Positions 1 through 36,139 of a stretch of DNA of 36,139 nt are shown here, piece by piece. The notes below the pieces were generated by a model. That model did no database searches, was not told the DNA's origin, and saw only the letters and a program-made list of their open reading frames with translations. The translations under genes and the position numbers were made by a program. This stretch comes from a virus: IMG/VR virus record IMGVR_UViG_3300027580_000010, positions 1 through 36,139 of that record. One strand, given 5' to 3'. Numbering within the stretch: the stretch's first letter is position 1; each line of letters opens with the position of its first letter.

Positions 1-256
1 GGACGGTGTTGTCATGGCTACCGGAGTAGAGGTAGCCGTCCGCGCCCCAAGCTAGGGCGCTGACATTGCCGCTATGCCCACCAAACTGCGACGCCTCGGT
101 CAGGTCGTTGGGGTCGAGCTTGCGGACGGTGCTGTCCCCGCTGCCGGAGTAGAGGCAATCCGGCGGCGCTACGGCGGTGAAAGCGGCGGCGGTGCTCTCG
201 TCGCTCCACCCGGAAAACTCGCCTTTATGCTGGACGGTCCACTCGTAATTACCCAT
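1..256 (-). CDS. Beta-propeller (WD40/YVTN-like) tail-associated protein, partial at window edge
   Basis: The open frame starts with ATG at 256 and runs off position 1, so only the first 85 or so residues are seen. The start has an AAGGGG ribosome site just upstream and lies 7 bp after the stop of the FN3-like gene. The visible part contains two blade-like repeats, LYSGSGDSTVRKLDP and, about 35 residues later, GYLYSGSHDNTV preceded by GHSGNVSALAW. This pattern is typical of WD40 or PQQ-like propeller blades. The place at the end of the tail module suggests a tip or host-contact protein. The repeats are seen directly; the tail role is inferred from position only. Confidence 0.72.
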   Translation of the reverse strand, partial: MGNYEWTVQHKGEFSGWSDESTAAAFTAVAPPDCLYSGSGDSTVRKLDPNDLTEASQFGGHSGNVSALAWGADGYLYSGSHDNTV

Positions 257-262
257 TCCCCT

Positions 263-1156
263 TTACCCTCTGTAGTTGCTCGGCAGCGTGCTGTGCGGCA
301 CAGCGTGGCTGGTGGTGTATTCGATCTCGCCGGAGTCGTAGATGAGGTCGCCGGTGTCGGCGTCGTAGAACCGGAAACGGCTGGCGACCGGCTCCTCGTC
401 GACGTTGCTGCTGTAAGCGCTACCCTGAAGCGTCGGGTATTCCGTCCAGGACTCGCCGCTCGGGCCTTGGGCGGTCGGCGTTTCGGCTTGTGGGTAAACG
501 CTCTCCACGGTGCCGGTGAGGGCGCTCCACTCGCTCCAACCGTAGCTCACATCGTGCTGCTGGACGCGCCACTGGATGGTGCCGGGGTCGAAGCTGCCCT
601 CGGGGACGTCGTGGGCCTCTAGGTCCGTCACTTCGCCGCTGTCGTAGAGCGGGGAGTCCGTGCTCGGGTCCGCGCCGTCCGCGAAGACCTGCCAGCGCGC
701 CACGTCGAAGCTGCCCGTATCGTGGGCCACCCGCGGGCTCGTGGCGGTGAGCGTCGGCGGGTGTGGGGTGCCCTTCCCGCCGGCAGGCGATAACGGCCAG
801 GGGCGGACGGCGTAGGGCTGCGACTCGGGCTGCGCCGGGACCTGTACCTCGGTGGCCAGCTCGTCGGTCTCTTTGGTGTAGACCTCATCTCCGGTGTCGG
901 CGTCGTAGAGCCGGAAGCGGCTCGCCACGGCTGTCTCGCCCCAGACGGACTCGGGCTCGCTTGCCTTAAGCGTGACCTGCGAGGTATCGAGCTGCACCGA
1001 GCCGGTCGGCTCCAGGGCCTCGGGCTGGAGGACCTTCGCCTCTGGGTCGCGCACGAGCCGGAGCTGGTAGTGATCGACCGCGCCGAAGCTATCCGGCGCG
1101 CTGTACGCGAAGCGGAGCCGTTGCGGGGTGCGGATCTTGGTGGTGATCTCGCCCAT
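263..1156 (-). CDS. Fibronectin-III-like tail protein
   Basis: A 297-residue acidic protein in the tail module with a GGAGGG ribosome site before its ATG. It contains two copies of a strand motif, ASRFRLYDADTGD (around residue 80) and ASRFRFYDADTGD (around residue 260). It also has segments such as PGTIQWRVQQHDVSYGWSEWS, in the style of FN3 domains, where a Trp-rich strand ends with SxWS. No enzyme motif is visible. Domains of this kind are common in tail fibre and tail tip proteins, where they act as spacers or bind polysaccharide. Assignment as a virion tail protein rests on the repeats and on its place between large tail genes and a propeller protein; the exact role is not known. Confidence 0.7.
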   Translation of the reverse strand: MGEITTKIRTPQRLRFAYSAPDSFGAVDHYQLRLVRDPEAKVLQPEALEPTGSVQLDTSQVTLKASEPESVWGETAVASRFRLYDADTGDEVYTKETDELATEVQVPAQPESQPYAVRPWPLSPAGGKGTPHPPTLTATSPRVAHDTGSFDVARWQVFADGADPSTDSPLYDSGEVTDLEAHDVPEGSFDPGTIQWRVQQHDVSYGWSEWSALTGTVESVYPQAETPTAQGPSGESWTEYPTLQGSAYSSNVDEEPVASRFRFYDADTGDLIYDSGEIEYTTSHAVPHSTLPSNYRG

Positions 1157-1159
1157 CGT

Positions 1160-2146
1160 CTAGCCCTCCCGGAACAGCAGGATGGCCGCCGCCGGGCCGC
1201 CCATGATGTGGTCACCGTTGGCGCCCGCGTAGCCGACGCGGTAGCTCTGCCCATCCACGGCCACCTCGTCGCCGAGCTTCGGCCAGTCGTCCGCGCTGTA
1301 GCCGTCCACACTCCAGACGAAGCCGGTGAGCGTGCAGCGGACGTTGGGGGCTTCGCCGCGGATGTTGCCGTAGCCGTCGCGGACGACCAGGGCGTCGATG
1401 AGGAGTCGATTGTCAAGGACCGTAGCGCCGCTCAGCCGGGCCTTATGGGCAGCATCGCTGCTGATGAAGCTGATCTGGTTCGCCAGGGGCGCGACCATCG
1501 CCGCGTAGTGCGGGTCGTGTGCGCCGGGCGGCCCCTCGATGGCGGCCGAGCAATCGGTCGCCTCCTGGTCGGTGGAGCTGGCGCCGTAGCGCGCGAGGAA
1601 CTGGGTGCGGGCGCTGGCGCCGCCGACCATGTAGCCGGTGGCCCGCTCCGGGGTGGCCATCAGGTCGTCGAGGTCGGCGAAGCCCTCCCAGATCGCCGGC
1701 GGGGTGGTCATGTCGCCGGTGACCGGCTCGCCGGTGCCCGTCCGGTCGTAGACGAGGTAGAACGTACGGTCGTTGGCGAGCGCCATCCACCGCTCCTGGT
1801 CCGGCGGCAGATGGCCGTCGCTGTCGAGGCCGGCGCGGAAGGTGTCGATCAAGTCGCCCTCGGTCGCCCCCTGGTTCTCCGCGTCCCGGGCGGCAACGAT
1901 GTCCTTGCCGCGCTCGACCCGGACATAGAGGCCGTTACCGTACGGCTGGCGGACCGTGAAGTGCTGGAGGTAGCCGTCGTCCGCGGTCGAGGTGCTGATC
2001 TCTTCCCAGCCGGCCGGGCTCCGGCTGCCGTAACCGGCGACGAGGACGCGGTGCAGCAGCTCGACCCGTTGCCGCTCGGGCGCGCTGCCGTCGGTGAGCG
2101 GGGCCTGGTCGTCGGTGTAGTGGTAGAGCGTCAGGTCCTGGTCCAT
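1160..2146 (-). CDS. Tail-module protein of unknown function
   Basis: A 328-residue acidic protein that I do not recognise. It starts with ATG after a GGAGA site and is separated from both neighbours by less than 10 bp, so it belongs to the tail operon. The N-terminus reads MDQDLTLYHYTDDQ. No signal peptide, membrane segment or catalytic motif is evident, and composition is that of a soluble beta-rich protein. Being between a 580-residue virion protein and an FN3-like protein, it is most likely a tail tip or baseplate component. That role is inferred from context alone. Confidence 0.6.
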   Translation of the reverse strand: MDQDLTLYHYTDDQAPLTDGSAPERQRVELLHRVLVAGYGSRSPAGWEEISTSTADDGYLQHFTVRQPYGNGLYVRVERGKDIVAARDAENQGATEGDLIDTFRAGLDSDGHLPPDQERWMALANDRTFYLVYDRTGTGEPVTGDMTTPPAIWEGFADLDDLMATPERATGYMVGGASARTQFLARYGASSTDQEATDCSAAIEGPPGAHDPHYAAMVAPLANQISFISSDAAHKARLSGATVLDNRLLIDALVVRDGYGNIRGEAPNVRCTLTGFVWSVDGYSADDWPKLGDEVAVDGQSYRVGYAGANGDHIMGGPAAAILLFREG

Positions 2147-2155
2147 GCTGATCTC

Positions 2156-3898
2156 CTACTGTGCATCGCCGCGGAGCTGGAGCGTGAAGTGGTCGTCGCG
2201 CACGTCGCTCTCGCCTTGCTGGACGCAGCGCAGGAGCCATAGCGGGTAGTGCGCGGCTTTGGTGTTGAAGCGGATGACGTTCCCCGGCGCCCAGCCGGTG
2301 CCGAAGCCCTCGCTGCGGAGGGTGAAGTAGGGCTGGTCCGTGGCGGGGTTCTCCGGCGTCACGTCCGCGTTGACGTCGCCGTGCGCGACGACGCCGAGGC
2401 GCTCGCCGATGACCTCGAACTCCGTCTCGCTGGTGAAGTGGATCGCCCAGCGCTCGTCGATGCTGTCCTGGTTGGTGATCTCCACCGGGTAGTTGACACG
2501 GTCGTAGGCGCCGGTGGGGCGGTCGCCCTGGCGCTCGTTGTGCCACTCGTCCTGCCAGGTGGCCTGCTCGTAGAAGACCGGGACCCGGGCGTGGAGGTCG
2601 CCGACGATCAGGGCCGAGCTGACCTGGGTGCTAGCCGGGAAGCCGCGCCGCATCTCGGGCGTCACCTGGATCCGGCCTGTCACCTGCACCTCGGCGACCA
2701 TCTTTAGCTCCTCGCGGCGGTGGATCGCCTTTAGCGGCTCGACGTACTGCGAGCCGTCCCAGCTATCGGTGATCGTTACGGTGCCGGCCTGTAGGTCCGT
2801 CGTATACATGGCCGGGTCGACCTGGACGTCCTCGTAGTCTCGCAGCTCGATATAGCCGAGGTCGTCGCGGCTGAGGTCGTAGGTCTCGCCGGCCGAGACC
2901 CCGGACGCGAGCTCGTCGGTCTCGGTCTCGCTGAACACCACCACGTCGCCCGGCCTGGTGATGGGCACCCGGCCATCCTGCGGTAGCCGCACGGGGTCCA
3001 GGCCGAGGATGTCGGCCTCGAGGGGGAGGTAGTCGATGATGACCGTACTGAACCGGATGAGCTGGGGCTGGCACCGGATCGGCCGGCGGACGTACTCGCC
3101 ATCCTCGCTCTCGATGTGAAGCCCGTTGTGGTACCAGGGCGGCGGGTCCTCCTCGTCGATCTCCTCGAACGGCACGGTCTCCTGGAAGCTGAGGTGCATG
3201 ATGCCGTGCTGCTGGTCGACAGTGCCGGACATGCTGCCGCTACGGAGGCCGCCGTCCTCGTCGACGGTGCCCACGATTTCCTCGCCGGCCATCGTGGTCG
3301 CCATAATCGAAGTCGTGCCGGGGCGCACCGGGGCGCCTGGCAGCCGCACAAAGAGGGTGCTCTCTCCGGGGGTCTCCGGGGTCGTGAGCATCCGGTCGAT
3401 CTGCACCTCGGCGCCGCCTGACGTGCCGGCGTTGGTCAGCTCGACGGTGCCCTCGGTGTAGTCGACGCCGCCGGCGTCGACCTCGTTGCCGTCCTGGTCG
3501 TAGCGCCGGATCGTGCCCGCTCCATCGTCCCAGAACTGCGTGCCACCCCAGGCGAACTTGAGGGAGTCCGGCACGATCTCCTCGGTGCGGTACGGGAGCA
3601 GGTCGAGCAGGACCGGGGGCGCCTCCTCGGTGATCGCCCGGGGCTCGCCCGCGGTCACGCTGTCCTCGATATACTCGACCCGGATCGGCGCGGCCACGAA
3701 CACCTCGCCGGCCTCGGTCTCCTCCAGGTCCGCGTCCAGCTCCTCCTGGAGGTCATGGCTGAACAGGTACTCCATGACCGCCTTAGCGTCCATGGTATTC
3801 ATCTCGGCCCGCTTCTCGGCCGAGTATTCACCCGATGGCGCCGCTCTCGTCCTCCTCTGCTGAGGCATCATCGGCGCGGAGAAACCGCCTAGCAACAT
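2156..3898 (-). CDS. Large tail/virion structural protein
   Basis: A 580-residue protein with a strong AAGGGGGG ribosome site ahead of ATG 3898, 12 bp after the preceding gene. It carries one copy of a beta-rich module also present in the 1113-residue neighbour: a short DxxGT segment followed by GGVDYTEGTVEL (about residues 125-160). The family of such modules (GxG-VDY-TG-V) is common in phage tail proteins. The N-terminal 30 residues are basic, while the rest is strongly acidic. No enzymatic motif is visible. Likely a tail tip or baseplate protein that partners the upstream gene; the precise role is unknown. Confidence 0.65.
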   Translation of the reverse strand: MLLGGFSAPMMPQQRRTRAAPSGEYSAEKRAEMNTMDAKAVMEYLFSHDLQEELDADLEETEAGEVFVAAPIRVEYIEDSVTAGEPRAITEEAPPVLLDLLPYRTEEIVPDSLKFAWGGTQFWDDGAGTIRRYDQDGNEVDAGGVDYTEGTVELTNAGTSGGAEVQIDRMLTTPETPGESTLFVRLPGAPVRPGTTSIMATTMAGEEIVGTVDEDGGLRSGSMSGTVDQQHGIMHLSFQETVPFEEIDEEDPPPWYHNGLHIESEDGEYVRRPIRCQPQLIRFSTVIIDYLPLEADILGLDPVRLPQDGRVPITRPGDVVVFSETETDELASGVSAGETYDLSRDDLGYIELRDYEDVQVDPAMYTTDLQAGTVTITDSWDGSQYVEPLKAIHRREELKMVAEVQVTGRIQVTPEMRRGFPASTQVSSALIVGDLHARVPVFYEQATWQDEWHNERQGDRPTGAYDRVNYPVEITNQDSIDERWAIHFTSETEFEVIGERLGVVAHGDVNADVTPENPATDQPYFTLRSEGFGTGWAPGNVIRFNTKAAHYPLWLLRCVQQGESDVRDDHFTLQLRGDAQ

Positions 3899-3910
3899 CT
3901 TTGCCCCCCT

Positions 3911-6900
3911 TTACATTCCGCCGCTCTTTGAACCCGTATAGGGCGCTGTCTGTACGATCCGACCGAATTCCTCGCGCACGCGGTCTTTGGTCCGCGTGTA
4001 GCTATATTGCGCGGTCGGACGCCATGTAATTTCGCCGGTGTCGTAGTCGACGCCGCCCTCGATAGGGTCGCCGTCGGCCTTATAGCTGAGGTTGCCCACC
4101 GGCGTCTCGCCGTCGTCTACGGCCTCGCGGACGTACTCGCCGACCTCGACCTCCTGACTGAACAGGTCCTCGTCGTCTAGGTCGTTGACGGTGGCTAAGT
4201 AGGCCGAAAACAGCGTGCGCTGGAGCACCGCCTCCTCCTCGGCGTCCTCGGGGCGGTAGACGACCGTGAGCGGCTCCTCGTGGGTCACGTCGTAGGCGTA
4301 GGCAACGTGGAGGTAGCTCAGGTCGTAGATGTCGGGGTCGAGGTCCGGCGACAGCTCCAGGTAGTAGTAGGCTTCTATGGCATCGACGCCGACGGCCACT
4401 TTGAGCGGCGTGGCTACCTGATCGCCCTGGTGGTCCACGGTGTAGTCGATGGCGAGGTCCCGGGCGTCGTCGGTGTGGATCCCCGCCGCGTCGATGGCCG
4501 TGGGGAGCCATACCTGTGTGCCGTCCGTCTCCAGGCCGCCCACCGCGATCTCGCCGGCGTCGCTGTAGCTCGGGCCGACGTAGACCGCGTCGATGTGGTC
4601 GATAGTGTGGCCGACGTCCTGCCAGCCTTCGGTGCTCGGCAGCTCGACGCCGGTGTGCTCGGTGCCGTCCGTGTCGGTGTAGTCCATCCAGATCGACTCG
4701 TCGCTGTGGACCTCGATGGCGTCGTAGACGGTGACGTTCGCGGTGCCGGAGGCGCGCTCGACGCGCTTGCGATCGAGCGACGTGCCGCTGTCCCGCACGT
4801 CGTCGACCGAGGTGACGAGGCCGCTGGAATGGGCGTCGAGGGTCAGCGTGAGGTAATCCTGGCGCCCCCGGTCGTTGAGGCCCGGCGTGGTCTCCGTCTG
4901 CGTCACCGTCTCGGCGTTGCCGCTCGGGAGCTGATCATCGAGCAGCGTCCAGGTGCCAGCGGACAGGTCCGCCTCCCACTGGCTTTCGGCGAGCCGGCGC
5001 CCCTGGGCGTCCTCGACGTAGTGGATGGCCTGGGGGTCGTCGATGGGGATGTCCTGCGCCGTGCCGAGCTGTAGCTCGTCGACGGACCAGAACCTCATCG
5101 CCCCCCCGATGATACTCCAATAGGTTCTTGGGATGGCCACTCCGCTGTTCGCAATAACCACAGCTACGCCGGCGAAGTGCGGGTGGCCGATGAAGGTATA
5201 GACCCCCCCCGGTTCGGCCTGGTCGACGTCGTTCTGGGCCAGAATGTCCTCCTCATCGGTATGCACCTCGCCATCCATGATGCCATCCTGCCAAACCACC
5301 TTGGTTACGGGGCGGTAGCCTTCGACGTCGGCGTCCTCCTTGACGCTCTCCCACCAGTCGCTCAGGATCTCGTCGCCGTTCGCGTCCTCGACGCGCAGGA
5401 CGTGCTTAGCGCCGCCCGGCAGGTCGTGCTCGTCGCCGGCCTGTACGCCCATGGGGACCTCGCTCTCGCGCTCGCGGTCACGTCCCAGAATCTCCTTGAG
5501 CGCGTGCTCGCGGGAGCTGAAGTCCAGGAAGTGCTCGCGGAACTCGGCGCTGCGCCCCACCGTCCAGCGCAGCGTTAGGCTGTGGGGCTTGATCGGCGGG
5601 TGCTCGACGGTATAGCTGATCGTCGGCACCTCAGAGCCCCGGTGAACCTTATCCTTTTCGGTGCTGTCGGTCTTGGTGCCGTCGGTCACGGTGCCGTCGG
5701 TGGCCTTGTCCTCGTCGCCACCTTCGCTCGGCGGCGTGAGACGGCCGTCCGCGCCGTCCCGCCCAGCGCCCGGCTTGGCCCCTGCGGGGATCTGGGCTCC
5801 GTCCGGCGGGTTGGCGGGGTCGATAACCTCGGTGCGGCGCTGGCTCCGACTATACTCGACGCGCACCTTGGTGCCGGGGTCCGCGTACTGGTCCGGCACG
5901 ATGGCGATGTCGCCGCTGGTGTACGCCACGCGGCCGGTGCCGTCGCCGGAGAGGGTGCCCTCTCCGTCGTCGGTCGCCTGGCGCTCCGTGTCGCCGGCGA
6001 GCCACGTCACGGTGAGGCTCCCCGGCTGGATCGGATCCCCCGCGGCAAAGGTCATCTGCGGGGGATTGTTCCCGGTGCTAACCGTCCGGCCGCTGCGGTC
6101 GCGGTACTGCGCCTCGCTGCCCCACTGGAGCATGATCTCGGAGGGGGTGTCGGGGAGCTCCAGCGTCGTGAAGACCACGGCGCCGGTGTCGTAGTCCACG
6201 GTCCCGCTGCCGCGGCCGGTCAGCTCGCCGTTGCCGTCGGCGTCCTGGATCAGCTCCCAGTTGCCGAGGCCCTGCCAGTAGATGCGCAGCGTCCCCGGCT
6301 CCGGGAGCGGGCGGAGGTAGGCCGTCCAGGAGAAGCCGCGCGTCTCCTGGCTCACGCCGAGGAAGAAGGTGTGGACGTGGGTGGGCACCTCCAGGACGTC
6401 GCCGCCGGCCTCTACCTCCATAGTGAGGTCGCTCAGGGCCTGCCGGTCGCTGATGATCTCCTCGCGCTCGGTAGTGGGGACGATCTGCGCGTAGAGGTCG
6501 AGCAGGTCGACGTAGGAGTCGCCGGCTTGGATCTCGGTGGCGGTCTCGGTCGCGCCGTAGTAGCGCGCGGCGTCAGCGACGCGCATCCCGCGGATCGTGA
6601 CCGGGCTGCCGTGGTCCTCCCAAATCGGCTGCGGGTCGGCGCCATCGTAGTCCCGAGGGAGCGGGCGCGCGGTGCTGATCGTGATGGTCCGGCGCGAGAA
6701 GGTCTCGCCGTCGACGGTGTGCTCTTCGATTTCGCTGGAGGCGCCGGCAACGCGGATATACTCCGTGGTGCCGTCGTCGTGCTCGAGCGCCAGGGTCTCG
6801 CCGACCGAGGGCTGGGTCTCGCTGGTCGGGGCGCTGACCTGAAGGCTCGTCATGCCGGCGAGGTGGCGGCCGTAGATGTGGTAGCGGCGCACCTCGTCCG

Positions 6901-7252
6901 CGATGAGGTAGGCCTCAACGTGGCTCCGGGCCTCGGCGCGCTCGTCGTAAGGGTCGCCGCCGGTGTCGAAGAGCAAAATCTCGACGTTGTCGTCCTGCGG
7001 CCGCTCGCCGACGATGGCGTGGACGCCGTGGTAGGTCTCCGTGCTCGCCGTCTGCACGCCGCCGAAGACCTTGCGCATCGAGACGCGGCCGTAGGCGCGG
7101 TCGAGCCTGGAGACGTCCGGGAAGATGTTGTTCTTCGTGCTGTCCTCGATCCGGCGCGACGTCGGCGCCCCGCCGGCGTCGGGGTCGTCGGTCATGCGCT
7201 GGCTCTCGAGGATGGCGATGTCCGATACGGTGATGCCGGTGTTGTCTGCCAT
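3911..7252 (-). CDS. Very large tail protein with repeated beta modules
   Basis: A 1113-residue acidic protein downstream of the tape measure gene. Two successive modules are visible at about residues 319-375 and 410-470. Each has an xLxVxW strand, a DDGxGxLxGxGxG loop and a V(D/A)YxTGxVx strand. A further related segment, GGVDYDTGEITW, is near the C-terminus. Between residues 480 and 545 is a low-complexity linker with TDGT-type repeats. The start has GAGG-type ribosome sites within 15 bp. Position and size suggest a central tail-tip or fibre-like component. No protease, glycosidase or lipid motif was found, and I cannot assign a defined family. Confidence 0.68.
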   Translation of the reverse strand: MADNTGITVSDIAILESQRMTDDPDAGGAPTSRRIEDSTKNNIFPDVSRLDRAYGRVSMRKVFGGVQTASTETYHGVHAIVGERPQDDNVEILLFDTGGDPYDERAEARSHVEAYLIADEVRRYHIYGRHLAGMTSLQVSAPTSETQPSVGETLALEHDDGTTEYIRVAGASSEIEEHTVDGETFSRRTITISTARPLPRDYDGADPQPIWEDHGSPVTIRGMRVADAARYYGATETATEIQAGDSYVDLLDLYAQIVPTTEREEIISDRQALSDLTMEVEAGGDVLEVPTHVHTFFLGVSQETRGFSWTAYLRPLPEPGTLRIYWQGLGNWELIQDADGNGELTGRGSGTVDYDTGAVVFTTLELPDTPSEIMLQWGSEAQYRDRSGRTVSTGNNPPQMTFAAGDPIQPGSLTVTWLAGDTERQATDDGEGTLSGDGTGRVAYTSGDIAIVPDQYADPGTKVRVEYSRSQRRTEVIDPANPPDGAQIPAGAKPGAGRDGADGRLTPPSEGGDEDKATDGTVTDGTKTDSTEKDKVHRGSEVPTISYTVEHPPIKPHSLTLRWTVGRSAEFREHFLDFSSREHALKEILGRDRERESEVPMGVQAGDEHDLPGGAKHVLRVEDANGDEILSDWWESVKEDADVEGYRPVTKVVWQDGIMDGEVHTDEEDILAQNDVDQAEPGGVYTFIGHPHFAGVAVVIANSGVAIPRTYWSIIGGAMRFWSVDELQLGTAQDIPIDDPQAIHYVEDAQGRRLAESQWEADLSAGTWTLLDDQLPSGNAETVTQTETTPGLNDRGRQDYLTLTLDAHSSGLVTSVDDVRDSGTSLDRKRVERASGTANVTVYDAIEVHSDESIWMDYTDTDGTEHTGVELPSTEGWQDVGHTIDHIDAVYVGPSYSDAGEIAVGGLETDGTQVWLPTAIDAAGIHTDDARDLAIDYTVDHQGDQVATPLKVAVGVDAIEAYYYLELSPDLDPDIYDLSYLHVAYAYDVTHEEPLTVVYRPEDAEEEAVLQRTLFSAYLATVNDLDDEDLFSQEVEVGEYVREAVDDGETPVGNLSYKADGDPIEGGVDYDTGEITWRPTAQYSYTRTKDRVREEFGRIVQTAPYTGSKSGGM

Positions 7253-7265
7253 GTAGTCCTCGCCT

Positions 7266-7652
7266 CTATGCGGTCAGGAACCGGAGGGTCACCTTATACA
7301 GGTGGTCCTCCGGCGGGGCTGTCAGGGGATGCACGGGCTCCGCCTCCAGCGCTGGCCCGTCGCCGCGGCGCCAGCGGACGGTGAACGTGCGGCCGTCCTC
7401 GAGCGTCAGGGTCATGGCGTCGGTCGTCGGGAGCGCCTGCTCGCGCAGCGTCTCGAGGAGGCTGCGCTGGGCCCACGCGCCGGTGAGCGTGACCGGCCGG
7501 CCGGCTTGGCGCGGCGTCTCGTGGACGTGGAGGCTGCCGTCGAGGGCGCGCTCGCGCTCCTGCGCGACGGGCTCCCACTGATACTCGTCGCGCCAGTGCA
7601 GATTGCCCGGCAGCTCGTAGGTGGTATCGCCGATCTGTAGGCTAGCTGCCAT
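7266..7652 (-). CDS. Small tail protein after the tape measure
   Basis: A 128-residue protein whose ATG overlaps the tape measure stop in a TGATG arrangement, so it is translationally coupled. A GTG one codon upstream is the alternative start. The sequence alternates short beta strands, for example GRPVTLTGAW and GRTFTVRWRRGDG. This looks like a compact beta-sandwich, as in small distal-tail or tail-hub connector proteins that follow tape measure genes. I do not see a named family with certainty. Role as a tail terminator, distal tail or hub component is inferred from gene order. Confidence 0.65.
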   Translation of the reverse strand: MAASLQIGDTTYELPGNLHWRDEYQWEPVAQERERALDGSLHVHETPRQAGRPVTLTGAWAQRSLLETLREQALPTTDAMTLTLEDGRTFTVRWRRGDGPALEAEPVHPLTAPPEDHLYKVTLRFLTA

Positions 7653-10600
7653 CACTCACCCCCCATGGACCGGGCGCCCGAGCGCTCCAAGGCGGCGAGT
7701 ACGTCCTCGGCCGCGTCTGGGTCGGCCGCCTCGTTGTCGACGACGACACGGACCCGCCGGTCCTGCTGACCCTGAGGCTCGGTAGCGTCCGTCTGGGTCA
7801 GCGCCTGCCGCAAGCTGGCCATCTCTTGCTGGATCGTCTGGAGCAGCTGGATCTGCTGCTGCTGCGGGTCCTGCTGCTGACGCGTACCCTGCTCGGCGCC
7901 TTTCTTCGCGCCCTCTCGGGCGCCCTTCTCGGAGCCCTTCTCGGAGCCCTTCTCGGAGCCCTTCTCGACTTGGTCGTCGTCCCCGAGGCTCCTGCGGTCG
8001 ATGACGAATCCGTCCCCGTCATCTTCCTCCGCGTCGCCGGTACTGACGTCAGTCTCGCCGCTGCCTCCGGTGTCCTTGTCGTCACCGTCGCCAGTGTCGC
8101 CGGTACTGACGTCGGTTTCGCCGCTGTCGCCAGTGTCGCCCCCGAGGTCGCGATCGCCCAGGTCCGGGCCATCACCGCCTCCCAGGCTGTCCGGCTGGAG
8201 CTTGCCCTCGGGGTCGTTGGGCTCCCATTCCGCGCCATCGATGCCATCCTGGGCGCCCTGACGCGCGCCTTCTTCGGTGCCTTCCCGGGCACCTTCCTCG
8301 GCGCCTTCCTTGACCCACTCCCCGCCCTTCTTCTCGAACTTCGCCATCTCCTCGGCGATGGCTTCCGGGATCTGTTTGGGAGTGGCGTCCGAAAAGCCTT
8401 GCGCCTGGTCGCCGCCCTCGCCACTCCCGGCGTCGCCGCTCCCGCCGCTGTCGGTAGGTGTCCAACCGCTCCAGGGCGGCTGTTGCGGGAGGGGGTTCTG
8501 AAGGCCGGCATCTTCACTAAAGGCTTTGCTGAGGCCATCCTTGACCCCCTGGCCCGCCTGCTCTGCCATACGTCCGGCGGAATTGGCGAAGTTCCTGGCC
8601 CGTGTAGACGCGCCCGCTAGCGAGCCCGAGATGTTCGTGGGGCTCGCCAGGCCCACCATCGAGAGGGCGGCAGTTAGGAGGTCGATAACTTTCGCCAGGG
8701 TCGAGGCGAACCCGAGCACGACCGAGTGGATGGACGCGAAGACCTGGGTGCCCCGCGCCCCGAGGTAAACAAAGGACCCAATGACGCTCTTGAGCAGCTC
8801 CTTGACCCGGACCAGGGCGTTGATTATGCCCAGGACCCCGTCGACCGCCCCCCGAAAGACGGCGTAGAGCTGGGATGCGCCCTTGATTACCCCCTGGAAT
8901 GCGTTGCCGTTGCCCAGGCTTCTGAGCTTGCCTTTGAGCCAGTCGAAGGCATCGCCTATCGCCTGGGCAAACCAGCGGATCGTGGTCCAAGCTGCCTGGA
9001 TCCAGCCCTGGAGGCGGTTGTCCTCGGTGAGGTACGCCCAGAAACGGCTAATACGGTCGATGAGCCAGTCGAAAGACTGTCCCACCGCGTCGGCTAACCA
9101 GCGGACGGCGTCGCCGACGTTGTTGGTCCAGGTCTTGAGCCGCTGGCCCTCTGTGAGCCACGACCAGAAGGTGCCGATCTTGCCGGCCAGCCAGCGGAAG
9201 CCGTCCCAGATCGCGGCTACGGCGTCGGCGGCGGTGCGCACCCAGCCGCTGAGTATGCGGCCGATGTCCCGGTTGCTGAGCCCGTTGAATAGGTCCCGGA
9301 CGGCCCCCTCGGCGCGCCGGAAGGCGTCCACGAAGCTGTCGCGGAGCATCCGCATGCCCCGGCTGTCAGCGAACTCCTGGACGCGCGCCGTAAGATCCTG
9401 GACGCCATCGGTGATCGGGCCGATCAGCGGCCGGACCAGCTTGCGGCGCAGGGCGTCCCAAGCGCTTCCCAGCTCTTGAAGCGAGCCGCGGAGCGTCTGC
9501 TGCATCGTCTCCGCGGCTTCGGCGGCGGTGCCCTGGCTGTCCTCCAGCATGGAGGTAAACCGCTGGAGATCGCTGCCGCCCTTGTTGACGAGCACCCGCA
9601 GCGCGGTCCTCGACTCGCGCGTGAAAGCGTTGAGGGCCTGGCTAGCCTCGGGGCCAGCCGCCTCGAGGCCGCTGATGACCGAGGTGAGGCTGTCGGTCTC
9701 GATGCCCAGCTCATCGAGCGCCTTGGCCGCCTTGGTGCTGGGGTCCTGGATCTGCTGGAGGATGGAGCGGAGCTGCGTGCCGGCACGCTCGCCTTGGATG
9801 CCGGCGTCCTGTAGCGCCGATATCGCCGAGACGGTCTCCTCGAGGCTCATGCCGGCGCTGCGCGCCGTGGGGCCGACGTAGCTCAGCGCGCTCCCAAGGC
9901 GCTCGACGTTGGTGTTAGCGTTCTGCGCCGCGGCGGCGAAGACGTCGGTGACGTGCCCCGTCTCTTGGGCCTCAAGGCCCATGCCGTTGAGGCTGTCGGA
10001 GACCACCTCGGCGGCGCGGCCGAGCTTCATCCCCTGCGACTGGGCGAGCGTGAGCGTCGATTCGAGGGATGTAATCGCTTCTTCGGTTGAGAAGCCCGTC
10101 CGGGTCAGCTCCTCCAGGCCTTGCGCCGCTTCGGTCGCGGTAAACGGCGTCGTCTGCCCGAGGCGATTGGCTTCGTCGCGCAGCGCCGCCATCTGCCGCT
10201 CGGTGGCACCGGTGATCGCTTCGACGCGGGCGAGCTGCTGCTCGAAGTCCGCGGAGCTGCCGATAGCGTTCTTGAGAGCGGACCCGAAGGAGTAGAGGCC
10301 GATGCCGCCGGCGATGGCAGCGGCCAGGCCGCCGATCTTGGTGACCACGCCGCCGACCGCGCTGGCCAACTGGCCGAATGTCTTGGCCACGCCTTTGAGG
10401 AGACCGCCGGTGAGCTTGCCGAGCTTCCCGATGATGTTGCCGACAGCCCCGGCAGCAGCCCCGGCAGCCCCGGCTACGCCGCTAACCGCGCTGGTCAGCT
10501 TGCCGAAGGCGGAAGCCACGCCCCCGAGAAGGCCGCCGGCGAACAACCTCAGCTTGCCGACGAGTTTGCCGGCAACCCCGGCTACGCCGCTAAAGGCGCT

Positions 10601-10987
10601 GCCCACCCCGGATACGATGCCGGCCAGCGACTGGAAGCCGCTGACCACCGTGCCAAGGATGCCGCTCCCCAGCTCCTTGACCGATCCAGCGACGGTGCCG
10701 AGGGCGCTGCCTACCGCCCCAAGGGCGCCGCCGGAGAGCTTGTTCGCGCTGGTAGCGAGGGCCGCGAGGCCGGCGACCACCCCGCCGAGCACACCTCCCC
10801 TCTTGCCCCCGAGCTGGCCCATGCGGCGGCGCAACTGTTGCGTGCCGCTGTTGAGCCGCCCGAGCCGAGAGTTGGTGCGCTCCGCCTGGCTGCTGACCCG
10901 GCTGAGCTTGTTGCGCACGCCCGAAATCGCGTCGGATGCGCGATCCCGGGCCTTGAGCGCTATCTCGACGGCATAGTTGCCGGCCAT
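7652..10987 (-). CDS. Tail tape measure protein
   Basis: A 1111-residue protein setting tail length and probably released during DNA ejection. The N-terminus is basic and helical. Residues 70-245 form a long Gly/Ala/Val-rich hydrophobic stretch with several potential membrane helices. Residues 250-480 match the conserved core of phage tape measure proteins (TP901 type), including ADFEQQLARVEAITGA, LGQTTPFTATEAAQGLEEL and ALQDAGIQGERAGTQL. The last third is Trp-rich helical repeats, then an acidic, repetitive tail. By the usual rule of about 0.15 nm per residue the tail would be roughly 160-170 nm. The start follows AAGGGGG, 10 bp after the tail tube gene, which leaves no room for the usual frameshifted tail assembly chaperone. 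Confidence 0.95.
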   Translation of the reverse strand: MAGNYAVEIALKARDRASDAISGVRNKLSRVSSQAERTNSRLGRLNSGTQQLRRRMGQLGGKRGGVLGGVVAGLAALATSANKLSGGALGAVGSALGTVAGSVKELGSGILGTVVSGFQSLAGIVSGVGSAFSGVAGVAGKLVGKLRLFAGGLLGGVASAFGKLTSAVSGVAGAAGAAAGAVGNIIGKLGKLTGGLLKGVAKTFGQLASAVGGVVTKIGGLAAAIAGGIGLYSFGSALKNAIGSSADFEQQLARVEAITGATERQMAALRDEANRLGQTTPFTATEAAQGLEELTRTGFSTEEAITSLESTLTLAQSQGMKLGRAAEVVSDSLNGMGLEAQETGHVTDVFAAAAQNANTNVERLGSALSYVGPTARSAGMSLEETVSAISALQDAGIQGERAGTQLRSILQQIQDPSTKAAKALDELGIETDSLTSVISGLEAAGPEASQALNAFTRESRTALRVLVNKGGSDLQRFTSMLEDSQGTAAEAAETMQQTLRGSLQELGSAWDALRRKLVRPLIGPITDGVQDLTARVQEFADSRGMRMLRDSFVDAFRRAEGAVRDLFNGLSNRDIGRILSGWVRTAADAVAAIWDGFRWLAGKIGTFWSWLTEGQRLKTWTNNVGDAVRWLADAVGQSFDWLIDRISRFWAYLTEDNRLQGWIQAAWTTIRWFAQAIGDAFDWLKGKLRSLGNGNAFQGVIKGASQLYAVFRGAVDGVLGIINALVRVKELLKSVIGSFVYLGARGTQVFASIHSVVLGFASTLAKVIDLLTAALSMVGLASPTNISGSLAGASTRARNFANSAGRMAEQAGQGVKDGLSKAFSEDAGLQNPLPQQPPWSGWTPTDSGGSGDAGSGEGGDQAQGFSDATPKQIPEAIAEEMAKFEKKGGEWVKEGAEEGAREGTEEGARQGAQDGIDGAEWEPNDPEGKLQPDSLGGGDGPDLGDRDLGGDTGDSGETDVSTGDTGDGDDKDTGGSGETDVSTGDAEEDDGDGFVIDRRSLGDDDQVEKGSEKGSEKGSEKGAREGAKKGAEQGTRQQQDPQQQQIQLLQTIQQEMASLRQALTQTDATEPQGQQDRRVRVVVDNEAADPDAAEDVLAALERSGARSMGGE
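7923..7968 (-). repeat. 12-bp tandem repeat in the tape measure gene
   Basis: On the plus strand the unit CCCTTCTCGGAG is repeated with period 12 (starts near 7923, 7935, 7947 and a diverged last copy at 7959). On the coding strand it gives tandem GSEK tetrapeptides followed by related GAREGAKKGAEQG. The repeat is a coding low-complexity tract of alternating charge. Confidence 0.85.
8036..8128 (-). repeat. Duplicated 21-codon segment in the tape measure gene
   Basis: The plus-strand block with core CGCCGGTACTGACGTC occurs twice, 63 bp apart (core at about 8035 and 8098). It encodes two copies of GSGETDVSTGD in the acidic C-terminal part of the tape measure protein. The in-frame spacing indicates a recent tandem duplication with selection for frame. 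Confidence 0.8.
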
Positions 10988-10996
10988 CTAGCCCCC

Positions 10997-11755
10997 TTAC
11001 TCGTGGGCCATGTGGACCTTGAAATAGGGGCTCGTGTCGGTGGCCTGGATCGACGGGTCCTTAAGCGCCTCGCCGGAGACCTGGACCTCGCCGAACTCGT
11101 CACCGATGAACGGCAGCGACTCGGCGGGCGAAAACTTCACGCGGTGGAGGTCCACGGCGACCTTCCTGCCGGACTGCGCTTCGTTGAGGCCGTTGAAGTA
11201 GAGCCGGAACTCCTGCCCGGTGCTGATGAGCGCCTGGATAACGCTCTGAAGCGCCGGCGTGTAGCTGACCTCCAGCTCGTCGCCCTCCGAGAGGTTGGTC
11301 GGCTCTTCGAGGAGCCAGAGGCCGGCCCGGTCGACGATGTAGTCCTCGCCCGCGGTCAGCTCGGTACTATCCGAGGTCCGGGTCACCGTGATCGTCTCGC
11401 CGGTGTCCGGCAGGCTGTCCAGCGGGACGAAGGAGCCCGGCGTCGCGCTGCTGATCGTCTCCGTGGTCGAGGAGCCGCCGGACTGCTCGTTGGCCTCGCC
11501 GCGCATCGCCAGCGCCAAGTTCTTCGGGCTCAGCTCGAGCATCGTCATCGAGGCGCTGACGCTGCTGATGCGCTGTACGATGTTGGCGGCGCCGCCGCCG
11601 GGACTGGTGTAGTCGCTCTGCCGCTTCTCGTCCTGCTCGGCCTGGATCTCGAGGCTCGAGGCGTTGCCGACAGGACGCAGGGCCTTGCTGCCCTTCGGCC
11701 CGATGTAGATCGAGCCCTTGCCGATGTAGCTCCACTGCTTGCTCGTCGTCGCCAT
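10997..11755 (-). CDS. Major tail tube protein
   Basis: A 252-residue protein directly upstream of the tape measure gene, the usual position of the tail tube subunit. It begins MATTSKQWSYIGKGSIYIGP and has the early segment that discusses background fit in such families (a GNASSLEIQ strand, then a loop and an amphipathic LELSPKNLALAMRGE helix typical of tube monomers). The C-terminal half is beta-rich and has a short GDEFGEVQVSGEAL strand near the end. A central DSTELTAGEDYIVDRAGLW segment resembles the inserted beta module used in other tail proteins here. The ATG has an AGGAG site at a somewhat long distance. Assignment rests on order, size and helix pattern. Confidence 0.85.
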   Translation of the reverse strand: MATTSKQWSYIGKGSIYIGPKGSKALRPVGNASSLEIQAEQDEKRQSDYTSPGGGAANIVQRISSVSASMTMLELSPKNLALAMRGEANEQSGGSSTTETISSATPGSFVPLDSLPDTGETITVTRTSDSTELTAGEDYIVDRAGLWLLEEPTNLSEGDELEVSYTPALQSVIQALISTGQEFRLYFNGLNEAQSGRKVAVDLHRVKFSPAESLPFIGDEFGEVQVSGEALKDPSIQATDTSPYFKVHMAHE

Positions 11756-11758
11756 TGC

Positions 11759-12193
11759 TTACTGCTCCTGACTGCGGATGGTGATGCGCGCGTTGAACGC
11801 GACGGGGAAGTAGGCGAAACCGTTGCCGTAGTCCGGGCGCAGAGGCGCCCGGGTCATGCTCAGCGGCGAGTGCTCCGGGCTCGGCCGCCAGCCCTGAAGC
11901 GCCTCGAGGACGGCCTGGAGGATCCCGCCGGCGTCGCTCCGCGCGCCGCTGGTGTCGCGGACGTAGCGGACGGCGATGATGATGGTCCAGGTCTGCTCGA
12001 CCTGGACCACCGCCTGGTCGCCGCGCTCCTGCACCGGCGTAGCACCGGTGTAGAGGATATGCGCCGCCGGCGTGCGCTGGGCCTGCTCCTGCGCGCCTTG
12101 GAGGTCGTCTACCGAGTAGACCTTGCGCAGGCCCGGGACTTGCTCCTGGAGCCGGTCGCGGAGCAATCCCTCAAGGCTCAGGAAGTCGTCCAT
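11759..12193 (-). CDS. Mu gp37-like (DUF1834-type) tail completion protein
   Basis: A 144-residue protein preceded by GGAGG, overlapping the gpG-like gene by 16 bp. It has an N-terminal helix with LEGLLRDRLQEQVPGL, then VRYVRD and a C-terminal beta part. This is the layout of the small tail proteins that in Mu-like head-tail modules follow the gp36 and gpG genes and precede the tail proteins. Probable role is at the head-tail joint or tail terminator. Order of neighbours is strong support; direct sequence resemblance is only moderate. Confidence 0.68.
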   Translation of the reverse strand: MDDFLSLEGLLRDRLQEQVPGLRKVYSVDDLQGAQEQAQRTPAAHILYTGATPVQERGDQAVVQVEQTWTIIIAVRYVRDTSGARSDAGGILQAVLEALQGWRPSPEHSPLSMTRAPLRPDYGNGFAYFPVAFNARITIRSQEQ

Positions 12194-12678
12194 GCCGCCT
12201 CCAGGTGCTGCTCGATGATGCCGAGGAGGTCATCCTCCATCTCCGGCGGTATGTCGACGCCGCCGTCCCGGATCGGGAGGTACGGCCGCGCCGGGATGTA
12301 GGTGGCATGATTGCGCCCGGCGTGCCCGCCGAAGAGGTGGATCCGAGCGTAGTCGCGGCTGGGCCCCGTGCCGGCGCCCACCGTGGCCGTGTCGCCCTCG
12401 GCGTTCCCGATGATGCTGTTATAGAGGTGCGACTGGTCGCGGAGGATCTGGTAGGGCGGCCCGCCGCGCCGGTTGCGCTTGGTCGCCTCTGCGAGGGGCT
12501 CCCAGGGGCGCCCCCACGGATCCTCCTCCTCCTCGAAGAGCAGCCGGCTCGTCTCGGCGATGTGCTCGGCGACGTCCTGCATCGCCGGCGTGATGCCGGC
12601 GCCGGCTGCGTCGGCTAGCTCCTGGAGCTTGCGCCGCAGCTCGTCGGTGCCGCTGATCTCGACGCTGTAGTCGCTCAT
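12178..12678 (-). CDS. Phage virion morphogenesis protein, Mu gpG-like
   Basis: A 166-residue protein of the phage virion morphogenesis (tail completion S / Mu gpG) family. Family signs are the N-terminal helix DELRRKLQELADAA, the segment LFEEEEDPWGRPWEPLAEAT, the ILRDQSHLYNSI motif and the late IHLFGGHAG followed by IPARPYLPI. These are close to the usual DPxGxxWxPL, LxxTGxLxxSI and PARPFLG blocks. The start overlaps the stop of the gp36-like gene (ATGA). Members act in head completion or in tail-to-head joining. Confident as to family, less so as to exact step. Confidence 0.88.
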   Translation of the reverse strand: MSDYSVEISGTDELRRKLQELADAAGAGITPAMQDVAEHIAETSRLLFEEEEDPWGRPWEPLAEATKRNRRGGPPYQILRDQSHLYNSIIGNAEGDTATVGAGTGPSRDYARIHLFGGHAGRNHATYIPARPYLPIRDGGVDIPPEMEDDLLGIIEQHLEAAWTTS

Positions 12679-13103
12679 CGGTAGCGCTCGAAGAAGGACT
12701 GCGTGTACCGCGGGCCGCCGCCGACGACGGCCGGCCGCGAGCCTCCTACGTCCTCGGCCTGCTCATCGGGGAGCCCGAGGCTGGCGTCGCCGCGGGCTAC
12801 GCGTCGCAGCCAGTCGCGGGCGTCCGTGTAGGTGTGGCGGGCCGGGTGGTCCTCGCCGACGTGGGGGTTGAGCCTGATCCGGAGCACGGCGTAGGCAGCC
12901 CAGCGCACGGCGTCGGGGACGTGCTCGAGCGGGAGGCTGTAGCGAGCGGCCAGCGCGGCGTCGACCTCGGCCTCGGCGTCCGCGGCCGCCGCCGACCACA
13001 CCGTCTCGTCGACGGTGCCGTCACCGTCCCGGTCGGTGAGCGCGAGCAGCTCCTCCTCGCTGAACCGGGCAGCGTAGCCGTCCTGGGTGACGTAGCGCGC
13101 CAT
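12675..13103 (-). CDS. Mu gp36-like head-tail connector protein (DUF1320)
   Basis: A 142-residue protein matching the DUF1320/gp36 family: MARYVTQDGYAARFSEEEL, then LTDRDGDGTVDETV, then AEAEVDAALAARYSLPL and a YTDARDWLRRVARGDASLG helix near the end. These blocks have the same order and spacing as in Mu-like phages, where the protein is thought to be an adaptor below the portal. It sits between a small membrane protein gene and the gpG-like gene, in the Mu order. Confidence 0.9.
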   Translation of the reverse strand: MARYVTQDGYAARFSEEELLALTDRDGDGTVDETVWSAAAADAEAEVDAALAARYSLPLEHVPDAVRWAAYAVLRIRLNPHVGEDHPARHTYTDARDWLRRVARGDASLGLPDEQAEDVGGSRPAVVGGGPRYTQSFFERYR

Positions 13104-13427
13104 CTACCTGCTTCCCCCGCCGTCGGCTCGCAGCACGGCCTGGTAGATCTCGTCGAGCCGGGTGTGGATGCTCTGGACCTCGCGGTCGATCCGCTCATGG
13201 GCCTCGCGCCGCGACTCGTGCGCTTCTCGCTCTATGCGCTGCATCTCGTCCCGGTGCCAGCGCCAAATCAAGCTCGCCAGGGTGAAGAGCCCAAGCGTTA
13301 GGGCCCCCAGCAACCACCGGATGGCCTGCGGCGTCTGCTCGAATATCAGCGCCCATATGTCGGGTGTCTCATCCATGCCTGCTCCACGTCGCTCCGGCCC
13401 GCCAAAGGGGATCTGCTGTGCCCTCAT
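13104..13427 (-). CDS. Small membrane protein with coiled coil between capsid and connector genes
   Basis: A 107-residue protein with one clear membrane segment (about residues 38-60, WLLGALTLGLFTLASLIW) and then a charged amphipathic helix of some 40 residues with heptad-like spacing. The ATG at 13427 has an AGGAGAGG site; an internal ATG at residue 18 (13376) with a GGAG site is an alternative start. It ends 1 bp before the connector gene begins. A single N-terminal membrane helix followed by a coiled coil recalls i-spanins or XhlA-like holin helpers, but the gene lies in the head operon and not in the lysis cassette. I do not assign a function. Confidence 0.75.
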   Translation of the reverse strand: MRAQQIPFGGPERRGAGMDETPDIWALIFEQTPQAIRWLLGALTLGLFTLASLIWRWHRDEMQRIEREAHESRREAHERIDREVQSIHTRLDEIYQAVLRADGGGSR

Positions 13428-13481
13428 GCGCGACCTCTCCTGAGGTGGGGCACCGGGCCGATGCCCGGTGCGGTGGCCTCA

Positions 13482-14441
13482 TTAGCTGACGGTGAAACGG
13501 CGCACGGCGCGGGGCCGGCTGAGGAGCGGGAACGGATTGCGCTCGACCCTGATGGCGGTGCCTGCGGGGTCGCGCTGGTCCCACTGGTCGACGAAGTTGC
13601 GCTGCTGGACGGACCCCTCGGGCGTCTCGCACGGCCCGTAGATCGTCTCGCCACCCAGCTCGTCGCTGGCGACGATGATCTCGTCGTCGTAGACGAAGGG
13701 CTGCTCGTCCCCGTTGTTGTCGACGAAGACCGCCGGCATCCGCTGGATCCCGATGCCGCTGACTTGGGCCAGCTCGCCGCCGCTGAGCATCTGCGGGCCT
13801 AAATTGCTGGTGAGCATCGACTGGATGCGGTGCTGGTCGCGGAGCCGCTTGTAGGCTGTCACCCCGCAGTAGGCCCAGAGGTTGCCCGGCATCCCGCCCA
13901 GCTCGCGGGCGATGGCGACCACGGCGTCGTCGAAGACGTCGAGCGGGTCGTCGCCGCCGCTGTCCGGGTTGAAGGTGACGCTCTGGGCGGGGTCGACGTT
14001 ATAGGTGGCGAGCACCGAGCCGTCGCCGTCTTTGATCTGGCCGCGCATCGCGCCGACGCACATGAACTCCACGGTGCGGTCGAAGCGCGCGGTGATCGCG
14101 TCCAGCTTGCGGTTGACGTGCTGGGCGAGCGGCACCTGGGCGGTCGGCGAACGGCCGGGGAGGCGGAACGCCTGGTGGTCCGCGGCGCGGACGAGGTCGT
14201 GCTCGCTGAACCGGGGGATCGTGACGGTCTGGGTCTCCCAGCCGTGGCGGGCGGCCCGGGTGGACTCGACGCCGGCGGAGATCGCTACGGCGAGGCCCTC
14301 GGGGCTCTGCCGAATGTCAAGCTGGACCTGCCGGGTGGTGTATTGCTGGCCGGGCGGGAAGTGCCGGTCTTGGAGCGGCGTTCTCACGGGGCGGCGCCGG
14401 TCGATGACGCCAATGAGCTGTTCGCGGGTCCACGGGAGCAT
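13482..14441 (-). CDS. Major capsid protein (lambda gpE-like)
   Basis: A 319-residue protein of the lambda E type of HK97-fold capsid proteins. Visible family features are the N-terminal segment MLPWTREQLIGVIDRRRP with a following YTTRQVQLDI strand, the long spine helix region LAQHVNRKLDAITARFDRTVEF, then ARELGG, and the late block YDDEIIVASDELGGETIYGP where gpE proteins have a conserved D...G...Y.YGP pattern. It follows the protease-scaffold and decoration genes, the lambda and Mu order. GAGGAG stands about 10 bp before the ATG. No cleaved N-terminal propeptide is obvious, in line with scaffold in a separate protein. Confidence 0.9.
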   Translation of the reverse strand: MLPWTREQLIGVIDRRRPVRTPLQDRHFPPGQQYTTRQVQLDIRQSPEGLAVAISAGVESTRAARHGWETQTVTIPRFSEHDLVRAADHQAFRLPGRSPTAQVPLAQHVNRKLDAITARFDRTVEFMCVGAMRGQIKDGDGSVLATYNVDPAQSVTFNPDSGGDDPLDVFDDAVVAIARELGGMPGNLWAYCGVTAYKRLRDQHRIQSMLTSNLGPQMLSGGELAQVSGIGIQRMPAVFVDNNGDEQPFVYDDEIIVASDELGGETIYGPCETPEGSVQQRNFVDQWDQRDPAGTAIRVERNPFPLLSRPRAVRRFTVS

Positions 14442-14469
14442 GGGGTCGGTCTCCTCTATCTGATGTTCG

Positions 14470-15027
14470 TTAGACGAAGCGCAGGGCGCCGATCTGCGTG
14501 CCGCGTGCCATGTCGGCAGGCAGGCCCTGGACGTGGTCGAAGCTGACGCTGCCCTCGATCACGGTGCCGAGGGTGACCTCGTCGCCGTCCTCCAGCTCCG
14601 CCTCGGCGATGGATACGCCGGCGGGGGTCGCGGTGGTGCGCTGGTAGCGGATGTTGACGTCGCCGGACGCCGGGGCCACGTCGAAGATGACCTGGTCCAC
14701 GCCGTCGGTGCCGGTGCCGCGCGACACGGTGGCCGCCAGGCGCTGGCCGCTGGCGTTCCAGGCCTCGAGGTCGCTCTCGTCGACGCTGTCGTGGCCGAGG
14801 TCGAAGGTTGTCGTGCTGCCGTCGCCGGACAGGGTCTGCGTGTGGACGGTGGTCTCGAGCGGCGCCATCCGGCCGGTCGAGCGCTCCCAGCCGACCACGT
14901 CGCCGACGGCAAGGGTCAGCGGGCCGGCGTAGTGGTGGTCGCGCGTCGTGTGGCCGTGGCCGACGAGGATGTCGCTCGGGGGCGTCGGGGCCGTGGTGGG
15001 GCTCACCTGGTTGCCGAAGTCTGGCAT
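14470..15027 (-). CDS. Probable head decoration protein
   Basis: A 185-residue protein between the protease-scaffold gene and the capsid gene, where lambda D-like and related decoration proteins lie. The ATG has AGGAGA 8 bp upstream. The chain begins with HTTRDHHYAGPLTLAVGDVVG, which resembles the start of decoration folds that place a short strand and a GxVVG turn early. It then has a strongly acidic beta-rich middle and ends GTQIGALRFV. It is longer than lambda D (110 residues) because of an inserted beta module at about residues 60-130. Role is inferred mostly from gene order. Confidence 0.72.
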   Translation of the reverse strand: MPDFGNQVSPTTAPTPPSDILVGHGHTTRDHHYAGPLTLAVGDVVGWERSTGRMAPLETTVHTQTLSGDGSTTTFDLGHDSVDESDLEAWNASGQRLAATVSRGTGTDGVDQVIFDVAPASGDVNIRYQRTTATPAGVSIAEAELEDGDEVTLGTVIEGSVSFDHVQGLPADMARGTQIGALRFV

Positions 15028-15054
15028 GGCGGGGTCTCCTGTGCTGGTTGTCCG

Positions 15055-15480
15055 TTAGAGCTTGGCGAGCTGGTCGGCGACGTCGTCGTCGCTGGCCTCG
15101 GTGGTGCCCGGCGTGCCGGTGGCCTGCTCGCTCTGGAGCGTCGCACCGTCGGGCGGCGTCGGCCGCTGCGTGCCCTGCTGCTGGCCCTGACCGGCGTGCT
15201 GGCGCAGGTCCTGGGCGACGGCCTTGAAGGTCTCGTCGGCCATCTGGATATAGGGCTCGGCGGCCTGCTCGGTGAACTCGCGGCCGATATCGGCGAACAG
15301 GGTCCGCACCTCGCCTTTGCGCCGCTCGCGGCGCTCATCTGCGAGCTGCTGCTCGGCTTGCTGCCGGGCTTGCTGCTCCTCGGCGAGCTGCTGCTGGAGC
15401 TGGGCGAAGGTCGGCTCCTGGCCGGTGCTCTGCTGCTGGGTCTGCTGCCCCTGCTGGGTCTGCTGCTTGTTCGGGTCCAT
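15055..15480 (-). CDS. Nested scaffold protein from internal start (Mu gpZ / lambda Nu3-like)
   Basis: Inside the protease gene, codon 193 is an ATG (15480) with a strong GGAGGA site 4 bp before it, at the border between the protease and the Gln-rich coiled-coil part. Translation from there gives a 141-residue, highly helical, charged protein in the same frame, ending at the shared stop. Mu I/Z and lambda C/Nu3 use this layout to make extra scaffold. The ribosome site and domain border are seen; actual use of the start is inferred. Confidence 0.8.
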   Translation of the reverse strand: MDPNKQQTQQGQQTQQQSTGQEPTFAQLQQQLAEEQQARQQAEQQLADERRERRKGEVRTLFADIGREFTEQAAEPYIQMADETFKAVAQDLRQHAGQGQQQGTQRPTPPDGATLQSEQATGTPGTTEASDDDVADQLAKL

Positions 15481-16056
15481 GGTCTCCTCCGGTGCGGTGG
15501 TCTGGACGGTGATGGATTCGTCGCTGAGCGCGGCGGCGGTGGTGTTGTGGTCCACGCCTACGCTGGTGAAACTCACCTCGGCGAGGCGCGTGTCGCGGAA
15601 GATGATCGCGGGGCCCGACACGCTCTGGCCGTTGACTTCCACCTCGTTGCCCCGCTGTACCTCCTCGATGCGCCCCGGCCGGGCGTCGACACTGAGCTGC
15701 CAGGGGAAGCCCTCGTCGGAGGCGCTGGCGACGATCTGGCCGTGCTCGGTGGATTGGAGCAGGCCACCGCCGACGGTGAGCTGCTGGCCGACGTCGATCT
15801 GGTCGGCATAGCCTGCGATGCGGTCGCGGTCGTGGCCCACGAGGACGGGTAGCGTGCGGGTCGGGGACTCCAGCGTCTCCAGGTCGATCACGAGGCGCTC
15901 GTCGTCCAGCGAGGAGAGGCGTAGCGGGTCGCCGGTGTAGGCGACGCCCTGCCAGCGGCGCTGGCCGCTGCCCTGGCCCTCCTCCACGTCCGCGTCCTGG
16001 AGCTGGACCGGCGCGGATAACTGGAACGCACCGCGCGGGATCTTGCGCTGCGGCAT
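15055..16056 (-). CDS. Prohead protease with fused scaffold (Mu gpI-like)
   Basis: A 333-residue protein with a protease part and a scaffold part. The protease part (about residues 35-170) has TLPVLVGHD with His75 and FPWQLSVDA with Ser122, the expected His and Ser of the herpes-type prohead proteases, and ends with LAEVSF, the usual strand after the active site. After residue 190 the protein becomes Gln-rich and then a long coiled coil (AQLQQQLAEEQQARQQ), as in scaffolds. ATG 16056 has GGAGG 6 bp upstream. In Mu and lambda the same arrangement gives a protease and, from an internal start, a separate scaffold. Confidence 0.9.
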   Translation of the reverse strand: MPQRKIPRGAFQLSAPVQLQDADVEEGQGSGQRRWQGVAYTGDPLRLSSLDDERLVIDLETLESPTRTLPVLVGHDRDRIAGYADQIDVGQQLTVGGGLLQSTEHGQIVASASDEGFPWQLSVDARPGRIEEVQRGNEVEVNGQSVSGPAIIFRDTRLAEVSFTSVGVDHNTTAAALSDESITVQTTAPEETMDPNKQQTQQGQQTQQQSTGQEPTFAQLQQQLAEEQQARQQAEQQLADERRERRKGEVRTLFADIGREFTEQAAEPYIQMADETFKAVAQDLRQHAGQGQQQGTQRPTPPDGATLQSEQATGTPGTTEASDDDVADQLAKL

Positions 16057-16087
16057 GTCTACCTCCTGGGGTGATCCTCGGGGGGGG

Positions 16088-16116
16088 GTATAGCGCGCCG
16101 GCTGTACGGCCGTGAA
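16088..16116 (-). promoter_or_regulatory. Candidate promoter for the capsid-tail operon
   Basis: Reading leftward, TTCACG (16116-16111) and CTATAC (16093-16088) are spaced by 17 bp, about 30 bp before the protease start. The match to a sigma-70 promoter is fair in the -10 and weak in the -35. It is the only gap in the head operon, created by the plus-strand insert gene, so a restart of transcription here would make sense. Confidence 0.4.
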
Positions 16117-16138
16117 GCACAGGCGAAACTGGCGAAAT

Positions 16139-16167
16139 TTGGGGGCTGGGCGGGGGCGTGCTACAGT
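16139..16167 (+). promoter_or_regulatory. Promoter of the isolated plus-strand gene
   Basis: TTGGGG (16139-16144), 17 bp, TACAGT (16162-16167), then 26 bp to the ATG. The -10 is identical to that of the three early promoters at the right end of the window, but the GTACC dyad is missing, so regulation probably differs. Confidence 0.55.
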
Positions 16168-16193
16168 CGGGCGGTACTCTATAGGAGGTAGCT

Positions 16194-16448
16194 ATGCCGA
16201 TCAGTAGCCAGATGAGCGACGAGGAACTGCGGGAGCGGTTCGAGGCGCTGGGGCCGCCGCTGGAGGAAGTGCCCGGCGAGCGCACCTATATCAGCCGGTG
16301 CGCGGTCTGGGAGGACTTCGCCGAGCGCGGCCCCGAGGTGGCGCGGATGCTCCGGGAGCCGATGTACCCTGATGACGACCGGGAGCGGGAGCGCCGGAAG
16401 GCCCCGGGGCTTTACGACCTGCTGATGGAGGCGTTCCCCGAGGACTAG
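16194..16448 (+). CDS. Plus-strand moron-like gene in the head operon, unknown function
   Basis: An 84-residue acidic protein (MPISSQMSDEELRERF) that faces the opposite way from all surrounding genes. It has AGGAGGT 6 bp before the ATG and its own promoter-like sequence. Its last codons overlap the end of the head-kinase-ART gene by 4 bp, tail to tail. No membrane segment or catalytic motif is seen, and the sequence is helical and charged. Such isolated, self-promoted, opposite-strand genes in virion operons are often morons that act on host defence or superinfection. I do not recognise the family, so the role is open. Confidence 0.8.
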   Translation: MPISSQMSDEELRERFEALGPPLEEVPGERTYISRCAVWEDFAERGPEVARMLREPMYPDDDRERERRKAPGLYDLLMEAFPED

Positions 16449-18838
16449 CGGGGCTCCACCTCGCGCGCGGGCCTGCGGCGGCCGCCGTGGAGGATGAACT
16501 CCGCCTCGCGGTCGCCGAAGTGCATGAAGTCCTTGCCCTGCCACCAGACCTTGATGACGTCCTCGGCTCGGACCTCCAGCTCGACCTTGCGCGCGCCGGA
16601 GAAGCCGCTCGTCGGTTTCTGGGTCGTGCTGATGGCGGCGTTGGTGAGAAAGCTGTCCCCGGCCTTGTTCATGCCGCTCTCCAGCTCCGCCTTGCTCATG
16701 AAGCGCGACACCGTGAACGGGTCGTAGCCGTTGGCCCGGCGGGCCAGGTAGACGCTGAACTCGTGCTCGATGTCGAATAGCTTGAGAGCTTCGTCTCGGT
16801 CCATCTGCTTGCGGAAGAACCTGCCGGCGCTTTGCTTAGCGGCAAAGTCCGCCTTCTCACCAGTTTTCCCGTCGTGGTATCTGGCGCTGATGCCGAAGCG
16901 CGTCATGGCCCAAAACTTCATGGCGGCGCCGGCTGGCATGTCGGAAGATCTGGACCATTCGCTGTAGAGGCGCTCGACCTTCTCCGCGGCCTCGTCGCCG
17001 ACCTCGCGGCGTACGTACTCCCTGAACCCCTGCTGGATCTTGGCCATCTCCTCGGGCTTATAGGTGCCGTAGAAGTGGCCGGTGTCCGTGCGCTCGGCCC
17101 CCTCGAATCGCCCGGTCCCGAACATGCGCTTGAAGGCTTGCTCGTGCTTGCCGAACCCTTTATAGCGGCGCTTGCGGTCGGCGTCGTAGCGCTCGATGAG
17201 GAGCTTGTGGCGGGCCCAGGCGGTCTCGGTCAGCTCCTTGACGCGGTCGGGGTCGAAGCCGGCGTCCTCGAAGGCGTGCTGATAGTCCCCCTTACGAACG
17301 TCGAGGAGCTTGCTGGCGCCGGTGGCCTCCCACCAGGCGTCCTCGCGCTCGAGGCGCCCGAAGACCTCGGCCGCCTGGGGGTTGATCTTCGGATCGCGGA
17401 GGCCTTGCAGCTCGGGGGCGTCGGGGCCGAAGTCCTTGCGCTGGCCCTGCGCGCGCCATAGGAGGCTCCCGCCGGTGTCGATCTGCGCGAGGCGGCCGTC
17501 GCCGGTGACGGCGACGTTATCGTACTCCATGCCGACGGCGTCGCGGTTGCCGGTGATGACGCTGGCGTGGAACAGGCGCGCGGCGTCGCGCGGCTTGCTC
17601 GCCGCCACGTCGGCCAGTTCCCGGCCCGGGACCGTGAGGTCGTCCCGGACCTCGTTGGCGACGACGGTGCGCATGTTGCCGTCGGAGTCCGGGAGCTGGG
17701 TGATGTGGCCGCGGCTGGTCTCGACCCCGAGCAGCTCGTGGATGCGCTGGCTGGCGACCTCGGCGCGGGCCTGCTCGGGGTCGGAGTAGAACTTGGCGAT
17801 GTAGCGGCGGCCGTCGGGGGCCTCGTAGATGCCGCCCGGGACGGATCCCTCCTTATCGGCGACGCGCTCCCACTTGCTGGAGCGTTGGTAGCCGGCCTCT
17901 TGGGCCTGCTGGGTGATGCGCTCGGCCTGCTGGGCGATGGGCTTGGGCATCGTGACGCCGTAGCGCTCGAGGGCCGCGCCCATGCCGGCGTCCGGCTCCT
18001 CGCAAGGGCTGTAGTCCCAGCCGGCGTCGGGGCCGTCCTGGAGGGCCTGCGCGCGGCGCTCGCGGAAGTCGCGGTCCTCCTGGCGGCGCTCGTCGCGGTC
18101 GATGTAGCGCTCGGCCTGGCGCTCCGTGAGGCTCGTGACCGTGCAGCGGCACTGGTAGCCGTTCGGCGGCATCCACCGGCTCCAGATCGGGTCGTCCTGG
18201 CGGGCCACGGTGCCGTGCATCGCCGCGTGGCTCTCGCGGGTCCTGGAGTCGTTGACGGCGCTGTAGCGCAAATAGGGCCGCGTGTCTCGGTGGCGCTCGT
18301 TGTGGACGCAGCGGCCGCGGGCGAAGGCGCCCTGGGTGTTGGTCCTGAGGATGTTCTCGATGCGGTGCCGGGGGAGCTCCAGCGGGGCTTCCCCCTGGGT
18401 GACGCGGCGCTGGAAGTCCCGGAGGGTTCCGCCCTCTGCCATCGTGCGCTGTAGCTCGCCGAGGGCCTGCTCGAGCTGGGCCATGCGGCCCTCACCGGCG
18501 ATGCTGAAAGCGGCCTGGCGGGCGACGCCGCGCAGCTCGCCGTAGTAGACGTCGGGCAGGACGACGCCACGGTCGCGGGCGGCGTAGATGGCCTCGTCGA
18601 AGGAGAGGAAGCCGTCCGCCCCGCCGCTACTCTCCCCGCCGCCGTCGCCAGCGCTCTCCTGGAGCTGGGCGTAGCGCTCGACAGCGCGCCTGGCAGCCTC
18701 GGCCTGCTCGGCCGGCCCCTTGCCGACGGCCTGGGCGGCCTTGCGGGCGGCGTGGAAGATCGTGCGCCGGAACTTGCGGCGGTCCTCCTTGGGCCAGTTC
18801 GTCGCCGGCGGCGGCGGGTCGTCGACGCTCCAGGGCAT
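16445..18838 (-). CDS. F-like minor head protein fused to kinase-like and ADP-ribosyltransferase-like domains
   Basis: A 797-residue protein, far longer than Mu gpF. Residues 80-245 are the head morphogenesis domain (SPP1 gp7/Mu F type): IENILRTNTQGAFARG, RPYLRYSAVNDSRTRESHAAM, then PPNGYQCRCTV. Residues 320-510 look like a HipA/PI3-kinase-type fold: IYEAPDGRRYIAKF with Lys349, Glu360, then ITGNRDAVGMEYDN (Asp433, Asn441) and AQIDTGGS (Asp454). Residues 690-790 look like an ADP-ribosyltransferase: TVSRF (Arg712), FLTNAAISTTQ (STT motif at 737-739) and GDREAEFIL (ExE at 778-780). It lies 12 bp after the portal gene with GAGGAG before ATG. Head proteins of this family are packaged and some are ejected, so a host-modifying role is plausible. 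The first domain is secure; the other two rest on motifs. Confidence 0.85.
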   Translation of the reverse strand: MPWSVDDPPPPATNWPKEDRRKFRRTIFHAARKAAQAVGKGPAEQAEAARRAVERYAQLQESAGDGGGESSGGADGFLSFDEAIYAARDRGVVLPDVYYGELRGVARQAAFSIAGEGRMAQLEQALGELQRTMAEGGTLRDFQRRVTQGEAPLELPRHRIENILRTNTQGAFARGRCVHNERHRDTRPYLRYSAVNDSRTRESHAAMHGTVARQDDPIWSRWMPPNGYQCRCTVTSLTERQAERYIDRDERRQEDRDFRERRAQALQDGPDAGWDYSPCEEPDAGMGAALERYGVTMPKPIAQQAERITQQAQEAGYQRSSKWERVADKEGSVPGGIYEAPDGRRYIAKFYSDPEQARAEVASQRIHELLGVETSRGHITQLPDSDGNMRTVVANEVRDDLTVPGRELADVAASKPRDAARLFHASVITGNRDAVGMEYDNVAVTGDGRLAQIDTGGSLLWRAQGQRKDFGPDAPELQGLRDPKINPQAAEVFGRLEREDAWWEATGASKLLDVRKGDYQHAFEDAGFDPDRVKELTETAWARHKLLIERYDADRKRRYKGFGKHEQAFKRMFGTGRFEGAERTDTGHFYGTYKPEEMAKIQQGFREYVRREVGDEAAEKVERLYSEWSRSSDMPAGAAMKFWAMTRFGISARYHDGKTGEKADFAAKQSAGRFFRKQMDRDEALKLFDIEHEFSVYLARRANGYDPFTVSRFMSKAELESGMNKAGDSFLTNAAISTTQKPTSGFSGARKVELEVRAEDVIKVWWQGKDFMHFGDREAEFILHGGRRRPAREVEPR

Positions 18839-18850
18839 CTTGCGCGCTCC

Positions 18851-20392
18851 TCAATCGTCGTCCAGGTCGGCCTGGCTCTCCTGGGTCTCGTAGCCGAGTA
18901 TATAGGCGGCGAACAGCGCGCGCTCCATCTGGCTCCTGAATTTGCCGTCGTCCTGGTCCTCTGGAGCGAGGGCGGCGAGCCGCGCCTGGAGGTCCCCGAT
19001 GTCCTTGGCCGCCTCGATCTCGCCGCGCAGCGTCGCCGGCGGGATCGGGCTGTCGACGGCCTGGAGGACCTCGTCGGCCATGTCCTCGAGGGACTGGACG
19101 CCGGCGGTGAATGGCTGCGCGGGGTCGTCCTGGAGCTGCGTGCCGCCGCCAGGGCGGTCCTCAAGCGTGACGCTCTGAGGCTCGGAGCTGAGGGCGGCCC
19201 CGCTGGTCTCGCCCCCGCCCTCCTCGACGGCGATCTCGTCCTCCTCGAAGCCATAGGCGCGCTGGAGGTACGCCGCGGTGAAGCGCGCGCCGGCTTGGTA
19301 GAGCGCCTTATCGCGCTCGGCGCGGTCGGCCTCGAGGCCCTGCTCGTCGCCGAACTGCACCTGGGGCGGCTCCCGGTCGGGGAAGTTGAGCCACGAGAGC
19401 GCGTTGACGGCGCGCTGGACGGCCTCGGTGATGATGCGGAGGTCGGCTTGGCGCTTGGTCTCCGCGACGCGCTCGTGGACCTCGCCGAGGGCCCGGCTGC
19501 CCGACTGGTCCGTGCCCGTCGTCAGGGTCTGACCGAGGACTCGGCGCTGGATGCGGCGCACGAGGGCCTCCTCGGCGCGTTGAAAGGCGGAGCCATCGCC
19601 GCTGGCTTGGTAGATTTCGACCTCGTCGTTGGGCCCTACGGCGATGACGCTGTCGCGGGCGGCCTGCGCGAGTGCGTTAGCCAAGCTGTCGGGGTCTGAC
19701 CCCTTGCCGGTGAGGAGCGGCTGTCCGAAGCGCTCGAGGTACTGGATCCAAAATTCCCAGCTCGACCGCCGGAACAGCCACGGCCAGTAAAGGCGGCTCA
19801 AGAGCGCCTCGCCGTAGGGGTTGCGGTAGGTCGCTTGATTGCGCGATAGGAGGAACTTGTAGTGGGTATCGAGGGGCTGACCGTACTCGTCGCCGGCGCC
19901 GTAGAAGCTCAGCTCGCCGCTTGGAGTGAGGTGGAACCACTCCAGGGGCTTCTCGGCGTATCGCTGGATGCCGTAGCGGCCGTCGCCGGTCTCGCGGTAG
20001 ACGGCCTCGACGACGCTGTAGCCGAAGGGGATGGCGCTCCAGGCGCCGCGGACCAGGTCGGTCATGTGCGGGGCTAGCTCCTCGGTGAGCCACTCCGCGG
20101 TCTGCTCGTCCTCGCCCTGTAGGCGCCACGGCGTCGCGAGAACGGCCTCGCGGCGCACCTCGAGCGCGCCGTCGATCTCGTCGTCGTGGAGCATCCGGCG
20201 TAGGGCGTGCCGGGGGACGCCGATGCTGCGCAGGGTCTCGTCGGGGTCCGGGAGCGTGAGCATCTGGGTGCCGAGATACTCGACGGCTTGCTCGGTGGTG
20301 AGCCGTCGCGTGGACGGTCTCGCCGTGGCGTCGTCGCTCTGTAGCTGCTCGCCGGACTGGGGGCGGCGGCGGAAGAGGTCGAGCAGTGCCAT
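18851..20392 (-). CDS. Portal protein, Mu gp29-like (DUF935)
   Basis: A 513-residue protein of the DUF935 portal family, forming the ring through which DNA enters and leaves the capsid. Family signs are LRSIGVPRHALRRMLHDDEIDGALEVRREAVL near residues 55-90, then IPFGYSVVEAVY, HLTPSGELSF, NPYGEALLSRLYWPW and the stem-helix region RFGQPLLTGKGS. The C-terminal 120 residues are less conserved and acidic. GGAGA stands 7 bp before ATG. The gene is followed at once by the F-like head gene, the Mu order. Length is normal for the family. Confidence 0.93.
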   Translation of the reverse strand: MALLDLFRRRPQSGEQLQSDDATARPSTRRLTTEQAVEYLGTQMLTLPDPDETLRSIGVPRHALRRMLHDDEIDGALEVRREAVLATPWRLQGEDEQTAEWLTEELAPHMTDLVRGAWSAIPFGYSVVEAVYRETGDGRYGIQRYAEKPLEWFHLTPSGELSFYGAGDEYGQPLDTHYKFLLSRNQATYRNPYGEALLSRLYWPWLFRRSSWEFWIQYLERFGQPLLTGKGSDPDSLANALAQAARDSVIAVGPNDEVEIYQASGDGSAFQRAEEALVRRIQRRVLGQTLTTGTDQSGSRALGEVHERVAETKRQADLRIITEAVQRAVNALSWLNFPDREPPQVQFGDEQGLEADRAERDKALYQAGARFTAAYLQRAYGFEEDEIAVEEGGGETSGAALSSEPQSVTLEDRPGGGTQLQDDPAQPFTAGVQSLEDMADEVLQAVDSPIPPATLRGEIEAAKDIGDLQARLAALAPEDQDDGKFRSQMERALFAAYILGYETQESQADLDDD

Positions 20393-20403
20393 CGGTGCGT
20401 CTC

Positions 20404-20646
20404 CTATAGGGTCTCGCCGCGGAGTATCCGCTCGGTCTCGGCGTAGGGTATGCGGATGGCGCCGAGGTGTCGACGAGCCCTGAGGTGGCCGGCGTCGACG
20501 GCCCTATATATCCGGCTCCGCGCTCCGGCCTCGGTAATCTCTAGCACCTCGGCGAGGGCGGGCGCCACCTCCGGGACGGTGTAGTGCTCCTTTCGCCGTG
20601 CGAGTAGACGTCGGGTGATGGTCGAGGTGGATTTCTTACGGCTCAT
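20404..20646 (-). CDS. Small HTH protein between terminase and portal
   Basis: An 80-residue basic protein with a MerR/excisionase-like helix-turn-helix pattern: VLEITEAGARSRIYRAVDAG, then HLRARRHLGAIRIPYAETERIL, where the second block is the usual wing with an R.(I/V)P strand. Its ATG overlaps the terminase stop (ATGA), so it is made with the packaging proteins. It may bind DNA at the packaging or control site. Function is not known; the fold is moderately supported. Confidence 0.75.
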   Translation of the reverse strand: MSRKKSTSTITRRLLARRKEHYTVPEVAPALAEVLEITEAGARSRIYRAVDAGHLRARRHLGAIRIPYAETERILRGETL

Positions 20647-22169
20647 CGCGGTCCTCCTGGGGCTTTCCGGCGGCCTGCGGTGGCGACGCGGCTACCTGTG
20701 CCGCCGGGTGCGAAGGTTGTGATTAGGGCGTCGGCGATGTCGGGGCTCGCCCGGCCGCGGCGGGCCGCTTCCTCCTTGCTCTCGATCTGGATGCGCCCTT
20801 CGCTGTCGGTACGGTAGCGGGTCGCGCACAGCTCGTCGCGGAGGTCCTGGGCCTCCTCGGGCGCTACGCGCGCGGCGGTGTAGAGGCTCGGGGCGTCGTG
20901 GTGTATCCAGCGGGCGGCCTGTAGCCAGAGGTAGTCGCGCATGATCCGGCCCTGGGCGTCGTCGAGCGGCCCGCGCGCCGGGGCGGCGCCGCCGAAGTTC
21001 ACGTCCACCACGCGCCAGCCGTGCTCGCGCATCCGGTCGGCGACGCCGGGGCCCATGGCGCCGACGTCTACATAGACGACGTCGGCGCGAGCCTCTCGGG
21101 CTATCGTGTGCGCCATACCGGCGACCTCCATCGTGTCGCGCTGGGCGGCGATCTGGATGCGCTCGACGTTGAGGCCGGTGCGGACGACGAAGGCGGTGCG
21201 GTCGCTGCCGTAGCGGGCCACGTCGATGCCGAGGCGGCGGATCGTGCCGGGGACTACCTCGTGCGGCGCGCGGTGGAGGGCGTCCTCGGCGGCCTGGAGG
21301 CTGATGAGGACGTCGTCGTCCTGGGTCGGGAACTCGCCGTCGGCGCGGACGCGGACGACGTTGCTGTCCTCGCCCCACTTGCGGGCGAGCCGGTCGCGGT
21401 AGTCCGGGTCGGAGAGGGGGCTGTCCTGGCTCCGCAGGTGGATGGTGCGGAACTCTCGGCGGTCGCCGCGGTGGCTGTCGGCGAAGTAGCCGTCTCCGCG
21501 CGTGGGGTTGCCGAGCATGAGGAGGCGGCTGCCGGCGCTGGCGAGGGCGCCCTCGGCGACCTCGAACACGGGGTCGGGGACGCCGCTCGCCTCGTCGACT
21601 ACGAAGAGGAGGGAGCCGCCCTCACCGCGGTGCTCGGCCTGCGTACCGTCCTCGGTGATGGTGAGGTCCGCGGCGTGGAAGCCCTGGAGCGCGTCCGGGT
21701 TGTCGCGGCTGGCGGTGCGGGCGACGGCGAACCAGTCGCCGGGGCACGCGGGGTCGTAGATGCGGTCGGTGAGGACCCGGAACAGCCCGGAGAGGTATAG
21801 GCCGGTCCAATCGCCGCGGCGGCGGCTCTGATCGTCGGCGTAGCGGGCCCACTTGGTGATCTCGGCCCATAGTACGTCCCGTAGCTGGTGAGACGTGGGG
21901 GCCGTGCAGGGGACGCGAGCGTTGTCCCGGGTCTCGAGAAACCACCAGATCACCCAGGCGGCGGCGGTCGTCTTGCCCGTGCTGTGGCCGCTGCGGACGC
22001 TGACTTTGGCGTCGGGGTCCTGGATGGCTTGGAGGATCCGGCGCTGCTGGTGCGTCGGGTGGACCCCGAAGCGGTCGGCGACGTAGCGCTCGACGTCTCC
22101 GGCCCATAGGGAGCGCAGCTGCTGGTATGCCAGCAGCTCGCGAGTGGGGTCCCCCGGCGTGCCGCGCAT
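20643..22169 (-). CDS. terL: Terminase large subunit
   Basis: About 508 residues, the packaging motor with ATPase and nuclease. Visible motifs (numbered from a GTG at 22172 one codon earlier) are Walker A SGHSTGKT (61-68), Walker B LLFVVDEAS (188-196) with Asp193-Glu194, then the nuclease acidic positions in GIDVARYGSDRT (Asp317), YVDVGAMGPG and SPDIADAL near the end. The ATG overlaps the small-subunit stop in TGATG; the GTG at 22172 is an alternative start. This family is the ATPase-RNaseH type seen with Mu-like portals. Gene order (small, large, HTH, portal) is standard. Confidence 0.95.
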   Translation of the reverse strand: MRGTPGDPTRELLAYQQLRSLWAGDVERYVADRFGVHPTHQQRRILQAIQDPDAKVSVRSGHSTGKTTAAAWVIWWFLETRDNARVPCTAPTSHQLRDVLWAEITKWARYADDQSRRRGDWTGLYLSGLFRVLTDRIYDPACPGDWFAVARTASRDNPDALQGFHAADLTITEDGTQAEHRGEGGSLLFVVDEASGVPDPVFEVAEGALASAGSRLLMLGNPTRGDGYFADSHRGDRREFRTIHLRSQDSPLSDPDYRDRLARKWGEDSNVVRVRADGEFPTQDDDVLISLQAAEDALHRAPHEVVPGTIRRLGIDVARYGSDRTAFVVRTGLNVERIQIAAQRDTMEVAGMAHTIAREARADVVYVDVGAMGPGVADRMREHGWRVVDVNFGGAAPARGPLDDAQGRIMRDYLWLQAARWIHHDAPSLYTAARVAPEEAQDLRDELCATRYRTDSEGRIQIESKEEAARRGRASPDIADALITTFAPGGTGSRVATAGRRKAPGGPR

Positions 22170-22621
22170 CACTCCTGATCCTCGTCCTCTGCTAGCTGCT
22201 CGGCGGCGGCGAGGATGCTGCTGATGCCCTGGCCGGCCTCGACCTGTACGGGGCTACCGCCCGGGCCGCTGACCTCCTGGTTTGTGCGCCGGGCGTAGCG
22301 CTCGGGGTACTTGCGCTCGAGCAGCCAGGCGGCCGCTTTCCAGTCGCCGGGGCGGCCGCGGGCGCCGGCGGCGGCCTGGGTGATCTGGCGGATGTGGTGC
22401 TCTTCGGCCCGGGCCTCGGCGGCTTCGATGTCCGCGTCGAAGCGCGCGACGCGCGTGCGCCGCCCTTGCTCTCGGTCCTGCCGGCCCTGGCTCCGCCAGC
22501 GGTGGTAGGTGGCCTCGCTGATGCCGGCCGCTACGGCGGCAACCTTGGCGTAGGTGCCGACCTCCACGCTGCGCTGTATGCGCGCCCAGACCTCGTCGGT
22601 CAGCTTGCTCCGTCCAGCCAT
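22169..22621 (-). CDS. terS: Terminase small subunit
   Basis: A 150-residue protein with an N-terminal helix-turn-helix: LTDEVWARIQRSVEVGTYAK, AAVAAGISEATYHRW, then ARAEEHHIRQITQAAAGARG and DWKAAAWLLERKYPERYARR, the usual block that ends the oligomerisation part in these small terminases. It would recognise phage DNA and feed it to the large subunit. The ribosome site is weak, but it starts 3 bp after the ParB-like gene and is followed by the large subunit with overlapping codons. Confidence 0.92.
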   Translation of the reverse strand: MAGRSKLTDEVWARIQRSVEVGTYAKVAAVAAGISEATYHRWRSQGRQDREQGRRTRVARFDADIEAAEARAEEHHIRQITQAAAGARGRPGDWKAAAWLLERKYPERYARRTNQEVSGPGGSPVQVEAGQGISSILAAAEQLAEDEDQE

Positions 22622-22624
22622 ACT

Positions 22625-23674
22625 TTAGGGGCTCTCAGTGCTTTCGACGTCCTGTATATCGACGGGGCCGATGTGCTCGGTGGCGGCCTTGGGGTCGCCC
22701 TGCACGAAGATGTATGCCGTGCGGTGCGCTCGCGGTAACGGGTGGCCGCCCTCGGGCTCGTGGATGAGGACGGCCTCATTGTAGTAGCGCCAGCCGAGGG
22801 CGGCAGCGACGTCCTTGATGCGCTCGTCCGGGCGCTCGCCGGCCGGCGCGGGGGCGACTACCACGGCGAAGCGGTCCTCGTGCAGGGCCTGCGCGGCTGC
22901 CGCCAGCTCAGCGCGCCAGGCGTCGTCCACCTCCTGCGGGGCGAAGGCGATAACGAGGTCGCTGGCGTCTCCGTCGGTGTGCCGGTTCAGCGCGCGGGCT
23001 ACTCGTGGGCCCATGGCGGTGTCGCCGAGGTGGTGGACGGTGTCCTGGGCGCCGGCGTGCCATGTGATAAGCAGCTCGTGGAGCGCGGGGCTGTCGGCGA
23101 GGTCCTCGCCGGGGGCGACGCCGGCTTGATCCCACTGGGTCTCGCGGTCGGCCCACGCGGCGTCCCGGGTGTCGATGATGCTGAACGGGGGGCGGAGGAA
23201 GCGCTCCGCCATCGGCGTCGGATCCTCCTCCTCGTCGTCCTCCTGGCTCTCGTCCTCGGGGGCCTCCTCGCCGGGCGCGAGGTCGGCGATTAGCTCCTGG
23301 AGCGCGTCCTGCTCGGCGCTCGTGTCCTCAAGGAGCTGGCGGAGGGCGTCGTCGTCGGTCGTAGCGTCGGCGGTGATGGCGTCGTGGCTGGCGAGCGCCA
23401 GGGCCTCCTCGCGCTCGGTCAGCTCGACGACGGCCACCGGGATCGTGTCCTCGCCGTGGGCGATGGCCTGCTCGACGCGCAGGTGTCCGTCGATGAGCCG
23501 GCCGGTCGTGCGGTTGAGGATGGGCTCCCGGACCCAGCCTACCTCGCGGAGCGCGGCGTCGACGTAGCGGCGCTGGGCGTCGGGGTGCCTCCTCCAGTTG
23601 CCCGGGTGGGGGGTCAGCTCGCGCGGGTCCCGCTGCGTGTGCTCGGCGATGCGGTCGTGCAGGTCGTCGCTCAT
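22625..23674 (-). CDS. ParB-domain protein with degenerate methyltransferase-like half
   Basis: A 349-residue paralogue of the neighbour at 23690-25852. Residues 15-95 are the ParB/Srx-like domain: LTPHPGNWRRHPDAQRRYV, REPILNRTTGRLIDGHLRVEQA. After an acidic linker, residues 155-340 align with the neighbour's methyltransferase part: FSIIDTRDAAWADRETQW, then ASDLVIAFAPQ where the neighbour has YDLLFSCPPY, ALHEDRFAVVV, WRYYNEAVLI and YIFVQGDPKAATE. The SCPPY motif and the DPFAGG loop are both missing, and there is no PLP domain. So it cannot be a normal methyltransferase; it may be a specificity or regulatory partner. GGAG is 8 bp before ATG. Confidence 0.85.
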   Translation of the reverse strand: MSDDLHDRIAEHTQRDPRELTPHPGNWRRHPDAQRRYVDAALREVGWVREPILNRTTGRLIDGHLRVEQAIAHGEDTIPVAVVELTEREEALALASHDAITADATTDDDALRQLLEDTSAEQDALQELIADLAPGEEAPEDESQEDDEEEDPTPMAERFLRPPFSIIDTRDAAWADRETQWDQAGVAPGEDLADSPALHELLITWHAGAQDTVHHLGDTAMGPRVARALNRHTDGDASDLVIAFAPQEVDDAWRAELAAAAQALHEDRFAVVVAPAPAGERPDERIKDVAAALGWRYYNEAVLIHEPEGGHPLPRAHRTAYIFVQGDPKAATEHIGPVDIQDVESTESP

Positions 23675-23689
23675 AGCGTGTGCTCCGGG

Positions 23690-25852
23690 TCAGCCCTTGG
23701 CGAAGACGAGGACGTTCTGGTGGGCCCGGCCGAGCTTGCGGCTGGCCTGGAAGGCGGGGCCGGCCCGTATCGGGAGCGAGCCGAGCGGGGTGATGAGCAC
23801 GGCGTCGGCGACCAGGCGCAGGCCGGCCTCCTGGAAGGCGCGGATGGTGTCGCCGACGAAGTCCCGGTAGATGCCCTGCCGGTCGCGGACCTCGCTGACG
23901 ACCCAGACGGCGTAGCGGTCCTCGCGGAGAGCGCCGGCGGCCTCCTGGATGATCGTGCGGTAGGCGCCCATGAAGTCGGGGTAGTCCATGGCGCTGATGT
24001 CGCCGGGCTCTTGGCTGTAGACCTCGAGGTCGGCGTAGGGCGGGCACGAGAAGAGCAAGTCGTATTCGCCTGGCGCCAGGGTGGCTACGTCCTGGCCGTC
24101 GCCCTGAATCCACTGGGGCTCTGGCATGCCGCTCGGGGCACCCTGGGCGCTGCGCTGGGCGTCGGCGTGCTCGGTGCTGGGCTCCTCGGTCTGGCGCCGG
24201 CCGACGACCCAAAAGAGGTCGCCCGGCTCAACGTAGGGGGCGGCCTTGCCCTCGTAGTGCGGGTCGAGGGTGATGCCGTGCCAGGTGTAGGGCTGCGCCT
24301 GATCGTAGGACGTCGGGCTCGCCTGGAGGGTGACGCGGCGGCGCCAGTCGGCCGGGGCGTAGGTGTCGAGGCGCTCGGTGGGGTCGGCGCCGACGGTGAT
24401 GCCGAGGACCGGGGTCTCGCGGCCCTGGTCGGCGAGGCCGTGGAGGATGCCGGCGAGGGTCATGCCGCTGCCGACGGCGAGGACGATGCGCTGGGCGTCG
24501 GCCGGGATCTCGGCGACCTGTCGGCGGGTCTGCTCGACGGCCTCCTGGCACTCCATGCCGAAGGGGATCTCGGTGAAGCCGCTCTCCCGCGCGTCGTCTC
24601 GGGCGCGCTTGCGGATGACGCTGTTGCGGCCGGGCGTGTGCTGCACCACCTCGGCCCCGGCCTGTTGGGCCTGGATCAGCTCCGGGGTGAGCTGACCGCT
24701 GGGGACGTGGACGCGGCAGGGGACGCCGTGGGCGCGGGCGATTCCGGCGACGATATTGACCTGGGGGCTGTGCCGGGCGCCGGCGGTGACGAGGCCGGCG
24801 GCGCCGGTCGCCAGGGCGCGGGCGGTGCGGACTTTGCCGCCGCGGGAGCCGGCGTAGGCGTAGAGGTCATCTCGCTTGGCGTAGCAATCGCCGTGCGCCT
24901 CGATGGGGGTGAGGTCTGGGGTGTGATCCTCTGGCCCCGGCTCCGGCCCGGTATCGTGCGGGGGCTCGATCTCGTTCCAGTTGGCGCGGTTGGCCTCCAC
25001 CTGCTCCGGGCGCAGCTCCACCCCCGTGTACGGGTAGCCGGTGAGGGCGGCGACGATCCCGCGCACGCTGCCGCCGGCGAAGGGGTCGAGGACGCTGCCG
25101 CCCTCGGGCGCGAACCAGCGGTAGACGGCCTCGCAGAGGACGGGGTCGAAGACGCTGGTAGTGCCGAGGGGGAGGTCGCCGGGGTACTGCTCGGCGAACT
25201 CGGCCCAAGTATACTCCCGGCCGTCCTCGCGCTCGCGCTCGCGCTTGCGGTCGTATGCGGCGCCGGTCTGGCAGCTCGCGCTGTAGGTCAGCTCCTCGTC
25301 GCGGCCGATCTCGCTGCGGATCCCGGTGGCGATCCAGGCGCGCTTGCGGGCCTGCCACTCGCCCTGGCGGGCGTCGAGGATCGTGCTCGGGGGAATAGGG
25401 AGCGGGCCGGCGAGGGTGGGCTGTCCGTCGTCCCCGAGACCGTAGGCTGCCGCCTGCTGGGCCAGGTACTGCTGGAGGTCGGCGTCGCCGGCGCGGAGCT
25501 CGGCGAGCAGGGAGCGGGCGGCGTCGGAGTCGGCCTCGGCGTAGCCGGCCATCGGGTCGAGCGTGGCGAGGACCAGGCGCTCCTCGGCCTCGTCGAGGTC
25601 GACGTAGGTGACGGGGACGCTGGGCTCGTCGCGGCGGAGGGCTAGCTCGACGCGGAGGTGGCCGTCGATGACGTGGGCCGTGCGCTCGTTGACGAGGACC
25701 GTCTCGGTCCAGCCGATCTCGCGCAGGGCGCCCTCGAGCGCGCGCTGCTGGTGCTCGGGGTGGAGTCTCCAGTTCGCCGGGTGGGCGAGAAGCTGCTGGG
25801 GGTCCTCGGTCCCCGATCCCGTGATGCGGTTGCGGAAGTCCCTATCGCTCAT
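23690..25852 (-). CDS. ParB domain - DNA methyltransferase with inserted PLP-dependent enzyme domain
   Basis: A 720-residue protein. Residues 15-105 are a ParB-like domain (LLAHPANWRLHPEHQQRALE, VLVNERTAHVIDGHLRVE). The methyltransferase follows: PSTILDARQGEWQARKRAW, SVFDPVLCEAVYRWFAP, motif I VLDPFAGGSVRG (254-264), YTGVELRPEQVEANRANW. It resumes after residue 580 with WIQGDGQDV, FSCPPYADLEVYS (catalytic SCPPY, 602-606) and RKLGRAHQNVLVFAKG. Between them, residues 325-550 are a fold type II PLP enzyme: AKRDDLYAYAGSRGGKVR (Lys340 as probable Schiff-base lysine), GLVTAGARHSPQVNIVAG, and phosphate loop VLAVGSGMTLAGIL. ATG 25852 overlaps the amidase stop. A DNA base modification role is inferred; substrate unknown. 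Confidence 0.9.
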   Translation of the reverse strand: MSDRDFRNRITGSGTEDPQQLLAHPANWRLHPEHQQRALEGALREIGWTETVLVNERTAHVIDGHLRVELALRRDEPSVPVTYVDLDEAEERLVLATLDPMAGYAEADSDAARSLLAELRAGDADLQQYLAQQAAAYGLGDDGQPTLAGPLPIPPSTILDARQGEWQARKRAWIATGIRSEIGRDEELTYSASCQTGAAYDRKREREREDGREYTWAEFAEQYPGDLPLGTTSVFDPVLCEAVYRWFAPEGGSVLDPFAGGSVRGIVAALTGYPYTGVELRPEQVEANRANWNEIEPPHDTGPEPGPEDHTPDLTPIEAHGDCYAKRDDLYAYAGSRGGKVRTARALATGAAGLVTAGARHSPQVNIVAGIARAHGVPCRVHVPSGQLTPELIQAQQAGAEVVQHTPGRNSVIRKRARDDARESGFTEIPFGMECQEAVEQTRRQVAEIPADAQRIVLAVGSGMTLAGILHGLADQGRETPVLGITVGADPTERLDTYAPADWRRRVTLQASPTSYDQAQPYTWHGITLDPHYEGKAAPYVEPGDLFWVVGRRQTEEPSTEHADAQRSAQGAPSGMPEPQWIQGDGQDVATLAPGEYDLLFSCPPYADLEVYSQEPGDISAMDYPDFMGAYRTIIQEAAGALREDRYAVWVVSEVRDRQGIYRDFVGDTIRAFQEAGLRLVADAVLITPLGSLPIRAGPAFQASRKLGRAHQNVLVFAKG

Positions 25853-26268
25853 AGTGCGCCGTGCCACCACTTGTGGGCGTCGAAGGTCGGGCAGGCTTTG
25901 CTGTCGTCGTAATCGCGGTGGCCGCGGACCTCGAGGCCCCCGATCTCCTGCTGTAGCTGCTCGACGAGCAGCTCGAGCGCGCGCCACTGTAGCCGCGTGA
26001 AGTTGGTGTCGGGCTGGTCGCTATCCGGGGCCCTGCCGCCGACGAGGCAGATGCCTATGGTGTGGTCGTTGTGGCCGTAGACGTGGGCGCCGACGTCCTC
26101 GAGGAGGCGCCCCTCCTGGATCTCGCCGACGCGGGTGATGACGTAGTGGTAGCCCACGTCGTCCCAGCCGCGCTCCTCGACGTGCCAGCGCCGTATCTCC
26201 TCGACCCCGACGTCCATGTCGGGCGGCGTGTGGGCGGCGTGTAGGACGATGGCGCTGATCTTACGCAT
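25849..26268 (-). CDS. Endolysin, T7-type N-acetylmuramoyl-L-alanine amidase
   Basis: A 139-residue peptidoglycan amidase that cuts between muramic acid and L-Ala. It follows T7 lysozyme closely: IVLHAAHTPP (zinc ligand His10), VGVEEIRRWHVEERGWDDVGYHYVI (Tyr40), THTIGICLVGG-like HTIGICLVGG, then RGHRDYDDSKACPTFD with His117, Lys124 and Cys126 at the T7 positions of the other zinc ligands and the Lys. There is no signal peptide, so a holin is needed for release. GGAGGG lies before ATG 26268; the start overlaps the RusA gene end by 8 bp. The open frame extends upstream but without amidase character. Confidence 0.95.
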   Translation of the reverse strand: MRKISAIVLHAAHTPPDMDVGVEEIRRWHVEERGWDDVGYHYVITRVGEIQEGRLLEDVGAHVYGHNDHTIGICLVGGRAPDSDQPDTNFTRLQWRALELLVEQLQQEIGGLEVRGHRDYDDSKACPTFDAHKWWHGAL

Positions 26269-26680
26269 CGGTGCCCTCCAGATCGGTGATTGTGCCGCGG
26301 ACGCGCCCTGGCTTCTCGGCGGGCATGAGCCAGCGGAGGCGCTTGTCGTGGATGAGGCAGTCGTCGGCCCAGACGCCGGCCATCGTGAGCGCGTCGAGCA
26401 GGGGCTTCTCGAAGTTGTCGAGGTCGCGCCGGGCCCCGTCGGGCGGCGTGAGGCAGAGGTGGACGGCGACGGGCCTCGTGATGGTGGGCGGGCGCCGGGA
26501 GAAGCGGAGGAGGTCCTGGACCGTCTGCCGGTACTCGCGGCCGGCGGCGCTGATGTGCGTCCGGCCGCGGCCGCGGCGATAGTAGTGGTTTGCTGACGGC
26601 GGGAAGGGGAGGTCGAGTTCCAGGACCAGCGGGCCGTCGCTGGCGCTGAGGTCGCGTAGCGCGGGGCTATGGGTCGCCAT
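26261..26680 (-). CDS. rusA: RusA-like Holliday junction resolvase
   Basis: A 139-residue endonuclease resolving Holliday junctions. The N-terminal strand LELDLPFPPSANHYYRRG and the core ARRDLDNFEKPLLDALTMAGVWADD are diagnostic. The catalytic set is Asp86, Asp88, Lys92 and Asp107, with the same spacing as in E. coli RusA (70, 72, 76, 91). It sits between lysis genes, overlapping the lipoprotein gene by 14 bp and the amidase by 8 bp. The start at MATHSP is chosen because the frame upstream reads as an Ser/Arg-rich shadow of the lipoprotein gene; the ribosome site is weak. Probably helps DNA packaging or recombination. Confidence 0.93.
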   Translation of the reverse strand: MATHSPALRDLSASDGPLVLELDLPFPPSANHYYRRGRGRTHISAAGREYRQTVQDLLRFSRRPPTITRPVAVHLCLTPPDGARRDLDNFEKPLLDALTMAGVWADDCLIHDKRLRWLMPAEKPGRVRGTITDLEGTDA

Positions 26681-27011
26681 CGAGGCGGGTCGCGTGCCGC
26701 TCGAGGTCGATCCACCAGCGCGCCCACTGGTCCGCCGTCGCGTGCTGGCCGCCGTCGCGGGCCAGCTCCTCGATGTCGTCGATGACCGGCTCCGGCGGGA
26801 CCGGGAACTTCGGGCAGTCATATATCCTCGTGCTCGTCGGGGTGGGCGCGCTTGCGCATCCGGCGAGTAGCGTCGCGAGCGCTGCGCACGTGGGTAGCGT
26901 CCTCGCGGCGGTGCCCCCGCCGCTGCCTGGCGCGGTAGTCGCGCCAGTAGCGGAGCAGGGGCTCGACGATGCCGCGGACCAGGCCCTCAATCCAACGCAT
27001 CCTCGACCCAT
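26667..27011 (-). CDS. Spanin-like outer membrane lipoprotein (Rz1-like)
   Basis: An open frame of up to 114 residues with a lipobox: TLPTCAALATLLAGC, where the last Cys (residue 52) would be lipidated. The mature part is about 63 residues and carries a Pro-rich stretch (CPKFPVPPEPV) as in Rz1 o-spanins. It lies between holin and amidase, the right place for a spanin. The start is uncertain: ATG 27011 gives an unusually long 38-residue segment before the hydrophobic core, and only a TTG at codon 8 is another option. It overlaps the 60-residue basic gene in another frame. Confidence 0.65.
   Translation of the reverse strand: MGRGCVGLRAWSAASSSPCSATGATTAPGSGGGTAARTLPTCAALATLLAGCASAPTPTSTRIYDCPKFPVPPEPVIDDIEELARDGGQHATADQWARWWIDLERHATRLDGDP
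26818..27000 (-). CDS. Small basic protein overlapping the lipoprotein gene
   Basis: A 60-residue protein (MRWIEGLVRGIVEPLLRYW...) with an amphipathic N-terminal helix followed by a very Arg-rich tail. Its ATG lies in the last codons of the holin gene. It is fully embedded, in another frame, in the lipoprotein gene, recalling Rz/Rz1 nesting. However, it has no convincing membrane anchor and is short for an i-spanin. It could be an unusual i-spanin partner, or only an open frame. Confidence 0.45.
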   Translation of the reverse strand: MRWIEGLVRGIVEPLLRYWRDYRARQRRGHRREDATHVRSARDATRRMRKRAHPDEHEDI

Positions 27012-27352
27012 CCGCGGACGGCGTCCCGAGTGAGGCCGGCCCGGCGCATCGCCTCGGGGACCCGCTCGGCGATGATCTCGACGGCCTGCTCGACGTAGTC
27101 CGGGAATTCCAGCTCCCTCTTGCCGCGCTTGCTGGCGTACTCTTCGGCGTGGCGCTGGACGTAGCGGACGGCGCTCTCGACTTCCTCCTGGACACGCTCC
27201 TCGGAGATGAGGGCGTCGGCCCATTCCCAGCGCCGGGTCGCGTACTGCACCGCGTAGGTGATGAGGGCGACTGCGGCGGCGGCGGCGAGGCCGAGGAGGT
27301 GGTCGAGCATGCCGATGCCAATGGCGGCGGCGGCGTCGGTGATCCAGCTCAT
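26987..27352 (-). CDS. Holin, LLH family
   Basis: A 121-residue protein with one N-terminal hydrophobic segment (about residues 12-37, LLGLAAAAAVALITYAVQY) followed by a charged helical part: WADALISEERVQEEVESAVRYVQRHAEEYASKRGK. The end is GLTRDAVRGWVEDALD. This is the layout of LLH-type phage holins (membrane helix, then E-x-AV-x-YV helices and a C-terminal LTxxxVRxxIExA helix). AGGAG stands 7 bp before ATG. It opens the lysis cassette and would time release of the amidase through the inner membrane. Confidence 0.85.
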   Translation of the reverse strand: MSWITDAAAAIGIGMLDHLLGLAAAAAVALITYAVQYATRRWEWADALISEERVQEEVESAVRYVQRHAEEYASKRGKRELEFPDYVEQAVEIIAERVPEAMRRAGLTRDAVRGWVEDALD

Positions 27353-27422
27353 GTCGCTACTCCTGTGCTATTGGGATCGCCCCGATTGTGGGCGGTGGCG
27401 GCTCCGATCTCAAGGTCCTGGA

Positions 27423-27665
27423 CTAGTGATCGGGGTAGTGGTGCTCGATGTGGTAGTCGCGGAGGGCCTGCGCGTGGGTCATGCTGGTATGCCAGGCCCC
27501 CGAGGGGTCGTAGCTATACTGCTCTCGGGCGTGGAGGTAGCCGGTGCCGTATCCGTCCATGTAGCCGCTGGTGATGGCGTCGCGCACCTCCTGCGCGACC
27601 TCGGCGATGGTGTCCTCGCTGACGCCCTCGTCCTCGAGGCGCTCGCGGATCGTGAGGACGGTCAT
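27423..27665 (-). CDS. Hypothetical protein
   Basis: An 80-residue acidic protein (MTVLTIRERLEDEGV) with a GGGAGG site 5 bp before ATG. It has an N-terminal helical part and a Tyr/Gly/His-rich C-terminal half (GYMDGYGTGYLHAREQYSYD). I do not recognise it. It is coupled to the 26-residue frame upstream (ATGA) and lies 70 bp before the holin; that gap holds no feature I can support beyond the holin ribosome site. Confidence 0.7.
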   Translation of the reverse strand: MTVLTIRERLEDEGVSEDTIAEVAQEVRDAITSGYMDGYGTGYLHAREQYSYDPSGAWHTSMTHAQALRDYHIEHHYPDH

Positions 27666-27742
27666 ACGTCCCTCCCTTGCGCTAGCTCTATCGGATAAAG
27701 GTGGTGTGCGCGGCGGGGTTCCTCGTGGGCTCGATAGCTCAT
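27662..27742 (-). CDS. Very small translationally coupled open frame
   Basis: A 26-codon frame starting at ATG 27742 with GGAGGC close upstream. The ATG overlaps the stop of the Ref/HNH-like gene (ATGA), and its own stop overlaps the start of the next gene in the same way. The chain of overlaps and the ribosome site suggest it is translated. The peptide (MSYRAHEEPRRAHHLYPIEL) has no recognised motif; it may serve mostly to carry ribosomes across. Confidence 0.5.
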   Translation of the reverse strand: MSYRAHEEPRRAHHLYPIELAQGRDV

Positions 27743-28029
27743 GCTGCCTCCGCGTGGTATATGGCGATGGTGGCGGCCAGCAGGCCGGCCTCGTCCGTGC
27801 GCGCCACGGCGAGGAGGGCGCGGTCGCCGTGGATGCCCTGGGGCCCGCGGTGGCAAGCGGGGCAGAGCGGGATGGCGAGCCATCCCGAGGCGCGCTGGCC
27901 GGTGCCGGCCGCGAAGCGGGGGTGGTGGATTTCTACTGCCTGGGCGTCGCCGCCTCCGAGCATGCGGCAGAGCGTGCAGCCCTGCCGCCGGAGGCGGTCG
28001 TGGTACGCGCCTAGCCGGGTCCTGCTCAT
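27739..28029 (-). CDS. Ref/HNH-like nuclease
   Basis: A 96-residue protein with the motif series of small Ref (RecA-dependent nuclease) and HNH-like phage proteins: CTLCRMLGGGDAQAVEIHHP, then GTGQRASGWLAIPLCPACHRG and GIHGDRAL. Cys18, Cys21 and the CPACH cluster can bind zinc, and the IHH and IHG histidines are catalytic candidates. P1 Ref is longer (186) but this core is the same type. The start overlaps the previous stop (ATGA). Probable function is targeted nicking in recombination; inferred from motif. Confidence 0.82.
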   Translation of the reverse strand: MSRTRLGAYHDRLRRQGCTLCRMLGGGDAQAVEIHHPRFAAGTGQRASGWLAIPLCPACHRGPQGIHGDRALLAVARTDEAGLLAATIAIYHAEAA

Positions 28030-28424
28030 CCCTGGCTCCCTGCCCAGGTTGCGGCGCGCCACTGGCCCGTCTCCCGGTCGTGGACGGCCAGGCCGCGCTG
28101 CTCCAGCGGCGGCAGCGCGGGCCACGCCCATCTCGAGGCCTGCTCGTAGGCGCAGCCGTTCTCGAGGCCGATCTCGGTCGGGGTCATGTACCTGCCCGCG
28201 CCGGCCCGGAGGGTCTCCAGGACCTTCCGCTGCTTCCGGGTCATGCCGTCGTGTCGGTCTCGCACGACGACCTCGTAGTCCTGGACGCATGCCCTGCAAA
28301 GGACCCTGACGTCGCCCACCTTCCGGGATGCCCAGTCCACATCGGCGTCGTGATGGGCCTCGCGGCTGCTCACGTCCCGGCCGCAGACGTCGCACTCGTG
28401 GATGGTATTGGTCTCCTCGGTCAT
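28026..28424 (-). CDS. Zinc-ribbon plus winged-helix protein
   Basis: A 132-residue protein. Residues 10-50 hold CDVCGRDV and later CRACVQDY, a four-Cys zinc ribbon. Residues 58-115 form a helix-turn-helix/winged-helix pattern: TRKQRKVLETLRAGAGRYMTP, TEIGLENGCAYEQASRW, ALPPLEQRGLAVHDRETGQW. The latter looks like a MarR-like wing. GGAGG precedes ATG 28424. It probably binds DNA or RNA; no precise family is recognised. The context is the early leftward operon. Confidence 0.78.
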   Translation of the reverse strand: MTEETNTIHECDVCGRDVSSREAHHDADVDWASRKVGDVRVLCRACVQDYEVVVRDRHDGMTRKQRKVLETLRAGAGRYMTPTEIGLENGCAYEQASRWAWPALPPLEQRGLAVHDRETGQWRAATWAGSQG

Positions 28425-28462
28425 GCTGCCTCCTGTTCCTTGTGAATGGCGTCGAGGACCTC

Positions 28463-28675
28463 TTAATGGAGGTCGATGCCCTCGCGCTCGGCCTTTGTCT
28501 CGAGCCACGGGGCCGGATAACCGCGGCGGTCGAGGAGGCGGAAGTCGACCTCCTCGTCCTCGGGCGGATAGCAGGCCTCGGGCGGGCCCATGATGCAGCC
28601 CGGGTCGCCGGGTCTATAGTCGATGATCTCGGCGCGTGCGGGTATGCCGCAGATGCGGACGTGGATCTCACCCAT
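28463..28675 (-). CDS. Hypothetical small protein
   Basis: A 70-residue acidic protein (MGEIHVRICGIPARAEIIDY) with GGGAGA before ATG. It has a beta-rich start, then a loop with PGCIMGPPEACYPPEDEE and ends DFRLLDRRGYPAPWLETK, a block I associate with other small phage proteins of unknown function. Three Cys may bind a metal. It overlaps the upstream gene's end by 8 bp. No function can be assigned. Confidence 0.72.
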   Translation of the reverse strand: MGEIHVRICGIPARAEIIDYRPGDPGCIMGPPEACYPPEDEEVDFRLLDRRGYPAPWLETKAEREGIDLH

Positions 28676-28919
28676 GGTCGTCTCTCCCGTCTATGCGTTG
28701 CGCTCGTGGGCCGATGCGCCGCGTGCCGTGCGTGACCTGGACGGTGGCGTGCCCGCCAGCGGTCGTGCCTATGCGCTCGATGCGCGGATCGCGGCCGGCC
28801 TCGTAGACGCCCTCGTGAGCGTAGATGAGCTGCACGCCGTCCCCCAGCTCCTCGCGTAGGTGGTCGAGGAAGGCGGTCATGGCTGGCATGCAGCGTCGGT
28901 TGTGATCCCTGGTGCTCAC
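28668..28919 (-). CDS. Hypothetical protein with GTG start
   Basis: An 83-residue protein. The first codon is GTG (28919), with AGGAGA about 8 bp upstream; an ATG at residue 11 or 14 is possible. It contains a helix (AMTAFLDHLREELGDGV) followed by short strands and an Arg-rich end. No family is recognised. It lies 50 bp after the replication genes in the same direction and overlaps the next gene. Confidence 0.65.
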   Translation of the reverse strand: MSTRDHNRRCMPAMTAFLDHLREELGDGVQLIYAHEGVYEAGRDPRIERIGTTAGGHATVQVTHGTRRIGPRAQRIDGRDDHG

Positions 28920-28969
28920 GCTTGGCGTCTCCTGCGTCTCGTGATAGTGTCGTGTCTAGCAGATCTCGG

Positions 28970-29692
28970 TCAGCTACCTCCCACCCCGGGGCTGCTATCT
29001 CCCGTTTCCGTTTCTCTCCTGCGGCCGGCCGGCTCAGGCTCCCCTCCTGGGCCGGCCTCTTTTTGCTCCAGGCGGCCCATCTGGGCCTGCACCTGCGCGA
29101 GGCTCACCGGGCCCTGCTTCCGCTCCTGGCCCTGCTCGTGGACGGCGAGCGCGCGCTGGTGGTCGCCGTAGACCACCGGATCCGGCGGCTGGAGGCTCCT
29201 GGCCCGGGCGTCCTGCTCCGCGTATCCGGGGAGCTGCGGCGGCCAATCCTGGGGCCTGCGTACCGCATAGCCCTGGTAGCGGGTCCTGAACTCCTGCCCC
29301 TTGAACTCGAGGTCCCGCTCGGTGCTGGTCTCGCACAGCGCTAGCCAGCCGCCCATGTCGTCGATGACGCGGTGGATGATCGGGTCGTCGAAGACGATGC
29401 TGCGGTAGGGCCCGATATGCTTGATGGCCCGCTCGACGCTGCTCCACGCTCGGAGTGCCCGGTCGGTGCTGCCGCCGGCGAGGTAGCGCGTCACGTCGGC
29501 GGGGCGGGGCGGGAACTGGCCCCTGTCGGGGTTTTGGATATGGAAGCTGAAAGCCTTGCGGACCTCGGCCAGCTCGAAGCGGCGTAGGGCCTCCCACCAG
29601 ATCTCGAGCTGGAACTCCGTGACGTCCTGGCGGTAGAACCCCAGGGCCTCGGTTACGAGCTCGGCGAAGGCTTCGCGGTCTCCCTCGTCCAT
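28970..29692 (-). CDS. Replication-associated protein, possible helicase loader (lambda P position)
   Basis: A 240-residue protein directly after the O-like initiator. The N-terminal 90 residues are helical with QLEIWWEALRRFELAEVRKAFSFHI, then GQFPPRPADVTRYLAGG, a block typical of a family of phage proteins next to O-like genes and similar in style to DnaI/P-type loaders (a helix-loop with P-R-P-A-D-V). The last 60 residues are Gln/Pro-rich, low complexity. No Walker motif is present, as in lambda P. GGAGGTAG lies before ATG. The loader role is inferred from position and pattern. Confidence 0.7.
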   Translation of the reverse strand: MDEGDREAFAELVTEALGFYRQDVTEFQLEIWWEALRRFELAEVRKAFSFHIQNPDRGQFPPRPADVTRYLAGGSTDRALRAWSSVERAIKHIGPYRSIVFDDPIIHRVIDDMGGWLALCETSTERDLEFKGQEFRTRYQGYAVRRPQDWPPQLPGYAEQDARARSLQPPDPVVYGDHQRALAVHEQGQERKQGPVSLAQVQAQMGRLEQKEAGPGGEPEPAGRRRETETGDSSPGVGGS

Positions 29693-29694
29693 CG

Positions 29695-30660
29695 CTACCT
29701 CCTCTCGTCGTCGCTGCTACCGCTGGCCCAGCGCTGGGCCACCTGCTGGTTGTGGCGCCGTACCGCCTCCGCACTCCGCGGCGGCGGTGCCCCCCTAGCC
29801 TGCCCCCGCCCCTGCTCCTGCTTTGCGCTGAGGCGGCGGCTGCACCACTGGATGATGTTCTTCTTCCTCCGGGCGGGGTTGTCCGTCGCCCACTGCTTTA
29901 GACCTTCCAGCTCCTGGCGGACGTCGAGGGCGGGGAAGGCGCGCTCCCACTCCTGGACCTTGCTCTCGGGGACGTCGATGTAGCCGTACTCGCGGGCGGG
30001 GATGCGGATGGCGGTAGGGTCGGGCTCCTGCTCGGTGAGCTGGAGCTGCCCCGCCTGGGCGTGGTTGTGCCGCTCGGGAGCCTGGCCGCTGCCTTGCGGC
30101 TGCTCGGTGCCGAGGGCCTGCCCCTGGCTACCGACGTAGAGGGGGATCACGGGGACGCTCTCGCCGGCCGCGTCCGTAGAGCGCGAAGCGCTTTCGGACG
30201 TAGACGGGGTTCCTATGGGGGTTCCTATGGGGGTTCCTATGGGGGTTCCCGGGGTGTCACGTGTGTCGCCCCCGGGGGCGGTTGTGCTGTCGCCCCCGGG
30301 GGCGTCACGTGTGTCGCCCCCGGGGTGGCAATCATGTCGCCCCGGGGCGGTTGTGCTGTCGCCCCGGGACGGTTGTGCTGTCGCCCCCCTGATCGCCTCG
30401 ATCTGGAGCCGGTAGACGTTGCAGCGCTGGCGCCCATCCTGATAGCTCGGCTCGCGCCTTACCCAGCCGGCCTCCTCCAGCTCGTGGAGGTGGCGCTGGA
30501 CGCTCCGGCGGTCGAGCTGGGCGATGTCGGCGATGCTCTGGACCGAAGGCCAGCAGCGGCCGTCCTGGTCGCTGTAGTTGGATAGAGCGATGAGCACCAG
30601 CTTGCGGGCGTGCGGGCGCAAGGGGGCGTGTATGGCCCCCGTTAGGTGCTCGATACTCAT
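29695..30660 (-). CDS. Replication initiator, O-like with N-terminal HTH
   Basis: A 321-residue protein. Residues 1-85 are the HTH_36-type DNA-binding domain: LRPHARKLVLIALSNYSDQDGRCWPSV, IADIAQLDRRSVQRHLHELEEAGWVRR. Residues 95-155 are a repeat-rich linker (GDSTTAPG, GGDTRDAP, TPIG repeats). The C-terminal 130 residues contain ALDVRQELEGLKQWATDNPARRKKNIIQWCSRRL, usual in O-like initiators that bind the helicase loader. The ATG overlaps the regulator's stop (ATGA). The open frame runs upstream to about 31098, but that part lies across the divergent promoter region and is not coding. Role: bind the origin and start replication. Confidence 0.88.
   Translation of the reverse strand: MSIEHLTGAIHAPLRPHARKLVLIALSNYSDQDGRCWPSVQSIADIAQLDRRSVQRHLHELEEAGWVRREPSYQDGRQRCNVYRLQIEAIRGATAQPSRGDSTTAPGRHDCHPGGDTRDAPGGDSTTAPGGDTRDTPGTPIGTPIGTPIGTPSTSESASRSTDAAGESVPVIPLYVGSQGQALGTEQPQGSGQAPERHNHAQAGQLQLTEQEPDPTAIRIPAREYGYIDVPESKVQEWERAFPALDVRQELEGLKQWATDNPARRKKNIIQWCSRRLSAKQEQGRGQARGAPPPRSAEAVRRHNQQVAQRWASGSSDDERR
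30206..30250. repeat. 12-bp tandem repeats inside the initiator gene
   Basis: Plus-strand unit GGTTCCTATGGG is repeated with exact period 12 (TTCCTAT at 30210, 30222, 30234 and a final TTCC at 30246). It encodes TPIG tetrapeptides on the minus strand. It directly borders the iteron-like array. Confidence 0.85.
30258..30390. repeat. Iteron-like direct repeats, candidate replication origin
   Basis: Six copies of TGTCGCCCC start at 30264, 30288, 30312, 30335, 30357 and 30379, thus every 22-24 bp, with partners GTCACGTG and GGTTGTGC in the gaps. Each copy borders a CCCCGGGG-type palindrome. Copies 3-6 are not spaced by multiples of three, so the same DNA is read in different frames. Lambda has its origin iterons in the O gene in the same place, between initiator domains. 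Confidence 0.65.
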
Positions 30661-30881
30661 GCCGCGGCCTCCTCTCCGTCGTCGTAGTCGATGGGCCCGA
30701 AGAGGTCGGGGCGTAGCTCCTCGCGCGTGATCGCGCCCCGGCTCGCACGCTCGATCTCGACAGCGTGCGATGCGGGGACGCCCTCCCGCACCCAGCGCGA
30801 GATCGTCTGCTCGCTCATGCCGACCGCGACGGCGGCGTCGGCCTGCGTGTCCCATACCCTGAGCAGGGCTTCTCGGATCAT
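30657..30881 (-). CDS. Cro/YdaS-like HTH regulator
   Basis: A 74-residue protein, first gene of the leftward early operon. It has the small HTH layout of Cro/YdaS-type phage regulators: IREALLRVWDTQADAAVAVG, MSEQTISRWVREGVPASHA, VEIERASRGAITREELRPDLF. The last block, with A..IE.A..G.it.eeLRPdlF, is typical. The start ATG 30881 is chosen because AAGGAGG lies 4 bp before it; an upstream in-frame ATG has no such site. It probably binds operators in the divergent region and controls early transcription. Confidence 0.88.
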   Translation of the reverse strand: MIREALLRVWDTQADAAVAVGMSEQTISRWVREGVPASHAVEIERASRGAITREELRPDLFGPIDYDDGEEAAA

Positions 30882-30911
30882 GTAGCCTCCTTGTCGTGTC
30901 GTAGCCCGGCC

Positions 30912-30917
30912 ATAGTA
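30912..30917 (-). promoter_or_regulatory. Candidate -10 of leftward early promoter
   Basis: Reading leftward, TACTAT lies 31 bp before the regulator start in the divergent control region. The -35 at 17 bp (TGCCCT) is poor, so an activator may be needed, or the real promoter differs. Confidence 0.35.
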
Positions 30918-30967
30918 TCGCGTCACTGTATCGGAGGGCAGGGGGGAAGCGCGGTGTCGTGCCGCTA

Positions 30968-30997
30968 TTGCATCCCTGTACCCAGATGTGCTTTAGT
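30968..30997 (+). promoter_or_regulatory. Rightward early promoter with half operator
   Basis: TTGCAT (30968-30973), 18 bp, TTTAGT (30992-30997), 56 bp before the first plus-strand gene. It shares TTGCA and the TGTACC left half-site with the three other early promoters, but lacks the right half GGTACA. It thus looks like a degenerate member of the same group. Confidence 0.55.
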
Positions 30998-31053
30998 TGG
31001 TCGTGCCTTGTCGCGGCTGGTCGCGACGAGTCGAACGGAAGGAGGTAGCAGCG

Positions 31054-31260
31054 ATGACGCACGTCGAAGTCTGGACCGCTAGTGGTGGCGTGATCCAAAT
31101 GCGCGTGGCCCGCGGGTCCCGCTGGGACCGGGCCTCGGCCTGGGCCCGATATGCGGCGACCTGTCGCCCGCTGATGTGGCAGCGGGCGCCGGGCGATGTG
31201 GTGGTCGATGCACGCGGGCCGGCTGCGGGCCGGCCCGCAGGCGCGAAGGAGGTGTCGTGA
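31054..31260 (+). CDS. Hypothetical protein, first of the rightward operon
   Basis: A 68-residue basic protein (MTHVEVWTASGGVIQMRVARG) with GGAGGT 7 bp before ATG 31054. Its stop overlaps the ATG of the exonuclease. It is Arg/Ala-rich at the C-terminus. No family is recognised. Translational coupling to recombination genes suggests an early role; an ATG upstream at 30997 is in-frame but lacks a ribosome site and lies in the promoter. Confidence 0.7.
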   Translation: MTHVEVWTASGGVIQMRVARGSRWDRASAWARYAATCRPLMWQRAPGDVVVDARGPAAGRPAGAKEVS

Positions 31261-32180
31261 TGGAGCGCTCTCTGGACGGAGCCCCCGGCATCGGCGGCTC
31301 GGACGTAGCCGCCATCCTGGGGCTCCACCCGTACAAGTCGCCGGTCGACGTCTACCTGGAGAAGACCGGCGCCGCGGGGGACGACGAGGATAACGAGCCG
31401 GCCCATTGGGGCCGGCGCCTGGAGGGGGTGATCGCCGAGGAGTGGGCGGCGCGCTCCGGGTACCGGGTACGCCGCGTGAACCGGACGCTGCGGCACCGGG
31501 AGGCGCAGCTGCTCATGGCCCACATCGACCGGAAGGTCGAGCGCGAGCCGGCGCTCCTGGAGTGCAAGACGGCCTCGACCTGGCTGGCGGACTCCTGGGG
31601 GCCGTCCGGGACCGACCAGGTGCCGGAGTACTACCTCACCCAGGTCCTGCACTACCTGGAGGTGACCGGCTACCAATGGGCCGCGGTCGGCGTGCTGCTC
31701 GGCGGCCAGGAGTTCCGGCGCTACGAGATTCCCGCGGATCGGGGGCTCCAGCAGCGCATCGTCGATGAGTGCCTGCGGTGGTGGCGTCAGCACGTCGAGG
31801 CGGGCGAGCCGCCGCCCCCTCGCGACCCGCGGGAGGCCTCGAAGCTGTGGCCCCGGCACCGGCCGGAGGCTGAGGTGTCGGCGGACGAGGACACGCAGCG
31901 GGTAGTCGCCGAACTCCGGGACGTGCAGGCGCAGCGCAAGGAGCTGGAGCGGCGCGAAAGCCAGCTCAAGGCGGACGTCCAGGCGCGGATGGGCGATGCC
32001 GAGAAGCTCATCGGCCTGGACGGGCGTCCGCTGGCGACGTGGAAGGCGCCGGCGCCGTCTCGGCAGGTCGACGTGAAAGCGCTCCGGGAAGCCGAGCCGG
32101 AGGTCGCGGAGCGGTATATGGTCGAGCGCCCCGGCGCTCGTAAGTTCCAGCTGGAGAAGGGGGCAAACGATGTCGGGTGA
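31260..32180 (+). CDS. YqaJ/lambda-Exo family 5'-3' exonuclease
   Basis: A 306-residue recombination nuclease that would resect DNA ends for the Bet protein. Motifs: IGGSDVAAILGLHPYKSP (N-terminal helix), WGRRLEGVIAEEWA (Glu55), LLMAHIDRKV (Asp90), ALLECKTAS (Glu101, Lys103) and YLTQVLHYLEVTG. The D...ExK spacing matches the YqaJ family. A coiled coil and DVKALREAEPEVAERY lie near the end. The start overlaps the preceding stop with GGAGGTG just upstream. It overlaps the Bet gene by 11 bp. Confidence 0.94.
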   Translation: MERSLDGAPGIGGSDVAAILGLHPYKSPVDVYLEKTGAAGDDEDNEPAHWGRRLEGVIAEEWAARSGYRVRRVNRTLRHREAQLLMAHIDRKVEREPALLECKTASTWLADSWGPSGTDQVPEYYLTQVLHYLEVTGYQWAAVGVLLGGQEFRRYEIPADRGLQQRIVDECLRWWRQHVEAGEPPPPRDPREASKLWPRHRPEAEVSADEDTQRVVAELRDVQAQRKELERRESQLKADVQARMGDAEKLIGLDGRPLATWKAPAPSRQVDVKALREAEPEVAERYMVERPGARKFQLEKGANDVG

Positions 32181-33057
32181 GATGCAGCAGAAGACGAACG
32201 GGGCGGCCGCCGCTGGCGGCGGCCGCAAGGGACTGGTGGAGCGGTTCGCTGAGCGGCTCCACGTCGAGCCGAACAAGCTGCTGGGCACGCTCAAGAACAC
32301 GGTATTCCAGCAGAGAGACGGGTCGGCGCCCTCTAACGAACAGATGCTCGCGCTGCTCGCGGTGGCCGACCAGTACGGGCTCAACCCGCTGACCAAGGAG
32401 CTGTACGCCTTCCCGGACGACAAGGGCGGGATCGTGCCCGTGGTCTCGGTGGACGGCTGGTCGCGGATCATCAACGGGCACACCGACACCGACGGCATCG
32501 AGTTCCGCTTCGCCGACGAACGCGTCGACCTGGAGGGGCTGGAGCGGCCGATGCCCGAGTGGTGCGAGTGCGTGATCTACCACAAGGGGCGGTCGCACCC
32601 CACGGCGGTTCGGGAGTATATGGACGAGGTCTACAGGCCGCCGTTCGTGACCCGGGCCGGGAAGAACGTGCGCGGGCCTTGGCAGTCGCACCCGCGGCGG
32701 ATGCTGCGGCACAAGGCGTTCATCCAGGCCGGCCGCGTCGCCTACGGCTTCGGGGGCATCTTCGACTCCGACGAGGCGGAGCGCGTGATCGAGGCCCGAC
32801 GCGAAGAAGATGGCGCCTGGTCGGCGAACGGGGGTGGCGCCGGCCGGCAGGAGTCGAAGGGCGGCGTGAACGGGTTGCGCGGCCGCCTCGGGGCGGCGCC
32901 TCCGGATGAGCCGGCGGACTCCGAGGGCCCCGAGGAGGACCCGGCTCCGACGGTGTCGGACTACGGCGAGCCGGCGGGGGACGATGCCTCGGCGGATTCC
33001 GCTGGCGTCCTCGGCGACTCGGCGGATCCGCTGGATAGCGACGAGGAGGGTAGGTAA
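32170..33057 (+). CDS. bet: Single-strand annealing protein Bet (RecT/Red-beta family)
   Basis: A 295-residue protein of the phage recombination protein Bet family. Clear blocks are LLALLAVADQYGLNPLTKE-like LLAVADQYGLNPLTKELYAF, GGIVPVVSVDGWSRIINGH, CECVIYHKGRSHP and SHPRRMLRHKAFIQAGRVAYG. The C-terminal 85 residues are an acidic, disordered tail, probably for binding host SSB or the nuclease. It forms the Exo-Bet pair with the preceding gene. AAGGGGG stands before the ATG. Stop and start of the next gene overlap (TAATG). Confidence 0.95.
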   Translation: MSGEMQQKTNGAAAAGGGRKGLVERFAERLHVEPNKLLGTLKNTVFQQRDGSAPSNEQMLALLAVADQYGLNPLTKELYAFPDDKGGIVPVVSVDGWSRIINGHTDTDGIEFRFADERVDLEGLERPMPEWCECVIYHKGRSHPTAVREYMDEVYRPPFVTRAGKNVRGPWQSHPRRMLRHKAFIQAGRVAYGFGGIFDSDEAERVIEARREEDGAWSANGGGAGRQESKGGVNGLRGRLGAAPPDEPADSEGPEEDPAPTVSDYGEPAGDDASADSAGVLGDSADPLDSDEEGR

Positions 33058-33245
33058 TGGAGGAAGAAGCCGATCTGCTCTACATCGAGGACGTCGAGCG
33101 CCGGCTCGGCGCGTCTCGCGATGCCGTGCGCTCCATGATGCGCCGAGGCCATCTGCCCCGGCCGGGGCGCCTCGGGCGACGCCTGGTGTGGCGGCGCGAT
33201 GAGTTTGACCGCTGGCTCGAGGAACGGGCTGAAGATCGGAGGTAG
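33057..33245 (+). CDS. Small AlpA/excisionase-type HTH protein
   Basis: A 62-residue protein with a MerR-like helix-turn-helix: LLYIEDVERRLGASRDAVRS, MMRRGHLPRPGRLGRRLVWR, DEFDRWLEER. This is the AlpA/Xis/HTH_17 pattern, where a G.LP.P...GRR..W wing is followed by a D.WL helix. Its ATG overlaps the Bet stop. No integrase is seen in the window, so it may be a transcription factor and not an excisionase. Confidence 0.82.
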   Translation: MEEEADLLYIEDVERRLGASRDAVRSMMRRGHLPRPGRLGRRLVWRRDEFDRWLEERAEDRR

Positions 33246-33247
33246 CC

Positions 33248-33463
33248 ATGAAGAAGCGCGTCGTCGTCGACACATCGGACTACGAGGTGGCCCACGGCCG
33301 CCATCCCGACGGGCTCGGGATCTGGGTAGCGGCCGTCCGCGCCGAGGGGTTGGGCGAGGTGTCGCTGGAGTACACCGGCCGATGGGGACAAGCCCGGCGG
33401 CACTTCGAGCGGGAGGCCCGCCGGCTGGGCGGGCCTGATGCCAAGGTGTGGATTCGTCCGTGA
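33248..33463 (+). CDS. Hypothetical protein
   Basis: A 71-residue protein (MKKRVVVDTSDYEVAHGRHP) with GGAGGT 5 bp before ATG, 2 bp after the HTH gene. It has a beta-alpha pattern with GIWVAAVR and LEYTGRWGQARRHFEREA. No family is recognised. It closes the recombination operon just before the first repeated promoter. Confidence 0.72.
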   Translation: MKKRVVVDTSDYEVAHGRHPDGLGIWVAAVRAEGLGEVSLEYTGRWGQARRHFEREARRLGGPDAKVWIRP

Positions 33464-33468
33464 GAGGG

Positions 33469-33497
33469 TTGCACCTTGTACCACCTCGCGGTACAGT
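33469..33497 (+). promoter_or_regulatory. Early promoter with GTACC-N7-GGTAC dyad, copy 1
   Basis: TTGCAC (33469-33474), exactly 17 bp, TACAGT (33492-33497). The dyad TGTACC-N7-GGTACA (33478-33495) fills the spacer and runs into the -10, so a bound repressor would block RNA polymerase. It drives the gene at 33533. Confidence 0.8.
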
Positions 33498-33532
33498 AGG
33501 AACTGCAATAAACGGGAACGGGAGATGCACCA

Positions 33533-33754
33533 ATGACTGAACTCTTCGCCATCAAGCCGGCCGCCCAGCGCTATCACGAGCTGCTCGCCAGCTACGATGC
33601 CGCCCCCGCCGCCGACGCCCGAGAGGCCTCGGCCCGGGCCCGGGAGCTGAAGACGCTCGCCGACAAGGCGATGAAGGAGACCCGGGACCCGGCCGAGCAG
33701 CGCGCCTGGTGCCGGGCCACTTGGGAGCACGGCCGGCAGGCCCGCCAGCAGTAA
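33533..33754 (+). CDS. Hypothetical helical protein
   Basis: A 73-residue protein, mostly helical (MTELFAIKPAAQRYHELLAS), with Ala/Arg/Glu-rich C-terminal helices and one Cys. The ribosome site GGGAG is about 10 bp before ATG. It is the first gene after the copy 1 promoter and is followed by a GC-rich hairpin. No function is recognised. Confidence 0.72.
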   Translation: MTELFAIKPAAQRYHELLASYDAAPAADAREASARARELKTLADKAMKETRDPAEQRAWCRATWEHGRQARQQ

Positions 33755-33762
33755 ACGCCACC

Positions 33763-33783
33763 GGGGCGCCCGCGCGGCGCCCC
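33763..33783 (+). terminator. GC-rich hairpin without U tract
   Basis: GGGGCGCC, 5-nt loop, GGCGCCCC lies between two genes. No U run follows, so it may be a partial terminator, an RNA-stability element, or may separate expression of the first gene from the rest. Confidence 0.5.
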
Positions 33784-33801
33784 ATGCTTACCGGAGGAGC
33801 C

Positions 33802-34134
33802 ATGATCGACGACCAACGTTACTACGGACGCCCGGCCATGGGGTACGTTATCGCAACCGACCAGTTCTTAAGCGGCTGGGGGCTAGCGGACGGCGGCCGC
33901 TCGCTGTTCGCCGTCGCGGTGGACAGTGAGGCGCAGGCCGACGCCGTCACCGCGGCCATCGCTAGGCGCCCCGAAATGAAGCGGCCGCGCCTGGTGCGCC
34001 GGCTGCGCGCCGACGGGACCCCGCAGGTGCGATTGGCCGAGGGGGACCACCTCTCGGTTCGGGATTCGGGTACGGCGGCCGCCTTCTACCGCGGGGCCGC
34101 CGCCTGGTCGCGGGAGGAGGCGGCTGATGTTTGA
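33802..34134 (+). CDS. Hypothetical protein
   Basis: A 110-residue protein (MIDDQRYYGRPAMGYVIATD) with GGAGGAG 5 bp before ATG 33802. The first 60 residues have a beta-alpha layout with FLSGWGLADGGRSLFAVAVDSEAQADAVTAAI; the C-terminal part is RLRADGTPQVRLAEGDHLSV. This looks like a small protein that recurs in phages without known function. It overlaps the next start by 8 bp. Confidence 0.72.
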   Translation: MIDDQRYYGRPAMGYVIATDQFLSGWGLADGGRSLFAVAVDSEAQADAVTAAIARRPEMKRPRLVRRLRADGTPQVRLAEGDHLSVRDSGTAAAFYRGAAAWSREEAADV

Positions 34135-34261
34135 TCGGTTGTCTTACGAGCTGGGGGCGCCGGGGTCATGGACCCTGTTGCGCGCCTACTACCGCATGGC
34201 GCGGCTCTCGGGGCGCTCGGCGCCCCGGGCCGCCCTGGTGGCCTGGAAGATGAGGAGGTAG
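34127..34261 (+). CDS. Small 44-residue coupled open frame
   Basis: ATG 34127 has GGAGGAGG 6 bp upstream and overlaps the end of the preceding gene. The basic peptide (MFDRLSYELGAPGSWTLLRA) ends at a TAG that is part of the ribosome site of the next gene (GAGGAGGTAGCT). The double coupling and strong site suggest real translation. Function unknown. Confidence 0.6.
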   Translation: MFDRLSYELGAPGSWTLLRAYYRMARLSGRSAPRAALVAWKMRR

Positions 34262-34263
34262 CT

Positions 34264-34686
34264 ATGTGGTTGATCTTCGACTATGGGTTCGCGTCGCTGG
34301 TCGAGTACCAGCCCGTGGAAAGCGACAGGCACGTCCAGCCCTGGGGGGACCCATACGAGTGGTTGATGGCGCGTGCCTACGATCCGGCGGTGCTGCGCCG
34401 GGCATTCCAGCCGCCCCAAGGGTGGGCGGAGTACGCATCGGCCGTGTGGGAGACGCCGGAGTACGACTACCCTGCGCGCCGGCTGGTACACCGCGAGCTG
34501 GCAGCCTGGTCGATGGCCAACCACCTGAGGAGAGAGGTGGGGTACGGCAACACGAAGGAGGCCGTCCGCGTTGGCGAGCACTACGGGCTGACCCAAGAGG
34601 GCCTGCACGGTTCCATGCAAGGGTTCCACGCCGAGATGAAGTGGGCGGCTGTTTGGCTACGGAGGAGGAACGCCAACCATGATTGA
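34264..34686 (+). CDS. Hypothetical protein
   Basis: A 140-residue protein (MWLIFDYGFASLVEYQPVES) with AGGAGGT 5 bp before ATG. It has a beta start, then Trp/Tyr-rich segments and a helical C-terminus (RRLVHRELAAWSMANHLRRE). No motif is recognised. It overlaps the dUTPase start by 8 bp, so it is coupled to it. Confidence 0.75.
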   Translation: MWLIFDYGFASLVEYQPVESDRHVQPWGDPYEWLMARAYDPAVLRRAFQPPQGWAEYASAVWETPEYDYPARRLVHRELAAWSMANHLRREVGYGNTKEAVRVGEHYGLTQEGLHGSMQGFHAEMKWAAVWLRRRNANHD

Positions 34687-35116
34687 ACGTCTGCTGTTTG
34701 TTGCCGTCCGGCGGGGCGCGCGCCTGCCCAGCCGATCCCACAAGGGCGACGCTGGCCTGGACCTGTACGCAGCCGAACTCCGCCGCATCCCATCGGGGGA
34801 GGCCGATCTGGTCCCAACGGGGGTCGCCACGGCGATCCCCTACGGGTGGGCCGGCCTGATCTGGCCTCGTGGTAGCCAGGGCCGCATCGGGGTCGACGTC
34901 CTGGCGGGCGTCGTCGACGCCTCGTACCGGGGGGAGATCGAGGTGGCGCTGTATGCGGGGGAGACCCCCGTCGAGGTGTCGCCTGGTGAGCGGATCGGCC
35001 AGCTCCTGGTGCAGCCGGTGGAGCTCCCCGAGCCGGAATGGGCGACGGAGCTGCCGGCGTGGGAGCTGTCGTCGCCCGGGCGCGGCGCGGCCGGCTGGGG
35101 GAGCACCGGCCGCTAG
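34679..35116 (+). CDS. dut: dUTP diphosphatase
   Basis: A 145-residue trimeric dUTPase that removes dUTP and supplies dUMP. The five motifs are present: DAGLDLYA, WPRGSQG, AGVVDASYRGEI (with the catalytic Asp), GERIGQLLV and RGAAGWGSTG, where the usual Phe in the last is Trp. Length and order are normal. It is followed 7 bp later by a strong terminator. In a phage it keeps uracil out of new DNA; dUTPases can also act on regulators. Confidence 0.95.
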   Translation: MIERLLFVAVRRGARLPSRSHKGDAGLDLYAAELRRIPSGEADLVPTGVATAIPYGWAGLIWPRGSQGRIGVDVLAGVVDASYRGEIEVALYAGETPVEVSPGERIGQLLVQPVELPEPEWATELPAWELSSPGRGAAGWGSTGR

Positions 35117-35123
35117 CTCCCCG

Positions 35124-35159
35124 GGGCCGGGCGGGAACCCGCCCGGCCCTAATTTTTTT
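35124..35159 (+). terminator. Intrinsic terminator after the dUTPase gene
   Basis: A perfect 12-bp stem (GGGCCGGGCGGG / CCCGCCCGGCCC) with a 2-nt AA loop, followed by T, AA and then seven T. This is the strongest rho-independent terminator in the window. It ends the operon from 33469. Confidence 0.93.
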
Positions 35160-35171
35160 GCCCTTCCCCCC

Positions 35172-35200
35172 TTGCACCACGTACCGCCGGGCGGTACAGT
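35172..35200 (+). promoter_or_regulatory. Early promoter with GTACC-N7-GGTAC dyad, copy 2
   Basis: TTGCAC (35172-35177), 17 bp, TACAGT (35195-35200). Here the dyad is an extended perfect palindrome of 8+1+8 (GTACCGCC G GGCGGTAC, 35181-35197). It lies just 12 bp after the terminator and drives the 73-residue gene. Confidence 0.82.
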
Positions 35201-35258
35201 AGGAACCGTAGTAAGGGGAAACGGCAACACAACGGCAACACACCGGGAGGTAGCAAAG

Positions 35259-35480
35259 ATGAACCAGCAGATCCGCGAAATCGCCGCCATGTCCTCGAGC
35301 TGGCCCATCGAGAAGCAGCTCCTCGAGGCGGCCAGCCACTACGAGCTGGGCCGGAAGCACGACGCCTTCCTGAAGGTCGCCGGCGCATACGACGCCTCGC
35401 ATACCTTCGACGTCAAGCTGGAAAGCGACCTTAAGGCCCTGCACGACAAGCTGGAGGCGGAGATCCAGCCGAGCCGGTAA
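35259..35480 (+). CDS. Hypothetical helical protein
   Basis: A 73-residue protein (MNQQIREIAAMSSSWPIEKQ) with GGGAGGT before ATG. It is almost fully helical, with LLEAASHYELGRKHDAFLKV and LESDLKALHDKLEAE. It is preceded by a tandem AACGGCAACAC duplication in the leader (35220-35241) and followed by a hairpin. Function unknown; a small regulator or antidefence protein is possible but not shown. Confidence 0.72.
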   Translation: MNQQIREIAAMSSSWPIEKQLLEAASHYELGRKHDAFLKVAGAYDASHTFDVKLESDLKALHDKLEAEIQPSR

Positions 35481-35488
35481 GAAACGCG

Positions 35489-35513
35489 GGGGGCGGCCGG
35501 CGGGGCCGCCCCC
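35489..35513 (+). terminator. GC-rich hairpin without U tract
   Basis: GGGGGCGGCC, 5-nt loop, GGCCGCCCCC lies just after the stop. Like the hairpin at 33763 it follows the first gene after a dyad promoter and ends in CCCCAT. It may attenuate readthrough to the next gene. Confidence 0.5.
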
Positions 35514-35566
35514 ATACTCGACCCCGGGAGTTTGCCCGGAAGCGGAAATAGGGAGAGGTAGCAGAG

Positions 35567-35869
35567 ATGAGCTATATGTTCGGGACCCAGATCTACACCA
35601 CGGCCCAGGAGGCGCTCCTGGGCGCCTGGCTGGAGATCCTCCACCAGAGCGATGACAGCGTCGCGGAGCTGCGCCGTATCGCCGAGGACAACGAGGTCGC
35701 CCAGCGCGAGGTAGATGCGCTGGAGTGGGCAGCGGGGCTGCCCACTGTCCAGGACGTTAGCGGCGCGGGGCCAGACGGCCCCGAGCTGGAGTTCTCGCGC
35801 GACGAGCACGTCGGCGCGCTCCAGGAGGCGGCCGGCGACATGGCCGAAGGCCTCGAGGAGGAAGTATGA
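35567..35869 (+). CDS. Hypothetical acidic protein
   Basis: A 100-residue acidic helical protein (MSYMFGTQIYTTAQEALLGA) with GAGAGGT before ATG. It includes ILHQSDDSVAELRRIAEDNE and a very acidic C-terminus, rather like DNA-mimic inhibitors in charge, but no family is recognised. The stop overlaps the next start (ATGA). Confidence 0.72.
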   Translation: MSYMFGTQIYTTAQEALLGAWLEILHQSDDSVAELRRIAEDNEVAQREVDALEWAAGLPTVQDVSGAGPDGPELEFSRDEHVGALQEAAGDMAEGLEEEV

Positions 35870-36087
35870 GGTACCGCGTCGTGACCGGTGCCGGCATCGT
35901 GAGCCGGCACCGGAAGTTGGCGCGGGCGCTGGAGGCGTTGGAGCGCCAGCGCCGCGGCGCCCGGGCCCAGGGCGGTTGGGTCGACCTGGAGGAGTGGGAC
36001 CCGTCGGCTGGCCGGTGGCGTACCTGGCACGAGCCCGACCCGGGGTGCCGCCCGGGCGAAGGCCGGCCGCCGCGGTTCGGGCGTTAG
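35866..36087 (+). CDS. Hypothetical basic protein
   Basis: A 73-residue basic protein (MRYRVVTGAGIVSRHRKLAR) coupled to the acidic gene before it by ATGA. It has a strand-helix-strand start with RHRKLARALEALERQRR, then GGWVDLEEWDPSAGRWRTW. No family is recognised. The acidic-basic pairing with its neighbour is notable. A new promoter begins 18 bp after it. Confidence 0.7.
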   Translation: MRYRVVTGAGIVSRHRKLARALEALERQRRGARAQGGWVDLEEWDPSAGRWRTWHEPDPGCRPGEGRPPRFGR

Positions 36088-36104
36088 ATCCGGGCCGCAG
36101 GGGG

Positions 36105-36133
36105 TTGCAACCTGTACCGCGCAGCGGTACAGT
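36105..36133 (+). promoter_or_regulatory. Early promoter with GTACC-N7-GGTAC dyad, copy 3
   Basis: TTGCAA (36105-36110), 17 bp, TACAGT (36128-36133). The dyad is GTACCGC-N3-GCGGTAC. It must drive a gene beyond the window edge, so more short early genes are expected to the right. Confidence 0.8.
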
Positions 36134-36139
36134 AAGAAT

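Follow-up and report, generated by a model that had tools for sequence, protein, structure and literature searches.

We have analysed a tailed-phage record from IMG/VR in which one reading frame joins a ParB-like domain, a DNA methyltransferase (MTase) fold and, inserted within the latter, a complete fold-type II PLP enzyme domain, and we confirm that this ParB-MTase gene with its inserted domain is real and far beyond chance. We propose, with a probability of roughly 55%, that the product is a self-contained phage DNA hypermodification enzyme in which the MTase fold would pass an arm of SAM, aminocarboxypropyl or aminopropyl, on to the amine of a DNA base and the PLP domain would perform a decarboxylation. 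For the broader statement, that phages possess a DNA-modification class in which MTase-fold aminopropyl- or aminocarboxypropyltransferases act on SAM or decarboxylated SAM, with decarboxylation by either SpeD or a PLP domain that is often fused, we see an even chance.

The window, that is the whole stretch of DNA analysed (the 36,139 bases of the record), carries terminase, portal, head, tape-measure, RusA and amidase genes as found in tailed phages. The fusion gene and its parts, together with the gene directly downstream, are as follows.

23690–25852, minus strand: ParB / MTase-fold / PLP fusion gene, 720 amino acids plus stop counted from the ATG
25472–25798, minus strand: ParB-like domain, residues 19–127, matching the PHROG ParB families phrog_15396 and phrog_620
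24968–25405, minus strand: N-terminal half of the MTase fold, residues ∼150–295 (motif X FDPVL, motif I, motif II), from phrog_498, phrog_12517 and alignment with insert-free MTases
25070–25087, minus strand: motif I DPFAGG (256–261), followed by SVRG with Arg264, the site of the G261/R264 versus D261/F264 partner comparison
24185–24928, minus strand: inserted fold-type II PLP domain, residues 309–556 (approximate), from PF00291, the AlphaFold2 model and the structural match to 1j0a
24833–24835, minus strand: Lys340, the predicted Schiff-base lysine (GGK at 338–340)
24449–24472, minus strand: GSGMTLAG (461–468), the predicted PLP phosphate loop (G461 in 83/83, S462 in 79/83 and G463 in 81/83 family members)
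24245–24256, minus strand: YEGK (533–536), set beside 1j0a, the counterpart of the ACC deaminase Tyr-Glu pair and of Y-T-G-K in 1j0a
23693–24124, minus strand: C-terminal half of the MTase fold, residues 577–720 (motif III onwards), within a phrog_498 match to residues 557–720
24035–24046, minus strand: motif IV CPPY (603–606; SCPPY at 602–606)
22625–23674, minus strand: second ParB protein whose MTase-like part is degenerate, with neither motif I nor CPPY (phrog_498 at 6.6e-28, matching best on its ParB side)

The frame of the fusion gene is also open from a GTG 45 codons upstream of the ATG. DPFAGG, SCPPY and GGK with Lys340 lie where the initial annotation had placed them, and the GSGMTLAG that it named is present; its PLP-like stretch of about 225 residues between the MTase motifs holds as to identity but not as to size, since motifs I and IV are spaced by ∼340 residues of which the PLP domain makes up ∼245. 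Alignment with relatives lacking the insert locates the insertion after motif II and before motif III of the MTase. The profile phrog_498, annotated as 'DNA methyltransferase', is matched at 5e-92 in three stretches that cover both MTase halves, and the fusion architecture recurs in other viruses at 44–57% identity. The rear part of the second ParB protein weakly resembles the MTase family, with a weak match to the C-terminal half, and weak MTase-like neighbours are also observed beside the fused genes of loci L014, L049, L054, L070, L074 and L090. Judged from its sequence, the second ParB protein is possibly a non-catalytic partner subunit of the fusion protein.

The proposal that a fold-type II PLP enzyme resides within a ParB-MTase beside terminase genes is borne out by both profile and structural comparison. 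PF00291 (PALP) matches residues 321–493 of the fusion protein (E 2.6e-13) with 50.4 bits, above the cut-off of 35. An AlphaFold2 model of the fusion protein reaches a pLDDT of ∼95 over the PLP part and 82 overall, with a pTM of 0.46, and VIA-align superimposes the predicted PLP domain on the ACC deaminase homologue 1j0a with a Z score of 25.1 (256 residues, 3.0 Å) and on D-cysteine desulfhydrase with a Z score of 24.6. A profile scan of IMG/VR built from seven closer PLP sequences yielded 108 relatives of the domain, of which 80 were kept. S362, Q364 and PFGM (430–433) are retained in all 83 PLP domains compared, Lys340, the lysine singled out in the initial annotation, as well as Y533, E534 and K536 in 82 of the 82 informative rows, and the GSG of the phosphate loop in 79–83 of 83. 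As far as sequence can indicate, the conserved positions are those expected from a functioning fold-type II PLP enzyme. The nearest cellular enzymes are deaminases and lyases; the domain scores 29–33 bits against the D-cysteine desulfhydrase/ACC deaminase families TIGR01275, TIGR01274 and NF003030, which have cut-offs of 289–429, and 38 and 36 bits against the 450 set for D-cysteate sulfo-lyase CuyA / XcbE. The same kind of scan of 84,980 bacterial and archaeal species detected three loci only, and the PLP-domain family is therefore essentially viral.

PLP domain and MTase are coupled recurrently across viruses, in fused and in separate form. At least 58 loci have the PLP domain within the MTase and in 69 the two are separate genes of the same locus, including gp1/gp2 of Mycobacterium phage Vincenzo, so that the separate-gene homologues for which the initial annotation had suggested a search do exist. 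IMG/VR contigs are redundant and in many cases fragmentary. A scan with the MTase only, seeded with PLP-associated MTases and hence biased to those, gave 79 loci with a PLP gene in 50, of which 49 encode a divergent subtype B with the motifs GGTK, GSGVLARGL and YDAK; in this set the PLP and MTase genes mostly share a strand and overlap or adjoin each other. Against PALP, five subtype B representatives reach 34–48 bits, four of them above the cut-off of 35, and in Erythrobacter phages R6L and ZS04 subtype B is itself inserted into the MTase at the same site. On a tree of 94 MTases the fused or separate state changes at least 12 times and the PLP subtype, A or B, at least eight times. The coupling is probably functional, because fusion changes this often, and repeated fusion combined with subtype exchange argues for a common reaction path of PLP domain and MTase. 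A single composite active site made up of the PLP pocket and SCPPY, as had also been envisaged, is not indicated: motifs II and III flank the insert, many phages encode the two parts as separate genes, and the model leaves the placement of the domains uncertain (pTM 0.46).

The MTase can occur without PLP or SpeD, as 47 members of the MTase set have neither partner; for these, the possibilities include decarboxylated SAM made by the host, acp left as it is, and simple methylation. Among them are phages such as phiFL3A, B054 and HCTV-2, with no SpeD in the whole record and no PLP among the matches listed. Inspected by eye, with part of the clusters named, the neighbours of the PLP-MTase pair are mostly terminase, portal and separate ParB genes, and no third recurrent biosynthetic gene was seen; those of the partner-less MTases, likewise by eye, include terminase small subunit-like genes, one PP-loop protein and others. 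The PP-loop ATPase-like gene (VVLFSGGKDG), which follows a partner-less MTase in L171 from ∼9746, is possibly another partner. In Haloarcula virus HCTV-2 (L190, 2477–3118) a second AdoMet-MTase gene directly follows the ParB-MTase gene. A gene with the APPCTHFS motif, resembling cytosine-C5 MTases, stands between separate PLP and MTase genes in L005 (1281–1949), and a PAPS-reductase-domain gene lies near the fused gene of Erythrobacter phage R6L (L008, 3055–4098), its ZS04 counterpart being annotated merely as misc_feature. In L004 (10602–13106) a DNA polymerase frame opens with residues resembling the ParB-MTase N-terminal segment (IPPFTVFNAREGWWQDRKAAWLALGIQSELGR); a pair of separate PLP and MTase genes without this segment lies 1.1 kb away. 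PLP genes of the same family are also present without an MTase of the family studied here, in a 257-kb viral contig (L048, 8953–9822) and in the shorter records L061–L063 and L088.

The partner exchange which most strongly shaped our interpretation occurs in a sister clade. In Pseudomonas phage ZRG1 and Croceibacter phage P2559S a PLP-free MTase of the same family is overlapped by a SpeD gene, by 38 bases in P2559S. Scans started from these two MTases, with the reference phages counted in, returned 92 MTase loci with SpeD in 72, nearly always overlapping or directly downstream; at 90% identity these form 61 clusters, with SpeD in 43 and PLP in one. The ESH self-processing motif is present at 70 of the 72 SpeD loci, and Pfam confirmed SpeD identity in seven examples. 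SpeD and PLP were found together at no locus of the MTase sets scanned. SpeD belongs to another MTase clade than that of the window, being absent from the PLP-less MTase records of the first MTase scan and, in 50 whole records drawn mostly from the other MTase clade or its PLP, present in ZRG1 and P2559S only. The P2559S enzyme restored spermidine in an Escherichia coli speD mutant, identifying it as a bona fide AdoMet decarboxylase, and phage SpeD genes are interpreted as polyamine enzymes in the same study (PMC9992855). A spermidine synthase SpeE (PF01564) above the cut-off was detected in none of 48 records, comprising the window and 47 related records, 44 of them from the SpeD-clade scans. 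On this sequence evidence, the exchange of SpeD and PLP points to the PLP domain being a decarboxylase acting on a SAM-derived aminocarboxypropyl group. Of the role in DNA hypermodification assigned to the PLP domain by the initial annotation, the general part gains from relatives in known hypermodification clusters (see below), whereas the SpeD exchange favours a decarboxylase over the making or attaching of a free amino acid.

The MTase itself has a normal overall fold and unusual motifs. Its model is nearest to the N2-guanine RNA MTases TrmN, Trm14 and Trm11 (Z scores of 18–20), a likeness that would fit an exocyclic amine as the target and that does not indicate which base. PF01555, the family of N6/N4 DNA amino-MTases, reaches 22.4 bits on the fusion protein, under its cut-off of 26.7, the motif order being permuted and split by the insert. 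Motif I of the family is without the usual GxG, and motif IV departs from the (D/N/S)PPY of amino-MTases, in which D, N or S occupies the position of C603; the cysteine is present in 243 of 245 MTase relatives with any partner. This near-universality led us to reject the CPPY cysteine as a mark of the PLP-paired MTases. Motif I does differ by partner, reading DPFAGGSVRG in PLP-partnered MTases (G261/R264 in 124 of 126) and DcFAGDsVFG in SpeD-partnered MTases (D261/F264 in 72 of 72), differences which are confounded with descent because SpeD versus PLP partnering is a single switch on the MTase tree. We infer that R264 could take the SAM carboxylate and D261 the bare amine of decarboxylated SAM, as the arm-transfer hypothesis predicts; a change in charge of this kind would be expected where the donor is decarboxylated SAM rather than SAM.

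The closest phage relatives of the PLP domain are encoded in genomes with thymidine hypermodification. The domain matches phrog_3650 at 6e-37 and phrog_7093 at 1e-14, to which the PLP enzymes of Salmonella phage Vi01 and the M6-like phage SN1 belong. Lee et al. reportedly described enzymes of this kind in thymidine hypermodification pathways as decarboxylases of DNA-linked amino acids. Vi01 DNA carries 5-NeOmdU (PMC11721090), the SN1 PLP gene is part of a thymidine-modification cassette (PMC9476957), and in Glutamicibacter phage Montesquieu a PLP gene lies right after aGPT-Pplase2. Vincenzo gp2, encoded beside a ParB-MTase, groups with the Montesquieu and Vi01 enzymes (97/95) on a tree with several long branches in which the placement of SN1 is not firm. 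ADDT (PF18724) was found in none of 34 PLP-family records by a profile that detects it in Vi01 and SN1 and misses the divergent Montesquieu copy, and thymidylate synthase/hydroxymethylase (PF00303), detected in all three reference phages, is likewise absent from the 34. The known thymidine hypermodification pathway was rejected for the PLP domain as both transferase and synthase are absent in these records, and the amino-acid part must consequently have another source. SAM is the obvious donor.

A different origin of the amino acid, in which the PLP domain would attach or process it on the base and the MTase would flip or methylate the base, is unlikely, while ranking first among the alternatives. 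Serine or cysteine could, for instance, be the source in a beta-substitution, a reaction for which willardiine-type synthases provide a model. Beta-elimination and beta-substitution are common reactions of fold-type II enzymes, D-cysteine desulfhydrase and ACC deaminase are the closest in fold, and related PLP enzymes occur in thymidine hypermodification clusters that are amino-acid-based. However, this reading leaves unexplained both the replacement of PLP by SpeD beside the same MTase family and the altered motif I, and no other recurrent amino-acid-handling gene was seen in the neighbourhood. Second in order, and improbable, is an ordinary amino-MTase carrying out N6-adenine, N4-cytosine or N2-guanine methylation, with a PLP domain that is regulatory or catalyses an unrelated side reaction. 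The many relatives without PLP and SpeD, the normal overall MTase fold and the annotation of phiFL3A gp36 as adenine methyltransferase are in its favour, but PLP catalytic residues kept in essentially all copies, the CPPY motif IV and a motif I lacking GxG are not what it predicts.

Following these in likelihood, we doubt that PLP and SpeD both serve to use up SAM, whether to counter SAM-dependent defences of the host or to boost polyamine levels, beside an ordinary MTase. Phage SAM-degrading enzymes are known, T3 SAM lyase being one. Phage SpeD genes are read as polyamine enzymes (PMC9992855), yet the tight overlap and the at least 12 inferred fusion changes involve an MTase that itself needs SAM, the 48 records contain no spermidine synthase above the cut-off, and ParB and MTase point to DNA. 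That the MTase was fortuitously linked to an auxiliary metabolic enzyme, either ACC deaminase or D-cysteine desulfhydrase, is very improbable, as the nearest characterised fold matches and the weak NCBIfam matches from which it derives are offset by scores of about one-tenth of the equivalog cut-offs, by recurrent fusion and adjacency and by the rarity of the PLP family in cellular organisms (3 loci among 84,980 species).

Arm transfer to DNA with decarboxylation is the simplest reading because it accounts for the PLP domain, SpeD and ParB as well as for the unusual MTase motifs and the absence of pathway genes. The ParB part and the MTase fold would bind phage DNA, a base would be modified at its exocyclic amine by transfer of the three-carbon arm of SAM in place of a methyl group, and the built-in PLP domain would do the decarboxylation, such that the base may end with a 3-aminopropyl arm. 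In the order that we favour, the acp (3-amino-3-carboxypropyl) arm of intact SAM would be transferred and then decarboxylated on DNA by the PLP domain, because Arg264 by motif I could bind the SAM carboxylate and because related PLP enzymes act in DNA-hypermodification clusters with DNA-linked substrates. In the other order the PLP domain would first make decarboxylated SAM, as SpeD would for the sister clade. At SpeD-type loci decarboxylation of the donor would have to precede transfer, whereas at PLP-type loci either order may apply. Several observations count against arm transfer: SpeD versus PLP is one switch on the MTase tree, 47 MTases have neither partner, PLP genes also occur in a few records without this MTase (e.g. 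L048), and decarboxylation is unusual for PLP enzymes of fold type II, the nearest cellular ones being deaminases and lyases.

To our knowledge, the aminopropyl arm of SAM is so far known from polyamines and, in the acp form, from RNA and small molecules, and we found no description of the PLP- or SpeD-partnered MTase system in the open-access literature. If arm transfer is correct, polyamine chemistry would be used to write on DNA, with aminopropyl base modification by a single phage protein, and a PLP domain nearly missing from cellular genomes would gain a role. Part of the phage SpeD genes, now taken as spermidine enzymes, would be reinterpreted, the protein would offer a compact enzyme for placing a reactive primary amine on DNA, and the DNA-modification class would be one that is widespread among phages and so far undescribed.

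Among known systems, a close parallel for the PLP domain is the thymidine hypermodification of Salmonella phage ViI (5-NeOmdU) and Pseudomonas phage M6, which uses a related fold-type II PLP enzyme (phrog_3650, phrog_7093) and whose known products carry a primary amine, as would the product proposed here. That pathway starts from 5-hydroxymethyl-dU and employs a kinase and an amino acid:DNA transferase, whereas here ADDT and synthase/hydroxymethylase are absent and it is a ParB-MTase to which the PLP enzyme is linked. The SpeD and SpeE route to spermidine, in which the donor is decarboxylated first, resembles the present proposal as an alternative way to an aminopropyl group, and in the carboxyspermidine route the product is decarboxylated by a PLP decarboxylase. 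Both differ in that here the proposed acceptor is DNA and the putative transferase a phrog_498 MTase, and the carboxyspermidine-route PLP decarboxylase has the alanine-racemase fold rather than fold type II. ACC deaminase and D-cysteine desulfhydrase share the fold (Z scores of 24–25), the Schiff-base lysine, the phosphate loop and the Tyr of YxGK; the PLP domain is ∼80 residues shorter, falls far under their curated scores, has its own SPQ motif and is fused to an MTase. In the CmoA/CmoX/CmoY system for 5-carboxymethylcytosine a DNA MTase homologue likewise adds a non-methyl group from a phage-made SAM derivative, with ParB genes nearby, but CmoX is a C5-cytosine MTase using carboxy-SAM (PMC12783734) and the MTase here is of the exocyclic-amine type, with CPPY and a PLP or SpeD partner. 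The phage ParB-MTases (phrog_498), such as gp77 of Listeria phage B054, likewise combine ParB with an MTase that has FDPVL, motif I and CPPY, and their genes are often close to those of terminase; the fusion protein differs by the complete PLP enzyme that separates its motif II from motif III.
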